Source: Streptacidiphilus albus JL83 (lineage in GTDB: Bacteria; Actinomycetota; Actinomycetes; Streptomycetales; Streptomycetaceae). From it: a DNA stretch of 64,000 nucleotides. The notes beneath the pieces are model-generated. The model was not told the origin of the DNA. It did not search any database and was given only the letters and a program-made list of their open reading frames with translations. A program made the translations under genes and the position numbers. The stretch covers positions 5,032,017-5,096,016 of the forward strand of contig NZ_JQML01000001.1 in the NCBI RefSeq assembly GCF_000744705.1. Direction: 5' to 3'. Below, one piece after another: positions 1 to 64,000 of this stretch (the first letter of the stretch is position 1; every line of letters starts with the position of its first letter).

Positions 1-539
1 GCGTCGACACCTCGTACATGAATGCCCTGCAGACCGACGCCTCGATCAACCCCGGGAACTCCGGCGGTCCGCTGATGAACTCGGTCGGCCAGGTGATCGG
101 CATCGACTCGGCGATCCAGTCCGCCGGCGCCACCGACGCCGAGGGCCAGTCGGGCAGCGTGGGCCTCGGCTTCGCGATCCCGATCAACCAGGCCGAGTAC
201 GTCGCCGCGCAGCTGATCAAGACCGGTCAGCCGATATACCCGATCATCGGCATCCTGCGTGACAACAGCTACACGGGCAACGGCGCGAAGATCGCCTCCT
301 CCGCCATCTCGGGCACGGCGCCGGTCACCGCCGGCGGCCCGGCCGCCCAGGCCGGCCTCCAGCCCGGCGACGTGATCACCGAGTTCGACGGCGTGCTGAT
401 CGACAGCGGCCCCACCCTGGTGAGTGAGATCTGGTCGCTCCACCCGGGCGCCAAGGTCCCGGTCGTCTACACCCGCAACGGCGTCACCCACACCACCGAG
501 CTCACCCTCGGCCAGCGCGTCGGCGACGACTCCCAGTAG
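1..539 (+). CDS. HtrA/DegP-like serine protease with PDZ domain (3' part)
   Basis: This is the C-terminal part of a trypsin-like HtrA protease; the reading frame is open from base 3 and the real start lies before the window. The visible protein contains GNSGGPL, the catalytic-serine motif of the S1C family, followed by the GLGFAIPI segment that closes the protease fold. A PDZ domain follows over roughly the last 90 residues ([15 protein letters not shown] type core), ending shortly before the stop. Family members act at or outside the membrane in protein quality control. The catalytic His and Asp and any membrane anchor are outside the window, so activity cannot be fully judged. A strong hairpin follows 17 bases after the stop. 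Confidence 0.93.
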
Positions 540-555
540 CACCCGCCCGGCCGAC

Positions 556-598
556 AGCCCCGTACCCCCGGCGCCCCGCGCCGGGACCGTACGGGGCT
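556..598 (+). terminator. Hairpin terminator after the HtrA-like gene
   Basis: The outer arms AGCCCCGTAC and GTACGGGGCT pair perfectly, and an inner CCCGGCGC/GCGCCGGG stem lies between them. There is no clear U-tract, as is common in actinobacteria. It separates the protease gene from the tRNA. Confidence 0.8.
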
Positions 599-682
599 AT
601 TCGCTTCCCATGCACGGGCCGACTCGTGAGAAGATCCCTGGGCGCGGTCTCCCGGGGCCTGCCCCGCGGCGACCTGTGCGAA

Positions 683-771
683 GGAGAGCTGCCCGAGCGG
701 CCTAAGGGAACAGTCTTGAAAACTGTCGGCGGGGGAGACTTCGCCCGAGGGTTCGAATCCCTCGCTCTCCG
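683..771 (+). tRNA. tRNA-Ser (anticodon UGA)
   Basis: The acceptor stem GGAGAGC (683-689) pairs with GCTCTCC (764-770), followed by discriminator G. The anticodon loop CTTGAAA carries TGA. A long variable arm (GTCGGCGGGGGAGACTTCGCCC region) marks a type II tRNA, consistent with serine. The T-loop GGTTCGAATCC is present. CCA is not encoded. The last 59 bases lie in the 60-bp att repeat, so the integrated element regenerates the 3' half and the gene stays functional. Confidence 0.96.
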
Positions 772-772
772 C
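713..772 (+). repeat. attL core: 60-bp direct repeat in tRNA-Ser
   Basis: Positions 713-772 match 24798-24857 with one difference (T at 741, C at 24826). The repeat runs from the anticodon arm to one base past the discriminator. It is the crossover segment copied on integration into the tRNA gene. Confidence 0.95.
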
Positions 773-793
773 AGGTAGGGAACACGCAGGTCA

Positions 794-830
794 GGGCGGG
801 TACCGGCTGAATACCGATACCCGCCCTTTT
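794..830 (+). terminator. Rho-independent terminator just inside the element
   Basis: GGGCGGGTA (794-802) pairs with TACCCGCCC (818-826) and is followed by TTTT. It lies 23 bases after the tRNA end, so the element supplies the tRNA with a new terminator; the native one is displaced to 24865-24895. Confidence 0.8.
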
Positions 831-876
831 CGATTCCCGTCCCACGCTGTCCCACCCGCGTACCGGGGCTGACCAG

Positions 877-912
877 CCCGTGTGGAACATCCGTGGAACG
901 GTTCCACACGGG
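877..912. promoter_or_regulatory. Candidate integrase arm-type sites (left end)
   Basis: CCCGTGTGGAAC (877-888) and GTTCCACACGGG (901-912) form a perfect 12-bp inverted repeat with a third GTGGAAC (893-899) in between. The 18 bases 882-899 recur at 24707-24724 with one mismatch. The same motif about 110 bp from the attL core and about 74 bp from the attR core fits integrase/Xis arm-type sites. Binding is inferred. From about 913 to 1332 I see no gene. Confidence 0.6.
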
Positions 913-1332
913 ACGCGATCGAACTGCGACCCGGCTTCAGTCGATCGCCCTCGTTTATCGCCGCACAGTGACGATGATCTCCCCCACTCCCCCAAGGTAG
1001 GCGGAGCAGCGGTGGGCGCTGCGAGCGTTCTCGAGTAGGAGCCCACCCGTCGCCGAACGCGGACCGAGCTGTTAGCTCTGGCCCGTCTTCATGGCTCGCG
1101 CCAACTGGGTGGGCTGGAGGCTCTTGTGGTGGCCTGACAGGCAATCATCCGCTTTGCCCGGTTTCGGAGATGGCCCTGAGGGCCCAACGGTCCATGGTTG
1201 TCAGGCTGACGACTAGGCTTTTTGAGAGCGAGAGGGAAGGCCGCCCTGGTCCGTTTGGTTGGCGCCTGAGGCCGAGGCGGACCTTCCCTTCGCTGGTCCC
1301 GCACGTCCACTTCCAGTAGAAGGGGGACTCCT

Positions 1333-1506
1333 GTGGAGTCTACCGAGGTCCCAGAGCCCAAGGACAGGCAAAAGAGCGCAGTTCAGCGCCGTCGCGCGCT
1401 GAAGAGGTACGCCCGCGTGGCGTGGCTGAACGCCGTGAAGGGGGCGTCAGCGGCTGCTGGCACTGCCGCTGTGACCTGTGCCGTCTGGTGGCTCCAGAAC
1501 CGCTAA
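1333..1506 (+). CDS. Small single-pass membrane protein (57 aa)
   Basis: A GTG start at 1333 is preceded by a strong AAGGGGG ribosome binding site. The protein begins with an acidic and then very basic stretch (KDRQK, RRRALKRYAR) and ends with a hydrophobic segment (GASAAAGTAAVTCAVWWLQ), suggesting one C-terminal membrane anchor with a cytoplasmic basic N-terminus. I do not recognise the family. It lies in the AICE near attL, upstream of other short rightward frames and opposite to the integrase. Coding status rests on the ribosome binding site and the coherent composition. Confidence 0.55.
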   Translation: MESTEVPEPKDRQKSAVQRRRALKRYARVAWLNAVKGASAAAGTAAVTCAVWWLQNR

Positions 1507-1561
1507 ACCGACGACGAGAAGCAAAGGGGCCTCCGGTGTTTCGATGCTGGAGGCCCTGGTC

Positions 1562-1873
1562 ATGTCCGACGAGGTCTGGCTGGTGACCGATACCATGCGC
1601 CTGCGCGAGGGCGAACTCCAGAACTCTTCGGTGGCATTCGCATTCGCATCGCTACGTGCGACTGCAGGTGTTGAGGGGGAGGTGGCCTTGCTCAACACGT
1701 TCAACATGAGTGTCGGAGGCAGCCATGCCAGACGAGGTGAAGAACAAGCGCTCGCCCGTCTCCATGACCTTGCTCCATGCCGGCGAGAAGCTCGGGTCGG
1801 GCCTGGACTCCGACCTTGGGCGATCCCATCAACGATCCCGAGCTCGGTACCACCGCGCTCCGCTTCTCGCTGA
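1562..1873 (+). CDS. Small hypothetical protein, uncertain
   Basis: ATG at 1562 follows TGGAGG with good spacing and opens MSDEVWLVTDTMRLREGELQ, which reads like real protein for about 55 residues. The frame then runs through the ribosome binding site and start of the next gene (1725) without a stop, turning Arg/Ala-rich. Either the true 3' end has been lost by a frameshift near 1700 or the frame is fortuitous. No family recognised. Confidence 0.3.
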   Translation: MSDEVWLVTDTMRLREGELQNSSVAFAFASLRATAGVEGEVALLNTFNMSVGGSHARRGEEQALARLHDLAPCRREARVGPGLRPWAIPSTIPSSVPPRSASR

Positions 1874-2034
1874 GCGGGGCCGACAAAGTGGTCCGCCTCT
1901 TCTGTCAGGACAAGTTCGAGCTCATTGATGTCCTGGTCTCCGGTCGAGTGCCCGGCGACGCTTTCGGTGCCGCGTCACCCGGCCTGTACGTGGCCGCTAT
2001 AGAACGAGCGCCGTACTTATCACCTCGGAGGTGA
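1725..2034 (+). pseudogene. Frameshifted small hypothetical protein
   Basis: ATG at 1725 follows a GGAGG site at good spacing and starts MPDEVKNKRSPVSMTLLHAG. The frame breaks after the Asp-Leu-Gly codons near 1812-1820. Removing one G from the GGG at 1818-1820 joins it to a frame continuing with DPINDPELGTTALRFSLSGA and ending at the TGA at 2032-2034. The repaired gene would be exactly 103 codons. This suggests a recent one-base insertion, a sequencing error or programmed slippage. The C-terminal part (ADKVVRLFCQDKFELIDVLV) looks like a compact folded domain. Function unknown. It points toward the integrase gene, with a shared hairpin between them. Confidence 0.5.
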
Positions 2035-2049
2035 GTACGACGCTCGTTC
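2002..2049. terminator. Large bidirectional hairpin between convergent genes
   Basis: A 16-base arm at 2002-2017 pairs with 2034-2049 with one mismatch. CACCT/AGGTG (2021-2025, 2029-2033) extends the stem past a TAT bulge to a CGG loop. It overlaps the last codons of the rightward gene and lies 15 bases from the integrase stop. Confidence 0.75.
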
Positions 2050-2063
2050 GGCTTGGGAATCTA

Positions 2064-3446
2064 CTATGCTGCGGGCCCGCTCAGCCCCTTCCGGGCCTCC
2101 CTCAGCGCTGCTTCGATCTGGTCGTTGGCCTTGTCGCGCTTGCCGTCGAGAACCTTGGCGTAGAAGCGGTACAGCACGGCGACGCTGTGTCCGGCGCGGC
2201 GGGCGACCTCTACAGGGTCGACGCCGGAAGCGATCCAGAGCGAGACGCCGGCGTGCCGGAGCGAGTACGGGACGTCAGCGAAGGGGGTCTTCACCTGTGC
2301 CGGGGTGAGGGCCTGAGCCCGCACCTTCTTCCACGCCGCTGAGTACTCCTTGCTCAGCAGGTGGCCGCCCTCGGAGGCGCGGAACATCCGTCCCTCGGGG
2401 CCGACACCGAACTCCTCGATGTGGTCGCGGAGCAGCTTGACGAGCTCGGGCGGGATCGGAACCGGACGCGTCGCCTTCCTTGCGCGACGCTTCAGCCCTC
2501 GCCGCTCGAACGACTGACCGTCGTCCGTCCAGATGGAGCTGACGCGTGGCGCGCTGCCGGCGAGGACGAGCTCTCCCCAGCCATCGGCGGGGAGCGTGCA
2601 GTCTGCCTCGTGCAGATCGGCTACCTCGGCCGGCCGCATGGCCGCGTAGTACATGCAGCCGAAGAAGGCGGCCAGGTGGAACCCGCGCCTTCCCAAGCCG
2701 GGGGCGACAGCGATGAGCCGGGCGGCTTGGACCGGATTCGGCACGTACCGCCAGTCGATCTCGTCATCGACCTCCGGCGCCGTCCAGTCGATGAACAGCA
2801 ACGGATTGCTGGTCAGCCTCTTCTTCTCCAGCGCGTAGCGCAGCGCGTTGTTGAAGACCATCCGCTTCCGCCGTGTGGTGTTGGCAGCGGCCTTCTTGCC
2901 GTCCATGCGCTTGGCGAGCGCATTGAGGGCAGCTCGGACCGTGTCCGCTTCCTCCAGGAGCGACATCTCGACCGACTTATTCTCGATCCAGGCAAGCGCC
3001 GCGGTGATTTCCGGTGCGGGCTCCTGGCGGTGCTCGGAGAAGTTGAAAGCCCAGCAGGAGAGCGCCCTGCGGAGCACCTCGGGGGCCGGGGCCCCGCGGT
3101 TGTCCACGACGAGTGCCGGGGTGATGGTGGCAAGCGCGTCGGCGCGCGCCATCCGGGACTTGGCGGACGAGTTCGGCCACTTCATCTCCGCGTAGGCCCG
3201 CGCGTGCTGGTACCAGTTCAGCTGTCGGAGCTGGCGCATCTCGGAGGCGGGAAGGCCGGTGATGGTGTCGAACTGCTCGCCGGTGCGCGCCGCCGTCTTG
3301 AGCTCCGAGCGGCGTCCGTCCGCGAGCGTGGTCGTGGCGAAGGTCCGCGAGTGGACCTCGGTGCCCACCCGCCAGCGAAGTTGGAACGGCTTGCGGCCAC
3401 GTCGGAGGTTGCGGATGGCGTAGATCTGCACGTCGAAGGTCAGCAC
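2064..3446 (-). CDS. int: Tyrosine recombinase (site-specific integrase)
   Basis: This 460-aa phage-type integrase would catalyse recombination between attP and the tRNA-Ser attB, and excision together with Xis. The N-terminal half is the arm- and core-binding region. The C-terminal half holds the catalytic set: Arg in RPAEVADL (about residue 269), SLRHAG (about 393, with Tyr where many relatives have His), GHS further on, and the nucleophilic Tyr in RFYAKV (about 428). GTG at 3446 is chosen because GAGGAG lies just upstream and it overlaps the xis stop by 7 bases; the frame is open further upstream. It reads leftward toward attL, the usual place for an AICE integrase. Specificity for tRNA-Ser is inferred from the att repeats. 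Confidence 0.95.
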   Translation of the reverse strand: MLTFDVQIYAIRNLRRGRKPFQLRWRVGTEVHSRTFATTTLADGRRSELKTAARTGEQFDTITGLPASEMRQLRQLNWYQHARAYAEMKWPNSSAKSRMARADALATITPALVVDNRGAPAPEVLRRALSCWAFNFSEHRQEPAPEITAALAWIENKSVEMSLLEEADTVRAALNALAKRMDGKKAAANTTRRKRMVFNNALRYALEKKRLTSNPLLFIDWTAPEVDDEIDWRYVPNPVQAARLIAVAPGLGRRGFHLAAFFGCMYYAAMRPAEVADLHEADCTLPADGWGELVLAGSAPRVSSIWTDDGQSFERRGLKRRARKATRPVPIPPELVKLLRDHIEEFGVGPEGRMFRASEGGHLLSKEYSAAWKKVRAQALTPAQVKTPFADVPYSLRHAGVSLWIASGVDPVEVARRAGHSVAVLYRFYAKVLDGKRDKANDQIEAALREARKGLSGPAA

Positions 3447-3628
3447 GGGAACTCCTCGCAGTTCGCCAGCCAGGAGTCCAGGTCGGTCCGGCGAATCCTG
3501 ATCTGTCCGTTCGGCAGCTTCAGGCACTTCGGCGCCTTGCCCAGCGCCCGCATCCGGTAGAAGGCGGAGCGGGACATCGCCAACTCCTCAAGCACCTCGG
3601 GGAGACGCATGGTCGACTGCTTGGGCAT
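3440..3628 (-). CDS. xis: Excisionase / AlpA-like helix-turn-helix protein
   Basis: A 62-aa winged-helix protein of the MerR/AlpA type that includes AMSRSAFYRMRALGKAPKC, the helix-turn-helix, and RIRRTDLDSWL, the typical end of helix_turn_helix_17 proteins. Such proteins act as recombination directionality factors that bend the att site and favour excision. The start at 3628 follows AGAAGGAGGG. It overlaps the integrase start by 7 bases, so the two are probably translationally coupled. Confidence 0.9.
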   Translation of the reverse strand: MPKQSTMRLPEVLEELAMSRSAFYRMRALGKAPKCLKLPNGQIRIRRTDLDSWLANCEEFPC

Positions 3629-3630
3629 GT

Positions 3631-3750
3631 TCAGCCCTCCTTCTGGGCAGGCGATGTGACGGCGGGGGAGCAGGACAGCCGGTCAGCCTCCCAGCGGCAC
3701 GGCGCGACTGCGGTGACGCCGGTGACGCTGTGACTGGTGTGACAGTTCAT
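3631..3750 (-). CDS. Tiny ORF (39 aa) between rep and xis
   Basis: ATG overlaps the stop of the ATPase gene as ATGA and the frame ends 2 bases before the xis start codon, so it exactly fills the gap and contains the xis ribosome binding site. The peptide is Cys/His/Ser/Thr/Val-rich (MNCHTSHSVTGVTAV start). The fit suggests either a small AICE protein or a coupling frame that carries ribosomes to xis. No family recognised. Confidence 0.45.
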   Translation of the reverse strand: MNCHTSHSVTGVTAVAPCRWEADRLSCSPAVTSPAQKEG

Positions 3751-4769
3751 GCCCGTCCCCCGTTCTGGCCAGGTACGACGTAGCCGCCGGACCGCCGGAC
3801 CAACTGAACGTCGTTGGCCATCCGGGAGCAGGTCTGGCGAACCAGAGCCGCATCCAGACCGGTGGCCTCCGTGATCTCCTTCGGCTTCGCCCCGGGGTGG
3901 TCCCGGACGTAACGCAGGATCATGACGCGGGTGTCGCCGATGGTGTGGTCCTCGGCCGGCCCGTCCAGGAGGTGCCAGGCTCCCGTCTCGGCCTCGAAGC
4001 GGAGCGCGTACTCGGTCTCGTCCACGTCGCGTCCGGTGACGTGCAGCACGCCGTCGGCCTGGCCCCGGGAGCGCTTCAGGACGAGCGTCGCGTCTGCGGC
4101 TCCGGCCAGGCCGTTGGTGCCGGAGACCTCAGCGAGGAAGTCGTCCGAGCCAGCCTTGCGGACGTGGTGGACCAGGACCACCGCGATACCGTAGTGATCC
4201 GCGATCCGCTTGGCGTGCCCGACGGCCGCGTAATCCGCGTCATAGGCGGACATTCCGGGGGCCGACAGACCGCGCATCTTCGCGAAGACGTCGATGACGA
4301 CCATCCGCGCGTTGTCGTTCCGCTCGATCCACTGCGAGATGGCTTCGCTGCCGCCCTGGGGCAGGGTCGGGCAGGAGGTCGCCAGCGTCAGCGTGGCCGG
4401 AGCGCGGCGGTCGCCGAGCATCTTCCGCATCCGGGTCTGCAGGCGGCGCGCGGTGTCCTCAAGCGCCAGGTAGAGGACCGGTCCGCCGTCGACGGGCACG
4501 CTCTCCATCGCCTGGCCACCGGCCGCGACGGAGAGCGCCAGGCCGAGGGAGAGCCAGCTCTTGCCGACCTTGGGCGGTCCGCAGAGCAGGTTGACGCCTT
4601 CGGAGATGATCCCGGGAACGGCCCAGCGCGGCTCCGGGAACTCGGTGGCCATCAGCTCGTCGGCGGTCCACGCGGTACGGATGCGCTGCTGCGCCGGCTG
4701 AAGCGGCCTCGGCTCCGGCGTGCTCTGCGCCGTGTACAGGTTGGACGGGTCGTACGTGGTGGCGTTCAT
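3747..4769 (-). CDS. RecA-like AAA ATPase, replication protein of the AICE
   Basis: A 340-aa P-loop ATPase of the AAA_25/RepA-helicase type. Walker A is GPPKVGKS (about 64-71) and Walker B is VVIDVF (Asp about 160). A segment with VLVHHVRKAG and SGTNGLAGAAD matches the motif region of hexameric RepA/DnaB-like helicases. The C-terminal 70 residues (PKEITEATGLDAALVRQTCSRM) look like a winged helix for DNA binding. It overlaps the prim-pol gene by 4 bases (ATGA), so the two are coupled and probably act together in element replication after excision. Which of them recognises the origin cannot be seen. Confidence 0.87.
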   Translation of the reverse strand: MNATTYDPSNLYTAQSTPEPRPLQPAQQRIRTAWTADELMATEFPEPRWAVPGIISEGVNLLCGPPKVGKSWLSLGLALSVAAGGQAMESVPVDGGPVLYLALEDTARRLQTRMRKMLGDRRAPATLTLATSCPTLPQGGSEAISQWIERNDNARMVVIDVFAKMRGLSAPGMSAYDADYAAVGHAKRIADHYGIAVVLVHHVRKAGSDDFLAEVSGTNGLAGAADATLVLKRSRGQADGVLHVTGRDVDETEYALRFEAETGAWHLLDGPAEDHTIGDTRVMILRYVRDHPGAKPKEITEATGLDAALVRQTCSRMANDVQLVRRSGGYVVPGQNGGRA

Positions 4770-5659
4770 GCGGCGCTCCGAGCGATGGTGCGAGGCCGCC
4801 GCGCGCCGGCCCGAAAGCCGGAGGCGATGGTGCGCTGAATTTCGTTGGTTTGCAGGCCGACCCCGTGAGCTGCTGCGGTGAGCTCGGCAGTCACATCGGC
4901 GGCAGGCAGTTCCCCGCCCGTGACCAGCTGCCCCAGCGCCACAGCGGCCAGGTAGAGAGCGGTGTTGCGGCGGCTGGTGGGTGCCGCTGCCACGCGGGCC
5001 ACCTCGGCGTTGACCGCAGCGCGGAGGTAGGCCGCGTTCCGGCCTCTGAGGGCCAACGGCGCAACCCGATACCCCTGCTGAGGCACGGGCGCCGGTGCCA
5101 GTCGCTCGGCGAGCCACCCAGGCAGGGGAGCAGGGGCCCGGTCGTCAACGACCCGATAGGAGCGGCCGTTGACCACGCTGCCCGCCCCGACAATGCATCC
5201 GCCGTGGGCGCGGGTGTCGATCTTCCAGCCGAGGACTCCGGCGGTATTCCGGAGCCGCATGCCCGCCGGTGCAGCAAAGTAGAGATGCCGTCCCCCGCTG
5301 CCGCTGCGGACGGTGAAGGTACCGCTCGGGAAGGGCTGGCCCGCCGTCTCGGCCAGCAGGGCTAGCGCATCCTGGCCATCGGCCAGGGCTGAGGCAGCGC
5401 CAGCGGGCGGCAGGTCCCCGCTGTGCTTGGGCACGTCCAGGTCGACGACGACCAGGCCGGAGGGGCCGGTGGCGATGCCGACGTTGTACGCACCGAAGGC
5501 CCAGCAGGGGTCGATGCGTCCAAGCGCGGTCGTGGCTCGGCTCTCCCACGAGCGCAGGGCGGGACGCTTGCTACCGGGAGCGAGCGGGAAAACGAACCAT
5601 CCTCGCACAGCGGCCTCACGTGCGGCGAGAGCCAGCGGGCTGGGGTTGTTTTGGTGCAT
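4766..5659 (-). CDS. Bifunctional DNA primase/polymerase (prim-pol)
   Basis: A 297-aa archaeo-eukaryotic primase superfamily protein. The catalytic metal ligands are visible as VVVDLDVPKH (Asp73 and Asp75) and the nucleotide-binding His in GGRHLYF (His125). The N-terminus (GWFVFPLAPGSKRP) is the standard opening of plasmid and AICE prim-pols. The C-terminal third resembles the PriCT-like helical tail. It would prime and possibly extend DNA during AICE replication. The start follows AGGAGGTG. Its leader carries the conserved hairpin described at 5660-5739. Confidence 0.9.
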   Translation of the reverse strand: MHQNNPSPLALAAREAAVRGWFVFPLAPGSKRPALRSWESRATTALGRIDPCWAFGAYNVGIATGPSGLVVVDLDVPKHSGDLPPAGAASALADGQDALALLAETAGQPFPSGTFTVRSGSGGRHLYFAAPAGMRLRNTAGVLGWKIDTRAHGGCIVGAGSVVNGRSYRVVDDRAPAPLPGWLAERLAPAPVPQQGYRVAPLALRGRNAAYLRAAVNAEVARVAAAPTSRRNTALYLAAVALGQLVTGGELPAADVTAELTAAAHGVGLQTNEIQRTIASGFRAGARRPRTIARSAA

Positions 5660-5739
5660 GCTGATAGCACCTCCTGTTTCCTGGAAGGGATGGGAGTTAC
5701 TGGGGCAGCGGGCCTCGTTGACCCGTCGACCGCTGCCCC
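5660..5739 (-). promoter_or_regulatory. Structured 5' leader element I (prim-pol)
   Basis: In + strand terms GGGGCAGCG (5702-5710) pairs with CGCTGCCCC (5731-5739) around a 20-base loop GGCCTCGTTGACCCGTCGAC. The gene's RNA carries the reverse complement. The loop is identical in 19 of 20 bases to leader II (11685-11704). The stem differs by two compensated base pairs. Between hairpin and start codon both leaders share CTCCCATCCC, TTCCAGG and CAGGAG. The covarying stem with a fixed loop suggests a protein- or RNA-binding structure controlling prim-pol expression. Confidence 0.65.
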
Positions 5740-5748
5740 GGGCTCATT

Positions 5749-6156
5749 TCAGGAGTTCTGAGCCCTGCTCCACGCGAAGTACTGCTGACGCACATAGGCG
5801 CGGTATCCGGCGCCGATAATCGCGTCCGAAAAGCGGATCGACCCGGCGGCCGGCCTCTGAGGACCGTCGCCCTGGCGCTCGTCGAACTCGATCAACTGCA
5901 CGGCGGCGTTGGAGGCCATCTCCGCCGCGTCCAGCACTTCCTCTTGGCTGTGGGTGAGGACCCGCGCCAGGGCAATCCGATCGACCAGCGCGGCCTTCCG
6001 GAGCCAGTACTCACGGCTGGCTTCCCCGCCACGCCCGAGGATCTGCGCCTGCTCGGTCACCCACACGATTTCGTCGACCACGCCTGGGGCACCGGCGTAC
6101 GCCAGCACGGGAGTGGGGAAGCCGACCTCGGCGGGCGTGCTGTCGTGGTCGGTCAT
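5749..6156 (-). CDS. AICE hypothetical protein (135 aa)
   Basis: A soluble, mildly acidic protein with no recognised motif. It has an alpha-helical central part (WLRKAALVDRIALARVL, EEVLDAAEMASNAAVQLIEF) and ends with YRAYVRQQYFAWSRAQNS. The start overlaps the stop of the upstream gene (ATGA), so the two are coupled. Position between Tra and the replication genes and coupling suggest a role in transfer or replication control; that is only context. Confidence 0.7.
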   Translation of the reverse strand: MTDHDSTPAEVGFPTPVLAYAGAPGVVDEIVWVTEQAQILGRGGEASREYWLRKAALVDRIALARVLTHSQEEVLDAAEMASNAAVQLIEFDERQGDGPQRPAAGSIRFSDAIIGAGYRAYVRQQYFAWSRAQNS

Positions 6157-6821
6157 CGCTCGCCGTCCTCGCTGTACCGGTCGGACTTGGCCTGCAGCAG
6201 CAGGAAGTGCAGGGCCCGCTCCGCCATCTCGCCATAGGCATAAGCACTGTCCGCCAGGCCACGAGCGAACTGGGCGGTGTCGTCGGCCATGGACGCCTCG
6301 TACTGCGTCAGGTAGTCGAAGGGAGGGAGGTCATCGAACCCCTGCACGGCGAGCTGCCGCTCGTGCAACGCGGTCTGCAGCTCGGCAAGCCGCCCAGCCC
6401 CGGTCCAACTGCTGAGGGCGTACTGCAGGTTGGGCAGCGCCCCGCCCTCGGGCACGTACAGACCGTCCTTGCGCCCCAAGTGAACGTACTCGGGGCAGCC
6501 ACCGCAGGCGATGGCCAGCAGCACACCGGCGGTGCCGTAGGCGTAGGCGAGCGCGGCGTTCTCGTACAGCTGGTGGACCTGCGCGTCCAACCTGCCGTAC
6601 GCCTCGCCGAGCTGCCGCAGAGCCTCATCGTGCGGACGGATGAAACTCATGGCGTCGACGACGCTCACCGAACCGTCGACCGGCAGGACTCGGGCCGGGT
6701 CGACGTGCCAGGAGGCCGTCTGCGCAGTTCGATAGGCGGCTCGGAACTCGCGAGCAGCGGCGCCGAGGGCGTACACGCTCTCGGTGAGGCTGATGAACCA
6801 CGGAGTCGTGGGTTCGGACAT
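6153..6821 (-). CDS. AICE hypothetical protein (222 aa)
   Basis: A mostly helical, soluble-looking protein. The centre has a hydrophobic patch (ALAYAYGTAGVLLAIACGGC) and a pair of Cys residues, but no convincing signal peptide or catalytic motif. It starts at an ATG after GGAAGGAG and its stop overlaps the next start. I do not recognise the family; comparable mid-size hypothetical genes are common beside tra in AICEs. Confidence 0.7.
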   Translation of the reverse strand: MSEPTTPWFISLTESVYALGAAAREFRAAYRTAQTASWHVDPARVLPVDGSVSVVDAMSFIRPHDEALRQLGEAYGRLDAQVHQLYENAALAYAYGTAGVLLAIACGGCPEYVHLGRKDGLYVPEGGALPNLQYALSSWTGAGRLAELQTALHERQLAVQGFDDLPPFDYLTQYEASMADDTAQFARGLADSAYAYGEMAERALHFLLLQAKSDRYSEDGER

Positions 6822-6841
6822 GTTGTCGTGCTCCTTCCGGA

Positions 6842-7033
6842 TCAGAGGAGGTGGGTGAGGTCGCCGAAAGCGCCGACGATGAAGTGGTTGATCGGGGCAG
6901 CGGCGCCGGTGGCGGCGAGGTAGAAGCCGAAGAGAGCGGCCACGATGGCGCCGGCGGCGCTGACCATCCGCGAGCGGAGCATCATCACGAGGACGAGAGC
7001 GAAGAAGGCGACGAGGGAGAGGGTCACGGTCAC
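6842..7033 (-). CDS. Small AICE membrane protein (63 aa)
   Basis: GTG at 7033 (a second in-frame GTG lies at 7027) opens VTVTLSLVAFFALVLVMML, a membrane helix, followed by a short basic turn (RSR) and a second helix (AAGAIVAALFGFYLAATGAAA). Two-helix proteins of this size next to tra resemble SpdB-type spread proteins of Streptomyces plasmids, which help intramycelial transfer. The call is by position and topology only. Confidence 0.65.
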   Translation of the reverse strand: MTVTLSLVAFFALVLVMMLRSRMVSAAGAIVAALFGFYLAATGAAAPINHFIVGAFGDLTHLL

Positions 7034-7091
7034 GGGTTTTCCCCAGGGGTGAAGTTGAGAAGGAAGGGGTGCTCTGATCGCGGTGGCTCGG

Positions 7092-7334
7092 CTACCGGGT
7101 ACCGTCGCGGCGAGCACGGGCCCAGGCGTTCCACATGCGGCGACCGATCCGCAGACGCAGCCCGGTGGCGTTGCAGTGGCGGCAGTCCTTGCCGCGCCGG
7201 AGGTGTCCCATGCGGGTCTTACGGATCAGGAACCCGAAGCCCTTGCAGCGGCGGCAGCGCCCGAAGGGCGACCCCGCACAGAGGCTTATGTAACCGATAG
7301 TGAAGATGAACAGCCACACGACGACATTGACCAT
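7092..7334 (-). CDS. Small membrane-anchored zinc-ribbon-like protein (80 aa)
   Basis: The N-terminus is a membrane helix (VVVWLFIFTIGYISLCAG). Two CxxC motifs follow, CRRCKGFG and CRHCNATG, both of the CxxCxGxG style of DnaJ zinc fingers, and the C-terminus is strongly basic. The layout suggests a membrane-tethered nucleic-acid or protein binding zinc domain. It starts at ATG 7334 after GGAGACC. The CTAG-rich region directly upstream is its likely control region. Confidence 0.75.
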   Translation of the reverse strand: MVNVVVWLFIFTIGYISLCAGSPFGRCRRCKGFGFLIRKTRMGHLRRGKDCRHCNATGLRLRIGRRMWNAWARARRDGTR

Positions 7335-7387
7335 GAGAGGGTCTCCAAGGGCGCAGATGCCGGACTTCCGGGAACTTGCCAGTTGAC

Positions 7388-7475
7388 GTGCTAGGTACTA
7401 GATGCCAGCTCAGGGCAGCGATTTGCCGCTAGGAGAGGTGCTAGACCTAGCAGGGGGAGCCGCTAGGCCTAGCAC
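7388..7475. promoter_or_regulatory. CTAG-rich operator cluster
   Basis: Seven CTAG tetramers occur between 7391 and 7472, including the perfect palindrome GCTAGGCCTAGC (7461-7472) and the near-palindrome GCTAGACCTAGC (7440-7451). CTAG is very rare in the surrounding DNA. The cluster lies between the tra stop and the next leftward gene, where a promoter for the downstream AICE genes would sit. A second CTAG palindrome controls the GntR gene at 20638, so that regulator is the obvious candidate ligand. Confidence 0.65.
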
Positions 7476-7484
7476 CGAAAGCGG

Positions 7485-9698
7485 TCAGTCGCCGGAGCGC
7501 TTCTGGATACGCTCCGCAATCACCTTGGTCACGTCAGCACGAGCGATTCCGCGCCGCGTGGTGCCCTTGCCTCCGCCGGCGGGAGTGCCCCAGACGTCCT
7601 GGGCGCTGATGCCGTGCGGCTTGAGGTTGGTGGTGACGGTCTCGCTCTTCCAGCCCGTGTAGATCTCGGGACGCAGGTCGGCGAGGCGCGCGGCGACCTT
7701 CTCGTTCCAGACCTTCTCCTCATCCACGGGAACCACCGCGAGGATGTCGGCGAGAAGGTCGTAGACCGGCGCGGAGTCCGCAGCGGGGGCCTGGCCAGCG
7801 GCGTGGCCAGTGATGTTGCCGTACTCCTCGCGCACCTTGCGGGCCCGGGCGACGACCTGTTCGGCAGCCGGGCCGTCGATGAACGCAGAGCACACGATGC
7901 GCGGGTCGTCGCCCTCGCCGGCCATCCACGCGATGCCCTTGTCTGAGCGGGAGAACATCGTCGCCCGGTACCCGGCCTTGTACATCGAGGTGCCCAAGAC
8001 CATGTCGTTGGCGATGTTGCCCATGACCTTCAGGGCGAACCGCAGCACGGCATTGGCGTTGATGCCGGGCGGCAAGGACTTGGCGTCCGGGCGCTGGGTG
8101 CCGAACATCGCCATGATGCCCAGCGCCGGACCGCGCTTGGTCAGGTCGGTGCAGATGTCTTCGATCTCCGCCCCGTACTCGGAGTGCTCGAAGGGCACCT
8201 GGCACTCGTCGAACGCGGCCACGATCGGGTGCAGACCGTACTTCTTGTCGCTGGCCAGGGCCGGGGTCACCTTGTTCTCCGGGCAGATCGCCCGGGGCAA
8301 GGTCCGGATCAGCTTGGCGCGCCTGCGCATCTCCTGGCGCAGTTCGCGCAGCGAGGCAACGACGTACTCCATGTCCTCGTCCTCGTCACCCGAGCGGTAG
8401 CGGTGGCAGACCGGCTCCAGCGGACCCAGATCGCCGGTGCCCTTGAACTCGAACGCGTACAGCTCGGCGCGCGGGTCCAGGGCCGCGATCAGCATCAACA
8501 GCCGCATCAGGAACGTCTTGCCCATACGCGGAATGGAGCCGACCACCACCGAGGCGAACATCAAGGTGACCTCAACAGGCCGCATGCGCTGGTCGTTGCC
8601 GAACACCACGGGCTTGAACAGGTCCACCGTGCCGGACTTGAGCAGCGGCCAGGCAGGCTTCTTGGTCTCGTTCATGGGCCGGTCGCCCACCCAAAGGATC
8701 AGCGCGCCCTCGTGGGAGTCAGGGTTAGGGCTGGGCCACACACACGCCAGCTTGCGGCGCAGCCCGGACGCCAGGGCCTTGCGCTTCTCCATCACGTCTT
8801 CCGGCGTGACGCCGTAGGGCAGGTCCACCTCCGCGCGGTAGCCAGGACCGTCACGGGTGATCTCGGAGGTGAACTTGATGCCCTCCCCGCCCTTGGCCAG
8901 CGCCTTGTTGATCTTGTCGTTGCCGATCGAACCCAGCGCCCGCAGCACGATCGAGGTGGTCAGCTTCTCCAACTCGGTCTTGACCACCGCCGGGCCGATG
9001 ATGGGCTTGTCCGGGCGCTGGCCGGCGAAGCCCAGCGCCAGCACCGCAGCCCCCGCCAGGGCCAGCAGGTAGTGAGGAGCCAGGACGTACATGGACAGGG
9101 CCAAGCCCAGGCCGAACACCGAGGCGACCGTGGCGACCAGCGAGCGCCAACGCACATGCCGGTCCCGTGCCCGGGTCAGCGTCATGTACTCGGATGCGTT
9201 GTCCGAGGCCACCGCCGAGGCGCGCAGCGGGGCCATGTCCAAGTCCCACACCCACCGGTTCATGGCCTTCATGAACCGGCCGGCGCCGATCGGGGCGGTG
9301 CCAGCCAGGCGGGCGGCGTAGTAGGGGGTCCGGACGCAGTGGAACGCGCACGCGTAACCGGCGTTCATTCCGGCCCGGGTCAGCGCGCTGGTCAGGTCGG
9401 CCTTGCTGCGGACCCAGGCAGGGACGATCGGACGGCGCTTGACCTCGGTGATACCGGGTCCGGGCAGGTCCGGCGGGTCCGCCGGAACCGAGACGGGCGG
9501 GGCGTCCTCAGGGTCCTCGAAGTCCCCCGCGACCCGCCCCGAGCCGTCCGCCGGGGGCGCGGCCGCCGGAGCGGCGGCGGGTCCGGCGGTCTCGGCCTTG
9601 GCGTCCACGCCGGCGGTGACCGGGGCGGGGGTGTTCATGTCGGCTTCCAGGCGCGCGAACAGCTCGCGCTCCGGGTCGCCCTCACTCGGGTGGTTCAC
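7485..9698 (-). CDS. tra: FtsK/SpoIIIE-like conjugal DNA translocase (Tra)
   Basis: A 737-aa single-protein conjugation motor of the TraSA/TraB type that would pump double-stranded element DNA between hyphae. The N-terminal 100 residues are Pro/Ala-rich and acidic. A membrane region lies at about 175-220 (VATVASVFGLGLALSMYVLA and a second helix). The ATPase follows with Walker A GSIPRMGKT (about 389-397) and Walker B IVAAFDECQ (about 490-498). The C-terminal 70 residues probably hold the winged helix that reads repeats on the element. GTG at 9698 is used because AAGGAACC precedes it. Its leader contains hairpin III. Confidence 0.93.
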   Translation of the reverse strand: MNHPSEGDPERELFARLEADMNTPAPVTAGVDAKAETAGPAAAPAAAPPADGSGRVAGDFEDPEDAPPVSVPADPPDLPGPGITEVKRRPIVPAWVRSKADLTSALTRAGMNAGYACAFHCVRTPYYAARLAGTAPIGAGRFMKAMNRWVWDLDMAPLRASAVASDNASEYMTLTRARDRHVRWRSLVATVASVFGLGLALSMYVLAPHYLLALAGAAVLALGFAGQRPDKPIIGPAVVKTELEKLTTSIVLRALGSIGNDKINKALAKGGEGIKFTSEITRDGPGYRAEVDLPYGVTPEDVMEKRKALASGLRRKLACVWPSPNPDSHEGALILWVGDRPMNETKKPAWPLLKSGTVDLFKPVVFGNDQRMRPVEVTLMFASVVVGSIPRMGKTFLMRLLMLIAALDPRAELYAFEFKGTGDLGPLEPVCHRYRSGDEDEDMEYVVASLRELRQEMRRRAKLIRTLPRAICPENKVTPALASDKKYGLHPIVAAFDECQVPFEHSEYGAEIEDICTDLTKRGPALGIMAMFGTQRPDAKSLPPGINANAVLRFALKVMGNIANDMVLGTSMYKAGYRATMFSRSDKGIAWMAGEGDDPRIVCSAFIDGPAAEQVVARARKVREEYGNITGHAAGQAPAADSAPVYDLLADILAVVPVDEEKVWNEKVAARLADLRPEIYTGWKSETVTTNLKPHGISAQDVWGTPAGGGKGTTRRGIARADVTKVIAERIQKRSGD

Positions 9699-9768
9699 TG
9701 GTGGTTCCTTCCGATGCTGGGAGGGACCGGGGCACGTCGTTGCTGTCCAGGCGTGGGACGTGCCCCGG
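9699..9768 (-). promoter_or_regulatory. Structured 5' leader element III (tra)
   Basis: CCGGGGCACGT (9727-9737) pairs with ACGTGCCCCGG (9758-9768) around a 20-base loop. The stem-loop sits about 30 bases before the tra start. Loop length, GGGGC stem foot and distance match leaders I and II, but the loop sequence is different. It may be a diverged member of the same element or an independent hairpin. Confidence 0.5.
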
Positions 9769-9858
9769 GTCATGTGCAGGAGAAGGCGCTGTTCTTGAGG
9801 AGCTCGGGGCTCAGCGGCCCTCGGAGTCGGCGAGTGCCTCGAATTTGTCGGCGGTTCG

Positions 9859-10191
9859 TCAGGCGGCGATCGGGGCGGGTTCGGCCGACTCAACGGGCAG
9901 CGGCATGTAGCCGACGAGCAGCAGGCGGATGCCGTCGTAGTCGCGGGTGATCTCGATGGTGTGGAAGGTGTCGTAGGGCTCGCCGGCGGCGGTCTGCGGG
10001 TCCATGGCCAGGGCTTCGCGCCACTGTTCGAACGCGGCCGGGTCGTGGGCGTTGACCCTGAGGTTCGGCCCCACCGGGTAGGCGGTGATGTCGAAGCCGA
10101 CGGCGGGCAGGTCGGGGAACCGGGTGACCAGGGCGAGCAGGATGCGGGCAGCGGCAGTCTGCGTGGCGGCGCTGGGGGCGTGGTTGCTCAT
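9859..10191 (-). CDS. AICE hypothetical protein (110 aa)
   Basis: A soluble protein with alternating beta-like stretches (AVGFDITAYPVGPNLRVNAH, DTFHTIEITRDYDGIRLLLV). No catalytic motif is seen. ATG at 10191 follows GGAAGGAAC. It lies between the DUF2637 gene and tra, where small conserved AICE proteins of unknown function are usual. Confidence 0.7.
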   Translation of the reverse strand: MSNHAPSAATQTAAARILLALVTRFPDLPAVGFDITAYPVGPNLRVNAHDPAAFEQWREALAMDPQTAAGEPYDTFHTIEITRDYDGIRLLLVGYMPLPVESAEPAPIAA

Positions 10192-10211
10192 AGCGGGGTG
10201 TTCCTTCCGGT

Positions 10212-11213
10212 TCAGCGGGTGGTGGCGGGCACGGGCGTGCCCTCGGTGAGGTCGGGGACGGCGTGGAGTTCGGGGCGGGTCTCGCGTGCTTCCTGGTAGC
10301 GGGCGGCGATCCATCCGGCCGACCAGCCGGTCAGCTCCACCGCCCGTCGTTGCGGCAGGCCAGCAGCGATCGCAACGTGCACGGTTTGCCGAGCGTCTGC
10401 CTCCGGCACCTTCTCGCTCACCGCAGGGGCGATCAGTAGTTCCTGGCGCAGTTGCTCGGCCACCTGCCGGAAGCGCTGTTCGGCGGCGGCCCGCTCGGCG
10501 CGCTCACGCTCGCTCGCCTCACGTTCACGGTGCTCACGCTCACGAGACTCGTGCTCACGGCGCTCCCGCTCGGCCCGCTCGGCAGCCTCCCGGCGAGCCT
10601 GCTCTTCGCGCTCCTCGCGCCGCAGCCGTGCTTCGTGCTCACGCTGCTCGTGCGCCAGTCGGGCTTCGTGCTCACGGCGCTCACGCTCCCGCTGCTCCGC
10701 CACGTCCCGCTCGGCCTGGCGCGCCTCGCGGGCCATCCGATCGCGCTCCTCGGCCTGGCGTTGGCGCTCCGCCCGCTCCGCGCGCTCAGCAGCCTGGCGC
10801 GCCTCAAGCGCCCTGCCGATCGCCCTGCGGTAAGCCAGTGAGGCTTCCGAGGTGACGATCAGCAGAAGGGGCGCGACGGCGTGCACGGCCACGCCCACCG
10901 GGTCCCGGTTCAGCGCGGACAGGGCGGTGTTGAGCAGCACGGTCATGATGCCGGTCATCCACCGCAGGGCGGCGGGCCACCGGCCCCCGTTCGCGTCCAA
11001 GCGGGCAAGGGTGCTGTCCATCCGGACCACGATGACCACCGCCGCATCGACCACCAGCGGCAGGATCGGGGCCGTCCAGTGCCATCCCACTGGACTATGA
11101 CCGGCCATCAGCGGAGTGACCGTGAGCACGCTGTAGAGCACCGCGCCTGCGGTGATCGCCCACGTCCCCACATTCAACGCCAGCTCGGCCCGGCGTACCT
11201 GATCCGGGCTCAT
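10212..11213 (-). CDS. DUF2637 membrane protein with long coiled coil (spread protein)
   Basis: The N-terminal DUF2637 region has about four membrane helices (WAITAGAVLYSVLTVTPL; PILPLVVDAAVVIVV; GIMTVLLNTALSAL; VGVAVHAVAPLLLIV). A highly charged Glu/Arg coiled coil of about 130 residues follows (RERERREHEARLAHEQ-type repeats). The C-terminal 60 residues (AGLPQRRAVELTGWSAGWIAARYQ) form a helix-turn-helix-like domain. Such proteins are encoded next to tra in AICEs and are linked to plasmid spreading. The start is uncertain: ATG 11213 or GTG 11225; a 10-bp hairpin covers this region. Confidence 0.85.
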   Translation of the reverse strand: MSPDQVRRAELALNVGTWAITAGAVLYSVLTVTPLMAGHSPVGWHWTAPILPLVVDAAVVIVVRMDSTLARLDANGGRWPAALRWMTGIMTVLLNTALSALNRDPVGVAVHAVAPLLLIVTSEASLAYRRAIGRALEARQAAERAERAERQRQAEERDRMAREARQAERDVAEQRERERREHEARLAHEQREHEARLRREEREEQARREAAERAERERREHESREREHREREASERERAERAAAEQRFRQVAEQLRQELLIAPAVSEKVPEADARQTVHVAIAAGLPQRRAVELTGWSAGWIAARYQEARETRPELHAVPDLTEGTPVPATTR

Positions 11214-11219
11214 CGTCGC

Positions 11220-11253
11220 GCTCACGACACCCACCATCCGCCCTGTCGTGAGC
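11220..11253 (-). promoter_or_regulatory. Hairpin at the start of the DUF2637 gene
   Basis: GCTCACGACA (11220-11229) pairs perfectly with TGTCGTGAGC (11244-11253) with a 14-base loop. In the mRNA it ends 6 bases before ATG 11213 and buries the alternative GTG 11225 and the GGTGGG purine stretch. It could be an operator or a translation-limiting hairpin. Confidence 0.45.
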
Positions 11254-11337
11254 GGGCCGTGAGCGTGGTGAGCACGGCAGCCGTCCCCAGAAACGGCAGG
11301 GCCTTCGGCAGTGCCGCTTCGAGGCGGCTCCGGACAC

Positions 11338-11631
11338 TCACGCGGCTTCGCCCCAGACCGCACGCCGGATGATGCTGCGCTGGATCAACGGCGTGGCGTT
11401 CAACAGGACCGCGACGTAGGCGGCCAGCTCGGGCGCCTCGGTCTCCAGGTCTGCCAGGACCCCGCGCGCCGCCTCCTGGCGGACGGCACGGGCCTTGGCG
11501 TTCTCCCCCGGTGTGCCGAGGAACAGCTCCTGCAGGAACTCCGGGAGCTGCTCATCGGCGTCGAAGCCGAGGGCCAGCTCCTCGAACTCGGAGGCACTGA
11601 TGGCCTCCTGCTGTCCGATGTACGTACGCAT
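11338..11631 (-). CDS. AICE hypothetical protein (97 aa)
   Basis: An acidic, helical protein (SEFEELALGFDADEQLPEFL) with a less charged C-terminal part (YVAVLLNATPLIQRSIIRRAV). No family recognised. ATG 11631 is preceded by CAGGAGAG. It is one of the two genes with the conserved structured leader, which implies shared control with the prim-pol gene. Its 3' end lies upstream of the DUF2637 start, so the two are probably co-transcribed. Confidence 0.72.
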   Translation of the reverse strand: MRTYIGQQEAISASEFEELALGFDADEQLPEFLQELFLGTPGENAKARAVRQEAARGVLADLETEAPELAAYVAVLLNATPLIQRSIIRRAVWGEAA

Positions 11632-11712
11632 ATGGAACTCTCCTGATGCCTGGAACGGGATGGGAGGAGGCGCCAGGGGTGGCGAGCCTCGTTGACCCGT
11701 CGACCGCCACCC
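11632..11712 (-). promoter_or_regulatory. Structured 5' leader element II (97-aa gene)
   Basis: GGGTGGCG (11677-11684) pairs with CGCCACCC (11705-11712) around a 20-base loop that matches leader I in 19 of 20 bases. Compared with leader I, a C-G pair is replaced by T-A and an A-T pair by G-C, so the stem is kept while the sequence changes. The stretch between hairpin and start (CTCCCATCCCG, TTCCAGG, CAGGAG) is also shared. Confidence 0.65.
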
Positions 11713-11728
11713 GCAGCGTGTGCCGTAC

Positions 11729-12103
11729 TCAGACGCGGATGCGCCGCGGCCCGGTGATGCGGAGCCACAGGCGATAGATCGCCATCACGGCCGTGTAGGA
11801 GCCGACGCCGACCAGGACAGTCGGCACCAAGGCACCGTTAGCGCCCGCCTCGGCCACGCTGCTGAACAGAGCCGTAGCCGTAGCCGTGATGACGGCGGCT
11901 CCGGTCGCCAGGCTCCGGCCGGCCGTCGTCGCCTTCGACGACCGGGCCACGATCTCCAGGTCGTACGGCATCACCTGGCGCAGGCCCTCGCCGGAGAGCC
12001 GCAGGACGACGCAGCTGCCGTTCGCGTTGTTGATGACGCCGGCAACCATGCCGAGCGTCATGTCAGTGCGGTCATAGACCGCGTCCCCGATCGCGAGTCG
12101 CAT
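11729..12103 (-). CDS. AICE membrane protein (124 aa)
   Basis: The N-terminal 60 residues look like a small beta-rich domain (GDAVYDRTDMTLGMVAGVIN; GSCVVLRLSGEGLRQVMPYD), similar in feel to short nucleic-acid or chaperone-like folds. Two membrane helices follow (SLATGAAVITATATALFSSV and VPTVLVGVGSYTAVMAIYRL) and a basic tail. ATG 12103 follows AAGGGGG. It is the first leftward gene, divergent from the GntR gene at 12305, with the 15-bp operator palindrome in between. Function unknown. Confidence 0.75.
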   Translation of the reverse strand: MRLAIGDAVYDRTDMTLGMVAGVINNANGSCVVLRLSGEGLRQVMPYDLEIVARSSKATTAGRSLATGAAVITATATALFSSVAEAGANGALVPTVLVGVGSYTAVMAIYRLWLRITGPRRIRV

Positions 12104-12172
12104 CGGTTCCCCCTTCAGGACTAGAGGCAGGCCGAAGACGGCGGCAGAGCCGACCCTCAGCACTCGACTTTT

Positions 12173-12258
12173 CCTAAAGAGGACTTGTCCTCAAGTCCTC
12201 TTTAGGAGTTGCCAAGACTATGACGTAGCCCACGCCCACTCGTCAAGACCTCTTAAGG
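12173..12258. promoter_or_regulatory. GntR operator: perfect 15-bp inverted repeat plus half-site
   Basis: CCTAAAGAGGACTTG (12173-12187) and CAAGTCCTCTTTAGG (12192-12206) are perfect reverse complements four bases apart. A third, imperfect copy of the right arm, CAAGACCTCTTAAGG, lies at 12244-12258 near the GntR start. The DNA is AT-richer than its surroundings. This is a typical autoregulated divergent control region for the GntR gene and the leftward AICE genes. Confidence 0.75.
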
Positions 12259-12304
12259 ACTCGTATGCTGGGTGTCGCAACACGACTAGGACAGGTGATC
12301 AGCG

Positions 12305-13090
12305 ATGGCGGTCTACGAGCGGATCGCGGAAGACCTACGTGGACCCATTCGCGCAGGTGAGATGAAGCCGGGAGACCGGCTTCCTACGGAGACAGCTCTC
12401 GCCACGCGGTACGGGAAGAGCGTTCCGACCATCCGTCAGGCCCTCGGGCTGTTGCAGGCCGAGGGCCTGATCGAGAAGATCCACGGTCGCGGCAACTTCG
12501 TGCGTCGGCCTCGCAAGCTTGTTCAGCGCAGCAACCTGCGACACCAGTGGGAGAAGGACCGTGCCCGGCAACCCGACGATATTCGGGCACGCACCGGGGC
12601 GACGGAGCACGACACCGGCCTGCAGGTGGACGATCTCCTGTTCTTCGCCAAGTACCAGGAGATACGGGCGAACAGTGATCTTGCCGCCGCCTTCGGCGTA
12701 GACGAGGGAACTCCGCTGCTTGAGCGCATCTACCGAACGCGCTACCGGATCGAGGACGCGCCATTCAGCCTCGTCCACTCCTACATCGTCAGTGACCTGA
12801 TCGCCGGGAATCCCGATCTCTCTGACGAGACGAAGGAGCCATGGCCGGGCGGTACGCAGAACCAGCTCTTCACCGTAGGCATCGAACTCTCCCGGATCGA
12901 GGAGCGCATCACGGCCAGGCCGGCGAGCGCCGAGGAGGCTGAAGAACTCGCTCTGCCACCTGGCACATCGGTCATCCTCCTCCGCAAGACCTCGTTCGAC
13001 ACCACCGGACGTCCGGTGGAGATCTCCGACGTCACCAACCCCGGCGACCGTACGGAAATGCTCTTCACCACTCACTTGGAAAGGTGGTGA
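12305..13090 (+). CDS. GntR/HutC-family transcriptional regulator
   Basis: A 261-aa regulator with an N-terminal winged helix (ERIAEDLRGPIRAGEMKPGD; TIRQALGLLQAEGLIEKIHG; GRGNFVRRP) and a UTRA ligand-binding domain over about 85-255. The family usually represses its own promoter and is relieved by a small effector. The operator palindrome lies about 100-130 bases upstream with a half-site nearer. The stop overlaps the glycosyltransferase start, so repressor and glycan genes are probably one operon. In AICEs such proteins (KorSA type) keep transfer genes silent; that it does so here is inferred. Confidence 0.9.
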   Translation: MAVYERIAEDLRGPIRAGEMKPGDRLPTETALATRYGKSVPTIRQALGLLQAEGLIEKIHGRGNFVRRPRKLVQRSNLRHQWEKDRARQPDDIRARTGATEHDTGLQVDDLLFFAKYQEIRANSDLAAAFGVDEGTPLLERIYRTRYRIEDAPFSLVHSYIVSDLIAGNPDLSDETKEPWPGGTQNQLFTVGIELSRIEERITARPASAEEAEELALPPGTSVILLRKTSFDTTGRPVEISDVTNPGDRTEMLFTTHLERW

Positions 13091-13854
13091 GTGCCTTGCG
13101 GCGCATCATCATCATTACGGCCGTCCACCCGCCGTCGGCGCAGTTCCTGCCGGATGCGTACAAGTCGATCTGCGACCAGGAGCTCCCTGAAGGCTGGGAG
13201 TGGCGCTGGGTCATCCAAGAGGACGGCTTCTCCGACGACGTCGCTCCCCATGTGCCCGATGACGAGCGGATCAGCTTCCAGCAGGGGCGCCCTGGCGGTC
13301 CCGGCGTGGCCCGCACGATGGCCCTGGCCCGCGCCGCCGACGCCGAAATCATCAAGGTCTTGGACGCCGACGACGTGCTGCCGGCTGGTGCCCTGGCGCG
13401 CGACCTGGCGGCGCTCACCGCAGACCCAAGCATCGGCTGGGCGACCTCTCGGGTCTTGGACCTGCTGCCCGACGGGTCGACTCAGGGCTTCGATGGCGAC
13501 CCGGCCCCGGGGCCTATCGAGCGCGGGACGGTGATGGAGTTCTGGAAGGCCAACAGCTTCCGCGCCTCGGTTCACCCGGCGACGCTCTGCATCCGCTATG
13601 ACCTCCTGCTCGCCCTGGGCGGCTGGATGGCCCTCCCCGCCAGCGAGGACACCGGTCTCCTGCTCGCCCTCAACACGGTGAGCCGTGGGTGGTTCAACGG
13701 CGAGGTGGGTCTCCACTACCGCAAGTGGCCTGGCCAGGCGACCGCCCAGCCGACACACACCGCTGCCATTGAACGCGACGCGCGCATGGCCATCGTGGAG
13801 GCCCGCGCCCGCGCGCTGGACTGGTTCCGTTGGCGCTACCCGGCGGAGGACTGA
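13084..13854 (+). CDS. Family 2 glycosyltransferase
   Basis: A 256-aa GT-A fold enzyme. The N-terminus IIIITAVHPPSAQFLP is the nucleotide-sugar binding strand. DADD (94-97) in KVLDADDVLPAG is the metal-binding DxD motif, and FRASVHPATLCIRYDLLLAL and PASEDTGLLL are typical of the acceptor half. No membrane helix. Several GTG starts overlap the GntR stop (13084, 13087). The FkbM gene follows 4 bases later. Sugar and acceptor are unknown; with a methyltransferase partner, decoration of a surface or secreted glycan is plausible. Confidence 0.85.
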   Translation: MVSALRRIIIITAVHPPSAQFLPDAYKSICDQELPEGWEWRWVIQEDGFSDDVAPHVPDDERISFQQGRPGGPGVARTMALARAADAEIIKVLDADDVLPAGALARDLAALTADPSIGWATSRVLDLLPDGSTQGFDGDPAPGPIERGTVMEFWKANSFRASVHPATLCIRYDLLLALGGWMALPASEDTGLLLALNTVSRGWFNGEVGLHYRKWPGQATAQPTHTAAIERDARMAIVEARARALDWFRWRYPAED

Positions 13855-13858
13855 GGAG

Positions 13859-14782
13859 TTGAACCGCTTCGTTCCGGAGGCCCTGGCCACCCTTGGCCGG
13901 TCCTACGTCAGGTACGCCCCTGGAACGCTGGGGAAGGGGTGGGTTGTCGAGAAGCACCTGAATTCCTGGCTTCGCGACAACCCACGAAGGCGAGTCGTCC
14001 GCACCACGTTCGGCGCCAGGTTCGCCGTCGACACCCGGGACCTCATACAGCGGTACATCTACCTGTTCGGCGTCTGGGAGCCGCATCTGACGCACTGGAT
14101 TCAGCGTCGGATCCGCCCCGGAGACACCTTCATCGACGTCGGCGCCAACATCGGATACGACACCATCCTTGCCGCCGGCCTCGTCGGGCCGGCGGGCAGG
14201 GTGGTGTCGATCGAGGCATCCCCGACTTTCCACCGCTGGGTCGAGAAGCACATCCAGTTGAACGGGCTCGGCAACGTGAGGACGGTCAACGCCGCAGTCT
14301 CCGACAAGAACCAACTGCTGACGTTCATCCTGGCTAGCTCTCACAACATGGGTGCCAACAGCATCGTGCCCTACGACGGTCCTGCTGAGAGCACCTTCAA
14401 GATCGGCGCTCTGCCGCTGCCCGAGTTGCTGACCGATGCAGAGGTGGCCAAGGCCCGAATCATCAAGATCGACGTAGAGGGTGCCGAAGGCGCGGTAGTT
14501 CGCGGACTCGCCCCTGTCCTTCGACTGCTACCGCCATCGGCGGAGATCGCCATCGAGGTAACCCCCGAGCGCATGGCCATGCTCGGGGATTCCATCGACG
14601 ACCTCATGGAAACCATGGGCTCGTACGGCTTCCATGCCTACCGCATCACCAACGACTACACGGTAGCCAGCTATCCAAGCGCGGTCAGACAGCCCATGAG
14701 CACCGTGACCCGCTGGAACAAGGCGATCCGCGAGGGGACTGATCTGATCTTCTCCCGAGTGGATGCCGAGACCCTGCAGTAG
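13859..14782 (+). CDS. FkbM-family methyltransferase
   Basis: A 307-aa SAM-dependent methyltransferase. Motif I is FIDVGANIGYDT (about 91-102). SIEASPTFHRWVEKH is the acidic post-I loop, and IIKIDVEGAEGAVVRGL (about 200-215) is the signature of the FkbM family, which O-methylates sugars and other hydroxyls. The likely start is TTG 13859, with GGAGG about 10 bases upstream; no ATG or GTG fits before the conserved part. It is cotranscribed with the glycosyltransferase, so methylation of the transferred sugar is a fair guess. Confidence 0.85.
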   Translation: MNRFVPEALATLGRSYVRYAPGTLGKGWVVEKHLNSWLRDNPRRRVVRTTFGARFAVDTRDLIQRYIYLFGVWEPHLTHWIQRRIRPGDTFIDVGANIGYDTILAAGLVGPAGRVVSIEASPTFHRWVEKHIQLNGLGNVRTVNAAVSDKNQLLTFILASSHNMGANSIVPYDGPAESTFKIGALPLPELLTDAEVAKARIIKIDVEGAEGAVVRGLAPVLRLLPPSAEIAIEVTPERMAMLGDSIDDLMETMGSYGFHAYRITNDYTVASYPSAVRQPMSTVTRWNKAIREGTDLIFSRVDAETLQ

Positions 14783-14906
14783 CGCCCCATGTTCGAGCCG
14801 ACCACCTTGATGCCCCAGCCGATGGCCCAGGGCCTAGCTCGGCTCCATTACTCTCCCCAGAAGAGGAACTGGTGTCTGGAGGAATCACGAGCGTCTCTTC
14901 GCCCGC

Positions 14907-15305
14907 TCACTTCCTGGGCTTCCACTCCCCGAGTGGGGCCAGCACCGGCCACAGCGTCAGCTGAAACACCCACAGGAACGCCATCAGCAGTGCGAACGCC
15001 GCCGGGCGCTCCCTGCGGACCCTCGACAGCCCCGGAGTCCCCTCCATCGTCAGGTTGGCCAACCCAACGGGCCAGTAGGCCCAGTAGTCGTCCTCGCGGA
15101 TCTTCCCCCGCACGGACATCAACGCCAGCCCCACCCCGTAGAAGCAGGCCGCGCACACCAACATCGTCAATGACATTCCGGTCCAATCAGGCTGGTTGAG
15201 GAAGCCGCCCCACGCCTGCACCCACCGCACGCCGCGCAGACCCGGCACGGTGCAGCAGTCACAGGACAGGGCGTCGTGCGGATGATCACTACGGAAAGCC
15301 GTCAC
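14907..15305 (-). CDS. Small membrane protein (132 aa)
   Basis: The N-terminal part carries a DCCTVPG Cys pair and Trp-rich segments. Three hydrophobic helices follow (MSLTMLVCAACFYGVGLALM; YWAYWPVGLANLTM; FALLMAFLWVFQLTLWPVLA). GTG 15305 overlaps the stop of the upstream gene by 4 bases. It is the last gene of a leftward operon that starts with a GntR gene (now interrupted). Function unknown. Confidence 0.65.
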   Translation of the reverse strand: MTAFRSDHPHDALSCDCCTVPGLRGVRWVQAWGGFLNQPDWTGMSLTMLVCAACFYGVGLALMSVRGKIREDDYWAYWPVGLANLTMEGTPGLSRVRRERPAAFALLMAFLWVFQLTLWPVLAPLGEWKPRK

Positions 15306-15592
15306 CACCGGGACCCCGCTCCTGCGGCACCCAGCCGGGCCCGGGGATCCACGCCGTGATCCGGCCCCGTGCGGGCGCGCAGCGGATACGCGGCCGGCCG
15401 GTGGGTGCCCTGCAGGACGCCGGTGTAGCGGGACTCCAGGCGGAACGCGCACCCCTGGCAGGCGAACAGTTCCACCGCACCCCCCGCGCCCTCCAGGACG
15501 CCCAGGTGCGTCACCGGCACGTCGCTGTCCTCGCACTTGAAGCACTCGCCGGACGACCAGGGAATCCCGCTCAACCACGCAACGGCGTCCAC
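15302..15592 (-). CDS. Small Cys-containing protein (96 aa)
   Basis: The conserved-looking N-terminal part has two Cys pairs, GECFKCED and FACQGCAF, which could bind zinc. The C-terminal half is basic and Pro/Arg-rich. GTG 15592 follows AAGGGAG, which overlaps the stop region of the methyltransferase gene. Streptomyces genomes contain many short zinc-ribbon proteins of this kind next to DUF574 methyltransferases and GntR genes. No function assigned. Confidence 0.65.
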   Translation of the reverse strand: MDAVAWLSGIPWSSGECFKCEDSDVPVTHLGVLEGAGGAVELFACQGCAFRLESRYTGVLQGTHRPAAYPLRARTGPDHGVDPRARLGAAGAGSRW

Positions 15593-15596
15593 CGCG

Positions 15597-16499
15597 TCAC
15601 GCTCCCTTGCGCGCCAGCGCGCCCCACTCGGCGAACAACACCGTGTCCGGGTCCGGCCTGCCACGGTCCACGGCCCGGTCCCCGACATCACCGACCCCCG
15701 GAGCCAGCACCTCAAGCCCCGCGAACAGCGACGCCACCGCCGACGGACGCTTCACCCCGCACCCCTCGCTCCACGTCACCGTCCGCAGAACCCCGGTCGC
15801 CTCGCGCCGGATGTCGCTCATGCTGCTGACCGGCTGACTGACCGCCAGCACACTGCCCGGTGCGAGCATCCCCGCCAGCCGCCCCACCCACCACGCCGCA
15901 TCCGCCTGCACCCGGAACCGCCACGGCAGCGAGACCGCCAGCACACCCAACGGCTCCGACAGGTCCAGCACCCGCCCCACTCCCCGATCGGCGAACACCG
16001 CCCCCAGGTCCAGCGGGTCAACCACCCGCACCGCGACGCTGTCCCCCTCCGCCCGCAGCGCCCGTGCCGCAACCATCGCGTGGAGGTCGTCGTCCACGAA
16101 CGCGACCCGCCCGCCCGGGTGCACCGCCCGCACGATCGCCGCCACATCCAGCGGGTTCCGACCCGCCCACAGACCACCCCCGCTCCGGCCCCCGGCGCCC
16201 GACACCCACGGAGCCCGTAACCCGCAGCCCAGGTCGAGCACCTGCGACAGCCCGTGCACCCGCGCCATCTCCTGCGCCGCGTCCTGCCGGAACGCCAACG
16301 CCGCCCGCGCAGCCGCACCCGCGCCCGGAGCCACCTCCTCCAACTCCCGAGCGAACGTGCGGTGCAGCTCGCAGTTGTCCCGCCCGCCCGCCAACGCGTT
16401 CACCACCCCGCCCAACGAGAAGTCCAGCATCCTCGCGACGAAGGACGAGGAGTCCTCACCAGGGTCCATCCGGGGATCGCCCACGAAATCGAAATCCAC
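15597..16499 (-). CDS. DUF574 / Methyltransf_19 SAM-dependent methyltransferase
   Basis: A 300-aa protein of the actinobacterial DUF574 family. Motif I is VLDLGCGLRAP (about 87-97), a NPLDVAAIVRAVHPGGRVAFVDDD segment supplies the second SAM contact, and SVLAVSQPVSSM the later strand. Family members are multiplied in Streptomyces and linked to GntR and small conserved genes; substrates are unknown. The first 40 residues (RMDPGEDSSSFVARMLDFSL) are atypical for the family but align with its start. GTG 16499 is chosen for that reason. Confidence 0.82.
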   Translation of the reverse strand: MDFDFVGDPRMDPGEDSSSFVARMLDFSLGGVVNALAGGRDNCELHRTFARELEEVAPGAGAAARAALAFRQDAAQEMARVHGLSQVLDLGCGLRAPWVSGAGGRSGGGLWAGRNPLDVAAIVRAVHPGGRVAFVDDDLHAMVAARALRAEGDSVAVRVVDPLDLGAVFADRGVGRVLDLSEPLGVLAVSLPWRFRVQADAAWWVGRLAGMLAPGSVLAVSQPVSSMSDIRREATGVLRTVTWSEGCGVKRPSAVASLFAGLEVLAPGVGDVGDRAVDRGRPDPDTVLFAEWGALARKGA

Positions 16500-16710
16500 T
16501 GCACACCACCGATCCGTCAAGCACAGGCCGACCACACCGCAACGGCACGCCGGCAAAGAGAAAGAGGGGGAGAAGAGAGGGGACCCCGGCCCGGCCGCCA
16601 CGAAGGGGAGGCCGCACGGGGGGCCGGGGTCCCCGGGAACCCGCCCCGGGACGGCGAAGGGAGAAAGACACCGTCCGGAACGGGAGATCAACAACCGGGC
16701 ACAGCCCGGA

Positions 16711-16890
16711 TCACGAAGGCCGACGCCCGACCAGAACAGGGCCGGCCACCGGAGGCACGTACCGAAGACCCTCACGCGGCAGCCTCCGCGCCAGGACCTC
16801 ACACACCCCACGAGCGGGAGCGAACGCCGTAGCGATCCTCGCCGCCCGCAACCACAACTCCACCTCACACGCGGACGGCTCACCGCTCAC
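16711..16890 (-). CDS. Small hypothetical protein (59 aa)
   Basis: GTG 16890 overlaps the stop of the DUF7848 gene as GTGA. The protein is helical and basic (EVELWLRAARIATAFAPARG; VLARRLPREGLRYVPPVAGP). The coupling and coherent composition support it. Between its stop and the methyltransferase start (16500-16710) I see no gene. Confidence 0.5.
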   Translation of the reverse strand: MSGEPSACEVELWLRAARIATAFAPARGVCEVLARRLPREGLRYVPPVAGPVLVGRRPS

Positions 16891-17150
16891 AGCCACTCAC
16901 CCGGCACCGCGTTCACATAGGAGCGCTGAATGTACTGGTAGTTGGCATGACCCGTGTCCCGCACGTGCTCCGCGATCCACTGGTTCGCCCTCGCCTCGGT
17001 GTCCCAGTCACCCGACAGCGCACCGCACTCCGGGGCATCCTCGTCGGCCGGATCCGAATGCGTCACGCACACCGCCCCCCACAACGGCGACGCCGTCGGA
17101 TCGGGGTGCAGGTCGTACCGACGAAACCGAAACGTCCTCGTCAGCCCCAT
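16887..17150 (-). CDS. DUF7848-type small protein (87 aa)
   Basis: A short soluble protein with the layout of Streptomyces DUF7848 proteins: beta N-terminus (RTFRFRRYDLHPDP), a Cys-containing middle (WGAVCVTHSDP; DAPECGALSG) and a helical end (ANQWIAEHVRDTGHANYQYI). The Cys residues may bind zinc. It belongs to the leftward GntR/DUF574 operon. Function unknown. Confidence 0.75.
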   Translation of the reverse strand: MGLTRTFRFRRYDLHPDPTASPLWGAVCVTHSDPADEDAPECGALSGDWDTEARANQWIAEHVRDTGHANYQYIQRSYVNAVPGEWL

Positions 17151-17222
17151 CCCGGACACCCCACAACTAACCGGCTCAAGATCCAATCCCTCTCGCTGCT
17201 CGGAGCCCACCAGGGCGAGTGA

Positions 17223-17447
17223 CTACCCACCGTGCGCGGCGCGCAGATGACGCCGCATCAGCACTCGCACATCCGCAGCCCCCGACGCATCTCCGACGAT
17301 CCCCGCCAAGGTCGCAGCCATGCCGGCACACACCCCACACCCGCGCACCGCCACCGGAGCCGGCAGCGGGAACCCGTAGTCGAACGAGTCCGAGAACCAC
17401 GGCGACCGATACGAGTCCCTGCGGGTCGGCGCCCGCAGCCCGTTCAC
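17223..17447 (-). CDS. Small hypothetical protein (74 aa)
   Basis: GTG 17447 overlaps the upstream stop by 4 bases. The protein has CGVCAGMAATLAGIVGDASG (a Cys pair and a small-residue helix) and a basic C-terminus RVLMRRHLRAAHGG. It is coupled to the genes around it in the GntR/DUF574 operon. No family assigned. Confidence 0.6.
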   Translation of the reverse strand: MNGLRAPTRRDSYRSPWFSDSFDYGFPLPAPVAVRGCGVCAGMAATLAGIVGDASGAADVRVLMRRHLRAAHGG

Positions 17448-17776
17448 AGTCCCAACCTCGAAAGCCTGTTGACCTCCGCCACCCGAGCACGCAACTCGGC
17501 CGTCGAGCGATCGACCGGGGCAGCAGGCTCCAAGTCTTCCGGCATGGCCTGCCACTCCACGCCGCCGTGCACCGGGCGCAGAAAGACCCATTGGGGCTTA
17601 ACTTCCATCACCACTCCCACTCGGTCATGCACGACGTCGTGCATCCGCGTTCCCACGACCACCGCCGGTTCCTCGTCCGGCTTCACCGTGTGCTCAACCT
17701 GGGCACGTCGCGCATGGTCGATGCCCTGCAGGCGGCGCGTCGCCCCTTCACTCTCGGCCCCTCCCCTCTCGCTCAC
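17444..17776 (-). CDS. Small hypothetical protein (110 aa)
   Basis: The central part GTRMHDVVHDRVGVVMEVKP and WVFLRPVHGGVEWQA is a compact beta-rich domain seen in many small Streptomyces proteins. The C-terminus is a short helix (STAELRARVAEVNRLSRLGL). Its ATG overlaps the stop of the interrupted GntR gene (ATGA), so its expression probably changed when the IS inserted upstream. Confidence 0.65.
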   Translation of the reverse strand: MSERGGAESEGATRRLQGIDHARRAQVEHTVKPDEEPAVVVGTRMHDVVHDRVGVVMEVKPQWVFLRPVHGGVEWQAMPEDLEPAAPVDRSTAELRARVAEVNRLSRLGL

Positions 17777-18054
17777 GATTCGTCCTCCAGTTGATCAAGC
17801 AACTCGGTGGCAAAGACTGCCTCCGCATCACCAGGAAGGGCCAGGAGCGCGGCCTCGACCACTCGGCCGCTCGCATCGGCCGTTGTCCGCTCAATCACGA
17901 GCACGGACGTCCGGGGGGTAAGGCGGAGGGTGGCGACCTCATTCGGCGTAGGCAGCCTTGATGACACCCGCTCCACTACGGTTGTTGCCCCTCCAGCCCC
18001 CAGGGCCCCGGCCCGCTCGGCCGAATCCCCGTCCCAGGGCGACCAGTGCATCGA
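17773..18054 (-). pseudogene. 3' part of GntR/UTRA regulator, separated by IS insertion
   Basis: This fragment encodes the last about 94 residues of a UTRA domain (VERVSSRLPTPNEVATLRLT; TSVLVIERTTADASGRVVEA; ending QLEDES). Removing the IS at 18055-19801 and one TCGA copy joins it in frame to the fragment at 19802-20255, giving a continuous UTRA segment across the junction (GDLDKAS then MHWSPWDGD). The gene was therefore one intact GntR regulator, the first of the leftward operon. Confidence 0.88.
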
Positions 18055-19801
18055 CCTCGGATATTCAGCAGAGAATGCGAGCTGACGCACCGACAGCAGA
18101 AGGGTGCCTCCCACCTGCGATGATCTGATTGCTGAGATCAAGAACGCCGCAGAGAAGAGACACCCAACAGGTGCAGAGTACCCAATGGGATCACCGGCTC
18201 GCCGTGCGGGCCGACGTGAAGAACCTGGTCGGGCAGGCGGGCATCGTGCTGCTGCGCAAGGTCGCCGACCGGCTCGGCCTGGCCCGCGCGCTGGCCGCTG
18301 TACTCCCAGCAGGCAGCGGGCCGGGCTGGCGGGACCGCGGCCTGGCACTGGTCCAGCTGGCCTGCGCAATCGCCCTGGGAGCCACGAACCTCCTGGAGGC
18401 CGAGCACCTCCAGTTCCACTGGCGCCCGTTGTTCCCGAGCCCAGTCTCCGACAGCACTCTGCGCCGCACCCTGGAGGCGATCGACGCCCCGGTCGCCGCG
18501 CGCATCGAACGGGTGCGGGCCGCCATCCGGCGCGTGGTGTGGACCTGGCTGACGCTGCGGCCCGGCGGCTTCCCCTGGATACAGGTCGCCGGCCGGGTGC
18601 TGACCGGCTGGTACGTCCTTGACCTGGACGCCACCATCGTGCCCTGCACCAGCAAGAAGGAAGGCGCGGCCGGCACCTACAAAGGATCGTTCGGACACAT
18701 GCCGCTGGGAGCCTGGGTCGCCAACACCCGCGAGTGCGTCGCCATGCTGCTGCGGCCGGGCAACGCCGCCCCCAACGACATCGCCGACCACAAGACGGTC
18801 CTGGCCGCCTCCCTGCGGCAGATCCCGCTGCCCCTGTGGTCGAAACTGCTGGTCCGCATCGACGGCGCGGCGTTCTCCCACGGCCTGCTCGACCACCTCC
18901 AGGCCCTGACCACCACACGACGCCGGGTCCGCTTCGTCACCGGCTGGGCCATCAACCAAGCCGACGAGCAGGCCATCGCCCTGCTGCCCCGACACGTGTG
19001 GACTGCGGCACTACGCCAGGACGGCAGCATCCACGAGATCAAGGCCGAGGACGGCGGCACCGTCACCTACCAGGTCGCCGAGATTACCGGCCTGCGCGAC
19101 CTGTCGGGCTGGCCCACTGGGTTGCGGCTGATCGTGCGCCGAGTCAAGCCCTCGCGACGCGACTCCAAGAAGCTCACCGCCTTCGAGAAGCACACCGGCT
19201 GGCGCTACCAGATCGTGGCCACCAACATCCCCGCCCACCAGGGCCTCTGCGCCGTCCCCGGCTCCGGCCAGGCCTGGTTCCTCGACGCTTTGTACCGCGA
19301 TCACGCCGAGGTGGAGGACCGGGTGAAGGCGATCAAACGGGTCGGACTCGGGCTGTTGCCCTCCAAGTCCTGGCAGGTCAACACGGCCTGGGTGGTGGCC
19401 TCCACCCTCGCCGCCGACCTAGACGCCTGGACCCGCCTCCTACTGCTGCATGACGAGCCAGAACTGGCAGGCGCCGAACCGGCAACGATCCGCAGGAAGC
19501 TCTACCACCTCCCTGCCCGCCTCACCGCCCATGCCAGACGCCGCACCCTGCACCTGGACCGGCAATGGCCCTGGGCAGCGGCCTTCACCACCGCCTGGCA
19601 GCGCGCCACCGAGCTTCCGGCCCCCGCCTGACGGCCGGCCACTACCCCGACAAGGACCAGCAAGGAGAGAGGGCAAGCCACCGGGCCGTGGAACCCGGCG
19701 CACCCCGCAGCGTCACGCGACGGACCAACCTCGAACGGCCGAGGACAAACCGGTCATGCAGCCGAGCCAACTACCGACGTCAGGCCGCTGAGCAATCGAG
19801 G
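18055..19801 (+). mobile_element. IS1380-family insertion sequence (1747 bp)
   Basis: The ends CCTCGGATATTCAGC (left) and, on the opposite strand, CCTCGATTGCTCAGC (right) match in 11 of 15 positions, which fits imperfect terminal inverted repeats. TCGA flanks both sides (18051-18054 and 19802-19805) as a 4-bp target duplication. One full-length transposase gene fills the element. Excising the element plus one TCGA restores a GntR reading frame, which fixes the ends independently. Confidence 0.9.
18171..19631 (+). CDS. IS1380-family transposase
   Basis: A 486-aa DDE transposase. The first catalytic Asp lies in LDLDATIVPCTSKKEGA followed by GTYKGSFGHMPL, the family signature. A second Asp is in LVRIDGAAFSH (about 230), and the Glu is in DHAEVEDRVKAIKRVG (about 376). 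GTG 18171 gives the usual length; a TTG at 18129 is an alternative start. The gene is complete, so the IS may still be active. Confidence 0.92.
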   Translation: MQSTQWDHRLAVRADVKNLVGQAGIVLLRKVADRLGLARALAAVLPAGSGPGWRDRGLALVQLACAIALGATNLLEAEHLQFHWRPLFPSPVSDSTLRRTLEAIDAPVAARIERVRAAIRRVVWTWLTLRPGGFPWIQVAGRVLTGWYVLDLDATIVPCTSKKEGAAGTYKGSFGHMPLGAWVANTRECVAMLLRPGNAAPNDIADHKTVLAASLRQIPLPLWSKLLVRIDGAAFSHGLLDHLQALTTTRRRVRFVTGWAINQADEQAIALLPRHVWTAALRQDGSIHEIKAEDGGTVTYQVAEITGLRDLSGWPTGLRLIVRRVKPSRRDSKKLTAFEKHTGWRYQIVATNIPAHQGLCAVPGSGQAWFLDALYRDHAEVEDRVKAIKRVGLGLLPSKSWQVNTAWVVASTLAADLDAWTRLLLLHDEPELAGAEPATIRRKLYHLPARLTAHARRRTLHLDRQWPWAAAFTTAWQRATELPAPA

Positions 19802-20255
19802 TCGAGGCCTTGTCCAAATCCCCCTGGAAAGGAACGTAGACGCGGGCGAGACTGCGTGGAACGCCGTTCTGCTCTCCGAGGTAGACGTACTCGGCGAGTG
19901 CGGAGCCGGCCCTCACGTTCAGCAGAGCCGCGTGCGCGTCATCGGCTTCGATCTTCCTGGCGCTGATGCTGACTACGTGCAGGCCAGAGGCATTGCTGCT
20001 TCCCTCAGACCTGCCTCGATTGCTCGTGTAGGTGATTCTCTGACGAGGCCGACGTACAAAGTTCCCCCGGCCATGCTGCTTCTCGATCAGCCCTTCATCC
20101 TGAAGCACGTCGAGAGCGCGCCGCAGGGTCGGAACGCCTACTCCGAATTTGACGGAGAGCTCGTCCTCGCTGGGAAGTTGTGCGTCAGCTATGAGCTCTC
20201 CTGCCGCGATCATGCGGCGGAGTTCATCAGCTACGTGTGGATAGCGAATGGCCAT
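19802..20255 (-). pseudogene. 5' part of GntR/UTRA regulator, interrupted by IS
   Basis: The fragment holds the whole winged helix (PHVADELRRMIAAGELIADA; PTLRRALDVLQDEGLIEKQH; GRGNFVRRP) and the first part of the UTRA domain up to YVPFQGDLDKAS. It then reads into the IS and stops. The DNA-binding part could still be made as a truncated protein of about 200 residues if stable. It resembles the intact regulator at 12305 in the helix region. No strong ribosome binding site precedes ATG 20255; it overlaps the end of the 109-aa gene. Confidence 0.88.
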
Positions 20256-20556
20256 CGGGATGATCACCAGTTTCTGACGGTCCGGATGGGGTGGCGGCGG
20301 CGCCGTGCCGGGGCGCTGGGACGCCTTTGCGGACAAGCGCCGTGGCAACCAAGCCACGCCGCGCACTGCTGACCAGGCCGAATGTGTCAGCCGTTTCGAG
20401 CAGGGCTAAGAGGGGTTGCCAGACGTCGGCAGAGGCGGAGGGCGGCACCTTCGTTTCGATCTGGACGTAGTCACCCCGATCGCTCACCTGCGGACGTAGG
20501 CCTATGGCGGAGATGCCCGCAGCAATGGCGCCGGCGCGGATGGCGGATGACAGCAC
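20227..20556 (-). CDS. Small hypothetical protein (109 aa)
   Basis: The first 75 residues read like a small conserved Streptomyces domain (RAGAIAAGISAIGLRPQVSD; VWQPLLALLETADTFGLVSS). The tail is Pro/Ser/Gly-rich. Its stop overlaps the start of the interrupted GntR gene, and its own start faces the KorSA-like gene across the CTAG palindrome, so it probably shares that control region. Function unknown. Confidence 0.6.
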   Translation of the reverse strand: MLSSAIRAGAIAAGISAIGLRPQVSDRGDYVQIETKVPPSASADVWQPLLALLETADTFGLVSSARRGLVATALVRKGVPAPRHGAAATPSGPSETGDHPDGHSLSTRS

Positions 20557-20597
20557 AAGATGGTCCTCCCGAGCTTCGAAGGTCGCACAAAGTGAAG

Positions 20598-20628
20598 CTA
20601 GTCCACTAGCTTAGGGCTAGTGGACTAG
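20598..20628. promoter_or_regulatory. CTAG palindrome operator of the KorSA-like gene
   Basis: CTAGTCCACTAGC (20598-20610) and GCTAGTGGACTAG (20616-20628) are a perfect 13-bp inverted repeat with a 5-base spacer and four CTAG tetramers. TAGATT at 20626-20631 is a possible -10 box. No ribosome binding site lies before ATG 20638, so the transcript may be leaderless, with the operator covering the promoter. Confidence 0.75.
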
Positions 20629-20637
20629 ATTTTCCAT

Positions 20638-21393
20638 ATGCGAGAGCAACCGCCCTACCTTCGAGTTGCCGATGCGCTACAGCAGCGCATCACGAGCGGG
20701 GAGTGGTCACCAGGGGACCGCCTACCTTCGCGGGCACAACTGGCACACGAGTTCGACGTTGGCGACAATGTCGTTCGCCGTGCGCAGGAGCTACTGATCA
20801 CTCAGGGCGCTCTCGAAGGGCGCACAGGGTCCGGCACATACGTCGCCGAGGTCCGTCCTCGACTGACGATGGTGCGCGCCCGTTCGCGCGAGGAGCGGGG
20901 CGGCTCACCCTTCAAGGGGGACATGGCGAGCCTCGGCAAACACGGCTCGTGGGACAGCCGTACGGAGGCCAAGGTTCCCGCCCCCGCAGACATTGCGGCA
21001 CGCCTGGGCATCGCAGAGGGCGACCTGTGCGTCTGCACGAGGTACGAGTTCCTGGCAGATGGCAAACCAGTCCAACTGACGACGAGTTGGGAACCATACG
21101 ATCTCACTGCGGGCACGATCGTCGTCCTCCCCGAAGGCGGCCCATTGGCCGGCGCGGGGGTAGTGGACCGTATGGCCTCGATCGGGATTACCGTCAGCCG
21201 CGCGATCGAGGCTCCGGAGCCCTGCCATGTAACCGACGAAGAAGCCGCGCTCCTCGGTGTGGCGAGGGGAGCGTTGGCCACCACGATCAGGCGGACCTAT
21301 TTCAGCGATGATGGGCGTGCCGTAGAGACGGCGGACATTGTCATCCCTGTTGCCCTCGGCGAGATCGTTTACGAGGTGCCTATCAACCTCTGA
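20638..21393 (+). CDS. GntR/HutC-family regulator, KorSA-like
   Basis: A 251-aa regulator with an N-terminal winged helix (RVADALQQRITSGEWSPGDR; HEFDVGDNVVRRAQELLITQ; GRTGSGTYVAE) and a UTRA domain (TRYEFLADGKPVQLTTSWEP; RRTYFSDDGRAVETADIVIP). KorSA of pSAM2 represses its own gene and the activator of replication and transfer. Here the operator is a CTAG palindrome, and a second CTAG cluster sits before leftward backbone genes at 7388-7475, which fits the same logic. It is divergent from the 109-aa gene. Confidence 0.88.
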   Translation: MREQPPYLRVADALQQRITSGEWSPGDRLPSRAQLAHEFDVGDNVVRRAQELLITQGALEGRTGSGTYVAEVRPRLTMVRARSREERGGSPFKGDMASLGKHGSWDSRTEAKVPAPADIAARLGIAEGDLCVCTRYEFLADGKPVQLTTSWEPYDLTAGTIVVLPEGGPLAGAGVVDRMASIGITVSRAIEAPEPCHVTDEEAALLGVARGALATTIRRTYFSDDGRAVETADIVIPVALGEIVYEVPINL

Positions 21394-21427
21394 CGTTCCG
21401 GCCGACCATCATGGCGCGAGCAACGTC

Positions 21428-21460
21428 GGCGCCCGCCCGAAGGAGAGTCGGACGGGCGCC
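21428..21460. terminator. Hairpin between convergent genes
   Basis: GGCGCCCG (21428-21435) pairs with CGGGCGCC (21453-21460), with an inner CCGA/TCGG. It lies between the ends of the GntR gene and the leftward 115-aa gene and could serve both. Confidence 0.65.
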
Positions 21461-21518
21461 TCAGCCGCGCCAAGGGTGCTCGCCAGGCGTCATCCACTGC
21501 CCTGTTGTGGCTGCCCTT

Positions 21519-21866
21519 CTACCTCTCGTGTACCCACTTCATCCACTCATTGCCGGAGCTCGGAACCACGTTGGAGCGAGGGCCGAGCTGCGTGATCTTT
21601 GCCCCCACTGCGATGGGCGTCGACGGTTCGAGTTCTGCCCCCTGCGCTACCCGCACAGAGGTGCCGTCGGGAGACACCATCCCTCCGAGGCGCGGGAGTT
21701 GGACATCACCCACGGATACGTAGTACGTGTGGTACGGATTGGGGAACGCGCCCTGAACCCGCACCTGGCGCTCGTCCACGAAGGCTGACGCCGGCAGTAT
21801 CAGATCCGCTCCGGAAGTGATCCCCTGGGACGCCGTGGACATGAATGGGCCTTCAGCAGTAGCCAT
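21519..21866 (-). CDS. Hypothetical protein (115 aa)
   Basis: A soluble protein rich in beta-like segments (ADLILPASAFVDERQVRVQG; YHTYYVSVGDVQLPRLGGMV; PIAVGAKITQLGPRSNVVP). No signal peptide or known motif. ATG 21866 follows AGGAGAG. It lies just downstream of the amidohydrolase gene in the same direction and may be cotranscribed with it. Function unknown. Confidence 0.6.
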   Translation of the reverse strand: MATAEGPFMSTASQGITSGADLILPASAFVDERQVRVQGAFPNPYHTYYVSVGDVQLPRLGGMVSPDGTSVRVAQGAELEPSTPIAVGAKITQLGPRSNVVPSSGNEWMKWVHER

Positions 21867-21964
21867 AGCGTTCTCTCCTGATCCATGGGGTTGGTGTCCT
21901 GCTCGGGTGACGAACATCAGATTCAGCAACGGCGGGCCGGATCTTGGCGCCTGGGTGCTGCTCG

Positions 21965-23197
21965 TCAGCGGGCAGCCTCGGCCCTACGCCCCTCGTCGAA
22001 GGCCAGGCCGAGCATCCGAATGGCATTCCCCCGCATGAGCTTGTATGTGACCTCCGGCGAGAGACCAGCGACGTGCTCTGCGGCGACCTGTCGCGTGTCG
22101 GGCCAGGTCGAGTCGACATGGGGGTAGTCGGTCTCAAAGGTTGCGTTGTTGACGCCGACAGTCTCGATCGCCTCGATGCCGTGCTTGTCGCGGAAAAAGC
22201 AGCAGAAGATCTGTCGGTAGTAGTAGGTGGACGGCGGCTCAGGAATCAGGTCCTTGACCCCGCCCCAGGCGCGATGCTCCCGCCAGACGTCGTCCGCCCG
22301 TTCCAGGGCGTAGGGTATCCAACCCATCTGGCCTTCGCTGTAGGCCAATTTGAGGCGGGGGAACTTCACCAGCACCCCGGAGAAGAGGAAGTCTGTCATC
22401 GACGCCATCGCGTTGTTGAAGCTCAGCGTTGCCTGTACAGCCGGGGGCGCGTCCGGTGAGGCTGCTGGCATCTGCGAGGACGAGCCGATGTGCATGTTCA
22501 CGACCGTGCCAGTCTCCTCGCAGGCCGCGAAGAACGGGTCCCAGTAGCCGGAGTGGATGGACGGCAAGCCCAGGTAGGTCGGGATCTCGCTGAAGGTCAC
22601 AGCCCGCACCCCACGAGCCGCATTGCGCTTGATCTCCGCCACGGCGAGGTCAACGTCCCAGAGGGGGATGAGGCACAGAGGAATGAGCCGGCCCCCGCTG
22701 TCGCCGCACCACTCCTCCACCATCCAGTCGTTGTAGGCGCGAACGCAGGCGAGAGCGACGTCCTTGTCCTTGGCCTCTGAGAAGGTCTGGCCGCAGAAGC
22801 GCGGGAAGGTCGGGAAGCAGAGCGACGCCTCGACATGGTTGAGCGTCATGTCATCGAGTCGGGCCTTGGGGTCCCAGCAACCGCGTCGCATCTCCTCACG
22901 GGTGATGCCGTCCAACGTCATCTCGTCCCGAGAGAAGCCCACTGCAGCGATGATCCGCTTGTAGGGGAAGATCTCTCCCTCATAGCGCCACCAGTCGGTG
23001 ATCTGGCCTTCGGGGTCGGTGGTGAACCGGTATTTCCCGCCAATGTACTGGAGGTCACCGATCCCGGCCGTGAAGGGCTTCGGACCCAGGTCGCGGAACC
23101 TGCTCGGGAGCCATGTCTCGAAGAGGTGAGCAGGCTCGATCACGTGGTCATCCACGCTGATAACCAGGGGAAGGTCCGTGCTGTCGATCTCGGTCAC
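21965..23197 (-). CDS. Amidohydrolase-family (amidohydrolase 2) metal-dependent hydrolase
   Basis: A 410-aa TIM-barrel hydrolase of the ACMSD/LigJ-like group. The first metal site is VDDH (about 15-18), a His lies in VVNMHIGSSSQMP, and a late Asp is in ETDYPHVDSTWPDT. Such enzymes hydrate, decarboxylate or hydrolyse ring-cleavage and acyl intermediates, and many are encoded with acyl-CoA and steroid or aromatic catabolism genes. GTG 23197 is preferred since GGGA lies 9 bases upstream; GTG 23206 is possible. The operator ATCTGAC-N5-GTCAGAT sits 38 bases upstream. It is AICE cargo, divergent from the DoxX-like gene. Confidence 0.85.
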   Translation of the reverse strand: MTEIDSTDLPLVISVDDHVIEPAHLFETWLPSRFRDLGPKPFTAGIGDLQYIGGKYRFTTDPEGQITDWWRYEGEIFPYKRIIAAVGFSRDEMTLDGITREEMRRGCWDPKARLDDMTLNHVEASLCFPTFPRFCGQTFSEAKDKDVALACVRAYNDWMVEEWCGDSGGRLIPLCLIPLWDVDLAVAEIKRNAARGVRAVTFSEIPTYLGLPSIHSGYWDPFFAACEETGTVVNMHIGSSSQMPAASPDAPPAVQATLSFNNAMASMTDFLFSGVLVKFPRLKLAYSEGQMGWIPYALERADDVWREHRAWGGVKDLIPEPPSTYYYRQIFCCFFRDKHGIEAIETVGVNNATFETDYPHVDSTWPDTRQVAAEHVAGLSPEVTYKLMRGNAIRMLGLAFDEGRRAEAAR

Positions 23198-23234
23198 GAT
23201 GGTCACTCCCTGCCGGGCGACGGACTCAAAGCAA

Positions 23235-23253
23235 ATCTGACGTATCGTCAGAT
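23235..23253. promoter_or_regulatory. Palindromic operator ATCTGAC-N5-GTCAGAT (cargo copy)
   Basis: ATCTGACG (23235-23242), TAT, CGTCAGAT (23246-23253) form a perfect palindrome, of the kind bound by TetR-type regulators. It lies between the amidohydrolase and DoxX-like genes. The same 7-bp half-sites with the same 5-base spacing occur at 55915-55933. Confidence 0.7.
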
Positions 23254-23368
23254 CGAGGCTATGGGCTTCCCCTGCGAACCACAAGCACACGTCACGGACT
23301 TCCCCTTGCGGGTTCAGTGCACATCCGCTGAACTGACGGTCCATCACCTTAGGGGCGGAGGGCTCTGG

Positions 23369-23818
23369 ATGCACACGATGTGGCTCAGTGGCGCCGAAGG
23401 ACTCGCCGTGCTGCGGATCGGCCTCGGTCTGTGGTGGCTGGAGAGCTGGCGCCACAAGGACAAGAAGACGTGGTTCGCCGGCGGCGGCATCACCTGGGCG
23501 GCGGGCATCGCGGAGAAGCACCGGTGGCCGATCGTTAAGCAGGGCTTTGACCAGGTTGTAAGCCCGCGACCTAGGCTGATGGCCTACATCGTCGCGTACG
23601 CGGAACTCGCCCTCGGCCTGGGCCTCGTCTTCGGATTCCTCACGCCCATAGCGCTCATCGCCGGCCTCGTACTCAACCTGATCTACTTCGTACTTATGAT
23701 CCACGACTGGGGCGAGCAAGGGCAGAACCTGATGATGGCCCTCATCTCGGTCGTTGCCTTCTTGGGCATGGCGTGGCAGAGCTGGTCACTCGACCACGCT
23801 CTCTCCCTGTTCCAGTAG
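23369..23818 (+). CDS. DoxX-family membrane protein
   Basis: A 149-aa protein with four membrane helices (GLAVLRIGLGLWWLESW; LMAYIVAYAELALGLGLVFG; PIALIAGLVLNLIYFVLMIH; MMALISVVAFLGMAWQSWSL), the DoxX/DoxD layout. Family members are linked to thiosulfate:quinone oxidoreductase or to redox and lipid stress, but most are uncharacterised. ATG 23369 follows GGCGGAGGG. It is divergent from the amidohydrolase, with the palindromic operator 116 bases upstream. Confidence 0.8.
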   Translation: MHTMWLSGAEGLAVLRIGLGLWWLESWRHKDKKTWFAGGGITWAAGIAEKHRWPIVKQGFDQVVSPRPRLMAYIVAYAELALGLGLVFGFLTPIALIAGLVLNLIYFVLMIHDWGEQGQNLMMALISVVAFLGMAWQSWSLDHALSLFQ

Positions 23819-23859
23819 GCGGCGCAATGAAGTGGTGCCTCGTTCGGAGTGGACCTCAC

Positions 23860-23967
23860 AAGCGCTGAAACAGTGGGGTGTCACTGCTGTCACAGGGTCA
23901 CTGCACCTCGGATGACCAGCAGGAATAGCATCCGACGGCGAGTGACAACACCCCTGTTCCAGCGCTT
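23860..23967. repeat. 108-bp inverted-repeat element (MITE-like)
   Basis: AAGCGCTGAAACAGTGGGGT... (from 23860) and its imperfect complement ending CCAGCGCTT (to 23967) form arms of about 26 bases around a 55-base centre. The centre repeats GTCACTG and TGTCAC. No clear target duplication is visible. It may be a non-autonomous IS remnant or a large terminator after the DoxX-like gene. Confidence 0.5.
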
Positions 23968-24091
23968 TTCTACTCATTTAGCCAGCTACTACACGAATAC
24001 GGCGGGGTTCGTGCTGTCGGGGACGCCCGACACCTCTCACTCCTACGATCCTCTTGAGGACAAGAGCAGTTGGACCGATGAGAGGGACGCG

Positions 24092-24679
24092 TTGGGGATC
24101 ATCGAGCAGCTCGTAGCGATCGGAGCCGTGCTGCTCGGCTCGCTGGCCACCTACTGGACCAACGCGGCGGCCGAGAAGGCCCGGAACCAAGATGGGCTAC
24201 TTACGCGCTGGGACGACAAGAAGCTCTCCGCCTACGAGGGCTACGTTGACTGCGTCCGTGAGTGCATATTCATGGCGGTCCGGTTCTACGAGGACAGGGA
24301 AGGCATACGCGCGAGCGAGCGGACCGGGGCCGAGATGGTCGCAGAGATGGCGGCGGCGAGACGGCTTCGCGGGCAGGCGTTCGAGCGCATCATGCTGCTG
24401 GGCGGTGACGTCGTCATCGAGGCCGCACACGAGCTGAATGCCGCAGCACGCGAGGTCGACTGGCAAGCCGACCGCGAGATCCCCGGATCGTTGGACGATT
24501 GGCGTGAACGAAACCGAGCAGTCTTCCGGGCGATCAACGAGTTCCATGATTCTGCCCGAGAAGATCTCGGCGTCCAGGGGCAGGTGCGCGGCGGAATCCA
24601 CCCTGACCGTGACCTCCTGCTCCCGCCGGCGCGCACTGGAGGAGAGACGCCTCAGGGGAGTAGCGAGCTTGCAGAGTGA
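24092..24679 (+). CDS. Membrane-anchored hypothetical protein (195 aa)
   Basis: TTG 24092 is chosen because GAGAGGGA precedes it and the protein then opens with one membrane helix (IIEQLVAIGAVLLGSLATYW), followed by a helical cytoplasmic part (LLTRWDDKKLSAYEGYVDCV; EMVAEMAAARRLRGQAFERI; DDWRERNRAVFRAINEFHDS). Similar single-helix proteins occur next to mobile elements in Streptomyces; the function is unknown. It is the last gene before attR, which is a usual place for accessory or defence cargo. Confidence 0.65.
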   Translation: MGIIEQLVAIGAVLLGSLATYWTNAAAEKARNQDGLLTRWDDKKLSAYEGYVDCVRECIFMAVRFYEDREGIRASERTGAEMVAEMAAARRLRGQAFERIMLLGGDVVIEAAHELNAAAREVDWQADREIPGSLDDWRERNRAVFRAINEFHDSAREDLGVQGQVRGGIHPDRDLLLPPARTGGETPQGSSELAE

Positions 24680-24706
24680 GCCTCTCACCGCCGATGATCA
24701 AGGCCT

Positions 24707-24724
24707 GTGGAACATACGTGGAAC
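24707..24724. promoter_or_regulatory. Candidate integrase arm-type site (right end)
   Basis: GTGGAACATACGTGGAAC matches 882-899 in 17 of 18 bases and in the same orientation. It lies 73 bases inside the attR core. See the left-end entry. Confidence 0.6.
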
Positions 24725-24797
24725 GCCAAGGCCTTCCGGGGCTCGGTGAACGGCTCGCGCGCTGGTCAGGCGTGGTGCTGCCCTTCTTGCAAAGCTG

Positions 24798-24857
24798 GTC
24801 TTGAAAACTGTCGGCGGGGGAGACTCCGCCCGAGGGTTCGAATCCCTCGCTCTCCGC
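24798..24857 (+). repeat. attR core: 60-bp direct repeat of tRNA-Ser 3' end
   Basis: This copy carries the anticodon arm, variable arm, T arm and 3' acceptor strand of the tRNA but no 5' half, so it is not a second tRNA gene. It marks the right end of the AICE. Confidence 0.95.
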
Positions 24858-24864
24858 CGGGAAT

Positions 24865-24895
24865 GGCCCCTGACCAGGCAAGACGGTCGGGGGCC
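24865..24895 (+). terminator. Native tRNA-Ser terminator, displaced by the AICE
   Basis: GGCCCCTGACC (24865-24875) pairs with GGTCGGGGGCC (24885-24895) through one wobble, followed by TTCT. Before integration it would have lain 8 bases after the tRNA. Confidence 0.7.
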
Positions 24896-25056
24896 TTCTG
24901 CTTCCAACACTGTGATGCCGCCTGCCGGGCAGTGAAGTCGTCCCGCCGACGCGCAGCCCGGAACGGCGCTCCGCGCAGGCTCGGCATCCTGCGGGACCTT
25001 GGGCAAGTGCCTGGAACAATCTGGGAACTCCTCCCTCGCTGCGGACAGGACAAGGC

Positions 25057-25677
25057 GTGGAGAACTCCCAACGCACCCGGATACGCGCCGGAGACACGGC
25101 GGCCTTCGCCGCGCTCTTCGACACCCATGGCCAGGCCGTCCACCGATACGCCGCACACAGCACCGGCGACTGGTCCACCGCCGAGGACGTGGTCTCGCTG
25201 ACCTTCCTGGAGGCCTGGCGACTGCGGACCTCGCTGCACGAGGACGGTGGCCCGCTGCTCCCGTGGCTGTTCGGCATCGCCACCAACGTGCTGCGCAACA
25301 CGGCGCGTTCGGCGCGCCGGCACCGGGCCGCGATGGAGCGCGTGCCGCCGCGCGAGGTCGTCCCGGACTTCGCCGACGAACTGGTGGACCGCATGCACGA
25401 CGCGGCGAGGCTGGCTGCGGCCCAGCGCGCGCTGGCGGCGCTGCGGCGCCCTGAGCGGGAGGTGTTCGCGCTGGTGGTCTGGTCCGGCCTGGACTACGTC
25501 TCGGCGGCGGAGGCGCTGGGCGTGCCGGTGGGCACCGTCCGCTCGCGCCTCTCCCGCGCTCGGACCCGCCTCCAGGCGCTCGCCGCGAAGGAGTTGGAAC
25601 TCGCCCCCGAGTCCGGACAGTACCTGGCAGGACGGGATGAACCGTCCCAGTCGTACCAGAAGGGAATAAACCGATGA
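25057..25677 (+). CDS. ECF RNA polymerase sigma factor
   Basis: A 206-aa sigma-70 ECF factor. Region 2 covers about residues 14-85 (AFAALFDTHGQAVHRYAAHS; AEDVVSLTFLEAWRL; LPWLFGIATNVLRNTARSA). Region 4 covers about 125-180 (RALAALRRPEREVFALVVWS; SAAEALGVPVGTVRSRLSRA). The start is GTG 25057. Its stop overlaps the next gene (ATGA), which encodes a CU044_5270 protein. That pair is widespread in actinobacteria, the partner probably acting as anti-sigma or sensor. It is the first native gene after attR. Confidence 0.92.
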   Translation: MENSQRTRIRAGDTAAFAALFDTHGQAVHRYAAHSTGDWSTAEDVVSLTFLEAWRLRTSLHEDGGPLLPWLFGIATNVLRNTARSARRHRAAMERVPPREVVPDFADELVDRMHDAARLAAAQRALAALRRPEREVFALVVWSGLDYVSAAEALGVPVGTVRSRLSRARTRLQALAAKELELAPESGQYLAGRDEPSQSYQKGINR

Positions 25678-26756
25678 ACGCCGCCCCGAGCCCGGAAGAG
25701 CGGGCCGAGCTGTCCGCCCTCCTGCCCGTCCCCGGCGCGCCGGCCCTCACGGACGACCGCCGCACTGTACTGAGAGGGCACCTGATGACCGAGATCCACA
25801 GGCCCGCAGCACCGTCGACCGTCCGCCGTGCGTGGCTGGCCGCAGGCGCGCTGACGGCGGCGGTTGCCACCGTCGCCGCGGTTGCGCTGATCACCTCCCC
25901 CGGGGGCGCCGCCGGCCCCGGCGGCAGCACCACCGCCCCGATGGCCGTCGGCGAGCCCCTCGCGGGTTCGCACCAGCAGGCGGTGGCGCTGCTCGACAGC
26001 ATCGCCGACACGGCCTACAGCGCGAACATCGGCACCGGGCCGCGCAGCGACCAGTTCGTCTACGTGGAGACCAAGGAGAGCTCGTACGACATCGTGCAGG
26101 ACGCCGGCGGCAAGGACACGGCCCACTTCTACGGCCCCTATGAGCGGCAGCTCTGGCTGTCGGTGGACGGCAGCCAGGCAGGTCTGTTGGAGGCCCCGAA
26201 CGCCACTCCGCGAGTGCCGCACCAGTCGCTGGACCCCGTCACCCAGCCGAGCATCCAGACCCCCACCTACGCCTACTTGGCCACGCTGCCGACCGACCCG
26301 CACGAGCTGCTCAAGCTCATCTACGCCCAGACCAAGGGCAAGGGGCACACCCCCGACGACGAGGCCTTCGTGGCCATCGGCGATGCGCTGGACGGGACGA
26401 CGGCTCCGGCGGCGGTGAGCGCCGCCTTCTACCGGGCTGCGGCGCTGATCCCCGGCACCGAGCTGGTGCCGAACGCCGTGGACATGCTGGGTCGCAAGGG
26501 CGTGGGCATCGCGCGTGAGGACAGCGTCGGGGTGCGCACCGAGTGGATCTTCGATGCGAAGACCCACGAGTTCCTGGCTTCGGAGTCGGTCCAGGCAGTT
26601 GCCGAAGCCGCGATGCCGAGTCCCTCGGGCAGCCCCTCGCTCAGCGCGAGCGCGCAGAAGGACGCCACCGACCCCGACCTCAAGGTCGGCACTGTCCTGA
26701 GCAGCACTGCCGTGATCACTCGCGGCGTCGTGGACAAGGCCGGGCAGCTGCCGTAG
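25674..26756 (+). CDS. CU044_5270-family protein, sigma-factor partner
   Basis: A 360-aa protein with a short cytoplasmic N-terminus, one membrane helix at about 52-72 (AWLAAGALTAAVATVAAVAL) and a large extracytoplasmic domain containing the family segments QFVYVETKESSYDIV and ERQLWLSVDG, then TYAYLATLPTDPHELL. Coupling to an ECF gene suggests that it senses an envelope signal and controls the sigma factor, but no classical anti-sigma zinc motif is visible. A hairpin follows. Confidence 0.85.
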   Translation: MNAAPSPEERAELSALLPVPGAPALTDDRRTVLRGHLMTEIHRPAAPSTVRRAWLAAGALTAAVATVAAVALITSPGGAAGPGGSTTAPMAVGEPLAGSHQQAVALLDSIADTAYSANIGTGPRSDQFVYVETKESSYDIVQDAGGKDTAHFYGPYERQLWLSVDGSQAGLLEAPNATPRVPHQSLDPVTQPSIQTPTYAYLATLPTDPHELLKLIYAQTKGKGHTPDDEAFVAIGDALDGTTAPAAVSAAFYRAAALIPGTELVPNAVDMLGRKGVGIAREDSVGVRTEWIFDAKTHEFLASESVQAVAEAAMPSPSGSPSLSASAQKDATDPDLKVGTVLSSTAVITRGVVDKAGQLP

Positions 26757-26784
26757 GCCCCGAGTGCACGGTGACGACCTGTGG

Positions 26785-26828
26785 CCCAGCGGTGTGGCCG
26801 GGACGCGTTCCCGGGCCGCATCGCTGGG
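26785..26828. terminator. Hairpin between convergent genes
   Basis: CCCAGCG (26785-26791) pairs with CGCTGGG (26822-26828), with inner CCGGGA/TCCCGG. It lies between the ends of the CU044_5270 and LuxR-type genes. Confidence 0.7.
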
Positions 26829-26904
26829 TCACATCGCTGGGGCACATCGCCGGGCCTGAGCCGCGGGGCTCGGCAACCGACTCTGGGCAACGGCACGCCG
26901 GAGG

Positions 26905-27879
26905 TCAGAGCCAGCCCTTCTGGGCGGCCTTGATGCCGGCTTCGAAGCGGCTGCTGGCGCCGAGGCGTTCCATGATCGAGGCCATGTGTCGGTTGACGGT
27001 GCGGGAGGAGATGCCCAGACGCTGTCCGGCGGTGTCGTCGGTGAGGCCGGTACCGAGGAGGCGCAGGAGTTCGCGTTCGGTGTCGGTCAGGCCGGTCTCG
27101 GGGTCGCTGGCGCGGGTGGCGCCAAGGGGGACGGCGGTGGCCCAGGCCTGCTCGAAGAGCTCGAACAGGGCGCCGACGATGCCGGGTTCGGTGATGTGGA
27201 GGGCGCCCTTGCGGGTGTCGGTCGGGTCGATGGGCACCAGGGCCTGGGTGCGGTCGATGATGACCAGGCGTTGCGGCAGGACGGGGGCGGTGCGGACTTC
27301 ACTGCCCAGGCTGAGTAGCCATTGGGCGAAGGCGGTGGTGTGCGGGTCGTTGCGGGTGGCGTCCTGGTAGAGGGACTTGATGGTGATGCCGCGCGCTATG
27401 GCGTCGGCGTTTCCCTCACGGCTGGCGGCCAGGTCCTGGGGACGCTGGGTGGCACCGGGGTGGACGCCGACGCACTCGGTGGTGACGTTGCGCATCAGCA
27501 GTTCCAGACGGGCCTGGATGGCGTCCATACCGATCAGTCGCTCGCCGTGGCTGGCCTGGGTGTTGGCACGGTCGGCGACCAGGCGGGTGACGGCGGCGCG
27601 GGAGGCGGCGAGCTGGGCCTGACGGGAGGCCAGGTCGGCCTCCTGCCGCGCGAGCATGTCGGTCAGACCGACCTCGGGGGTGACCGCGCGCATCTGCCCG
27701 GGATGCTCGCTGGAGGCGCGCACCAGCATGAGCTGGGCCAGTTCCTCAAGGCAGTCGTGGACCTGGCCCAGGGGCATGCCGCAGAGGTCGGCGAGGTCCG
27801 CGGTGCCGTGACCGGGATTGTCGAGCATGGCCTGGTAGACGGCTCCGGCCAATGCGGTCAGCCCCAGTGTTTCCAGCAT
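26905..27879 (-). CDS. LuxR-type regulator with TrmB-like N-terminus
   Basis: A 324-aa regulator. The first 70 residues form a TrmB-like winged helix (AVYQAMLDNPGHGTADLADL; VHDCLEELAQLMLV). A phospholipase-D-like or sensor region follows with a short coiled coil (EADLASRQAQLAASRAAVTR). The C-terminal LuxR helix-turn-helix is at about 255-318 (LTDTERELLRLLGTGLTDDT; ISSRTVNRHMASIMERLGAS). ATG 27879 follows AAGGGG. Regulators with this build are common in Streptomyces next to short exported peptides, as here. Confidence 0.88.
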   Translation of the reverse strand: MLETLGLTALAGAVYQAMLDNPGHGTADLADLCGMPLGQVHDCLEELAQLMLVRASSEHPGQMRAVTPEVGLTDMLARQEADLASRQAQLAASRAAVTRLVADRANTQASHGERLIGMDAIQARLELLMRNVTTECVGVHPGATQRPQDLAASREGNADAIARGITIKSLYQDATRNDPHTTAFAQWLLSLGSEVRTAPVLPQRLVIIDRTQALVPIDPTDTRKGALHITEPGIVGALFELFEQAWATAVPLGATRASDPETGLTDTERELLRLLGTGLTDDTAGQRLGISSRTVNRHMASIMERLGASSRFEAGIKAAQKGWL

Positions 27880-28286
27880 CGCAATACCCCTTCGGGTGCG
27901 GTGCCGCCCCCCGGCCGCACCTGGCGTGACCATGATCGCAGTTGCCCTGCCCGCCTTCAAGTTTCTTTCTGCGGGGTTAAGTGGCAGGTCAGGGGCAGAT
28001 GGGCGCGGTTCCCGTTTAGCGGCTGGTGGGGTGAATACGCCGTTGTGCGCCCCGTCGAAAGCGGGCTTTGGTGGATGCAATGGACATGAAATGTCCATGC
28101 CAAAGTGTCGCAATCCCGACAGGCATCTTGGCGACACCCGGAAACTCTTCCGGGGGTGTTGATCTGCGACGAAGCTGGTCACTGCCGGCAGGGAACAGCC
28201 CGAACGGCAGCCGGACGAAGCGTCACCGCGGGACGCGAGATCCGGAGATGGACACCCGTCCCTCCTTCAGCAAAGGACTCACTGCC

Positions 28287-28481
28287 ATGATCCGTACCCG
28301 TCTCGCCCAGGCCGCCGCGGTCGCCGCCCTCGCCGTCGGCACGGTCGTCATGCTGCCCGGCAGCGTGGCCGTCGCCGCCCCGGCCGCCGCCCCGGCTGCT
28401 GCTGCGGCCGTGGTCCAGGCCGCGGTGAGTGTCCCGGCCCCGGCCGGTGTGGTCGCCGACGGCAACGGCTCCTGGGGCTGA
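28287..28481 (+). CDS. Short exported peptide (64 aa), possible signal or precursor peptide
   Basis: MIRTRLAQAAAVAALAVGTV begins a clear Sec signal peptide, with a cleavage-like AVA-AP region about residue 31. An Ala/Pro linker follows and the protein ends GVVADGNGSWG. The mature part is too short for an enzyme. The small polar C-terminus with a terminal Ser-Trp-Gly could be the functional piece, for example a secreted signalling peptide read by the divergent LuxR-type regulator. This is inference from architecture. A coding start 6 bases downstream of its stop suggests cotranscription with the next gene. Confidence 0.65.
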   Translation: MIRTRLAQAAAVAALAVGTVVMLPGSVAVAAPAAAPAAAAAVVQAAVSVPAPAGVVADGNGSWG

Positions 28482-28486
28482 GCGCG

Positions 28487-28858
28487 GTGGACATCGTCTA
28501 CACCTCCCTGGACCGCAACCGGGGGGCGCGGGCGGCGGACGGGCCGACCGAGCGGGCCGAGATCGTGGACGTGCTGTGGGCGCACGCGGTCCCCGAGGAC
28601 CGCCTCGAACACGCCTCCGGCCGCGCCGGGCCGGACCGGATCGACCTGCTGCTGTTCCTGCGGACCCCCGAGAGTCCCGACCAGGACCCCGACGGTGCGC
28701 AGCGGCGGGCGGCCGCGCTCCTGCACCGCTGCCACCTGGCCTCGCCGCTCCTGCGGCACCGCTACCTCCCACCCGCACCACCCGCACCACCGGCGCCACC
28801 CGCACCGTCGGCGCCGTCGGCGTCTTCCGGGGTGCGGCAGCCGCGTCCCGCCGGCTGA
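28487..28858 (+). CDS. Hypothetical protein (123 aa) after the exported peptide
   Basis: GTG 28487 lies 5 bases after the previous stop. The first 85 residues look like a small cytoplasmic domain (AEIVDVLWAHAVPEDRLEHA; RIDLLLFLRTPESP; RRAAALLHRCHLASPLLRHR). The end is a Pro/Ala repeat (PAPPAPPAPPAPSAPSA). No family recognised. Its tight spacing suggests a joint role with the peptide. Confidence 0.6.
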   Translation: MDIVYTSLDRNRGARAADGPTERAEIVDVLWAHAVPEDRLEHASGRAGPDRIDLLLFLRTPESPDQDPDGAQRRAAALLHRCHLASPLLRHRYLPPAPPAPPAPPAPSAPSASSGVRQPRPAG

Positions 28859-28901
28859 CCCGTCCCGCACCGCACCGTCTGTGCCGCTGATAGTGACGAC
28901 C

Positions 28902-29052
28902 GCTGTTCCTGCAGGGCAGCCGTCCGAGCGGACCTCCGTGTCCGCGCCCGGTTCCGGCCGGGCCCCGGCACCCCCGGCACCCCTGGCACTCCCGGGCATG
29001 TCCTTTCGCTGCACCTCTCACCGTGACGGCTGTTCCTGCAGGCCAGCCGTCC
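28902..29052 (+). repeat. Two 24-bp direct repeats
   Basis: GCTGTTCCTGCAGG-C/G-CAGCCGTCC type copies lie at 28902-28925 and 29029-29052, one base different. The region 28859-29181 has no gene; it carries these repeats and the leader of the CHAP gene. Confidence 0.6.
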
Positions 29053-29181
29053 AGCCGGGCACGCCCTCGTGCGGGCCGGCCGTGCCATCCCACACCCGGG
29101 CCCCTCGCGGGTCCGGCAGTTGACACCGCACCACGCACCACCTTCCCTCATTTCGCTTGTGCTTCCTTCAAGGAGATTCCT

Positions 29182-30657
29182 GTGTCTGTTCTCAGTGCGA
29201 AGTTCCGCCGCAACGGCATTGCGACGCTGGTCGCGGCGGCCGCGGTGACCGGGTTGTCGGTGCTGCCGGCCCATGCCGACACCGGTTCGGCGGTCGCCCA
29301 GATCGCCCAGGCCAACCTGGGCCACGGGGCCTGCGACACCAACAGTGCCGGCGGGAGCGGCTACGAGTCCTCGTGCACCGGCAACGGCGGCAGCCCGGAG
29401 CTGTGGTGCGCGGACTTCGCCAAGTGGGTGTGGCAGCAGGACGGGGTGAACGTGAGCGGCCTGACCGCGGCGGCGGGCAGCTTCGGGCAGTACAACGGCG
29501 GCCTGACCGGGACCCCGGCCGTCGGCGACGCGGTCGTGTTCGACTACAACGGGGCCGGGTCCGCGGACCATGTCGCGATCGTCACCCAGGTCAACGCGGA
29601 CGGCACCATCGAGACCGTCGGCGGCGACGAGAACGGCACCAGCGGGAACTGGGCCGCGACCTCGGCGGTCCACCAGGACGGGCCCTACAGCGGTGCGCTG
29701 GGCTACAGCTCCTACATGGGGATGAGCATCAGCGGCTACGTCGCGCCGATCGGCGGCAACGGGACCGGCACCGGGACGCCGACGTCCGACCCGGCCACCA
29801 CCGTGCACGTGTTCATGGTCGGCTCGGGCAACACGCTGTTCAACCAGGACGGGAACTACGCCAAGGGCACGTGGTCCGCGCTGCAGAGCGTCCCGGGCGG
29901 GGCGGCGGGGGTCACCAAGGTCGCCGCCGCGAGCACCGGCAAGGTCACCCGGCTGTACGCGATCGGCTCGGACAACGCGGTCTACACCAACGACGGCGAC
30001 TACGCGACGGGCAGCTGGGGCAGCTGGCAGAAGATCCCCGGTGCGGCCGGGGCGCGTGAGGTGACCGCCGTCGCGGTCGGCAACACCGTCCACCTGTTCT
30101 ACATCGGGTCCAACAACACGATCTACAACACCGACGGGAACTACACCACCGGCAGCTGGTCCGCGGTCCAGGCCGTCCCGGGCGGTGCGGCCGGGGTGCA
30201 GAACATCACCGCCACCGCCCAGGGCAACTCGGTCCACCTGTACTTCACCGGCGCCGGGAACACCATCTACAACCTCAACGCCGACTACACCACCGGGACC
30301 TGGTCCTCGGTCATGGCGCTGCCCGGCAACGCCTCCGGGGTGCAGAACCTCGCCGTCGCCACCGTCGGCAGCATCGACCACCTCTACTACACCGGCTCCG
30401 GCAACACGCTGTTCAACCAGGACGGCGACTACTCCAAGGGCACCTGGACCGGCGTCACGACCGTGCCCGGCGGCGCGGCCGGCGTCGGGTCCCTCTCCGC
30501 CGCCGCGATCGGCAGCGTCGTCCACCTGTACTTCACCGGCTCCGACAACACCCTCTACAACATCGACGCCAACTACGGCACCGGCAAGTGGTCCAGCGTC
30601 TACCACATCCCCGGCAACGCCGCCGGCCTCGGCGCCATCGCCACCAGCACCAACTGA
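29182..30657 (+). CDS. Secreted CHAP-domain amidase with six C-terminal repeats
   Basis: A 491-aa exported protein. The signal peptide is about residues 1-33 (ATLVAAAAVTGLSVLPAHA-D). The CHAP domain spans about 35-190, with catalytic Cys in PELWCADFAKWVWQQDG and His in SADHVAIVTQVNADG. A Gly/Thr linker leads to six repeats of about 47 residues (consensus VHLYFTGSGNTLYN...GTWSSVxxVPGGAAGV), probably a beta-propeller that binds a glycan or wall polymer. CHAP enzymes cut peptidoglycan amide bonds. GTG 29182 follows AAGGAGA. Confidence 0.88.
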   Translation: MSVLSAKFRRNGIATLVAAAAVTGLSVLPAHADTGSAVAQIAQANLGHGACDTNSAGGSGYESSCTGNGGSPELWCADFAKWVWQQDGVNVSGLTAAAGSFGQYNGGLTGTPAVGDAVVFDYNGAGSADHVAIVTQVNADGTIETVGGDENGTSGNWAATSAVHQDGPYSGALGYSSYMGMSISGYVAPIGGNGTGTGTPTSDPATTVHVFMVGSGNTLFNQDGNYAKGTWSALQSVPGGAAGVTKVAAASTGKVTRLYAIGSDNAVYTNDGDYATGSWGSWQKIPGAAGAREVTAVAVGNTVHLFYIGSNNTIYNTDGNYTTGSWSAVQAVPGGAAGVQNITATAQGNSVHLYFTGAGNTIYNLNADYTTGTWSSVMALPGNASGVQNLAVATVGSIDHLYYTGSGNTLFNQDGDYSKGTWTGVTTVPGGAAGVGSLSAAAIGSVVHLYFTGSDNTLYNIDANYGTGKWSSVYHIPGNAAGLGAIATSTN

Positions 30658-30740
30658 CCCACCCCAACCCGCACCAACCCCGCACCACCCCGCACCGCAC
30701 CGTGGCCCTCACACCCACCCCGGGCAGGAGGGCCACAACT

Positions 30741-30777
30741 CAGGAGGCCGGAACCCGATGCGGGTTCCGGCCTCCTG
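30741..30777. terminator. Strong bidirectional terminator
   Basis: A 17-bp perfect stem, CAGGAGGCCGGAACCCG (30741-30757) with its complement at 30761-30777, closes a 3-base loop between the convergent CHAP and Ser/Thr-rich protein genes. Confidence 0.85.
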
Positions 30778-30844
30778 GTGGCGCGAGGGTTCAGCGATTC
30801 CGGGTGACCGGGATCGGCTCAGTTCGCGTCAGGCGTGTACAGCG

Positions 30845-32656
30845 TCAGGCGTGTACGTAGGTGGCGGGGCCGGCGGCGTCGACGTCCCAGACGCTGCCGG
30901 TGAGGTAGACAACCTGCCAGGTCCCGCCGGTGACGGCCTTGCTCCAGAGCGAGAACCGGCCGTGGGAGTCGGTGGTCGTGTGGGCCATGTAGTACCAGCT
31001 CTTGCTGCCGTAGGGGCGGAAGAACAGGTCGACCTGTTGGTGGGCGAAGACCGTCCAGGGGTTGTACCCACGGTCGTACAGGGTGCCCTGGAAGACGATG
31101 GAGGTGTTCTTCGCGACGGTGGTGCGGTTGGGCTTGCCGCCGACGATCGCCGTCTGGAACCGGAAGGTGTGGACGACGTTGCTGTAGGAGGCGGCGAAGC
31201 CGTAGCCCGCCGGGGAGTACAGCAGCCAGTAGCCGTGCGGGTTGTCGACCCAGGCCGTGATCGCCTGCCCGTAGGTGTTCCCGGAGACCGGGATGTAGCC
31301 GAGGTTCTTCCAGCCGGTCCGGCCGTCGGGGGACTCCAGCACGTAGACCCGGTTGGCCGGGAACCGCCCGTTGGTGCTGGTGACGGTCTGATCGAAGGTC
31401 AGGTCGGAGAACTGGTCGATGCTGGCGTTGCTCAGCTGGAGACTGAGCTGCTGCAGCACCGAGACGACCTGGTACGTGGCCGAGGAGGGGGCCAGGTACG
31501 GGTCGGCCGCGTAGGTGCCGGCCGGCAGGTCCACGCCCCAGGTGGTGGGCGCCGTCGGGACGTTCGCGTCCAGGGTGAAGCGACCGCTGGAGTTGGTGGT
31601 GGCCGACTGGATGTAGCTGAACCCGCTGCCGCCGAGCTGCACCGGGTAGTCGGCCAGCGGCTTCCAGGTGCCGTCGGTGTCCTGGAACTGGACGACGCCG
31701 GTGATCGGCAGCAGCTTGCCGACGCCGAGCCCGGCGCCGGAGGTGTGGTCGAGCGTGATCCTGGTCTGCTCCACCGGGGCGACGGCCCAGGTCAGCGGGT
31801 CGCTGTCGACCGTGGTCCAGTCCGCGCCGAAGGCCCCGACCGAGTACTGGACGCTCGTCGTGGTCGGCCGGGCGTTGTACCCGACGGCGTTGCCGATGCT
31901 GTCGCTGAAGGAACCGTCGGCGGCGGACCAGAACCCGCTGCCGTCGAAGCTCATGGAGGCGGACGCGTACGGCGTGGTGGTGTAGCCCGTGTTCGGGTTG
32001 TACGTGTCCACGTGGCCGGAGACGCTCAGTATCTCGTGCCCGTACGACAGGGTGGCGGGGGCGCCGGCGATGTCGTGGAACCACGGGGAGAGGTTGTAGT
32101 CGATGTTCCCGATGGTCGGCGCGGCGACGTGGGTGCCGGCCGCGTCGGTTGCATCGATCGTGTAGACGTAGTCGCCGAACGTGCCCAGGTCGAGCGGGGC
32201 GCTCTGCCACAGGCCGGGGCTCGACTGCTGGAGGGTGACGGTGGCCACCGGCGTGGAGCCGGTGGTACCGGGCGTGAGGACGGCCGACAGCCAGGTGACC
32301 GGGTCCGCCAGCGGGGTGGTGACCTGGAGCACCGATCCGGCATCCGTCTTGACCAGGCTCACGTTGCCGATGACCGGCGTGCCGGTGTCGCTCGACGACG
32401 GCGAGGCCGAAGCCGACGTCGAGGCCGAAGCCGACGTCGTGTCGGACGGCGAGGTCGAGTCGGACGGCGACGTCGTGTCGGACGGCGACGTCGAAGGAGT
32501 GGTCGTATCCGCCGGAGCGGCGGAGGCCGGGGCCGTGACCGACGCCGAGGGCGTGGCGGCCGGGGCCGAGGTGGTGTCGGCAAGTGCCTGGCCCGGGAGG
32601 GCCAGCATCGACGCGAGCAGCGCGGTGGCTGTCGCGGCCGGAAGAGCGGTACGCAT
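30845..32656 (-). CDS. Large secreted Ser/Thr-rich surface protein
   Basis: A 603-aa exported protein. The signal peptide is about residues 1-27 (LPAATATALLASMLALPGQALA). A low-complexity Thr/Ser/Pro/Ala stalk of about 75 residues follows (TSPSDTTSPSDSTSPSDTTS type). The remainder is several Ig-like/bacterial beta-sandwich modules (GRFTLDANVPTAPTTWGVDL; GRFSLWSKAVTGGTWQVVYL resemble the repeated ends of such modules). No catalytic motif or sortase signal is seen. It is probably a secreted or wall-associated binding protein. Confidence 0.8.
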   Translation of the reverse strand: MRTALPAATATALLASMLALPGQALADTTSAPAATPSASVTAPASAAPADTTTPSTSPSDTTSPSDSTSPSDTTSASASTSASASPSSSDTGTPVIGNVSLVKTDAGSVLQVTTPLADPVTWLSAVLTPGTTGSTPVATVTLQQSSPGLWQSAPLDLGTFGDYVYTIDATDAAGTHVAAPTIGNIDYNLSPWFHDIAGAPATLSYGHEILSVSGHVDTYNPNTGYTTTPYASASMSFDGSGFWSAADGSFSDSIGNAVGYNARPTTTSVQYSVGAFGADWTTVDSDPLTWAVAPVEQTRITLDHTSGAGLGVGKLLPITGVVQFQDTDGTWKPLADYPVQLGGSGFSYIQSATTNSSGRFTLDANVPTAPTTWGVDLPAGTYAADPYLAPSSATYQVVSVLQQLSLQLSNASIDQFSDLTFDQTVTSTNGRFPANRVYVLESPDGRTGWKNLGYIPVSGNTYGQAITAWVDNPHGYWLLYSPAGYGFAASYSNVVHTFRFQTAIVGGKPNRTTVAKNTSIVFQGTLYDRGYNPWTVFAHQQVDLFFRPYGSKSWYYMAHTTTDSHGRFSLWSKAVTGGTWQVVYLTGSVWDVDAAGPATYVHA

Positions 32657-32918
32657 TCGCACCTGAGGAATCCCCCTGAACAGTGATGGGCGAGACTCGT
32701 GCTTCCGTAGAGGCACGAGTGCTGCGCTTGAACCCTAGGGGGCCTCTGTGTGCGACTTGTGGCTCGTGCACCATTTGCCGTTGCGGCCTGCCGGAGTTGA
32801 CGTACAAATTGTTATCCGCGCAGGTCATCGACGGCGGATCGGGAGCGCCGCCCGCGAGGATGAGTTCGAAGAACGAGTTCGAGCAGTCAGTACCGGAACC
32901 AGGACGAGAGGGAAGAAC

Positions 32919-33542
32919 ATGAGCGACAGCAGCGCCTACCGGGAGGTTCCGCCCACCACGCTCGCCGATCTCCTGGGGCGGGAGCAGGTCATGGACATCG
33001 GTGTCCGTCCGCTGTGGACTCCGGTGCCACGCCTGGCCGGTCCGGCGTACACCGTGCAGTGCCCGCCCGGTGACAACCTGATGCTGCATGCGGCGATCTA
33101 CCGGGCGGAGCCGGGATCGGTGATCGTGGTCGAGTCGGGCGACGTGGACTACGCGTTGGCCGGCGGCAACGTGTGCGCCGTCGCCCAGCGCCGGGGGGTC
33201 GCGGGGTTCGTGGTCGACGGTCTCGTCCGGGACCTGGGCGAGGTCCGCGAGGCGGGTTTCCCGGTCTTCGGACGCGGGGTCATTCCCATTCCGGGGACCA
33301 AGCAGGCCCTCGGCGCGCTGGGCGGACCGGTGCGCTGCGGCGGGGTGCTGGTGCAACCCGGTGACATCGTGGTCGCCGACGAGGAGGGTGTCGTGGTCGT
33401 GCCCGCCGCCCGGCAGGCGGAGGTGCTGGACGCGGCCCGGGCCAGGCTCGCCAAGGAGGCCGCCGAGACCCTCGACGCCTGGGAGGAGCAGCACCGCGCC
33501 CGGATCGAGAAGGCGCTGAGCGAGCAGGGCTTCGCCGGCTGA
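32919..33542 (+). CDS. RraA/HMG-aldolase family protein
   Basis: A 207-aa protein of the RraA fold. PPTTLADLLGREQVMDIG is the typical opening, GGNVCAVAQRRGVAGFVVDG contains the Gly-rich loop, and VVDGLVRDLGEVREAGFPVF includes the DG-x(20)-D-type metal/pyruvate-enolate site (VDGLVRD). Members are 4-hydroxy-4-methyl-2-oxoglutarate or 4-carboxy-4-hydroxy-2-oxoadipate aldolases of aromatic degradation, or RNase E inhibitors. Its convergent neighbour is PobA-like, which makes protocatechuate, so an aromatic-pathway aldolase is a reasonable guess. Confidence 0.85.
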   Translation: MSDSSAYREVPPTTLADLLGREQVMDIGVRPLWTPVPRLAGPAYTVQCPPGDNLMLHAAIYRAEPGSVIVVESGDVDYALAGGNVCAVAQRRGVAGFVVDGLVRDLGEVREAGFPVFGRGVIPIPGTKQALGALGGPVRCGGVLVQPGDIVVADEEGVVVVPAARQAEVLDAARARLAKEAAETLDAWEEQHRARIEKALSEQGFAG

Positions 33543-33569
33543 ACGTGGCCGACCGGACGGCGGCGCGGT

Positions 33570-34739
33570 TCAGGTCAGGCCGGCCATCAACTCGGCGTAG
33601 AGGCGGCCGGCCGTGGCCGAGTCGGTGAGCCGGTCCAGCCGGGCGCGGGCCAGGCCCCGGCGGAACGGGCCGGCCTGGGCGAAGTCGCCGGCCGCGTGCG
33701 TGGTCTCCAGTAGCCACTGCGAGAACTCCTGGGCCCGCCAGATCCGTTGGAGGCAGACCCGGGAGTAGTCGCGCAGTCCTGCCCGGTCGTCCCGGTGGAC
33801 GGCGTCGCGGACGGCCCGGGCGAAGGCGTCCGCGTCGTGGAGGGCGAGGTTCATCCCCTTGCCGCCCAGCGGGGAGATGATGTGGGCGGCGTCGCCGACC
33901 AGGAACAGCCGGCCGTGGCTCATCGGGTCGTGGATGACGCTGCGGTGGGCGAAGACCTCGGTCTCGGTGACAGCGCCGGCCGACAGACCGGGGTCGCCGA
34001 GCCGGTGGCGCAGCTGCTCCCAGATCCGCTCCTCCGGCCAGTCGGCCACCGTCTCCGCCGCCCCGCACTGGAGGTAGAAGCGGCTCGCGCCCGGACCGCG
34101 CGCGAAGTGCGCGGCGAAGCCCAGGTCGCTGACGGCCATCAGCGGGTGCCGGGGCGGCGCCGCGTCGGCCAGGACGGTCAGCCAGGTCAGGCCGCCGTGG
34201 TCGTGGGTGGTCACGTCGAGGACGCCCTCGGGGACACTGACCCGGCTGACGCCCTGGTAGCCGTCGCAGCCCGCGACGAAGTCGCAGCCGATCTCGTGCA
34301 GTTCACCCTCGGCGTCGCGGTAGGTGACGGTGGGCTGCTCGCCGGTGAGGCCGTGCAGGGCCACCTCGGCCGCGCCGAAGCGCAGGTCGGCGCCCTCGTC
34401 CAGGAGCACGTCGATCAGGTTGCGCACCAGCACCTGCTGCGGGCACAGCGTCCCGCCGATGGCGTTGTCGCCGATCACGTACGGGGCGCCGTCCACCCGC
34501 AGCTCCAGGCAGCCGTCCTGCGGCGCGTCACCGAGCAACCGGTCCGCGAGGCCCCAGCCCTCCAGCATCCGGGCCACCTGGTACTCGACGATGCCGGCCC
34601 GCTGCCGCTTGTCGATGTGCTCGCGGGAACGCACCTCCAGCACGATGCAGGGCACGTCACAGCGTCGCAGCAGGGCGGCCAGGGTCAGTCCGGCCGGTCC
34701 CCCGCCGACGACCACGACGGTCGTCCTCTCCCGCACCAT
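33570..34739 (-). CDS. pobA: 4-hydroxybenzoate 3-monooxygenase-like flavoprotein
   Basis: A 389-aa group A flavoprotein hydroxylase, the length of PobA. The FAD-binding GGGPAG motif is at 12-17, the ribose-binding acidic strand ends in VLEVRSREH, the DG motif is in VAGCDGYQGVSRVSVP, and GDAAHIISPLGGKGMNLAL is the C-terminal FAD motif of p-hydroxybenzoate hydroxylases. It would convert 4-hydroxybenzoate to protocatechuate using NAD(P)H and O2. ATG 34739 is used. Three 16-bp tandem repeats lie right before the start and may be the operator. Confidence 0.9.
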   Translation of the reverse strand: MVRERTTVVVVGGGPAGLTLAALLRRCDVPCIVLEVRSREHIDKRQRAGIVEYQVARMLEGWGLADRLLGDAPQDGCLELRVDGAPYVIGDNAIGGTLCPQQVLVRNLIDVLLDEGADLRFGAAEVALHGLTGEQPTVTYRDAEGELHEIGCDFVAGCDGYQGVSRVSVPEGVLDVTTHDHGGLTWLTVLADAAPPRHPLMAVSDLGFAAHFARGPGASRFYLQCGAAETVADWPEERIWEQLRHRLGDPGLSAGAVTETEVFAHRSVIHDPMSHGRLFLVGDAAHIISPLGGKGMNLALHDADAFARAVRDAVHRDDRAGLRDYSRVCLQRIWRAQEFSQWLLETTHAAGDFAQAGPFRRGLARARLDRLTDSATAGRLYAELMAGLT

Positions 34740-34749
34740 GTGCCCCACC

Positions 34750-34797
34750 CTCCGTGTACCGACTGCTCCGTGTACCGACTGCTCCGTGTGCCGACTG
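34750..34797. repeat. Three 16-bp tandem repeats upstream of pobA
   Basis: CTCCGTGTACCGACTG occurs at 34750-34765 and 34766-34781, and with one change (CTCCGTGTGCCGACTG) at 34782-34797, followed by CTCC. They begin 11 bases from the pobA start codon, so they would lie in the leader or promoter. IclR-type PobR regulators bind repeated sites before pobA genes, which makes a regulatory role plausible. Confidence 0.7.
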
Positions 34798-34944
34798 CTC
34801 CGGCGTCCACTCTGCGGCCCGGCCACCGGCCCCGGCAAGTACGCGCCGACGCAGGGCCGCCCCCGGCGGTTCTGGTCCTCAGGTACCGGAGCCCGGCACC
34901 TGAGGCGGAGGCGGCGGGGGGAGGCTGATTCCTAGGGTCGAACC

Positions 34945-35628
34945 ATGAGCACCGTCCACCTCGGCACCACATCCCGTACCTGCCCCCCGCCGGCACCGGT
35001 CCTGATCGGCGACCCGCGCGTCGCCCGGATCCCGGTCGACGACAACGGCGAGCCGCTGGTGCCGCTCGACTGGATGCCGGGCCCGGCCACGGGTGCCGGG
35101 CGGCTGGTCCGGGCCGGGCTCGCCGACCGGCTCGCGGCCGCGCAGGAGGCGCTGCCGGAGGGGCTGCGGCTCCGGCTCTCCGAGGGATTCCGCCGGTCCG
35201 TGGACCAGCAGGCCATCATCGACGGCTACTCGGCAGCACTGCGGCGGACCAGGCCGGAGGCCGACGCGGCCGAGATCGACCGGCTGACCAGCCGGTACGT
35301 CGCCCCGCTCGCCGTCGCCCCGCATGTCGCCGGCGCGGCCGTCGACCTGACCCTCGCCGACGCCGAGGGACGCGAACTCTGGCTCGGCTGCCCGCTGGAC
35401 GCGACCCCGGAGGAGAGCGACGGCGCCTGCTACTTCGACGCCCCGGACCTCGACCGCGAGGCGCGGACGCACCGGGAACTGCTCCGGCTCGTGCTGGCCG
35501 GCAGCGGGCTGGTCAACTACCCGACCGAGTGGTGGCACTGGAGCTTCGGCGACCGCTACTGGGCGCACCGGACCGGTGCCGACCGGGCCTGCTACGGCCC
35601 GGTCCCGGCCGGGGCGGAGGCCGCGTGA
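34945..35628 (+). CDS. vanX: VanX-like D-Ala-D-Ala dipeptidase
   Basis: A 227-aa zinc dipeptidase of the M15D family. The metal motif HxxGxAxD is HVAGAAVD (about 127-134), and the catalytic Glu and third ligand His lie in EWWHWSFG (about 195-198). GFRRSVDQQ supplies the conserved Arg region. VanX hydrolyses D-Ala-D-Ala so that only the altered depsipeptide or dipeptide enters peptidoglycan. Its stop overlaps the racemase start (GTGA). The first gene of the cell-wall module. Confidence 0.88.
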   Translation: MSTVHLGTTSRTCPPPAPVLIGDPRVARIPVDDNGEPLVPLDWMPGPATGAGRLVRAGLADRLAAAQEALPEGLRLRLSEGFRRSVDQQAIIDGYSAALRRTRPEADAAEIDRLTSRYVAPLAVAPHVAGAAVDLTLADAEGRELWLGCPLDATPEESDGACYFDAPDLDREARTHRELLRLVLAGSGLVNYPTEWWHWSFGDRYWAHRTGADRACYGPVPAGAEAA

Positions 35629-36791
35629 ACGCGCTCGCCGCCACGCGGGACGCCGGCGACCCCGCCGTCCGCGAGGCGTTGGCCGGGCCCCGGCTGCACA
35701 TCGACCTGGGGGCGGTGGCCGCCAACACCCGGTTGCTCGCCGGCCGTGCCGCCGCGCTGATGGCCGTGGTCAAGGCCGACGGCTTCGGTCACGGTGCCGC
35801 CGACGTGGCCCGCACCGCGCTGGCGCACGGCGCCGTCGCGCTCGGCGTGGCCACCCTGGCCGAGGGCACCGCACTGCGGGCCCACGGCATCGCCGCACCG
35901 GTCCTCAGCTGGCTCAATCCGGTGGACGCCGACTTCGACACCGCCCTGCGCGCCCGGATCGAGCTCGCGGTGCCGGGCCCGGCGCACCTGGAGGCCGTCG
36001 TCCGGGCCGCCGCGTCGACCGGGCGGCGGGCCCGGGTGCACCTGCAGGTGGACACCGGGATGTCCCGCGACGGCTCGGACCCGGCCGGCTGGCCGGAGCT
36101 CTGCCGACGCGCCCGGCAGGCCGAACTGATCGGCCTGGTCCAGGTGGTGGGCGTGATGAGCCACCTCGGCTGTGCGGACACCCCCGGCGACCCGTGCACC
36201 GACGCCGCACTGGAGGACTTCCGGGCCGCGCTCGGCACGGTGCGCGCGGCCGGGCTCCGGCCCCGCCACCGGCACCTCGCCGCGACCTCGGCCACCCTCA
36301 CCGATCCGCGCACCCGCTTCGACCTGAGCCGGGTCGGCGCCGGACTGGTCGGCATCGACCCGACCGGCAGCACTCCGTTGCGGCCGGCGCTCACCCTCAC
36401 CGCCCCGGTGGTGACCGTCCGCACGGTCCCGGCGGGAGCCAGGGTCGGCTACGGCCACCTCGGCACCACTGCCCGGCGCACCCACCTGGCGCTGCTGCCG
36501 GTCGGCTATGCCGACGGCCTGCCCCGGGCCGCCTCCGGCCGGGCGGAGGTGCTGCTGCGCGGCCGCCGGTGCCCGGTCGTCGGCCGGATCTCCATGGACC
36601 AGCTGGTCGTCGACACCGGCGACCGGCCGGCCGAGCACGGCGACACCGCCGTCCTCTTCGGCCCCGGCGGCCGGGGCGAACCCACGGTCGCGGACTGGGC
36701 CCGCTGGTCCGGCACGATCGAGCACGAGGTCATGACCGGCCTCGGGTCCCGGCTGCGCCGCACCGTCGGCCGCACGGCGGTCCCGGCATGA
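35625..36791 (+). CDS. Alanine racemase-like PLP enzyme
   Basis: A 388-aa fold-III PLP racemase. The Schiff-base Lys lies in VVKADGFGHG (Lys50), where most Alr have VKADAYGHG. LQVDTGMSRDG, ARVGYGHLGTT (the Tyr of the second active-site half) and VGRISMDQLVVD are standard Alr motifs. It could supply D-Ala, or D-Ser in a VanT-like role given its neighbours. GTG 35625 overlaps the vanX stop and follows GGAGG. It has no membrane domain, unlike VanT of enterococci. Confidence 0.9.
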   Translation: MNALAATRDAGDPAVREALAGPRLHIDLGAVAANTRLLAGRAAALMAVVKADGFGHGAADVARTALAHGAVALGVATLAEGTALRAHGIAAPVLSWLNPVDADFDTALRARIELAVPGPAHLEAVVRAAASTGRRARVHLQVDTGMSRDGSDPAGWPELCRRARQAELIGLVQVVGVMSHLGCADTPGDPCTDAALEDFRAALGTVRAAGLRPRHRHLAATSATLTDPRTRFDLSRVGAGLVGIDPTGSTPLRPALTLTAPVVTVRTVPAGARVGYGHLGTTARRTHLALLPVGYADGLPRAASGRAEVLLRGRRCPVVGRISMDQLVVDTGDRPAEHGDTAVLFGPGGRGEPTVADWARWSGTIEHEVMTGLGSRLRRTVGRTAVPA

Positions 36792-36985
36792 GGCGGGTCG
36801 ACGGACGGTCCGGCCGCGGCGCCGGGCCGGACCGGACGCCGCGTCAGTCCTGCATCTTCACCCGGATGTCGGCCGTCGGCGCGACCCGTCGGCACAGCCC
36901 GGGCAGCCCGCACCCGTCGCACGACCGGACTCCGGCCGCCGCCTCCCTTCCTTCCGCAACCCCGACAGCAAAGGACGGTCCCGCT

Positions 36986-37999
36986 GTGGCCGACGCCTCC
37001 ACCCCGCCCGCCGGTCGCATCCGGGTCGCCGTCATCGGCGGCGGCCGCAACTGCGAACACGCGGTCTCGCTCGCCTCCGCCGCCTCGGTCCGGGCCGCAC
37101 TCGATCCGGCGGCTTACGACGTCCTCGCGCTCACCATCGGTCCGGACGGACGCTGGCACCGGGGCGACGGCTCGGGCCGACCGCTCGGCGTCACGCCGGT
37201 GGCGAGCCTGGCCGCCGCGGTGGCGCTGCTCGGTGACTGCGACGTGGTCTTCCCGGTCGTCCACGGCCCCCACGGCGAGGACGGCTCGCTCGCGGCGCTG
37301 CTCGACCTCGCCGGGCTGCCCTATGTCGGCGCCGGGGTCAGGGGCGGCGCGCTGGCGATGGACAAGTGGGCCACCAAGCTGGTCGCCGCCGACCTCGGCC
37401 TCGCCGTCGCACCGGGGCGGCTGCTCACCGCGGCGTCCGCGCCCGGACTGCGGCCGGAGCAGTTCCCGGTGGTGGTCAAGCCCGTCGCGGCGGGCTCCAG
37501 CCACGGGGTGGGACTGGTCCGCGCGGCCGAGGAGCTCGGCCCGGCCCTGGCGGAGGCGCTCGCCCTCGACAGCCGGGTCCTGGTCGAGGACTTCGTCACC
37601 GGGCGCGAGATCGACCTGGCGGTGCTGGAACGCCCCGACGGCAGCCTGCTGGTCGGACCGCCGCTGGAGATCGCGGTCGGCGAGGGCGGCCTGTTCGACA
37701 CCGAGCAGAAGTACGGCGGCGGCGCGCGGTTCCTGCTCCCCGCCGCGCTGGCCGAGCAGGAGCGGAAGGAGCTGGAGGAGGCGGCGCTCGCCCTGTTCAC
37801 CGCGCTCGGCTGCCGCGGCGTGGCCCGCTTCGACTTCTTCCTGACCGCCGGGGGACCGGTGCTGAACGAGGTCAACACCATGCCCGGGATGACCTCGGAG
37901 TCACAGGTCCCGAAGATGTTCGCCAGCGTCGGCCTGCCCTATCCCGCGCTGCTCGACCAACTGGTGCGCGGGGCGCTGGTCGGCTCCGACCAGCGGTGA
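36986..37999 (+). CDS. D-alanine--D-X ligase (Ddl/Van ligase family)
   Basis: A 337-aa ATP-grasp ligase. GGGRNCEHAVSLASA (about 18-32) is the first-D-Ala site, ALAMDKWATK and VVVKPVAAGSSHGVGL bind ATP, and NEVNTMPGMT holds the metal ligands. The omega loop reads TEQKYGGGA (about 239-247), keeping the Lys-Tyr pair of D-Ala-D-Ala type enzymes rather than the His typical of VanA-type D-Ala-D-Lac ligases. The second substrate cannot be set from sequence. GTG 36986 follows AAAGGA. The gap of 194 bases after the racemase has no gene. Confidence 0.88.
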   Translation: MADASTPPAGRIRVAVIGGGRNCEHAVSLASAASVRAALDPAAYDVLALTIGPDGRWHRGDGSGRPLGVTPVASLAAAVALLGDCDVVFPVVHGPHGEDGSLAALLDLAGLPYVGAGVRGGALAMDKWATKLVAADLGLAVAPGRLLTAASAPGLRPEQFPVVVKPVAAGSSHGVGLVRAAEELGPALAEALALDSRVLVEDFVTGREIDLAVLERPDGSLLVGPPLEIAVGEGGLFDTEQKYGGGARFLLPAALAEQERKELEEAALALFTALGCRGVARFDFFLTAGGPVLNEVNTMPGMTSESQVPKMFASVGLPYPALLDQLVRGALVGSDQR

Positions 38000-38202
38000 A
38001 GCCGGGATCCGCTCCTTCGGCGGGCGTTCCCGAGCGTGGTTCCATTGCAGGGTCACCCGTCGCACTCCCCGGAAGGAAGTCCCGTCATCACCGGCCCGAC
38101 GGCAGCACGGCTGCCGGCCCGACCCGACTCCGTCTCGTACCCGACCCCGGCCCGGACGGTGGCCCGGACCCCGGCCCCGGCCCCGGCCCGGACGGTGGCC
38201 CG

Positions 38203-39474
38203 ATGAGCCCCGACGGGACCCGGTCGACGTGGCCGGCCCCGGCCGGTCCGACCGGGCCCTGGACGTTGCAGTCCTTCCTGCGGACCCGCGGGCTCGACCT
38301 GGTGGTCGGTCTTGGCACCGGCGCGTTCGGCCTGGCGGAGTCCGCCGGCCTCACGTACCGGGGCAGCTACCTCGACCTCGACGTCCTGCTGGTCGTCCTG
38401 CTGGTGTCGGTCTCGGCCGGGTTGTTCCGCGCCCTGCCCGGTGCCGCGCTCTGCCTCTTCTGGCTGGCGGCGGTGATCCAGTTGTCGACCGGCACGTTCG
38501 CGCTCCAGGTCGAGCTGGTGGCCGGGCTCGTGGCGTTCGGTGCCGCGCGGCACGGGAACGCCACCGTGCTGTGGCTCAGCGGGGCCTCGCTCCCGTTCGG
38601 CATGGCGACGGCCCTGGTGGTGATCCGCCGCTTCGGCATCGACACACCCATCTACCTGCGCGTGCTCAGGGCCGAGGTGGTCCCGCTGTCGTTGGTGGGC
38701 ACCTCGCTGCTGGCGGTGCTGGGGCTGCCCTGGCTGGTCGGTCTGCTGCTGCGGATCCGCGCCAAGGCCGCCCGGGACCAGGCGGAGGCCGAGGCGCGGC
38801 GGCGGCGTGCCGAGACCCAGCGCACCCACGCCCAGGAGATAGCCGCCCTGCGCGAGGGCCAGGCCAGGATGGCCCGCGACGTCCACGACGTGGTCGGGCA
38901 CTCGCTCGCGGTGATCCTGGTGCAGGCCGAGTCGGCCCAGTTCCTCTCCGCCTCGGACCCGGCCGCGCTGCGCCGGACGATGGAGAACATCGCCGTCTCG
39001 GCCCGCCAGTCGCTCCGCGACGTGCGCGAGGTGCTGACCAGCACCAGCGACGAGACCGGACCCGGCGCGCTGCCGTCCGGCAGCCTGGACACCCTGCTCG
39101 ACGGGGTGGAGTCGGCGGGCAACCCGCTGCGCTCCTCCGTCGAGGGGACCCCGGGGGCGCTCCGGCCGGAGTCGGAGGCGGTCGCCTTCCGGGTGCTGCA
39201 GGAGATGCTGACCAACGCGCTCAAGCACGGCCGCCGGGGCGAACCGGTGGTCGTGCTGCGGCACTGGGGGTCGGGGCTGCGACTGGAGGTGACCAACGCC
39301 GTGGCCGTCGACGCGGACGGGACCGGCGGTGCCGACGGCGGGGAGTTCGGCGGGTCGGGGATCGACGGCATGCGGCGGCGGCTGGACTCGGTCGGTGGCC
39401 GGTTGGCGGTGGGCCACCGGGAGCTCCCGGGCACCGGCCCGGCCTTCACCGCCACCGCTTGGCTGCCGCGGTGA
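38203..39474 (+). CDS. NarL-type sensor histidine kinase
   Basis: A kinase of the HisKA_3 family. About six membrane helices fill the first half (YLDLDVLLVVLLVSVSAGLF; LCLFWLAAVIQLS; LVGTSLLAVLGLPWLVGLLL and others). The phospho-His is in DVHDVVGHSLAVIL (about 228). The HATPase has QEMLTNALKHGRRGEPV and GSGIDGMRRRL. ATG 38203 is the simplest start; GTG 37996, which overlaps the ligase stop, would add a 69-residue Pro/Gly/Asp-rich leader and is also possible. Cotranscription with the ligase suggests it senses cell-wall stress or an antibiotic. Confidence 0.88.
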   Translation: MSPDGTRSTWPAPAGPTGPWTLQSFLRTRGLDLVVGLGTGAFGLAESAGLTYRGSYLDLDVLLVVLLVSVSAGLFRALPGAALCLFWLAAVIQLSTGTFALQVELVAGLVAFGAARHGNATVLWLSGASLPFGMATALVVIRRFGIDTPIYLRVLRAEVVPLSLVGTSLLAVLGLPWLVGLLLRIRAKAARDQAEAEARRRRAETQRTHAQEIAALREGQARMARDVHDVVGHSLAVILVQAESAQFLSASDPAALRRTMENIAVSARQSLRDVREVLTSTSDETGPGALPSGSLDTLLDGVESAGNPLRSSVEGTPGALRPESEAVAFRVLQEMLTNALKHGRRGEPVVVLRHWGSGLRLEVTNAVAVDADGTGGADGGEFGGSGIDGMRRRLDSVGGRLAVGHRELPGTGPAFTATAWLPR

Positions 39475-39548
39475 GCGGCGCGGACGCAGCGGCGGACGCA
39501 ACGGCGGGCGCGGCGCGCCGGGAAACACGAGCAGGAGTGGGTGCGGAC

Positions 39549-40256
39549 GTGAACGGGGACGTGAAGATGGACGGGGCCGACGAGCCGGACGCCGCGGAGC
39601 CGATCCGGGTGGTGATCGTCGACGACCAGGAGCTGTTCCGGGCCGGAGTCGCCGTGATCGTCTCCGCCCAGGAGGGCATGGAGGTGGTCGGCCAGGCGGG
39701 CGAGGGACGGCAGGCCGTCCGACTGGTCGACGAACTGAGCCCGCACGTGGTGCTGATGGACCTGCGGATGCCCGGGATGGACGGGGTGGAGGCGACCCGG
39801 CAGATCCTGGAGCCGTCCCGGGCGGCCGAGCGGCGGCGTCCGGTCCGGGTGGTCGTGCTGACCACCTTCAACCTGGACGACCGTGCCGCCACCGCGATCC
39901 GCTACGGCGCCAGCGGGTTCCTGCTCAAGGACACCACCCCGGCGATGCTCGCCGACGCGATCCGCACCGTCCACGCCGGCATCGCCGTGCTGGCGCCGGA
40001 GGACCTGGGCGCGCTGCTGGAGGGACGGTTCCGCTCCCGGCAGCCGGTGCCGTCGGCCTACGAAACGCTCACCGACAAGGAGCGGGAGATCCTGGCCGCC
40101 GTCGCCCGGGGGCTGAGCAACGCCGAGATCGCCCAGCAGGTCTTCGCCAGCGAGTCCACGGTGAAGACCCATGTCGGGAACATCCTGCGCAAACTCGACC
40201 TCCGCGACCGGGTGCAGATCGTGGTCTTCGCCCACGAGCACGACCTGCGCGGCTGA
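39549..40256 (+). CDS. NarL/LuxR-type response regulator
   Basis: A 235-aa regulator. The receiver domain (about 19-140) has acidic pair VDDQ and phospho-Asp71 in VLMDLRMPGMDG, with conserved Thr and Lys in VVLTTF and FLLKDTT. The LuxR helix-turn-helix covers about 170-228 (LTDKEREILAAVARGLSNAE; STVKTHVGNILRKLDLRDRV). GTG 39549 follows GGAGTGGG; ATG 39567 is an alternative. It is the cognate regulator of the kinase just upstream. Confidence 0.9.
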   Translation: MNGDVKMDGADEPDAAEPIRVVIVDDQELFRAGVAVIVSAQEGMEVVGQAGEGRQAVRLVDELSPHVVLMDLRMPGMDGVEATRQILEPSRAAERRRPVRVVVLTTFNLDDRAATAIRYGASGFLLKDTTPAMLADAIRTVHAGIAVLAPEDLGALLEGRFRSRQPVPSAYETLTDKEREILAAVARGLSNAEIAQQVFASESTVKTHVGNILRKLDLRDRVQIVVFAHEHDLRG

Positions 40257-40258
40257 CG

Positions 40259-40330
40259 CCGGTCGGCGCGGCGCCCGGTCGGCGCGGCGCCCGGTCGGCG
40301 CGGCGCCTGTCCAACGCAGCGCCTGTCCAA
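40259..40330. repeat. Three 16-bp tandem repeats between convergent genes
   Basis: CCGGTCGGCGCGGCGC is repeated three times without change (40259-40306), followed by two imperfect copies of a GCGCCTGTCCAAC unit to about 40330. No clear single hairpin; the GC-rich repeat can fold in several registers and may help termination between the response regulator and NRPS genes. Confidence 0.6.
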
Positions 40331-43300
40331 CTACCAGCGGGCCACCGGGTTGCCGAGCCAGCGGCTGCCGTCAGGGAGCGACTCGCCGCGCATCACCAGC
40401 GAGGAGGGCCCGACGGTGGCGCCGGCGCCGAGGGTGGAGCCGAGCAGCACGATGGAGTGCGGTCCGACGGTGGCGCCGGGGCCGATGTCGATGGTCTCCA
40501 TCCGCATCAGCCGGTCGTGGAAGAGGTGGGTCTGGACCACCACGCCGCGGTTGAGGGTGGCGCCGTCGCCGACGCGGACCAGGTCGGTCTCGGGCAGCCA
40601 GTGGGTCTCGCACCACACCCCGCGGCCGATCTTCGCGCCCAGGCTGCGCAGCCAGGTGTTGAGGAAGGGGGTGCCGATCAGTGTGCCGCCCAGCCAGGGC
40701 ATGGCCAGCTCCTCGACGAAGGTGTCGAACAGCTCGTTGCGCCAGACGAAGGAGCTCCACAGCGGCTGCTGCGCCTCGCGGAACCGGCCGAGCAGCAGCC
40801 ACTTGGCGGCCGTGGTGATCAGGCAGGCCGTTACCCCGAGGGCCAGCATCAGCAGTCCGGCCAGAGCCGCGCAGCCGTCCAGTCCGTACCTGTCGAAGGC
40901 CGCCTGCAGGCCGGTCGCGAGCAGGTCGCCCAGCAGCACGGTCACCAGCACCGGCAGCAGCCGGCAGGTCTCGACCGCCGAACGGGCCAGGACCAGTCCG
41001 GTGGCAGGCGCGTAGGTACGGGCGGTGTCGCCCTGCTCGGGGCTGCGCCGTACGGCGAAGCCGGGGCGGCCGAGCCAGGATCCGCCGGGTTCGGCCTGGG
41101 CCGGAGTGTCGGCGAGCACACCGACCAGTGAGTCGTCCGGCAGTATCCGGCCGGGGGCGACGATGCCGGAGTTGCCGACGAAGGAGCGCTTGCCGACGCT
41201 GGCACGGCCCAGGTGGAGCCAGCCGCCGCGAATCTCGAAGGGGGCGACCAGGGTGTCGTCGGCGAGGAAGGCGTGGTCGTCGACGCGCATCAGTCCGGGC
41301 AGGGCCAGCACGGTGGAGGCCTCGACTCCGCGGCCGACCTTCGCGCCCAGCAGCCGCAGCCAGATCGGTGTCAGCAGGCTGGCGTAGAGCGGGAAGAGCT
41401 GGGAGCGGGCGGAGTTCATCAGGTTGTGGACCAGCCAGACGCACCAGGCCACCCGGCCCCGCGCGGGGTGCAGGCCGGGCCTGATCCGGCGTGAGGCCAG
41501 CCGGACCACGGCGACGAGCAGCAGGGCGTAGAGGCCCATGGTGAGCAGCGCCAGCGGCACGGAGGCGGCGATGACCCGGTCGAAGACGCTGCTGTAGGCG
41601 CGGGTGTGTCCGATCAGCAGGTAGAGGACGGCCACGGCCGGTGCGGCCGAGACCGCGAACAGCCCGGTGAGCAGCGGCATCGAGGCCAGGTGGAACAGGT
41701 CCCAGGCGCGGGACCGGCGGTGCTGGGGGCGGGCCAGGGGTCGCGGGCGCCGGTGTCGTCCCGGCGGGCGGGGGAGCCGTGCCAGCGTTCGCGGGCGGGG
41801 ACGCGGCCGATGACGCAGCTGCCGGGGGCGATCTCGGCCTCGGCGCCGATCTCGACGCCGGGCATGAGCATGCTGCGGGTGCCGATGCGGGCGTTGTTGC
41901 CGATGCGGATGGTGCCCAGGTGGAGGGTGTCGCCGTCGAGCCACCAGCCGGCGGCGTCGACCTCGGGCTCCAGGACGCAGCCGTTGCCGAGCACGGCCAT
42001 GCCGGTGACCGGGGGCATGGTGTGCAGTTCGACGTCGCGGCCGACCTTGCAGCCCAGGAGCCGGGCGTAGCGCCGGGCGAGCGGGGTGCCGACGACGGAG
42101 GCGATGTTGAACGCGCCGACCAGCCGTTCGGCGGTCCACAGCCGCAGGTGGGCGGAGCCGCCCCGGGGGTGGGCGCCGGGCCGCAGCGTCGCGGTGAGCA
42201 GTCGCGCGCCGAACGCGCCGATCAGGCAGCGTCCGGCCGCGCTGGAGAGCAGCAGCCAGCCGCCGATGACGATCCACCAGGAGGTGTGCGGAGCCCAGGG
42301 CAGCGGTCGGACCAGCCTGATCAGGTTGTCGGTCAGGGCCAGCGCGAGCACCCAGCGCAGTCCGCCGAGGATGTAAAGGACCGCCAGCACGAAGCCCTGG
42401 TAGACGCCGACGCGGCGTGGGGTGGGCCGGATCTCGCGGGTCTCCCGCTGGTGCCCGGAGGCGTTGTCGAGATGGTCGGCGAGGTCCTGGAGCCGGGGCT
42501 GGTGGTAGAGATCGGCGACGGAGGTGCCGGGGAAGCGTTCGCGGAGCAGCGAGACCAGGCGGGCGGCGGCGAGGCTGGCGCCGCCGAGGGTGAAGAAGTC
42601 GCTGTCGGCGCCGACCGGCACGCCGAGCACGGCCCGCCACTGCTCGGCCAGCCAACCGGCCGTGCCGGTGAGTGCGGGGCCGTCCGCCGAGGGGGCGTCG
42701 AGTCCGGGAAGCGGCCAGGGCAGGGCCTTGCGGTCGACCTTGCCCGAGGTGCGGGTGGGCAGCTCGGGGACCAGTGCGAGCACCGGGACCAGGGCCTGCG
42801 GCAGCCGGTCCAGCAGCCGGGTGCGCGCGGCGGCCAGGTCGAACGGCGGTGCGGCGGAGGGCGGTCGGCCGCCTGTCTGCTGGCCGCCTGCCTGCTGGTC
42901 GGCGGTCTGCTGGCCGGGGGTCAGCGGAAACGTTTCCTCGGACGGTTCCGCGACCAGGTAGCCGACCAGGACCTGGCCGCCGGCGGCGGTGTCCTTGACC
43001 GCCGCTGCGGCTGCCCGGATGCCGGGCAGGGCCTGCAGTGCGGCGTCGATCTCGCCCAGCTCGATCCGTCGGCCGCCGAGCTTGACCTGCTCGTCGGCGC
43101 GGCCGACGAAGACCAGGCCCTCCGGGTCGGCCCGGACCAGGTCGCCGCTGCGGTAGACCCGGTCCGCACGTCCGTGCCAGGCGGGCGCGCCGAACTTCTC
43201 GGCGTCCTTCTGCGGGTCGAGATAGCGGGCGACGCCCACCCCGCCGATCACCAGTTCGCCGACCTCGCCCCAGCTGACCGGACGGTTCCCGGCGTCGACC

Positions 43301-44328
43301 ACCGCCAGCTCCCAGCCGTCCAGCGGCGCGCCGATCCGCACCGGCCGCCCGGACTGCATCAGCGACGCACAGGCGACCACCGTCGTCTCGGTCGGACCGT
43401 AGGTGTTCCAGAACTCGCGCCCCGGCACGGCCAGCCGATCCACCAGCTCGGCCGGGCAGGCCTCGCCGCCGACGATCAGCAGCCGCACCCGCTGCAACGA
43501 CTGCTCCGGCCACAGCGCCACCAGCGTCGGCACCGTCGACACGGCCGTGATCCGCTGCTGCACCAGCCAGGGCCCCAGATCGGTCCCGGCCTTGACCAGC
43601 GCGCGCGGGGCGGGCACCAGGCAGGCGCCGTGCCGCCAGGCCAGCCACATCTCCTCGCAGGAGGCGTCGAACGCCACCGAGAGCCCGGCCAGCACCCGGT
43701 CCCCCGGGCCCAGCGGCGACTCCCGCAGGAACAGCCTGGCCTCGGCGTCCACGAAGGCGGCGGCCGAACGGTGGCTGACCGCGACGCCCTTGGGACGACC
43801 GGTGGTCCCCGAGGTGAAGATGATCCAGGCATCGTTCGCCGGCCCGGCGGGCCCCGGCGTGCCGCCGGTCGGGCAGGGCCCGGGCACGACGGAGAGCCCG
43901 GCGCCGATGATCGCGCACACCCCGGCGTCCGACCAGATCATCTCGGCCCGCTCGTCCGGGTCGTCCACGTCGACCGGGACGTAGGCCGCACCGGCGCGCA
44001 GGATGCCGAGGATCGCCACATAGAGCGCGGCGGTGCCGGAGGGGACCCGGACGCCGACCCGGTCACCGGGGCCGATGCCGTAGCCGGCCAGCGTGGCGGC
44101 CAGCCGCACGCTCTCCTGCTGCAGGCCCCGGTAGTCGAGCACCACCCCGTCGGCGTCCAGCGCGGGGGCGCCGGGGTGGCGCCGCACGGTCTCGTCGAGC
44201 AGGTCGACCAGGGTGCGGGTGGGTGTGGCGGGCTCGCAGGGCCAGATCGCGCCGGCTGCGGGGGACGGAGTCGGCGACGGGACCGGCCGGAGCGGCAGAG
44301 GCGCGTCGAGGTACTGATCGGGTTCCAC
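40331..44328 (-). CDS. Pls/PosA-type non-ribosomal peptide synthetase (frameshifted as sequenced)
   Basis: About 1,330 aa if one frameshift is repaired. The adenylation domain (about 35-520) has IIFTSGTTGRPKGV, AFDASCEEMW, NTYGPTETT and RSGDLVRADP. A carrier domain follows with Ser in DFFTLGGASLAAARL (about 583). Several membrane helices and left-handed hexapeptide repeats then make up the terminal region, as in epsilon-poly-L-lysine synthetase Pls. Frame one runs to about 41735 and frame two continues cleanly with RSRAWDLFHLASMPLLTGLF to the stop. The switch lies near the GGGGG at 41725-41729. Family members make basic homopolymers; the monomer here is unknown. An acidic residue (Glu) at the position equivalent to 239 of GrsA would fit a basic substrate. 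Confidence 0.83.
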
Positions 44329-44557
44329 GCGCTGCTCTGGTCCTTGGTTCGAGAGTCTGATCGGGCGGGGCCTGCGGGAGGGTAGCGGGCGTTTCTGTGG
44401 AAAGTATGTGACCGAAATGTGGGTCTGCGTTCCCAGTCACGCCCTTTGCACGGCTTCCGGTTCCCTCGACCTTCCGATCCGGTGCAACCTCCGGCACCCC
44501 CCAGGTGCTCTAACCAGTGGGCGAACCCGCCCCGACGGCACGAGGGAAGGGACGGAC

Positions 44558-44809
44558 ATGTCCGGTGTGCGCAGCCAGGAGGAGCGCGACGACGCCACGA
44601 TCGAGGCGACGTACACCTTCCTCACCGCTCTGATCTGTGCGGCGGTCACCCTCTGCGTGGTCTGGCTCGGCGTCCGGGCGGTGTCCCCCGGCCTCTCCCG
44701 GCACGATGTGCACCACCTGGTCGTGTGCTGCGCCGGGGCGGCCTTCGTGGCCCGCACGGTGCTCCGCCGCAGCCGCGGCCGCAACTGGCGCGGCCTGAGG
44801 ACGGGTTGA
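44558..44809 (+). CDS. Small two-helix membrane protein (83 aa)
   Basis: A charged N-terminus (SQEERDDATIEAT) is followed by two membrane helices (FLTALICAAVTLCVVWLGVR and HLVVCCAGAAFVARTVL) and a basic tail. The layout matches short DUF6332-like proteins of Streptomyces. ATG 44558 follows GGGAAGGGA. Function unknown. The 229 bases between it and the NRPS start hold no other gene. Confidence 0.7.
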   Translation: MSGVRSQEERDDATIEATYTFLTALICAAVTLCVVWLGVRAVSPGLSRHDVHHLVVCCAGAAFVARTVLRRSRGRNWRGLRTG

Positions 44810-44840
44810 GCCGAGGGGGACCGGCAGGGGGAGGACGCGG

Positions 44841-44880
44841 CCGGCCCCCGGCTGCCGTCGGAACGGCGGCCGGGGGCCGG
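44841..44880. terminator. Bidirectional terminator
   Basis: An 18-bp stem, CCGGCCCCCGGCTGCCGT (44841-44858) with 44863-44880, one wobble, four-base loop. It lies between the small membrane protein gene and the convergent ABM gene. Confidence 0.85.
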
Positions 44881-44891
44881 GGGGCGGAACG

Positions 44892-45218
44892 TCAGGCGGA
44901 CTTCGGGGCGGCCTGCTGGACGACCTCGAAGGACCAGAGGGAGGAGTCCGAGGCGGCGGGGGCGGGGCGGGCTCCGCCGGCCGGGGCACCCTGGTGGGCG
45001 GCCTGCATCGGGCCGGACATCCACGCCTGGAAGTCCTCCTCGGTGCGCCAGCGGGTGTAGACGAGGTACTTGTCCGTGCCGTCCACCGGCCGGAGCAGCT
45101 CGAACCACTCGAAGCCGTCGGAGGACTCCACCACCCCGGCCCGGGCGCCGAAGCGCTTCTCCAGCACCTCGCGCTGCTCCGTCGGGACCGACAACACGTT
45201 GATCTTCACTACGCTCAT
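44892..45218 (-). CDS. Antibiotic biosynthesis monooxygenase (ABM) domain protein
   Basis: A 108-aa ferredoxin-like alpha-beta protein. KINVLSVPTEQREVLEKRFG, SSDGFEWFELLRPVDGTDKY and VYTRWRTEEDFQAWMSGPM follow the ABM pattern, with Trp/Asn-type residues used by small cofactor-free monooxygenases and IsdG-like haem oxygenases. ATG 45218 is selected over the upstream in-frame ATG. The C-terminus is a flexible Ala/Pro-rich tail. Substrate unknown. Confidence 0.82.
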   Translation of the reverse strand: MSVVKINVLSVPTEQREVLEKRFGARAGVVESSDGFEWFELLRPVDGTDKYLVYTRWRTEEDFQAWMSGPMQAAHQGAPAGGARPAPAASDSSLWSFEVVQQAAPKSA

Positions 45219-45249
45219 GGCTCTCATCCTGCCCCATCGGTCGCCCGGG

Positions 45250-45771
45250 TCAGCGCCGGCCGTTCCCGAGTCGGTCGGCGAGGAAGACCGTGCCGTCCTT
45301 CTCCGGGGCGAAGGAGACGCCGGCGGCCAGCGAGCGCGGAGTGACCACGGCGGCCTGGGCCAGCCGGTTGACGCCCAGCAGGAACAGCAGCGGGGTGAAG
45401 GAGGCGGCCACCTTGGCGTCCAGGCCGTGGGCGACCAGCATCATCCCCACGCGGGAGGCGACCAGCGCGAGCCACAGCCACAGGCTGCGTACCGGCATCC
45501 GGCCCCAGAGCCCGCCGTTGCGGGACTCCAGGTGCATCATCGAGCCCTGCCAGGCGCCGATGCCCGCGGCGATCACCGCGCTCACCGCGATGCAGCCGAT
45601 GTCGGTCGCGGTGGTGTGGACATTGTGGCCGCGCAGGTCCACGAAGCCGATGACCAGCAGAATCGCCGGGAGCAGGATCAGCCGCTTGCCCCGCAGCGGC
45701 TCGCCCATCAGCTGTCGGCCGATGACGAACGCGACGACCGCGATGGCGGCCAGGATTTCGAGCATGCTCAT
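45250..45771 (-). CDS. Membrane protein, DUF1453-like (173 aa)
   Basis: Four or five membrane helices (MLEILAAIAVVAFVIGRQLM; LILLPAILLVIGFVDL; IGCIAVSAVIAAGIGAW; LWLWLALVASRVGMML). The RQLMGEPLRGKRLILLPAIL segment resembles CcdC/DUF1453 proteins. ATG 45771 is preferred to an upstream start since the added N-terminus is Arg/Ala-rich and unlike the family. It lies before the convergently controlled two-component genes; role unknown. Confidence 0.75.
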   Translation of the reverse strand: MSMLEILAAIAVVAFVIGRQLMGEPLRGKRLILLPAILLVIGFVDLRGHNVHTTATDIGCIAVSAVIAAGIGAWQGSMMHLESRNGGLWGRMPVRSLWLWLALVASRVGMMLVAHGLDAKVAASFTPLLFLLGVNRLAQAAVVTPRSLAAGVSFAPEKDGTVFLADRLGNGRR

Positions 45772-45978
45772 GAGAGGGACCTCCGGTCCGGACGCAATGG
45801 GGGCCGCAGCGGAACTGCGGCCCTTCATGGCCTCCGGCCCGACTGCGGGCCGTCTCCGTTGCGATGTCTCCACGCTAGGGAGCGGACCGGATCCGGACGT
45901 CACACCGAGGGCTGACCGGCGGGCTGATTCCGACTGGTACCCCGCTGGTACCGGCGGGCCTATCCGGGCGGCGCCAGG

Positions 45979-46659
45979 TCAGCCCAGCTGGTGCCGCTGG
46001 GCGTAGCCCATCGCGGCGGCGCGGTCGCGGGAGCCGGTCTTGGCGAAGATCCGGTTGATGTGGGTCTTCACGGTGTGGCTGCTCAGCACCAGCTCGGCGG
46101 CGATCTCGGGGTTGTTCAGTCCGCGGGCGATGAGTCGGAGGATCTCTGCCTCGCGGGTGGTCAGACCGTCGGGCAGCGGCGCGGCCGGAGCGGCGGCCAC
46201 CGGCGGGTCCGCGCTCGGCGCCGCGCCGGACGCGGCGGCCAGCAGAGTGGCCTGCACCCGGGGGTCGAGCACCGCGAGCCCGCCGGCGGCGGCGTGGAGG
46301 GCTCGCGCTATGTCGGTCCGGTCAGCGTCCTTGGTGAGGTAGCTCCGGGCGCCGGCCCGGAGCGCGTCCAGGACGGACTGGTCGTCGGCGTAGGTGGTGA
46401 GGACGACCACGGCGACGCCCGGGTGCTCGGCGGTGAGTCTGCGGGTGGTCTCGATCCCGTCGAGGACCGGCATCCGCAGGTCCAACAGGATGGCGTCGGG
46501 CCGGAGTTCGGCGACCAGCTGCAGGGCGCGCAGGCCGTCGGCGGCGTCGCCGACCACGTCGATGTCGGGCAGTCCTCCGAGCAGCATGACCAGGCCCTCG
46601 CGGACACTGGCCTGGTCGTCGGCGACGACGATACGGAGCGGGGTGGGGGCGGCGGTCAT
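45979..46659 (-). CDS. NarL/LuxR-type response regulator
   Basis: A 226-aa regulator. The receiver has VADDQ and phospho-Asp60 in ILLDLRMPVLDG, then VVLTTYADD and SYLTKDA. The LuxR helix-turn-helix is at about 160-220 (LTTREAEILRLIARGLNNPE; SSHTVKTHINRIFAKTGSRD). An Ala/Pro linker joins them. Its ATG overlaps the kinase stop (ATGA), so it is made with that kinase. Confidence 0.9.
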   Translation of the reverse strand: MTAAPTPLRIVVADDQASVREGLVMLLGGLPDIDVVGDAADGLRALQLVAELRPDAILLDLRMPVLDGIETTRRLTAEHPGVAVVVLTTYADDQSVLDALRAGARSYLTKDADRTDIARALHAAAGGLAVLDPRVQATLLAAASGAAPSADPPVAAAPAAPLPDGLTTREAEILRLIARGLNNPEIAAELVLSSHTVKTHINRIFAKTGSRDRAAAMGYAQRHQLG

Positions 46660-47897
46660 GCGGTCATTCTCCCGTTCGGGGCGGTCGACGTCGCATCGCC
46701 GTGCGGGAACTCCGCCGTGACGGTCCAGCGTCCGTCGGCCGGACCGGCCGCCAGCGTGCCGTTGAGCAGCCGCAGCCGCTCCCGCATGCCGATCAGCCCG
46801 TAGCCGCCGCCGACGCCCGCGGCCGGCGCGGCCGGCTGCGTGTCTCCGCCCTCGGGGAGGGCGTTGGCGACGGTGATCCGGGTCAGCTGCGCGGTGGACT
46901 CCAGCCGGAGCGCGACCGGTCGGCCGGGTGCGTGCTTGGCGGCGTTGACCAGGGCCTCCTGGACGATGCGGAGCAGTGCCAGGGTGGCGTCCGGCGGAAG
47001 CGTGCGCGGTTCGCCGACGATGTCGAGGTCGATCTCGGCGCCGTGGTTGCGGGTGTGGGTCTCGGCGGCGCGGGCGATCTCCCGGGCCAGCGGCAGGGCG
47101 TCGGTGCGCAGGGCGTGCACCGCGCGCCGGGTCTCGACCAGGCCCTCGGCGGCCATCCGCTGGGCGGTGGCGAGGATCTCCACGGCCCGGTCGATGTCCT
47201 GCTGGTCCGTCAGCACGGCCCGGGCGACCTGGATCTGGATGCCGAGCGCGCCCAGTGAGTGGGCGAGCACGTCGTGGATCTCCCGGGCGATCCTGGTCCG
47301 TTCGTCGAGGACCTCGGAGCGCCGCTGCTCGGCCTGCAGCTCCTCGGCCTGGGCCAGTACCGCCGCCGACTGCTCGGCCGCGATCCGGAAGGCACGGCGG
47401 TTGTGGCCGATCAGCAGCCCGACGACCAGCAGCAGCGGGTAGCCCAGCAGGGTGCCGAGGCCGTCGCCGTAGAGGGCCGCGCCGATCTCGATGGCGAGGA
47501 CCCCGGTGCCGAGCACCGACCAGCCGGCGACCATGCCGATCTCGCTGCCGGCGGTGGCCGCGGCGGTCACGCCGAAGGCCACCAGGGGGTCGCCGTGCGG
47601 CAGGGTGCAGCCGAGCCCGCCGGCGGCGGTGAGGGTACCGAGCAGCAGCGGTTCGACCCGCCCCCGGTGCGGGAACAGGGCCGGGCGCAGGTCGAGCAGG
47701 TTCCATCCGACGATGCCGAGACCGATGACGCAGTAGACGACGAGCTGCACAACCCGGGTGGAGGTCGCGACCGGGCCGCCGGTGAAGACCAGCAGTCCGA
47801 CGACCGCGTAGCCGACGATCCGGACCAGGGCGATGACCGCCTGCAGTGCCGGTCCGGTCCTGCCGCCCCAGGTCAGCAGTCCACGGGCGTCGTCCAC
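46656..47897 (-). CDS. NarL-type sensor histidine kinase
   Basis: A 413-aa kinase. The first 165 residues hold about five membrane helices (ALVRIVGYAVVGLLVFTGG; VQLVVYCVIGLGIVGWNLL; YPLLLVVGLLIGHNRR). A short coiled coil leads to the phospho-His208 in REIHDVLAHSLGALGIQ and the HATPase (QEALVNAAKHAPGRPVALRL; GGYGLIGMRERLRLL). GTG 47897 follows GAGGGAG. The membrane protein gene on the opposite strand (48143) is a likely target, as in similar divergent layouts. Confidence 0.88.
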   Translation of the reverse strand: MDDARGLLTWGGRTGPALQAVIALVRIVGYAVVGLLVFTGGPVATSTRVVQLVVYCVIGLGIVGWNLLDLRPALFPHRGRVEPLLLGTLTAAGGLGCTLPHGDPLVAFGVTAAATAGSEIGMVAGWSVLGTGVLAIEIGAALYGDGLGTLLGYPLLLVVGLLIGHNRRAFRIAAEQSAAVLAQAEELQAEQRRSEVLDERTRIAREIHDVLAHSLGALGIQIQVARAVLTDQQDIDRAVEILATAQRMAAEGLVETRRAVHALRTDALPLAREIARAAETHTRNHGAEIDLDIVGEPRTLPPDATLALLRIVQEALVNAAKHAPGRPVALRLESTAQLTRITVANALPEGGDTQPAAPAAGVGGGYGLIGMRERLRLLNGTLAAGPADGRWTVTAEFPHGDATSTAPNGRMTA

Positions 47898-48142
47898 AAC
47901 AGCTCCCTCGTCGTCTGGTACCGGAGGTTCCCGGCGTTCCCCCACGTTAGGGCTGGTCGCAGCGGGTGGCATCGGAGCAGGGGTTGACCGGCGGTGGGAG
48001 GTCGGGCCCGCGCCTGGTACCAGCGGCCCCGACGGGCTCATGCCGGAGATCGGCCCCGGCTCCGATTCCGGCCCGGCGCCGGCTGGCGAGAGTGGAGCCA
48101 TCGCCCGGCACCGTCCCGGACCGACCGCCTGAGGAGCCAGTC

Positions 48143-48688
48143 ATGATGTCCGAACTCACCCAAGCAATGATCGTCAACGGCGCGGTCCTGGTCGCCGTGC
48201 TCCACAGCGACCTCGGCCGGAACCGCCGGATCGGCCCGATGCGCATCCTCCGCCCGCTGCTGATGGCCGGGGCCATCGTGCCGCTGTTCATCGACGCCCC
48301 GGTCACCGCCGGCACCGGGTTGGCGCTGGAGCTCGCCGGGGTCGCCGCCGGGCTGCTGGCCGGCCTGGGAGCGGTCGCGCTGACCGGAGTCCACCGCAAC
48401 CCGGAGACGGGCAAGCCGGCCAGCCGGGCCACCGGGCCCTACGCCCTGCTGTGGGTCCTGGTCATCGGCGCCCGGGCGGCCTTCTCCTACGGCGCGGTCC
48501 ACTGGTTCCCGAGCCAGCTGACGAGCTGGGCGATCGCCCACCAGGTCACCTCCGCCGCGATCACCGACGGGCTGATCTTCATGGCCGTGGCGATGCTGGT
48601 CACCCGCACCCTCGGCCTGCTGCTCCGGGCGGCGAACCTGCCGACCGCCGACCGCAGGGCCGGCTCGCTGAACGCGGCCCGGGTGTGA
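48143..48688 (+). CDS. Membrane protein (181 aa)
   Basis: Five hydrophobic helices (QAMIVNGAVLVAVLHSDL; LLMAGAIVPLFIDAPV; ELAGVAAGLLAGLGAVAL; ALLWVLVIGARAAFSY; LIFMAVAMLVTRTLGLLLR). The pattern resembles hypothetical membrane proteins that lie divergent to two-component genes in Streptomyces. Two adjacent ATGs (48143, 48146) follow GAGGAG. No enzymatic motif. Confidence 0.75.
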   Translation: MMSELTQAMIVNGAVLVAVLHSDLGRNRRIGPMRILRPLLMAGAIVPLFIDAPVTAGTGLALELAGVAAGLLAGLGAVALTGVHRNPETGKPASRATGPYALLWVLVIGARAAFSYGAVHWFPSQLTSWAIAHQVTSAAITDGLIFMAVAMLVTRTLGLLLRAANLPTADRRAGSLNAARV

Positions 48689-48873
48689 CGCGACGTCAAA
48701 TCCGGTGCCGATGGTGGAACTGCCGCCATCGGCCGGGCCCGGAGGCGGTTAGAGTGGTGGGGAGATCGCCGGTCGTCGGCGCACCCCGCCATCGACCGCC
48801 TCCAACGGGCGAGTTCATCGACGGCCCGGATTGCGGGCCGGTGCGGGAACGGACGGGACCTGGGGAGGACACG

Positions 48874-49803
48874 GTGGCGGCGGTGCAGCGGATCACGTCC
48901 CGCAATGCGCGTTTCCAGCAGTGGCAGTCGTTGCTGACGAATCGCAACAAGCGCACCCGCGCGAGGGAGTTCCTGGTCCAGGGGGTCCGCCCGATCACGG
49001 TCGCGGTCGAGCGGGGCTGGACCGTGCGGGCCGTGCTCTTCGACGCCGGCCGTCCGCTCTCCCGCTGGGCGGGTGAACTGCTGCGCGGCCTGTCGGGATC
49101 CCGCACCGAGCAGATCGCCATGGACGGCGCCCTGCTCGCCGAGCTCGGCGAGAAGGGCGAGACGGTGCCCGAGCTGATCGCGGTGCTGGAGATGCCCGAG
49201 GACGACCTCGAACGGATCCCGGTCGGCGACGACTTCCTCGGGGTGCTCTTCGACCGGCCCACCAACCCGGGCAACATCGGTTCGATCATCAGGTCGGCGG
49301 ACGCCTTCGGCGCGCACGGCCTGATCGTCACCGGGCACGCGGCCGACGTCTACGACAGCAAGTCGGTGCGGGCCAGCACCGGTTCGCTGTTCGCCCTGCC
49401 GGCCGTCCGGGTCCCGTCCCAGCACGAGGTCCACGCCTGGCTGGAGACGAAGCGGCGGCAGGGGCGGCCGGTGCTGGTGGTGGGCACCGACGAACACGGT
49501 GAGGCCGACGTCTTCGACTTCGACCTCACCCGCCCCACGCTGCTGCTGGTCGGCAACGAGACCGCCGGGCTCAGCGCGGCCTGGCGGGAACTGTGCGACC
49601 ACGTCGTCAGCATTCCGATGTCCGGCAGTGCCAGTTCGCTGAACGCCGCCAATGCCGCGACCGCCGTGCTCTACGAGGCTTCCCGGCAGCGGACCGCCGC
49701 CGCCCGGGCCGCGCGCCCGACCGTCGGGCGGCCCCGGTCGGGCACGGCTGCGGTCACGGCTGCGGGCACGGCTGAGGGCACGGGGCAGCCGGGACCGGCG
49801 TGA
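48874..49803 (+). CDS. aviRb: SpoU-class 23S rRNA 2'-O-methyltransferase, AviRb-like
   Basis: A 309-aa SPOUT methyltransferase. ITSRNARFQQWQSLLTNRNK and REFLVQGVRPITVAVERGW form an N-terminal domain very like AviRb, the avilamycin-resistance enzyme that methylates a uridine ribose in 23S rRNA. The SPOUT knot motifs are LFDRPTNPGNIGSIIRSADA, LLVGNETAGLS and IPMSGSASSLNAANAATAVL. The symbol reflects the resemblance as I remember it; an alignment would confirm it. The C-terminal 40 residues are low-complexity Ala/Thr/Gly. GTG 48874 follows GGGGAGG. No orthosomycin pathway genes are nearby. Confidence 0.85.
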   Translation: MAAVQRITSRNARFQQWQSLLTNRNKRTRAREFLVQGVRPITVAVERGWTVRAVLFDAGRPLSRWAGELLRGLSGSRTEQIAMDGALLAELGEKGETVPELIAVLEMPEDDLERIPVGDDFLGVLFDRPTNPGNIGSIIRSADAFGAHGLIVTGHAADVYDSKSVRASTGSLFALPAVRVPSQHEVHAWLETKRRQGRPVLVVGTDEHGEADVFDFDLTRPTLLLVGNETAGLSAAWRELCDHVVSIPMSGSASSLNAANAATAVLYEASRQRTAAARAARPTVGRPRSGTAAVTAAGTAEGTGQPGPA

Positions 49804-50234
49804 CGGCGTCCGGGCTGCTTGGTGTGAGTACCCTTGTCGCCGGTCCGCCCCGGCCGCGGGCCTGAGCGTCGCTCGACCGACCGTTTCCGAGCCGCCCGAC
49901 CGCGGTCGGGCAGAAGCAGGAAAGCACAGGTCAGGACCCTGATTGCGGTGCTCGGCGGGCGATCCGCCGCGGCCTGCCCGCAGCCCTCCCGAAGGTTGCC
50001 GCCGACACGCGCCGTGGCCTGCGCGTCACTGTGCCGCTGCTGTGGTAGGCGGTCCGGCACAACTCTTCAGATACCAGTGGCGTCTGCTCATTCCAACGGC
50101 TGGCATACTGCGGGGCTCGGTCCCTCAGGACGCGGCGGCAGGCACGGTTGCCGAACGAGTGTCCGATGGACGCAAGGACTCCTGCGGGTGACCGAGGCAG
50201 GGAGGCCCATCGTGGCCGGACAACGGAGGGTTGT
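49804..50234. other. Intergenic region without visible gene
   Basis: About 430 bases before the LCP gene. Codon patterns on both strands look non-coding, and I see no tRNA or strong hairpin. It presumably holds the promoter of the LCP gene. Confidence 0.5.
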
Positions 50235-51857
50235 ATGAGCGGGAAACGAGCGGCCGGGAAGGGCGGTACGACCGCTGCACCGGCTGACAGCCCGGTCGGC
50301 GAGATGAGTCGCAGCCTGCAGCGGCAGACGCGGCAGCGCCGGCGTCGGCGCACGCTCCGGATCGTGGGCATCAGCACGGCCGGGGTCATGGTGGTCGCGG
50401 GCTCCGGGGTGGCCTACGCCTACTTCCACCTGCTCGGCAACATCAAGACCTCGGCGCTCTACACCGGCAGCAACCGGGCCGCCGCCGTGGGCGTCGAGAA
50501 GGCGGACGCCTTCGGCCGGACGCCGCTGAACATCCTGCTGATCGGCTCGGACACCCGGGACACCTCTGAGGACGCCAAGCTCGGTGGCGACGCCGGACCG
50601 GGCGCCCACGCGGACGTGGAGATGCTCGTCCACCTCTCGGCCGACCGCAGCAACATCACCGTGATGAGCATCCCCCGCGACACCGTCACCCAGCTGCCGG
50701 ACTGCGCCGGCGATGCCACCACGATCATCACCGACAGCCTGCAGAACGGCCCCTCCTGCACCGCGGAGGCCGTCCACAAGCTCACCGGGATCACCGTCGA
50801 CGACTTCGCGATGGTCGACTTCGGCGGTGTCGTCAACATATCGAACGCTCTGGGCGGCGTGAACGTCTGCGTCAACAGCAACGTCTACGACGTCTACTCG
50901 GGCCTGAAGCTGAGCGAGGGCACCCACTTGCTGAAGGGCACGGCCGCCCTGGAGTTCCTGCGCACCCGACACGCCTTCGGCGACGGCAGCGACAACGTCG
51001 GCCGCACCACCGCGACCCACATCTTCTTCACCGACATGATCAACAAGCTGAAGAACGCCGGGACGCTGACCGACCCGGTCGCCATGTACGACATCGCGGA
51101 CGCGGCGACCAAGTCGCTGACGGTCTCCCCGGACCTGGACAGCGCGAGCAAGCTGATCGACCTGGCCGACGACCTGAACAAGGTGCCGACCAACCGGATC
51201 ACCTTCACCACCATGCAGAACGTCGCCTACAGCGGCACCGACTCGGCGCTCGCCGACGATGTCCAGGAGGAGACCGCGCAGGCACAGCCGCTGTTCAACG
51301 CGATCAAGAACGACCAGTCGCTGACCACGGCGAGCGGCAAGGCCAGCGGGGCGGGCCAGGCCTCGGCCAGCCCCGTCGCGGCCCCGCCGGCGGCCGGCAC
51401 CATCACCGTGGCCGTCTACAACGGCACCAGCGTGGACGGGCGTTCCGACGCGATCGCGAACCAGTTGGTGAGCCAGGGCTTCAACTCCGCCACCGCCGGA
51501 TACCCCGACTCGGCCTCCCCGGCGACCACCACGCTGACCTACGGCCCCGGCGAGGCCGCCCAGGCGCAGGTCGTCGCCAAGGACCTCGGACTGCCTGCCA
51601 AGGCCCTCGTCCAGGGCACCGCAACCGGACTGAAGCTGGTCATCGGCGCGGACTGGACCAGCGGCAACACCTTCCCGCACTCCAGTGCGACGCCGGCCCC
51701 GGTCAGCTCGGCCGTGCTGCTCAACGGCGCCACCGGAGTGCAGACCGCCAACCAGGTCAACCAGTGCGTCGACGTGAGCACCGCCTACACCGAGCCGGGG
51801 CACACCCCGCAGTCGGAGTACGCGGACAACCCGCAGGTGCCCAACTCCGCTCCCTGA
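50235..51857 (+). CDS. LytR-CpsA-Psr (LCP) family glycopolymer transferase
   Basis: A 540-aa type II membrane protein. A basic N-terminus (RQTRQRRRRRTLR) precedes one helix at about 42-64 (IVGISTAGVMVVAGSGVAYA). The LCP domain spans about 92-260 with NILLIGSDTRD, VMSIPRDTVTQLP (Arg/Asp for the pyrophosphate head) and LEFLRTRHAFGDGSDNVGR. A LytR_C domain follows at about 395-480 (ITVAVYNGTSVDGRSDAIAN). LCP enzymes attach teichoic acid, arabinogalactan or other polymers to peptidoglycan. ATG 50235 follows CGGAGGG. Confidence 0.9.
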   Translation: MSGKRAAGKGGTTAAPADSPVGEMSRSLQRQTRQRRRRRTLRIVGISTAGVMVVAGSGVAYAYFHLLGNIKTSALYTGSNRAAAVGVEKADAFGRTPLNILLIGSDTRDTSEDAKLGGDAGPGAHADVEMLVHLSADRSNITVMSIPRDTVTQLPDCAGDATTIITDSLQNGPSCTAEAVHKLTGITVDDFAMVDFGGVVNISNALGGVNVCVNSNVYDVYSGLKLSEGTHLLKGTAALEFLRTRHAFGDGSDNVGRTTATHIFFTDMINKLKNAGTLTDPVAMYDIADAATKSLTVSPDLDSASKLIDLADDLNKVPTNRITFTTMQNVAYSGTDSALADDVQEETAQAQPLFNAIKNDQSLTTASGKASGAGQASASPVAAPPAAGTITVAVYNGTSVDGRSDAIANQLVSQGFNSATAGYPDSASPATTTLTYGPGEAAQAQVVAKDLGLPAKALVQGTATGLKLVIGADWTSGNTFPHSSATPAPVSSAVLLNGATGVQTANQVNQCVDVSTAYTEPGHTPQSEYADNPQVPNSAP

Positions 51858-51875
51858 GCGGTCCCGCAGCAACGC

Positions 51876-51916
51876 CGTACGGCGGTCGCCGGGAAGTCCC
51901 CGGCGACCGCCGTACG
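51876..51916. terminator. Bidirectional terminator
   Basis: A perfect 18-bp stem (51876-51893 with 51899-51916) and 5-base loop between the convergent LCP and TolB-like genes. Confidence 0.88.
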
Positions 51917-51944
51917 TCATTCATCCCCCGTCCTCACCGCCGGG

Positions 51945-52868
51945 TCAGCCCCGGTAGGCGGGGAGGCCGACGTAGGAGGTGAGCTGCACGGGCGCCTTGC
52001 TGCCGTTGGCCGGGACCACGTCGGTGCCGGTGGCGGTGCGGAAGGCGATGGTCCGGCCGTCCGGCGACCAGGCCGGCTCGGTGTCGTTGCCGGTGGCGTG
52101 CGGGGTGAGGTCCTTGGCCACCGGGTGCTGGGAGTCGAAGGACTCCTCGAAGATGTGGTCGTGCCCGCCGATCGAGCGGACGAAGACGACCTCCTCGCCG
52201 TTGGGGGCGAGGGCCGGCTCGGAGCCGCGCAGCAGCACGCCGCCCTGCTGCCGGAGGTAGTCGTCCCGGACGTAGACCTCGCCGTTCCCGGTGTTCTCGT
52301 AGACGGCCGTACCGTAACTGCCGGCCGAGCTCGGCCAGTTGTTGCCGGTGAGCGGGTTGAGGGGGTTGCCCGAGCCGGCGTCCGGCCCCAGCGGCAGCAG
52401 GTGCGGGGTGCCGTGGTTGGCGGTGGCGGAGACGCCTTCGAGGCGGGTGACGCCCTTCTGGGACGCGGTGAAGAGCAGGTTGTCCTTGGCCGGGACCCCG
52501 TCCCGCGGGCTGGCTGCGGAGACCTGCCAGGTCGGGTGCGACCAGACCTGGTTGCCCGGGTTGGCGGCCACGATCCGGCGGCCGGTGCCGTTGGGGTTGG
52601 CGACGTCCAGGTTGCCCGAGCCGTCGACGAAGGCGGCCTGTCGGCCGTCGGGCGACCAGGCCAGGTCCCGGACGGGGACGCCGAAGTCGACCGTGGTGCC
52701 GTTCATGACGACGTACGGGGAGCCCGTGCTGATGGTCAGCGAGGTGCCCTTGGTCCCGTTGGCCGCGGCGGGGCGGACGGCGGACGCGTCGGCCAGGGCC
52801 GGCAGCGAGGCGGTCAGGGCGGCGGCGAGGGTGATGGTGGCGGCTATGAGACGAGTGCGGGAGGACAT
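51945..52868 (-). CDS. Secreted TolB-like beta-propeller protein
   Basis: A 307-aa exported protein with signal peptide at about 1-27 (LIAATITLAAALTASLPALA-D). Propeller blades with the WSPDG motif are visible (VRDLAWSPDGRQAAFVDGSG; GSEPALAPNGEEVVFVRSIG; DTEPAWSPDGRTIAFRTATG), as in TolB and PD40 repeats. No enzymatic domain is attached. ATG 52868 follows AGGGGAACC. It probably binds a protein or wall component outside the cell; the partner is unknown. Confidence 0.85.
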   Translation of the reverse strand: MSSRTRLIAATITLAAALTASLPALADASAVRPAAANGTKGTSLTISTGSPYVVMNGTTVDFGVPVRDLAWSPDGRQAAFVDGSGNLDVANPNGTGRRIVAANPGNQVWSHPTWQVSAASPRDGVPAKDNLLFTASQKGVTRLEGVSATANHGTPHLLPLGPDAGSGNPLNPLTGNNWPSSAGSYGTAVYENTGNGEVYVRDDYLRQQGGVLLRGSEPALAPNGEEVVFVRSIGGHDHIFEESFDSQHPVAKDLTPHATGNDTEPAWSPDGRTIAFRTATGTDVVPANGSKAPVQLTSYVGLPAYRG

Positions 52869-53115
52869 GGTGGTTCCCCTCTTGGGAGCGCTCAGGAAAT
52901 CGAAGGCACAGGACGCCGGAGCGACACCGCCGCGCGCGCGGGTACCCTGCGCCCGCGCGATTGGATGCTGCTCAGTGCGATGGGAGAAGGCTGTCAGTCG
53001 AATATCCCCAAGCCGTGCTCCTACTGTCACGGGCGTGCAACAGGCAGCTGTTCCAAGGGCAGTGATGACAAGTCAGTTCCAATTGAAAGCAGTCCGACGC
53101 ACATTGTAAATGTCC

Positions 53116-53144
53116 TTGACAAGAATGTGGTCCACTCCGATCAT
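53116..53144 (+). promoter_or_regulatory. Candidate promoter before the chitinase gene
   Basis: TTGACA (53116-53121), 17 bases, then GATCAT (53139-53144) fits a sigma-70-type promoter with a weak -10 box. TGGTCCACTCC (53128-53138) in the spacer resembles the TGGTCC-type repeats and dre sites of Streptomyces chitinase promoters. It lies 175 bases before the start codon. The rest of 52869-53318 shows no gene. Confidence 0.4.
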
Positions 53145-53318
53145 GGTGATCCAGCCGTCCGGGGCCGGGCTTCCTCGCCCGGAGCCCGGGTCCGGGACGG
53201 CGTACCACAGCGGTGCCGTCTGCCGGGGACGGAGCCGTGAGAGCCCGACCGGCGAAGGCCCCGTGGCGGACGCCGTCGGCAGTCCAGGCACCCCCACCGC
53301 CCTTTCCCTGGAGTCCCC

Positions 53319-55073
53319 ATGCCCCTGCGCCTGTCCGCCCGCGCCGCAGTCGTCGCCCTCGCCGTCGCCGCGGCCTCCGTGGGCGTCGCCGCGTCGGCCT
53401 CCGCCGCCACGGCGGCGACCGACACCCCGCTGCCGGCCCACGTCTTCGCCCCCTACTTCGAGGCGTACAACGGCGACAGCCTCTCCGGGCTGGCCACCGC
53501 GTCCGGCAACAAGTACCTGACCATGGCGTTCATCCAGACCCCCACGGCCGGCTCCTGCACCGCCGACTGGAACGGCGACGCGAGCACCCCCATCTCCGCC
53601 GCCGACTACGGCAGCGACATCGCGTCCATCCAGGCCGGCGGCGGCAACGTGATTCCCTCCTTCGGCGGTTACAGCGCCGACCACGGCGGCACCGACATCG
53701 CCGACAGCTGCACCGACGTCGCGGACATCGCCGCCGCGTACGAGAGCGTCGCCACCACCTACAACGTCAGCCGGATCGACCTCGACATCGAGGACAACTC
53801 GCTGACCGACACGGCCGGCATCACCCGCCGCAACGAGGCGGTCGCCCAGGCCGAGGCCTGGGCCACGGCCAACGGCCGTACGCTGCAGTTCTCCTACACC
53901 ATGCCGACCGAGTCGGCCGGTCTGGACTCGACCGGCGTCGCCGTCCTGCAGAACGCCGTGGCCGAGGGCGCCCGGGTGGACGTCGCCAACATCATGACCT
54001 TCGACTACTACTACGGCACCAAGCAGGAGATGGCGACCGACACCGAGTCCGCCGGCGCCGGCCTGGTCAAGCAACTGGCCGGCATCTACCCGTCGAAGAC
54101 CACCGCCCAGCTGTGGGACATGGTCGGCATCACCGAGATGGTCGGGATCGACGACTACGGCGCGGACGAGACCTTCACCACGGCGGACGCCGCCACGGTC
54201 CTCGCCTGGGCCAAGGCCCAGGGGGTCAACACCCTCTCCTTCTGGGCGCTCCAGCGGGACAACGGCGGCTGCGTCGGCACCGGCGGATCGGACAGCTGCT
54301 CCGGGATCGCGCAGAGCACCTGGCAGTTCAGCAACGCCTTCGAGCCGTTCAGCGGCGGGACCACCACCGTCGGCAACGACTTCTCGCTCTCGGCGAGCCC
54401 GTCCTCCGGATCGGTCACCGCCGGCGGTTCGGCCACGGCGACCGTGAGCACGGCCGTGGCCTCGGGTTCGGCGGAGTCCGTCGCGCTCACCGCCTCCGGC
54501 GCACCCTCCGGCGCGACGGTCGCCTTCAGTCCCTCCTCGGTCACCTCGGGCTCCTCCTCGACCATGACCGTGAGCACCACCTCGGCGACGGCTTCCGGCA
54601 GTTACCCGATCACCGTCACCGGCACCGCTGCCTCCGGCAGCCACAGCACCACCTACACCCTGACCGTCGGCTCGGGCGGGAGCACCGGCGGCAAGACCTA
54701 CCCGGCCGCCTCGGCCACGCTCGGCGGCAGCGCCGACGCCAACAGCTGCTCGGCCTGCGCCGGCGGCGAGAAGGTGAGCAGCATCGGTGGCGGCGGCGCC
54801 GGCACGGTGACCTTCACCGGCGTCTCCGAGGCTGCCGCCGGCAGCTACACCATGACCGTGTCCTACCTCAGCGTGGGCGAGGCCAAGCCGGCCGTCATCA
54901 CCGTCAACGGCGTGGCCCGGACGGTGAGTTTCCCGGAGACCTCGGCCAGCAGCTACAGCGTGATCGGGACGCTCAAGGTGACCGTCACGCTGAAGGCCGG
55001 GAGTTCCAACACCATCGAGTTCTCGGGCAGCGGCACCAAGGGCGCCCCGGACCTCAGCACCATCGCCGTCTGA
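53319..55073 (+). CDS. GH18 chitinase with C-terminal binding modules
   Basis: A 584-aa exported enzyme. The signal peptide is about 1-30 (VVALAVAAASVGVAASASA-A). The GH18 barrel covers about 38-345, with SRIDLDIED (about 150-158) holding the DxxDxDxE-type acid and MTFDYYYG and FWALQRD lining the cleft. An Ig-like Ser/Thr/Ala-rich module follows (SPSSGSVTAGGSATATVST), then a CBM35/CBM6-like domain of about 120 residues (YPAASATLGGSADANSCSAC). It would degrade chitin outside the cell. A terminator follows. Confidence 0.9.
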   Translation: MPLRLSARAAVVALAVAAASVGVAASASAATAATDTPLPAHVFAPYFEAYNGDSLSGLATASGNKYLTMAFIQTPTAGSCTADWNGDASTPISAADYGSDIASIQAGGGNVIPSFGGYSADHGGTDIADSCTDVADIAAAYESVATTYNVSRIDLDIEDNSLTDTAGITRRNEAVAQAEAWATANGRTLQFSYTMPTESAGLDSTGVAVLQNAVAEGARVDVANIMTFDYYYGTKQEMATDTESAGAGLVKQLAGIYPSKTTAQLWDMVGITEMVGIDDYGADETFTTADAATVLAWAKAQGVNTLSFWALQRDNGGCVGTGGSDSCSGIAQSTWQFSNAFEPFSGGTTTVGNDFSLSASPSSGSVTAGGSATATVSTAVASGSAESVALTASGAPSGATVAFSPSSVTSGSSSTMTVSTTSATASGSYPITVTGTAASGSHSTTYTLTVGSGGSTGGKTYPAASATLGGSADANSCSACAGGEKVSSIGGGGAGTVTFTGVSEAAAGSYTMTVSYLSVGEAKPAVITVNGVARTVSFPETSASSYSVIGTLKVTVTLKAGSSNTIEFSGSGTKGAPDLSTIAV

Positions 55074-55082
55074 CCGGCAGCC

Positions 55083-55119
55083 AGTGCGGCCCCGCCACCG
55101 TCCGGTGGGGGGCCGCACT
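55083..55119 (+). terminator. Terminator after the chitinase gene
   Basis: AGTGCGGCCCC (55083-55093) pairs with the GGGGCCGCACT end (to 55119), with an inner CCACC/GGTGG. It begins 10 bases after the stop. Confidence 0.85.
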
Positions 55120-55373
55120 CGTGAGCCGTTGTGCGCCGGTCGACCGCACGCCCCGGGGCGTGCGGTTCGCGGCCGTCGCGCGCCCGGGGGAGCCGGGAGG
55201 GTGCTGCCGATCCGCCGTTCGGGGGCCTTCACATGGGAAAACCGTGACGCGAACGTTGGCCGGTCGTTCGGGGGTTAGAGCTTCACTGTCACGCGATTGG
55301 GCGAAAAACCGCGCACAGTTGGATATCCGGCGATTTCCTGAGCAAGTCTTGCGGTGCGACGTCGTGCTCGGGA

Positions 55374-55407
55374 CGGTCCACATCTGGCCAGGTGTGACGG
55401 TCCACCT
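55374..55407. promoter_or_regulatory. Repeat/palindrome cluster before small secreted protein gene
   Basis: GACGGTCCAC occurs at 55374-55383 and 55398-55407. Between them, CACATCTGG-CCAGGTGTG (55381-55398) is an almost perfect palindrome. It lies about 40-70 bases before the start codon and looks like a regulator site. Upstream to 55120 I see no gene. Confidence 0.45.
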
Positions 55408-55442
55408 CAACGCCCGACTTCCAAGCTCTCATGGAGGAACAC

Positions 55443-55742
55443 ATGTCCCGTCTCCGCATCGCCCTTGCCGCCGCCCCCATCGCCGCCGCGATGCTGCTCC
55501 TGGGCGCCGGCGCGGCCTCCGCCGACAACGGCTCTTTTGCTGGCGACCACTCCAACAGCAGCGTCGTCTCCGACTACGGCAGCGGGAACCTCTCGGGCTG
55601 GGTCGACGGCAACTCGAACTGGACGCAGCAGACCGCGACCGGTAATGGCGCCTCGAACCAGAACAACACGCTGGGCATCAAGGGCAACTCCGGCACCGTG
55701 TACTCGAACCAGTCCAACAGCAACGTCCGCATCTGGTTCTAA
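55443..55742 (+). CDS. Small secreted Asn/Gly/Ser-rich protein (99 aa)
   Basis: The signal peptide is about 1-28 (LRIALAAAPIAAAMLLLGAG, ASA-D). The mature 70 residues are rich in Asn, Ser and Gly with regularly spaced aromatics (GDHSNSSVVSDYGSGNLSGW; NGASNQNNTLGIKGNSGTVY) and end NVRIWF. The composition resembles surface-active or amyloid-forming secreted proteins, but it lacks chaplin Cys residues and motifs. ATG 55443 follows GGAGGA. No family recognised. Confidence 0.75.
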   Translation: MSRLRIALAAAPIAAAMLLLGAGAASADNGSFAGDHSNSSVVSDYGSGNLSGWVDGNSNWTQQTATGNGASNQNNTLGIKGNSGTVYSNQSNSNVRIWF

Positions 55743-55827
55743 CCCGGTCCGGGCAGGAGGTAGTCCCGCTTCCTGTCGTCGGGCACCGGTCCAGGTGTGA
55801 GCAGTAGTGCAGGTCCTGCAAGTCCCA

Positions 55828-55868
55828 GCGTCGGTCCCGGGGTCGGTTCCACATCCCGGGGCCGACGC
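55828..55868 (+). terminator. Hairpin terminator
   Basis: GCGTCGGTCCCGGG (55828-55841) pairs with CCCGGGGCCGACGC (55855-55868), one wobble, followed by CTTT. It follows the small secreted protein gene. Confidence 0.7.
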
Positions 55869-55914
55869 CTTTCCGGCTCCGGTCTCGGTCCGTACTCCTT
55901 GACGCCTGCACACT

Positions 55915-55933
55915 ATCTGACGCACAGTCAGAT
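55915..55933. promoter_or_regulatory. Palindromic operator ATCTGAC-N5-GTCAGAT (chromosomal copy)
   Basis: ATCTGAC (55915-55921), GCACA, GTCAGAT (55927-55933). The half-sites and spacing are identical to 23235-23253. It ends two bases before GTG 55936, so it overlaps the promoter or the start of a leaderless mRNA and would act as a repressor site. Confidence 0.7.
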
Positions 55934-55935
55934 CC

Positions 55936-57333
55936 GTGACGGATGCGACGGCGCGGCCAGGGCAGCAGACGGAACCCGACTACCGGGCCTACGAGGGCCG
56001 CCCGGCGGCGACCGGGGGCCGGTCGCCGGACGCCGTCAACGCGCCGATGATCCGGCACTGGTGCGAGGCGATGGGCGACACCGATCCCGCCCACCGGGGC
56101 CCCGGGGCGGTCGCTCCGCCGGCGATGCTCCAGGTCTGGACGATGGCCGGGCTGGGCGGGCCGAACGCGGGCGACGGCTCGCGGAGCGGGGCCTACGACG
56201 AGCTCCTGACCCGGCTGGACGAGTCCGGCTGCCGGGCGGTGGTCGCCACCGACTGCGAGCAGCGCTATCTGCGCCCGCTCCGGATCGGCGAGCGCGTCCT
56301 CTTCGACGCGGTGATCGAGTCGGTCTCCCCGGAGAAGCGCACGGCCCTGGGCACCGGCCACTTCGTGACCACCCGGACCGACCTGCGGGCCTACGACGAG
56401 GCGCGGGGCGAGAAGCCGGAGGAGGCGACGCCGGTGGCGACGCACCGCTTCCGGATCCTGAAGTACCGCCCGGCCGCCCGCCAGGAGCAGGCCGGGAGCG
56501 GCCGGAAGCCGCCGGGGCGGCGGCCGCGTCCGGTGGTCAACCGCGACAACGAGGGGTTCTGGGCCGGTGTCGCCGAGGGCGAGCTGCGGTTCCAGCGGTG
56601 CACCCACTGCGGAACGGCCCGGTTTCCCTGGCTCCCCGGCTGCAATGTCTGCGGCTCACCGGACTGGACCGCCGAGGCCGCGAGCGGAGGGGGCACGGTG
56701 TACTCCTCGGTGGTGGTGCACCACCCGCTGGCCGCCGCCTTCGACCGGCCCTACGCGGTGGCCCTGGTGGAGCTGGACGAGGGGGTGCGGATCGTCAGCA
56801 ACGTCGTCGGCCTGCCGCCCGGCGAGGTGCGGATCGGGCTGCCGGTCCGGCTGTCCTTCGAGCGCTGCGACGATGAGCTGACCCTCCCGCTGTTCCGCCC
56901 GGCCGGACCCGACCGGCTCCCGGAGCTGCGGGTGGCGGTCACCCGCACCCTGATCGTCGCCGGGGCCGTCGCCACCCGCGACTACCAGGACGTGCACCAC
57001 GACGCGGAGGCGGCCAGGGCCAAGGGCTCTCCGGACATCTTCATGAACATCCTCACCAGCATCGGACTGGTCGGACGCTATGTCGGCGACTGGGCGGGGA
57101 CCGGCGCCGGGATCGGGGGCATCGCGCTCCGGCTCGGGGTCCCCGCGTACCCGGGCGACGAGCTGCGCTTCAACGGGGTGGCGACGACCGATGACAGCGG
57201 ACAGCTGACGGTGTCTGTCATCGGGAGCAGCGATCGCGGCAACCACGTCACCGCCACGGTGGCCGTCACCCTCCCGGCCGCCGACCCCCGCACCGCCGCC
57301 GTCACCGAGCCCGGAAGGGGCACCGCCGCATGA
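55936..57333 (+). CDS. Fused MaoC-like dehydratase / OB-fold / MaoC protein
   Basis: A 465-aa three-domain protein. The N-terminal 170 residues are a hot-dog MaoC-like domain (APMIRHWCEAMGDTDPAHRG; LRPLRIGERVLFDAVIESVS). A DUF35 zinc ribbon follows with CTHCG and CNVCGS (about 221-240) and an OB fold (YSSVVVHHPLAAAFDRPYAV). The C-terminal MaoC half has YQDVHHDAEAARAKGSPDIF, the catalytic Asp/His region, and FMNILTSIGLVGRYVGDW. ChsH1-ChsH2 of steroid side-chain degradation combine the same domains and hydrate a CoA-bound enoyl group before Ltp2 cleaves it. The next gene is an Ltp2-like thiolase. Confidence 0.88.
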   Translation: MTDATARPGQQTEPDYRAYEGRPAATGGRSPDAVNAPMIRHWCEAMGDTDPAHRGPGAVAPPAMLQVWTMAGLGGPNAGDGSRSGAYDELLTRLDESGCRAVVATDCEQRYLRPLRIGERVLFDAVIESVSPEKRTALGTGHFVTTRTDLRAYDEARGEKPEEATPVATHRFRILKYRPAARQEQAGSGRKPPGRRPRPVVNRDNEGFWAGVAEGELRFQRCTHCGTARFPWLPGCNVCGSPDWTAEAASGGGTVYSSVVVHHPLAAAFDRPYAVALVELDEGVRIVSNVVGLPPGEVRIGLPVRLSFERCDDELTLPLFRPAGPDRLPELRVAVTRTLIVAGAVATRDYQDVHHDAEAARAKGSPDIFMNILTSIGLVGRYVGDWAGTGAGIGGIALRLGVPAYPGDELRFNGVATTDDSGQLTVSVIGSSDRGNHVTATVAVTLPAADPRTAAVTEPGRGTAA

Positions 57334-58514
57334 GCCTCCACCGTCCGGACACCCTCGGCGGCCGGGCCGCCATCGCCGGGATCGGCGCCACCGAGTTCTC
57401 CAAGGACTCCGGCCGCAGCGAGCTCAAGCTCGCCGTCGAGGCCGTCCATGCCGCGCTGGACGACGCCGGGCTCTGTCCACAGGATGTGGACGGACTGGTC
57501 ACCTTCACCATGGACACCAGCCCGGAGATCACGCTGGCCCAGGCGGCGGGCATCGGCGAGCTCGGCTTCTTCTCCCGGATCCACTACGGCGGCGGCGCCG
57601 CCTGCGCCACCGTCCAGCAGGCCGCGATGGCCGTCGCCACCGGCGTGGCCGAGGTGGTGGTCTGCTACCGGGCCTTCAACGAGCGCTCGGTCCACCGCTT
57701 CGGCGCCGGCCTCGACGCCCGCTCGCCCTCGGCCGAGGGCACGGCCATGGGCTGGACGATGCCCTTCGGCCTGCTCACCCCGGCCTCCTGGGTGGCCCTG
57801 GCCGCCCAGCGCTACCTCCACACCTACGGGCTGACCCCGGACGCCTTCGGCCCGGTGGCCGTCGCCGACCGCCGCCACGCCGCCACCAACCCGGCCGCCT
57901 ACTTCTACGGACGGCCGATCACCCTGGCGGAGCACCGGGCCTCGCGCTGGATCGTCGAGCCGCTGCGGCTGCTCGACTGCTGCCAGGAGACCGACGGCGG
58001 CCAGGCCCTGGTGGTCACCAGCGTCGAGCGCGCCCGCGACCTGCGCCGGCCGCCGGCCGTGGTCGCCGCCGCCGCGCAGGGCGCCGGGCGCGCCCAGGAG
58101 GCGATGACCAGCTTCTACCGGGACGGCCTCACCGGACTGCCGGAGATGGGTGTGGTGGCCCGTCAGCTGTGGCGCAACAGCGGGCTCGGGCCCGCCGACA
58201 TCGACACGGCGGTGCTCTACGACCACTTCACCCCGTTCGTGCTGATGCAGTTGGAGGAGTTCGGCTTCTGCGGCCCCGGTGAGGCCGCCGACTTCGCCGC
58301 CGACGGCGGCCTGGAGCTGGGCGGCCGACTGCCCGTCAACACCCATGGCGGGCAGCTGGGCGAGGCCTACCTGCACGGGATGAACGGCATCGCGGAGGCG
58401 GTCCGGCAGGTGCGCGGCAGCTCGGTCAACCAGCTGAGGGACGTCCGGCACGTCCTGGTCACCGCCGGCACCGGCGTGCCCACCTCCGGCCTGCTGCTGA
58501 GCGGCGACCGCTGA
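57330..58514 (+). CDS. ltp2: Ltp2-like lipid-transfer protein / thiolase-fold aldolase
   Basis: A 394-aa thiolase-superfamily protein of the SCP2/Ltp2 group. AAIAGIGATEFSKDSGRSEL is the standard opening; HYGGGAACATVQQAAMAVAT covers the usual nucleophile loop. YDHFTPFVLMQLEEFGFC and NTHGGQLGEAYLHGMNGI match Ltp2. Ltp2 uses a Tyr and performs a retro-aldol cleavage of the side chain together with a DUF35 partner. The ATG overlaps the fused MaoC/OB-fold gene (ATGA), as expected for a complex. Confidence 0.87.
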   Translation: MSLHRPDTLGGRAAIAGIGATEFSKDSGRSELKLAVEAVHAALDDAGLCPQDVDGLVTFTMDTSPEITLAQAAGIGELGFFSRIHYGGGAACATVQQAAMAVATGVAEVVVCYRAFNERSVHRFGAGLDARSPSAEGTAMGWTMPFGLLTPASWVALAAQRYLHTYGLTPDAFGPVAVADRRHAATNPAAYFYGRPITLAEHRASRWIVEPLRLLDCCQETDGGQALVVTSVERARDLRRPPAVVAAAAQGAGRAQEAMTSFYRDGLTGLPEMGVVARQLWRNSGLGPADIDTAVLYDHFTPFVLMQLEEFGFCGPGEAADFAADGGLELGGRLPVNTHGGQLGEAYLHGMNGIAEAVRQVRGSSVNQLRDVRHVLVTAGTGVPTSGLLLSGDR

Positions 58515-58631
58515 GCTTCGACTGCTCGGCGGACTGTCGAAATGACGGACAGTGAGCAAACCGGGTGATAAAAGCTATTGATTCGGGCGTGGCTCATCAC
58601 CCCTAATGGGCCAACAGGTCAATGATGACGC

Positions 58632-59648
58632 GTGCCAACTCCCCGCAGAGCAGTCGCCGCCGCCACCGCGCTCCTCCTCGCCCTCGCCTGCGCGGTGGGG
58701 GGTGCGATCCCGGCCACGGCCGCGCCGCCAACGACATCGGCCCCCTCCGACGAACCGCAGGTCTTCACCGGCAAGGCCTTCGACACCTGCACCGCCCCCG
58801 CGCTCGACGCGCTCCGGGCGTGGCGGCGCAACTCCCCGTACGGGGCCCTCGGGATCTACATCGGCGGACGCAACCGGGGTTGCGCCCAGCCCAGGCTGAA
58901 CACCGGCTGGACCCGTTCGGCGACCGCCATGGGCTGGCGGCTGCTGCCGCTGTACGCGGGCTCGCAGGCCCCCTGCCTGGCCGGCAGGAGCTCGGCGCGG
59001 ATCGACCCGCGTCGCGCGGTCGCCATCGGGACCGCCGAGGGTCGCGACGCGGTGCGCTCCGCCGCCGCCCTGAACATCGCCCCGGGCAGCCCGGTCTACC
59101 TGGACATGGAGTCGTACGACCGCGACGGCGGCCGGTGCACCCTCGCCGTGCTCCAGTACACGGTCGCCTGGACCCGGGCGGTGCACGCCGCCGGCTACCT
59201 CTCCGGCTTCTACAGCAGTGCCGACGCGGGCATCGCCGACCTGGCCGCGCTCGCGGCCGGATCGGAGCACCGTGCCGTCGGCGGCCCGGCCGCCCTGCCG
59301 GACGTGATCTGGTACGCCCGCTGGGACTGCCGCGCCGGGACCGACGGCTACCACGCGCTGCGCCGGGGGGTCTGGGCCAGGCACCAGCGGCTGCACCAGT
59401 ACGAGGGCAATACGACTGAGCGATATGGCGACGTTACGCTCCGCATCGACCGCAATGCCGTCGATGCCCCGGTCGCGATCGTCCGTCCGCCGGGAAGCGC
59501 GCCGAGCGGCGGCAAGGGCGGGGGCAAGGGCGGCGGCAAGGGCGGAGCGAAGGGCGGGGGCAAGGGCGGGGGCAAGGCCGTCGTCCCGGGCCGGGTGGCG
59601 GTGGGCGGCGTGAGCGGGAAGGCGCGGCCGGGGATCCACCACCGCTGA
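58632..59648 (+). CDS. Secreted DUF1906 (glycoside hydrolase-like) protein with Lys/Gly tail
   Basis: A 338-aa exported protein with signal peptide at about 1-30 (ATALLLALACAVGGAIPATA-A). The DUF1906 domain (GKAFDTCTAPALDALRAWRR; GIYIGGRNRGC; GSPVYLDMESYDRDGGRCTL) has the fold of GH25-like enzymes, with Asp-Glu pairs at LDMES. The C-terminus is a Gly/Lys repeat (GGGKGGGKGGGK type) that is strongly cationic and probably binds the wall or nucleic acid. GTG 58632 is the only fitting start. Substrate unknown. Confidence 0.82.
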   Translation: MPTPRRAVAAATALLLALACAVGGAIPATAAPPTTSAPSDEPQVFTGKAFDTCTAPALDALRAWRRNSPYGALGIYIGGRNRGCAQPRLNTGWTRSATAMGWRLLPLYAGSQAPCLAGRSSARIDPRRAVAIGTAEGRDAVRSAAALNIAPGSPVYLDMESYDRDGGRCTLAVLQYTVAWTRAVHAAGYLSGFYSSADAGIADLAALAAGSEHRAVGGPAALPDVIWYARWDCRAGTDGYHALRRGVWARHQRLHQYEGNTTERYGDVTLRIDRNAVDAPVAIVRPPGSAPSGGKGGGKGGGKGGAKGGGKGGGKAVVPGRVAVGGVSGKARPGIHHR

Positions 59649-59770
59649 CTCCGGTCCGCAATGTGTCCTGATCGTCCCGGCCGTACTGCTGACACCGTCG
59701 TGCGGGGGCGGCAGAATCTGCACTCAACGGGGCAGTTACCCGCAGGTACAGCCGGTCAAGGAGGACCCAG

Positions 59771-61447
<1,677 letters not shown>

Positions 61448-61456
61448 CCGGCGGAC

Positions 61457-61494
61457 ACGAGGGGCGGGCCGGTGCGAACCGGCCCGCCCCTCGT
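61457..61494. terminator. Bidirectional terminator
   Basis: A perfect 17-bp stem (61457-61473 with 61478-61494) and GCGA loop between the convergent FadD and kinase-like genes. Confidence 0.9.
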
Positions 61495-61517
61495 CGTTCC
61501 CCGCCCCTGGCGGACCG

Positions 61518-64000
61518 TCAGTTGCCCAGCGCGCCGATCTTGCCCAGCAGGTCGACGATCCGGGCCTGGACCTCGCCGTTGGTGGACCGCTCCGCGAGGA
61601 ACAGCACCGTCTCGCCGGAGCGCAGCCCGTGCAGCTGCTCGGGGCCGTCGACCGAGGTGTAGACGACCAGCGGGGTCCGGTGCAGCCGGTCGTTGCTGCG
61701 CAGCCAGTCGACGATGCCCACCCGGCGGCGGCGGATCAGCATCAGGTCCATCACCACCAGGTTCGGCTGGACACTGCTCGCCTTCTCCACCGCGTCGTTC
61801 TCGCTGGTCGCGTGGACCACGTGCATCCCGCGCCGCTCCAGCGTCGCCGTGAACGCCTCGGCGACGTCGGGGTCCTGCTCGATCAGCAGCACCCGGGGCG
61901 CGTGCCGCTCGCTGTCGCGCGGTGCGAGGGCGCGCAGGAGTATCGCCGGGTCGGCCCCGTAGGCGGCCTCCGGCGTCGCCTGTCCGAGACCGGCGGTGAC
62001 CAGCACCGGGACGCTGCCCTCCCCGGCCGCGGTGCGCAGCGACTGGAGGGCGGTCCGGGTGATCGGACCGGTCAGCGGGTCGACGAAGAGCGCGGCGGGG
62101 TAGCCCTGGACCTGGGCGTCGACCTCTTCGCGGGAGCGCACGATGACCGGGCGGTAGCCCCGGTCCTTGAGCGCCTGACGGGTCGACGGATCGGGCTCGG
62201 GCCACACCAGCAGCCGACGCGGGTTGCCGTCGGCGGCGGGCGCGACCATCGTCGGGTAGTCCGCCCCGGCGATGAACTCCAGCCGGTTCTCGGTGCCGGG
62301 GGCGTCGCTCGACGCCCGGGGCGCGGGCAGGGCGGTGCCGGTCGGCGGCGTGGTCGGCCCGGCCCCGGCCGGCAGCGCGCGTGCGACCGGGCCGATCGCC
62401 GCCGGTCCGCCGCCGGGTGTGCCCGGCTCGGCCCGGCCGCCCGGCCGACCGCCGTCCTGACCGCCGTCCTGACTGCCGTCCTGGCCACCGCCGTTGCCCC
62501 GGCTGCCGGTGCTGAGGGCCTGGGCGAGACCCATGACCCCGCTGCCGTTGCTGCCGTCGCTCGGCACCGGGACGTTCACCCCGGAGACGTTCACGCCGGG
62601 CCCGAAGCGCCCGCCGAAGGGCTCGGAGGGTCGGCTCGGCAGCGCGGCCGGCCGGCCGGACAGGGCGGGCGGACCGCTCGGAACCGGCTGGAGCTCGGCC
62701 GGGCCCAGCGCTATGGCCTGCTGCGGCCCCTGCTGTCGGTCGCGCTGGTCGGCCCCCTGGCCCTGACCCCGGTCCTGGTGCGGCTGCTGCTGGTCGGCGC
62801 CGCGCGGCCGGGCCGGCTCCAGCTCCCCGATGGCTCCGGAGGAAGAGGGCGTGGACCCGCTCTCGGCCGGCGGGATGGCCAGTCGCCGCCGCCGACCGCT
62901 GGGCGAGACCGGGTCGAGCGGCGCCGGAGGCGTATCGATTCGGCTCCCCGCCGGGGGGAGGGCGTGCTCCAGCCCCGGGTAGACCGGTCCGCCGATCAGC
63001 CCGGGGAAGCCGCCGGACGCCTGGCCCGCAGTCCCGTCCTGACCCTGCAGCCCGTCCTGGCCCTGCCGTTCGTGCAGTGCCTGCTCCGCCCGGCGGCCGG
63101 CCTCGCGCGCCTGGGCCTCCTGGGCGGCCTCCTGCGCCTCCTGGCGGGCCTCCATCACCGCCCGCGGCGGGCGGACGACCTCGGGCGCGGGCAACGCCCG
63201 TCGCCGACGGGAGCGGTCGGTGCCCTCGGCCGGGGTCTCCGGCCGGCGCGCCTGCGGCACGGAGGCCGACCCCGCCGCAGCTCCGGCTGCGGACCCGGAC
63301 GCGGAATTAGTCGTGGAGCGCTCGTCGGCGGACAGCGCCGGGCCGCCCCGGCCGCCGTGCTCGGCCGAGTCGTTGCCGCTCTTCGCGCCGCCGCTGTCGT
63401 TGCCGCCGCTGCCGTTGCCGCCGCGCTCGCGGCCGGAGCCGCGCGCCTCCCGGCCCTCGTCCCCGCCGTCCAGGCCGGGCAGCTCGGGCAGCAGCGAGGT
63501 GTCCGTCTCCTTCGCCCGGTCCGCCTCCCGGGCCGCCGCAGCGGCCCGTTCCGCGGCCTCGCGCGCCGTCGCCGGGTCCAGCGGCAGCTCGACCACATAG
63601 GTCCGGCCCAACTTGCCGGGCAGCTCGTGCGACTGGAGCACCCCGCCGTGCCGCTCCACCATGCCCCGCGCCATCGGCAGATGCACCGGACTGCCGCCCG
63701 CGCTCGGTCCGCGCACCTCGATCCGGGCCACGGATCCGCGCTGCGCCGCCGCTATCATCACCGTCGGCTCGGCCGAGGGCGCGCCGGTCAGCCCGGAGGC
63801 GACGCCGACCGCCATCCCGTACAGCGGGACCTTGCCCGCCTCCGAGCCCCCGTCACCGCCACTGCCGCGCACGGGCGTCGCCACGTCCGCGATCAGATGG
63901 CCCAGCGCCTGTGCCAGCCGCTCCGGGTCGGCGATCACCTCGACGTCGGACGGGTGCACCGCGAACCGCACCCGGTCCTCGCCGATCAGCTCGGTCGCGG
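61518..64000 (-). CDS. Large kinase-like protein with C-terminal receiver domains (3' part)
   Basis: The frame runs out of the window, so the start is missing. The visible N-terminal part looks like the end of an HATPase region (ADPERLAQALGHLIADVATP; PMARGMVERHGG; LGRTYVVELPLD). A long Pro/Gly/Gln-rich, low-complexity linker of about 400 residues follows. The C-terminus holds one degenerate receiver (LVWPEPDPSTRQALKDRGYR) and one better-conserved receiver (VLLIEQDPDVAEAFTATLER; LVVMDLMLIRRRR with the phospho-Asp). This matches large PAS/HATPase proteins of Streptomyces that are hybrid or orphan kinases. Partner unknown. Confidence 0.82.
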   Translation of the reverse strand, partial: ATELIGEDRVRFAVHPSDVEVIADPERLAQALGHLIADVATPVRGSGGDGGSEAGKVPLYGMAVGVASGLTGAPSAEPTVMIAAAQRGSVARIEVRGPSAGGSPVHLPMARGMVERHGGVLQSHELPGKLGRTYVVELPLDPATAREAAERAAAAAREADRAKETDTSLLPELPGLDGGDEGREARGSGRERGGNGSGGNDSGGAKSGNDSAEHGGRGGPALSADERSTTNSASGSAAGAAAGSASVPQARRPETPAEGTDRSRRRRALPAPEVVRPPRAVMEARQEAQEAAQEAQAREAGRRAEQALHERQGQDGLQGQDGTAGQASGGFPGLIGGPVYPGLEHALPPAGSRIDTPPAPLDPVSPSGRRRRLAIPPAESGSTPSSSGAIGELEPARPRGADQQQPHQDRGQGQGADQRDRQQGPQQAIALGPAELQPVPSGPPALSGRPAALPSRPSEPFGGRFGPGVNVSGVNVPVPSDGSNGSGVMGLAQALSTGSRGNGGGQDGSQDGGQDGGRPGGRAEPGTPGGGPAAIGPVARALPAGAGPTTPPTGTALPAPRASSDAPGTENRLEFIAGADYPTMVAPAADGNPRRLLVWPEPDPSTRQALKDRGYRPVIVRSREEVDAQVQGYPAALFVDPLTGPITRTALQSLRTAAGEGSVPVLVTAGLGQATPEAAYGADPAILLRALAPRDSERHAPRVLLIEQDPDVAEAFTATLERRGMHVVHATSENDAVEKASSVQPNLVVMDLMLIRRRRVGIVDWLRSNDRLHRTPLVVYTSVDGPEQLHGLRSGETVLFLAERSTNGEVQARIVDLLGKIGALGN

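Follow-up and report, generated by a model that had tools for sequence, protein, structure and literature searches.

Leader hairpins with element-specific loops before core genes of streptomycete AICEs look like an undescribed control switch

In a 64,000-nt stretch of Streptacidiphilus albus JL83 DNA (the window, meaning the whole stretch that was analysed), hairpins precede the genes for a primase-polymerase (prim-pol), a 97-aa protein and a TraB-like protein, and comparison with related elements gives good support to a widespread leader element whose loop is specific to the element that carries it. Sequence comparison bears out the structure and position of the unit, shows that the 97-aa and prim-pol leaders of one element agree in loop and 3′ flank, and sets the traB class apart as independent. 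These leader hairpins look like an undescribed element-specific control switch. We give a probability of roughly 45% to the reading that the feature before prim-pol belongs to a family of leader elements marking core genes in the AICEs of streptomycetes and in related plasmids, with an element-specific factor setting the expression of these genes.

RESULTS

Three leader hairpins in the window

The minus-strand gene set, which we read as an AICE, includes the 97-aa gene, one at the spdB position, one resembling traB, small genes, prim-pol, HEL (the label used for the AAA-type PF13481 gene), a small xis-like gene and the integrase, and a GntR/UTRA regulator is divergent from it. Prim-pol (4766–5659, 297 aa, PF09250) has the Shine–Dalgarno sequence GGAGG at 5670–5674, and the replication gene HEL occupies 3747–4766, the 3′ part of an open frame at 3747–5117. 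The 97-aa gene (11338–11631, without a Pfam family) has the Shine–Dalgarno sequence GGAG at 11640–11643; in two Streptomyces plasmids, genes at the corresponding place, directly before spdB or one gene earlier, carry a DUF6284 annotation. At the spdB place lies a gene (10212–11363) that carries a DUF2637 annotation in the matching plasmids, and the traB-like FtsK/SpoIIIE gene (7485–9698) has a GTG start, VNHPSEGDPERELF. All of these coordinates refer to the minus strand, as do those of an 80-aa protein (7092–7334) that begins with a hydrophobic stretch, has paired CxxC motifs and is found in 37/38 elements. A tRNA-Ser (anticodon tga, 683–772) near the integrase end of the element is a possible attachment site.

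Both leaders reported in an initial annotation of this DNA were confirmed on the minus strand. Hairpin I, before prim-pol, spans 5700–5741 (arms 5741–5730 and 5711–5700), with a core of 10 bp, GGGGCAGCGG/CCGCTGCCCC, outermost pairs that include one C–A mismatch, and an 18-nt loop, tcgacgggtcaacgaggc, at 5729–5712. Hairpin II, before the 97-aa gene, spans 11677–11712 (arms 11712–11704 and 11685–11677, loop 11703–11686), and its stem consists of eight Watson–Crick pairs plus an inner G–U, so that the stem lengths are 10 and 8 (+1 G–U) bp, not 9 and 8 bp as first given. The two compensated stem pairs that had been claimed between the hairpins, A–U to G–C and C–G to U–A, are present, and the shared 20-base block, GGTCGACGGGTCAACGAGGC, is identical at 20/20 positions, where 19/20 had been counted. 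With up to three mismatches allowed, this block has two matches in the window, namely hairpins I and II, against 0.06 expected; elsewhere in the genome it has three 3-mismatch matches, and a reversed control pattern also has three. On the 3′ side, the flank of hairpin I at 5682–5699 reads TAACTCCCATCCCTTCCA, a stretch also matched within elements, and that of hairpin II at 11659–11676 reads CTGGCGCCTCCTCCCATC. The downstream stretch common to both leaders (CTCCCATCCC, TTCCAGG, CAGGAG) is conserved as described; the distance from stem to start codon, 42 nt for hairpin I and 45 nt for hairpin II, is similar rather than fixed. The count of two copies in the element was too low: a third hairpin at 9727–9768 (minus strand; CCGGGGCACGTC / loop ccacgcctggacagcaac / GACGTGCCCCGG) precedes the traB-like gene and belongs to a separate loop class.

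RNA folding of hairpins I and II was only modestly better than that of shuffled sequence (z of –2.4 and –1.4); it is the comparative data that carry the case. No gathering-level Rfam match was found in the whole window, nor, at the gathering threshold, in the hairpins of nine further elements, and lower-threshold matches in the searched stretches were below gathering scores and away from the leaders. An exact 18-mer scan of viral contigs gave no match. With two mismatches allowed, 6/14 genomes of the genus matched; the eight matches outside the window's genome were all at two mismatches, and the reversed control gave three.

A widespread leader unit

Relatives of prim-pol occur in 137/297 genomes of the family and relatives of the 97-aa protein in 97/297. 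We fetched 60 stretches and 60 further prim-pol neighbourhoods (the first 120 loci), and a partly overlapping set of named loci consists of the best 80 of 376 relatives that a scan with a prim-pol alignment gave, mostly from Streptomyces. By a mechanical criterion, which scores G–U and A–C alike and admits some hairpins without the class loop, a hairpin was present in 43/77 97-aa, 46/53 traB and 71/117 prim-pol leaders of the first 120 loci and in 28/45, 46/57 and 58/80, respectively, of the named loci. Pooling both sets gives 71/122, 92/110 and 129/197 leaders, compared with 48/600 random positions and 26/429 shuffled leaders; at a stricter score of 30 there remained 52, 78 and 118 leaders, against 11/600 random positions and 0/429 shuffled leaders. 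The criterion failed in 68/197 prim-pol and 51/122 97-aa leaders.

Elements bearing the hairpin are mostly of Streptomycetaceae. Outside this family, traB-class hairpins were found in four loci of Nonomuraea, Planobispora and Bailinhaonella (L249, L252, L255 and L274), in all of which the prim-pol leader fails the hairpin criterion. By eye, the hairpin is also seen at prim-pol in two Streptomyces plasmids and at the 97-aa and traB places of Saccharopolyspora pCM32, and it is not seen at the seven genes viewed in the rolling-circle plasmid pJV1. Five 97-aa/DUF6284 leaders have, by eye, another type of hairpin whose loop is of six bases (L136, L139, L110, L112 and L117), some of them with a T-run after it in the manner of an intrinsic terminator.

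In an alignment of 40 leaders, 9 of 11 pairs have changes on both sides, and double-change cells number 68, compared with 17.1 when partners are shuffled; sliding the partner abolishes the signal. These leaders were chosen for passing the hairpin criterion, which inflates the share of paired cells and double changes less so. The covariance model built from them, R1, gave 71 matches on 60 element stretches, many of which contain training elements; 69 were on the sense strand, and the other two come from 97-aa leaders in which the loop is inverted. Within 75 nt, 67/69 sense matches and 97/500 random positions are followed by a ribosome-binding motif together with an open start, and the remaining two (L097 and L107) precede a short open frame ahead of prim-pol. 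The initial annotation had proposed as its own test that copies in other elements should have compensated stems and sit before start codons, and this is what was found.

Across the family, R1 at E ≤ 0.01 had matches in 67/150 genomes, from one to nine in each, with a pre-filter that limits sensitivity and missed the window's own 97-aa copy; the only other match in the window's own genome was weak (E 0.24). For 30 genomes we fetched the best match, which in some cases is a training element, and all 30 precede an open start, a loose test that 140/500 random positions also pass. The proteins downstream matched prim-pol in 13 cases, xis in two, the 97-aa protein in one and, weakly, TraB and int in one each; others, judged by eye, include a diverged prim-pol type, DnaB-like proteins and methyltransferases. 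In L286, L093, L095 and L103, the gene directly upstream of the replication gene has a hairpin leader too; in L286 this gene encodes a C-5 cytosine methylase (8602–9894, PF00145), and in the others it is methyltransferase-like by eye. The hairpin leader also persists with other replication genes, that is a DnaB_N/DUF3987 protein in L287 and L289 and, in L286, a diverged prim-pol (PF09250) with a DUF3987 protein after it.

Loop identity follows the element

Within an element, the loops of the 97-aa and prim-pol leaders agree at 0.837 of positions, compared with 0.576 after permutation (0/2000 permutations, 38 distinct pairs), and in a smaller set of 21 pairs at 0.863 compared with 0.552. This smaller set derives from 64 of 69 matches, after three labelled traB, L119 and one stem under 6 bp were dropped, and an earlier loop tabulation omitted seven prim-pol rows that by eye lacked the class loop. 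The 18 nt after the stem match within elements as well (0.683 versus 0.564 permuted, 0/2000), as does the inner stem (0.741 versus 0.612). The 20 nt directly ahead of the start codon serve as a built-in control and show no such match (0.488 versus 0.488). Such permutations leave shared ancestry in, and related elements are not independent samples. Near-identical loops were found in 16/38 pairs. In 11 of the 16 the inner stem differs, so the loop match is not explained by the unit having been copied whole.

The loops before traB match neither the prim-pol loops (0.483 versus 0.479 permuted) nor the 97-aa loops (0.475 versus 0.468) of the same element, and by this comparison form a separate class, independent of the other two. 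One genome, G132, holds two elements (L095 and L096) with different loops, each matched internally. The loop is in this sense shared within the element and specific to it, which is the property expected of nut- or boxB-like sites. This matching favours recognition by an element-specific factor acting in trans. To that extent it agrees with the dedicated trans-acting factor postulated at the outset.

Candidate binders

Among the proteins compared, HEL best separates pairs of elements with like loops from pairs with unlike loops, with an AUC of 0.979 for prim-pol loops and 0.991 for 97-aa loops, the latter lying several kilobases away. The corresponding values are 0.948/0.906 for prim-pol, 0.908/0.903 for the 97-aa protein and 0.734/0.763 for TraB, and the product of a 135-aa gene before prim-pol comes close behind HEL (0.948/0.989) on fewer pairs. 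These tests kept the 118/129 prim-pol loops that have the class motif, or 113 after removal of up to eight named elements. When the comparison was limited to 17 dereplicated elements, HEL again came first (0.941) and prim-pol second (0.898), and in a 32-element comparison HEL had the highest rank correlation. With the first 38 elements, correlations over protein families were too weak to tell the candidates apart, and dividing the elements by loop type drew attention to xis/int and to lineage structure; the element sets differ among the 38-element, loop-split and 32-element tests.

The association of HEL with the loop is a correlation, and slow evolution of HEL may itself raise the AUC. Pairs of HEL that are 90% identical can have different loops. 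In L286, L287 and L289, HEL was not found by tblastn, and the known loop types retained there, together with other replication genes, argue against a necessary role of HEL. Sliding windows did not single out the C-terminal part of HEL as a specificity domain. The 97-aa protein appears a less likely binder, as it predicts loop type less well than HEL; 97-aa proteins 87–89% identical carry different loop types (L216/L219 and L221/L269), as the HEL pairs at 90% also do, no PDB entry matches its predicted structure (mean pLDDT 72) at E below 0.001, and the family has only weak Pfam matches, the best at E 0.009 and each in one member. The GntR regulator was rejected (AUC 0.47–0.55 against prim-pol and 97-aa loops), and no binder was identified among the element proteins compared.

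RNA or DNA as the working form

A structure in the sense RNA should favour G–U among its stem mismatches, and the missing G–U excess thus counts against RNA. In 150 distinct hairpins we counted 25 G–U and 42 A–C mismatches and in the named loci 34 and 30; terminator-like control hairpins had 23 and 14, a difference that is itself not significant (P 0.19). Loops are inverted in 7/43 97-aa leaders and possibly in 7/46 traB leaders, where the assignment is ambiguous. Prim-pol loops were forward in 59 cases, unassigned in 11 and reverse in one that by eye is not of class A, and there is no clear class-A prim-pol leader with an inverted loop. With mismatches free of G–U bias and some loops inverted, compensated stems are no proof that it is the RNA that acts. 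The functional RNA claimed by the initial annotation is consequently upheld as a structured leader with a conserved loop, a covarying stem and a downstream start codon in many elements, and not as to the molecule that acts.

The same two observations speak for a site at the DNA level, where proteins of replication or transfer would recognise the hairpin in cruciform or single-stranded DNA in the way that the RepB′ primase recognises RSF1010 ssiA, and the rank of the replication protein HEL as best predictor of loop type points the same way. However, the copies hold their strand and their place before start codons and also precede xis, int and methyltransferase genes; the three elements with known loop types and other replication genes, in which HEL was undetected, and the reservations about the AUC of HEL given above weigh against it further. 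We regard a DNA-level site as unlikely, and RNA action of the leader hairpin as likely on the evidence of sequence and position.

Also in favour of RNA, the Shine–Dalgarno sequence is paired in hairpin leaders at 0.85 compared with 0.71 in shuffled sequence (n = 155), but leaders without a hairpin also exceed their shuffles (0.68 versus 0.61, n = 117), and this signal is therefore not specific. A further point for RNA is that loops pair with their own Shine–Dalgarno region less than permuted loops do. A pseudoknot between loop and flank was considered and rejected, the own loop and 3′ flank pairing no better than permuted ones.

Stop codons, flanks and inverted loops

The prim-pol type of unit runs from an upstream stop codon over about 6 nt to the stem, which is near-perfect, GC-rich and about 10–15 bp long with a loop of mostly 15–20 nt, and then through an 18-nt C/U-rich flank to the Shine–Dalgarno sequence and the start codon. 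The stop lies 5–7 nt before the stem in 48/71 prim-pol leaders of the first 120 loci and in 45/58 of the named loci, which is a terminator's place, and pyrimidines make up 78% of the 12 nt that follow the stem. Together with the element-specific loops, these features would suit transcription attenuation with element-specific antitermination, in the manner of a lambdoid nut site, in which the hairpin and its C/U-rich tail halt the polymerase unless a loop-bound factor modifies it. T is sparse after the stem, however, with a mean of 2.9 in 12 nt, so that there is no classical U-tract and the combination of GC-rich stem and U-tract that defines an intrinsic terminator is lacking; the ratio of G–U to A–C mismatches also leans opposite to that of terminator-like hairpins. 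Attenuation is in our view improbable. A terminating ribosome is not required either, because such a stop is missing from a span of about 40 nt in 29/43 97-aa leaders.

In 69 prim-pol and extra leaders with a stop, the upstream genes form 27 clusters without BLAST similarity to one another (38 when traB leaders are included), and the stop is 5–7 nt before the stem in 57 of these 69 leaders, in 20 of the 27 clusters. This diversity, and the duplicated leaders that flank inserted genes in L093, L095, L103 and L286, would fit a boundary for the exchange of gene cassettes, like attC after a gene's stop codon, but the many 97-aa leaders without such a stop count against this explanation, which we regard as very unlikely. 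The proteins encoded just before the prim-pol leader, e.g. in L120, L123, L158 and L089, in several cases end in ..EPPF or ..DEPPF, and such ends resemble the tip of single-strand binding proteins. A TAG stop before the hairpin was also considered as a readthrough signal and rejected: by eye its spacing to the start codon keeps no frame, and TAG is likewise present at 21/53 traB stops.

Correction of palindromes by template switching would also yield perfect, symmetric stems, which makes the stem argument of the initial annotation weaker than it looks. In the 97-aa leaders of L087 and L089 the stem is nearly the same and the loop inverted, suggesting repeated inversions by template switching. 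That the hairpins are functionless palindromes kept perfect in this way, with near-perfect stems, symmetric mismatches and inverted loops as quasi-palindrome correction would leave them, is the least probable of the explanations, since selection is needed both for loops and 3′ flanks that agree inside an element while the stems around them differ and for the conserved position in many leaders.

DISCUSSION

In the reading that we prefer, a leader element with control in trans, an element-specific factor, either protein or RNA, would bind to loop and 3′ flank in the transcript, thereby setting the expression of the downstream gene. The level would most likely be translation, because the unit ends at the Shine–Dalgarno sequence. 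With one shared loop, one factor could set several genes together and leave a co-resident element alone, and TraB would answer to a second factor.

A broader proposal, which we hold more tentatively, is that of a leader-hairpin code of AICEs, in which each element would have its own word of loop and flank before the 97-aa gene and the replication gene, sometimes also before xis, int or methyltransferase genes, and a second word for traB, with one reader per word encoded by the element. If true, such a reader would turn replication and further steps on or off jointly, and separately from those of co-resident elements, amounting to a self/non-self code at the level of leaders. AICEs are conjugative elements widespread among actinomycetes that produce antibiotics; the code, if it exists, could explain the coexistence of several of them in one chromosome; matched pairs of hairpin and factor would be usable as orthogonal control parts. 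The regulation of AICEs named in the portion of the literature drawn on here is transcriptional (KorSA, Pra), and a leader code would add a further layer coordinating replication and transfer.

In the literature on AICEs, Streptomyces plasmids, prim-pol leaders and DUF6284, as represented by titles and the first lines of abstracts, no such leader appears; subscription journals and older AICE/pMEA300 work are largely outside this coverage. The available parts of PMC3218068, PMC8584621, PMC3583192, PMC4170104 and PMC9513070 do not describe one. A known structured RNA, gntR-DTE (Rfam RF02989), occurs in 2/9 elements scanned (L095 4479–4595 and L122 2026–2145). There the 97-aa leader hairpin lies downstream of this RNA, at distances of about 300 and 560 nt and without overlap; in the window the RNA has no match at gathering level.

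Lambdoid nut sites, with their boxB hairpins, work with a phage-specific N protein, and boxB hairpins are found on transcripts of early functions. The leaders described here are like boxB in that an element has several hairpins with one loop, which differs between elements. They are unlike it in their dimensions and place: boxB has a short stem and a small loop, whereas the stems here are of about 10–15 bp, the loops mostly of 15–20 nt, and the hairpin is by the Shine–Dalgarno sequence. Nor was a counterpart of the N protein identified.

Repeats bound by plasmid proteins are known from Streptomyces plasmids, namely the clt sites, the IR2 of pWTY27 bound by RepA (PMC3583192) and the sps palindrome (PMC4170104). 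As far as the consulted sections of these papers describe them, they are direct repeats, an inverted repeat of about 105 bp and a 12-bp palindrome inside spdA, and none is a loop-conserved leader hairpin. In RSF1010, ssiA and ssiB are hairpins with single-stranded flanks that the plasmid primase specifically recognises, according to the part of PMC4434180 used here; these sites act at the DNA level, are 40 nt long and occur once per strand, whereas the present hairpins have several copies, mostly on one strand and each before a gene start. ANTAR-target RNAs, in the account taken from PMC8164766, have two stem-loops with hexanucleotide loops in which A1 and G4 are conserved, a definition that the single hairpin and long loop of the window feature do not fit. 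They are nevertheless alike in being structured leaders of actinobacteria near ribosome-binding sites, and ANTAR targets are bound in trans.
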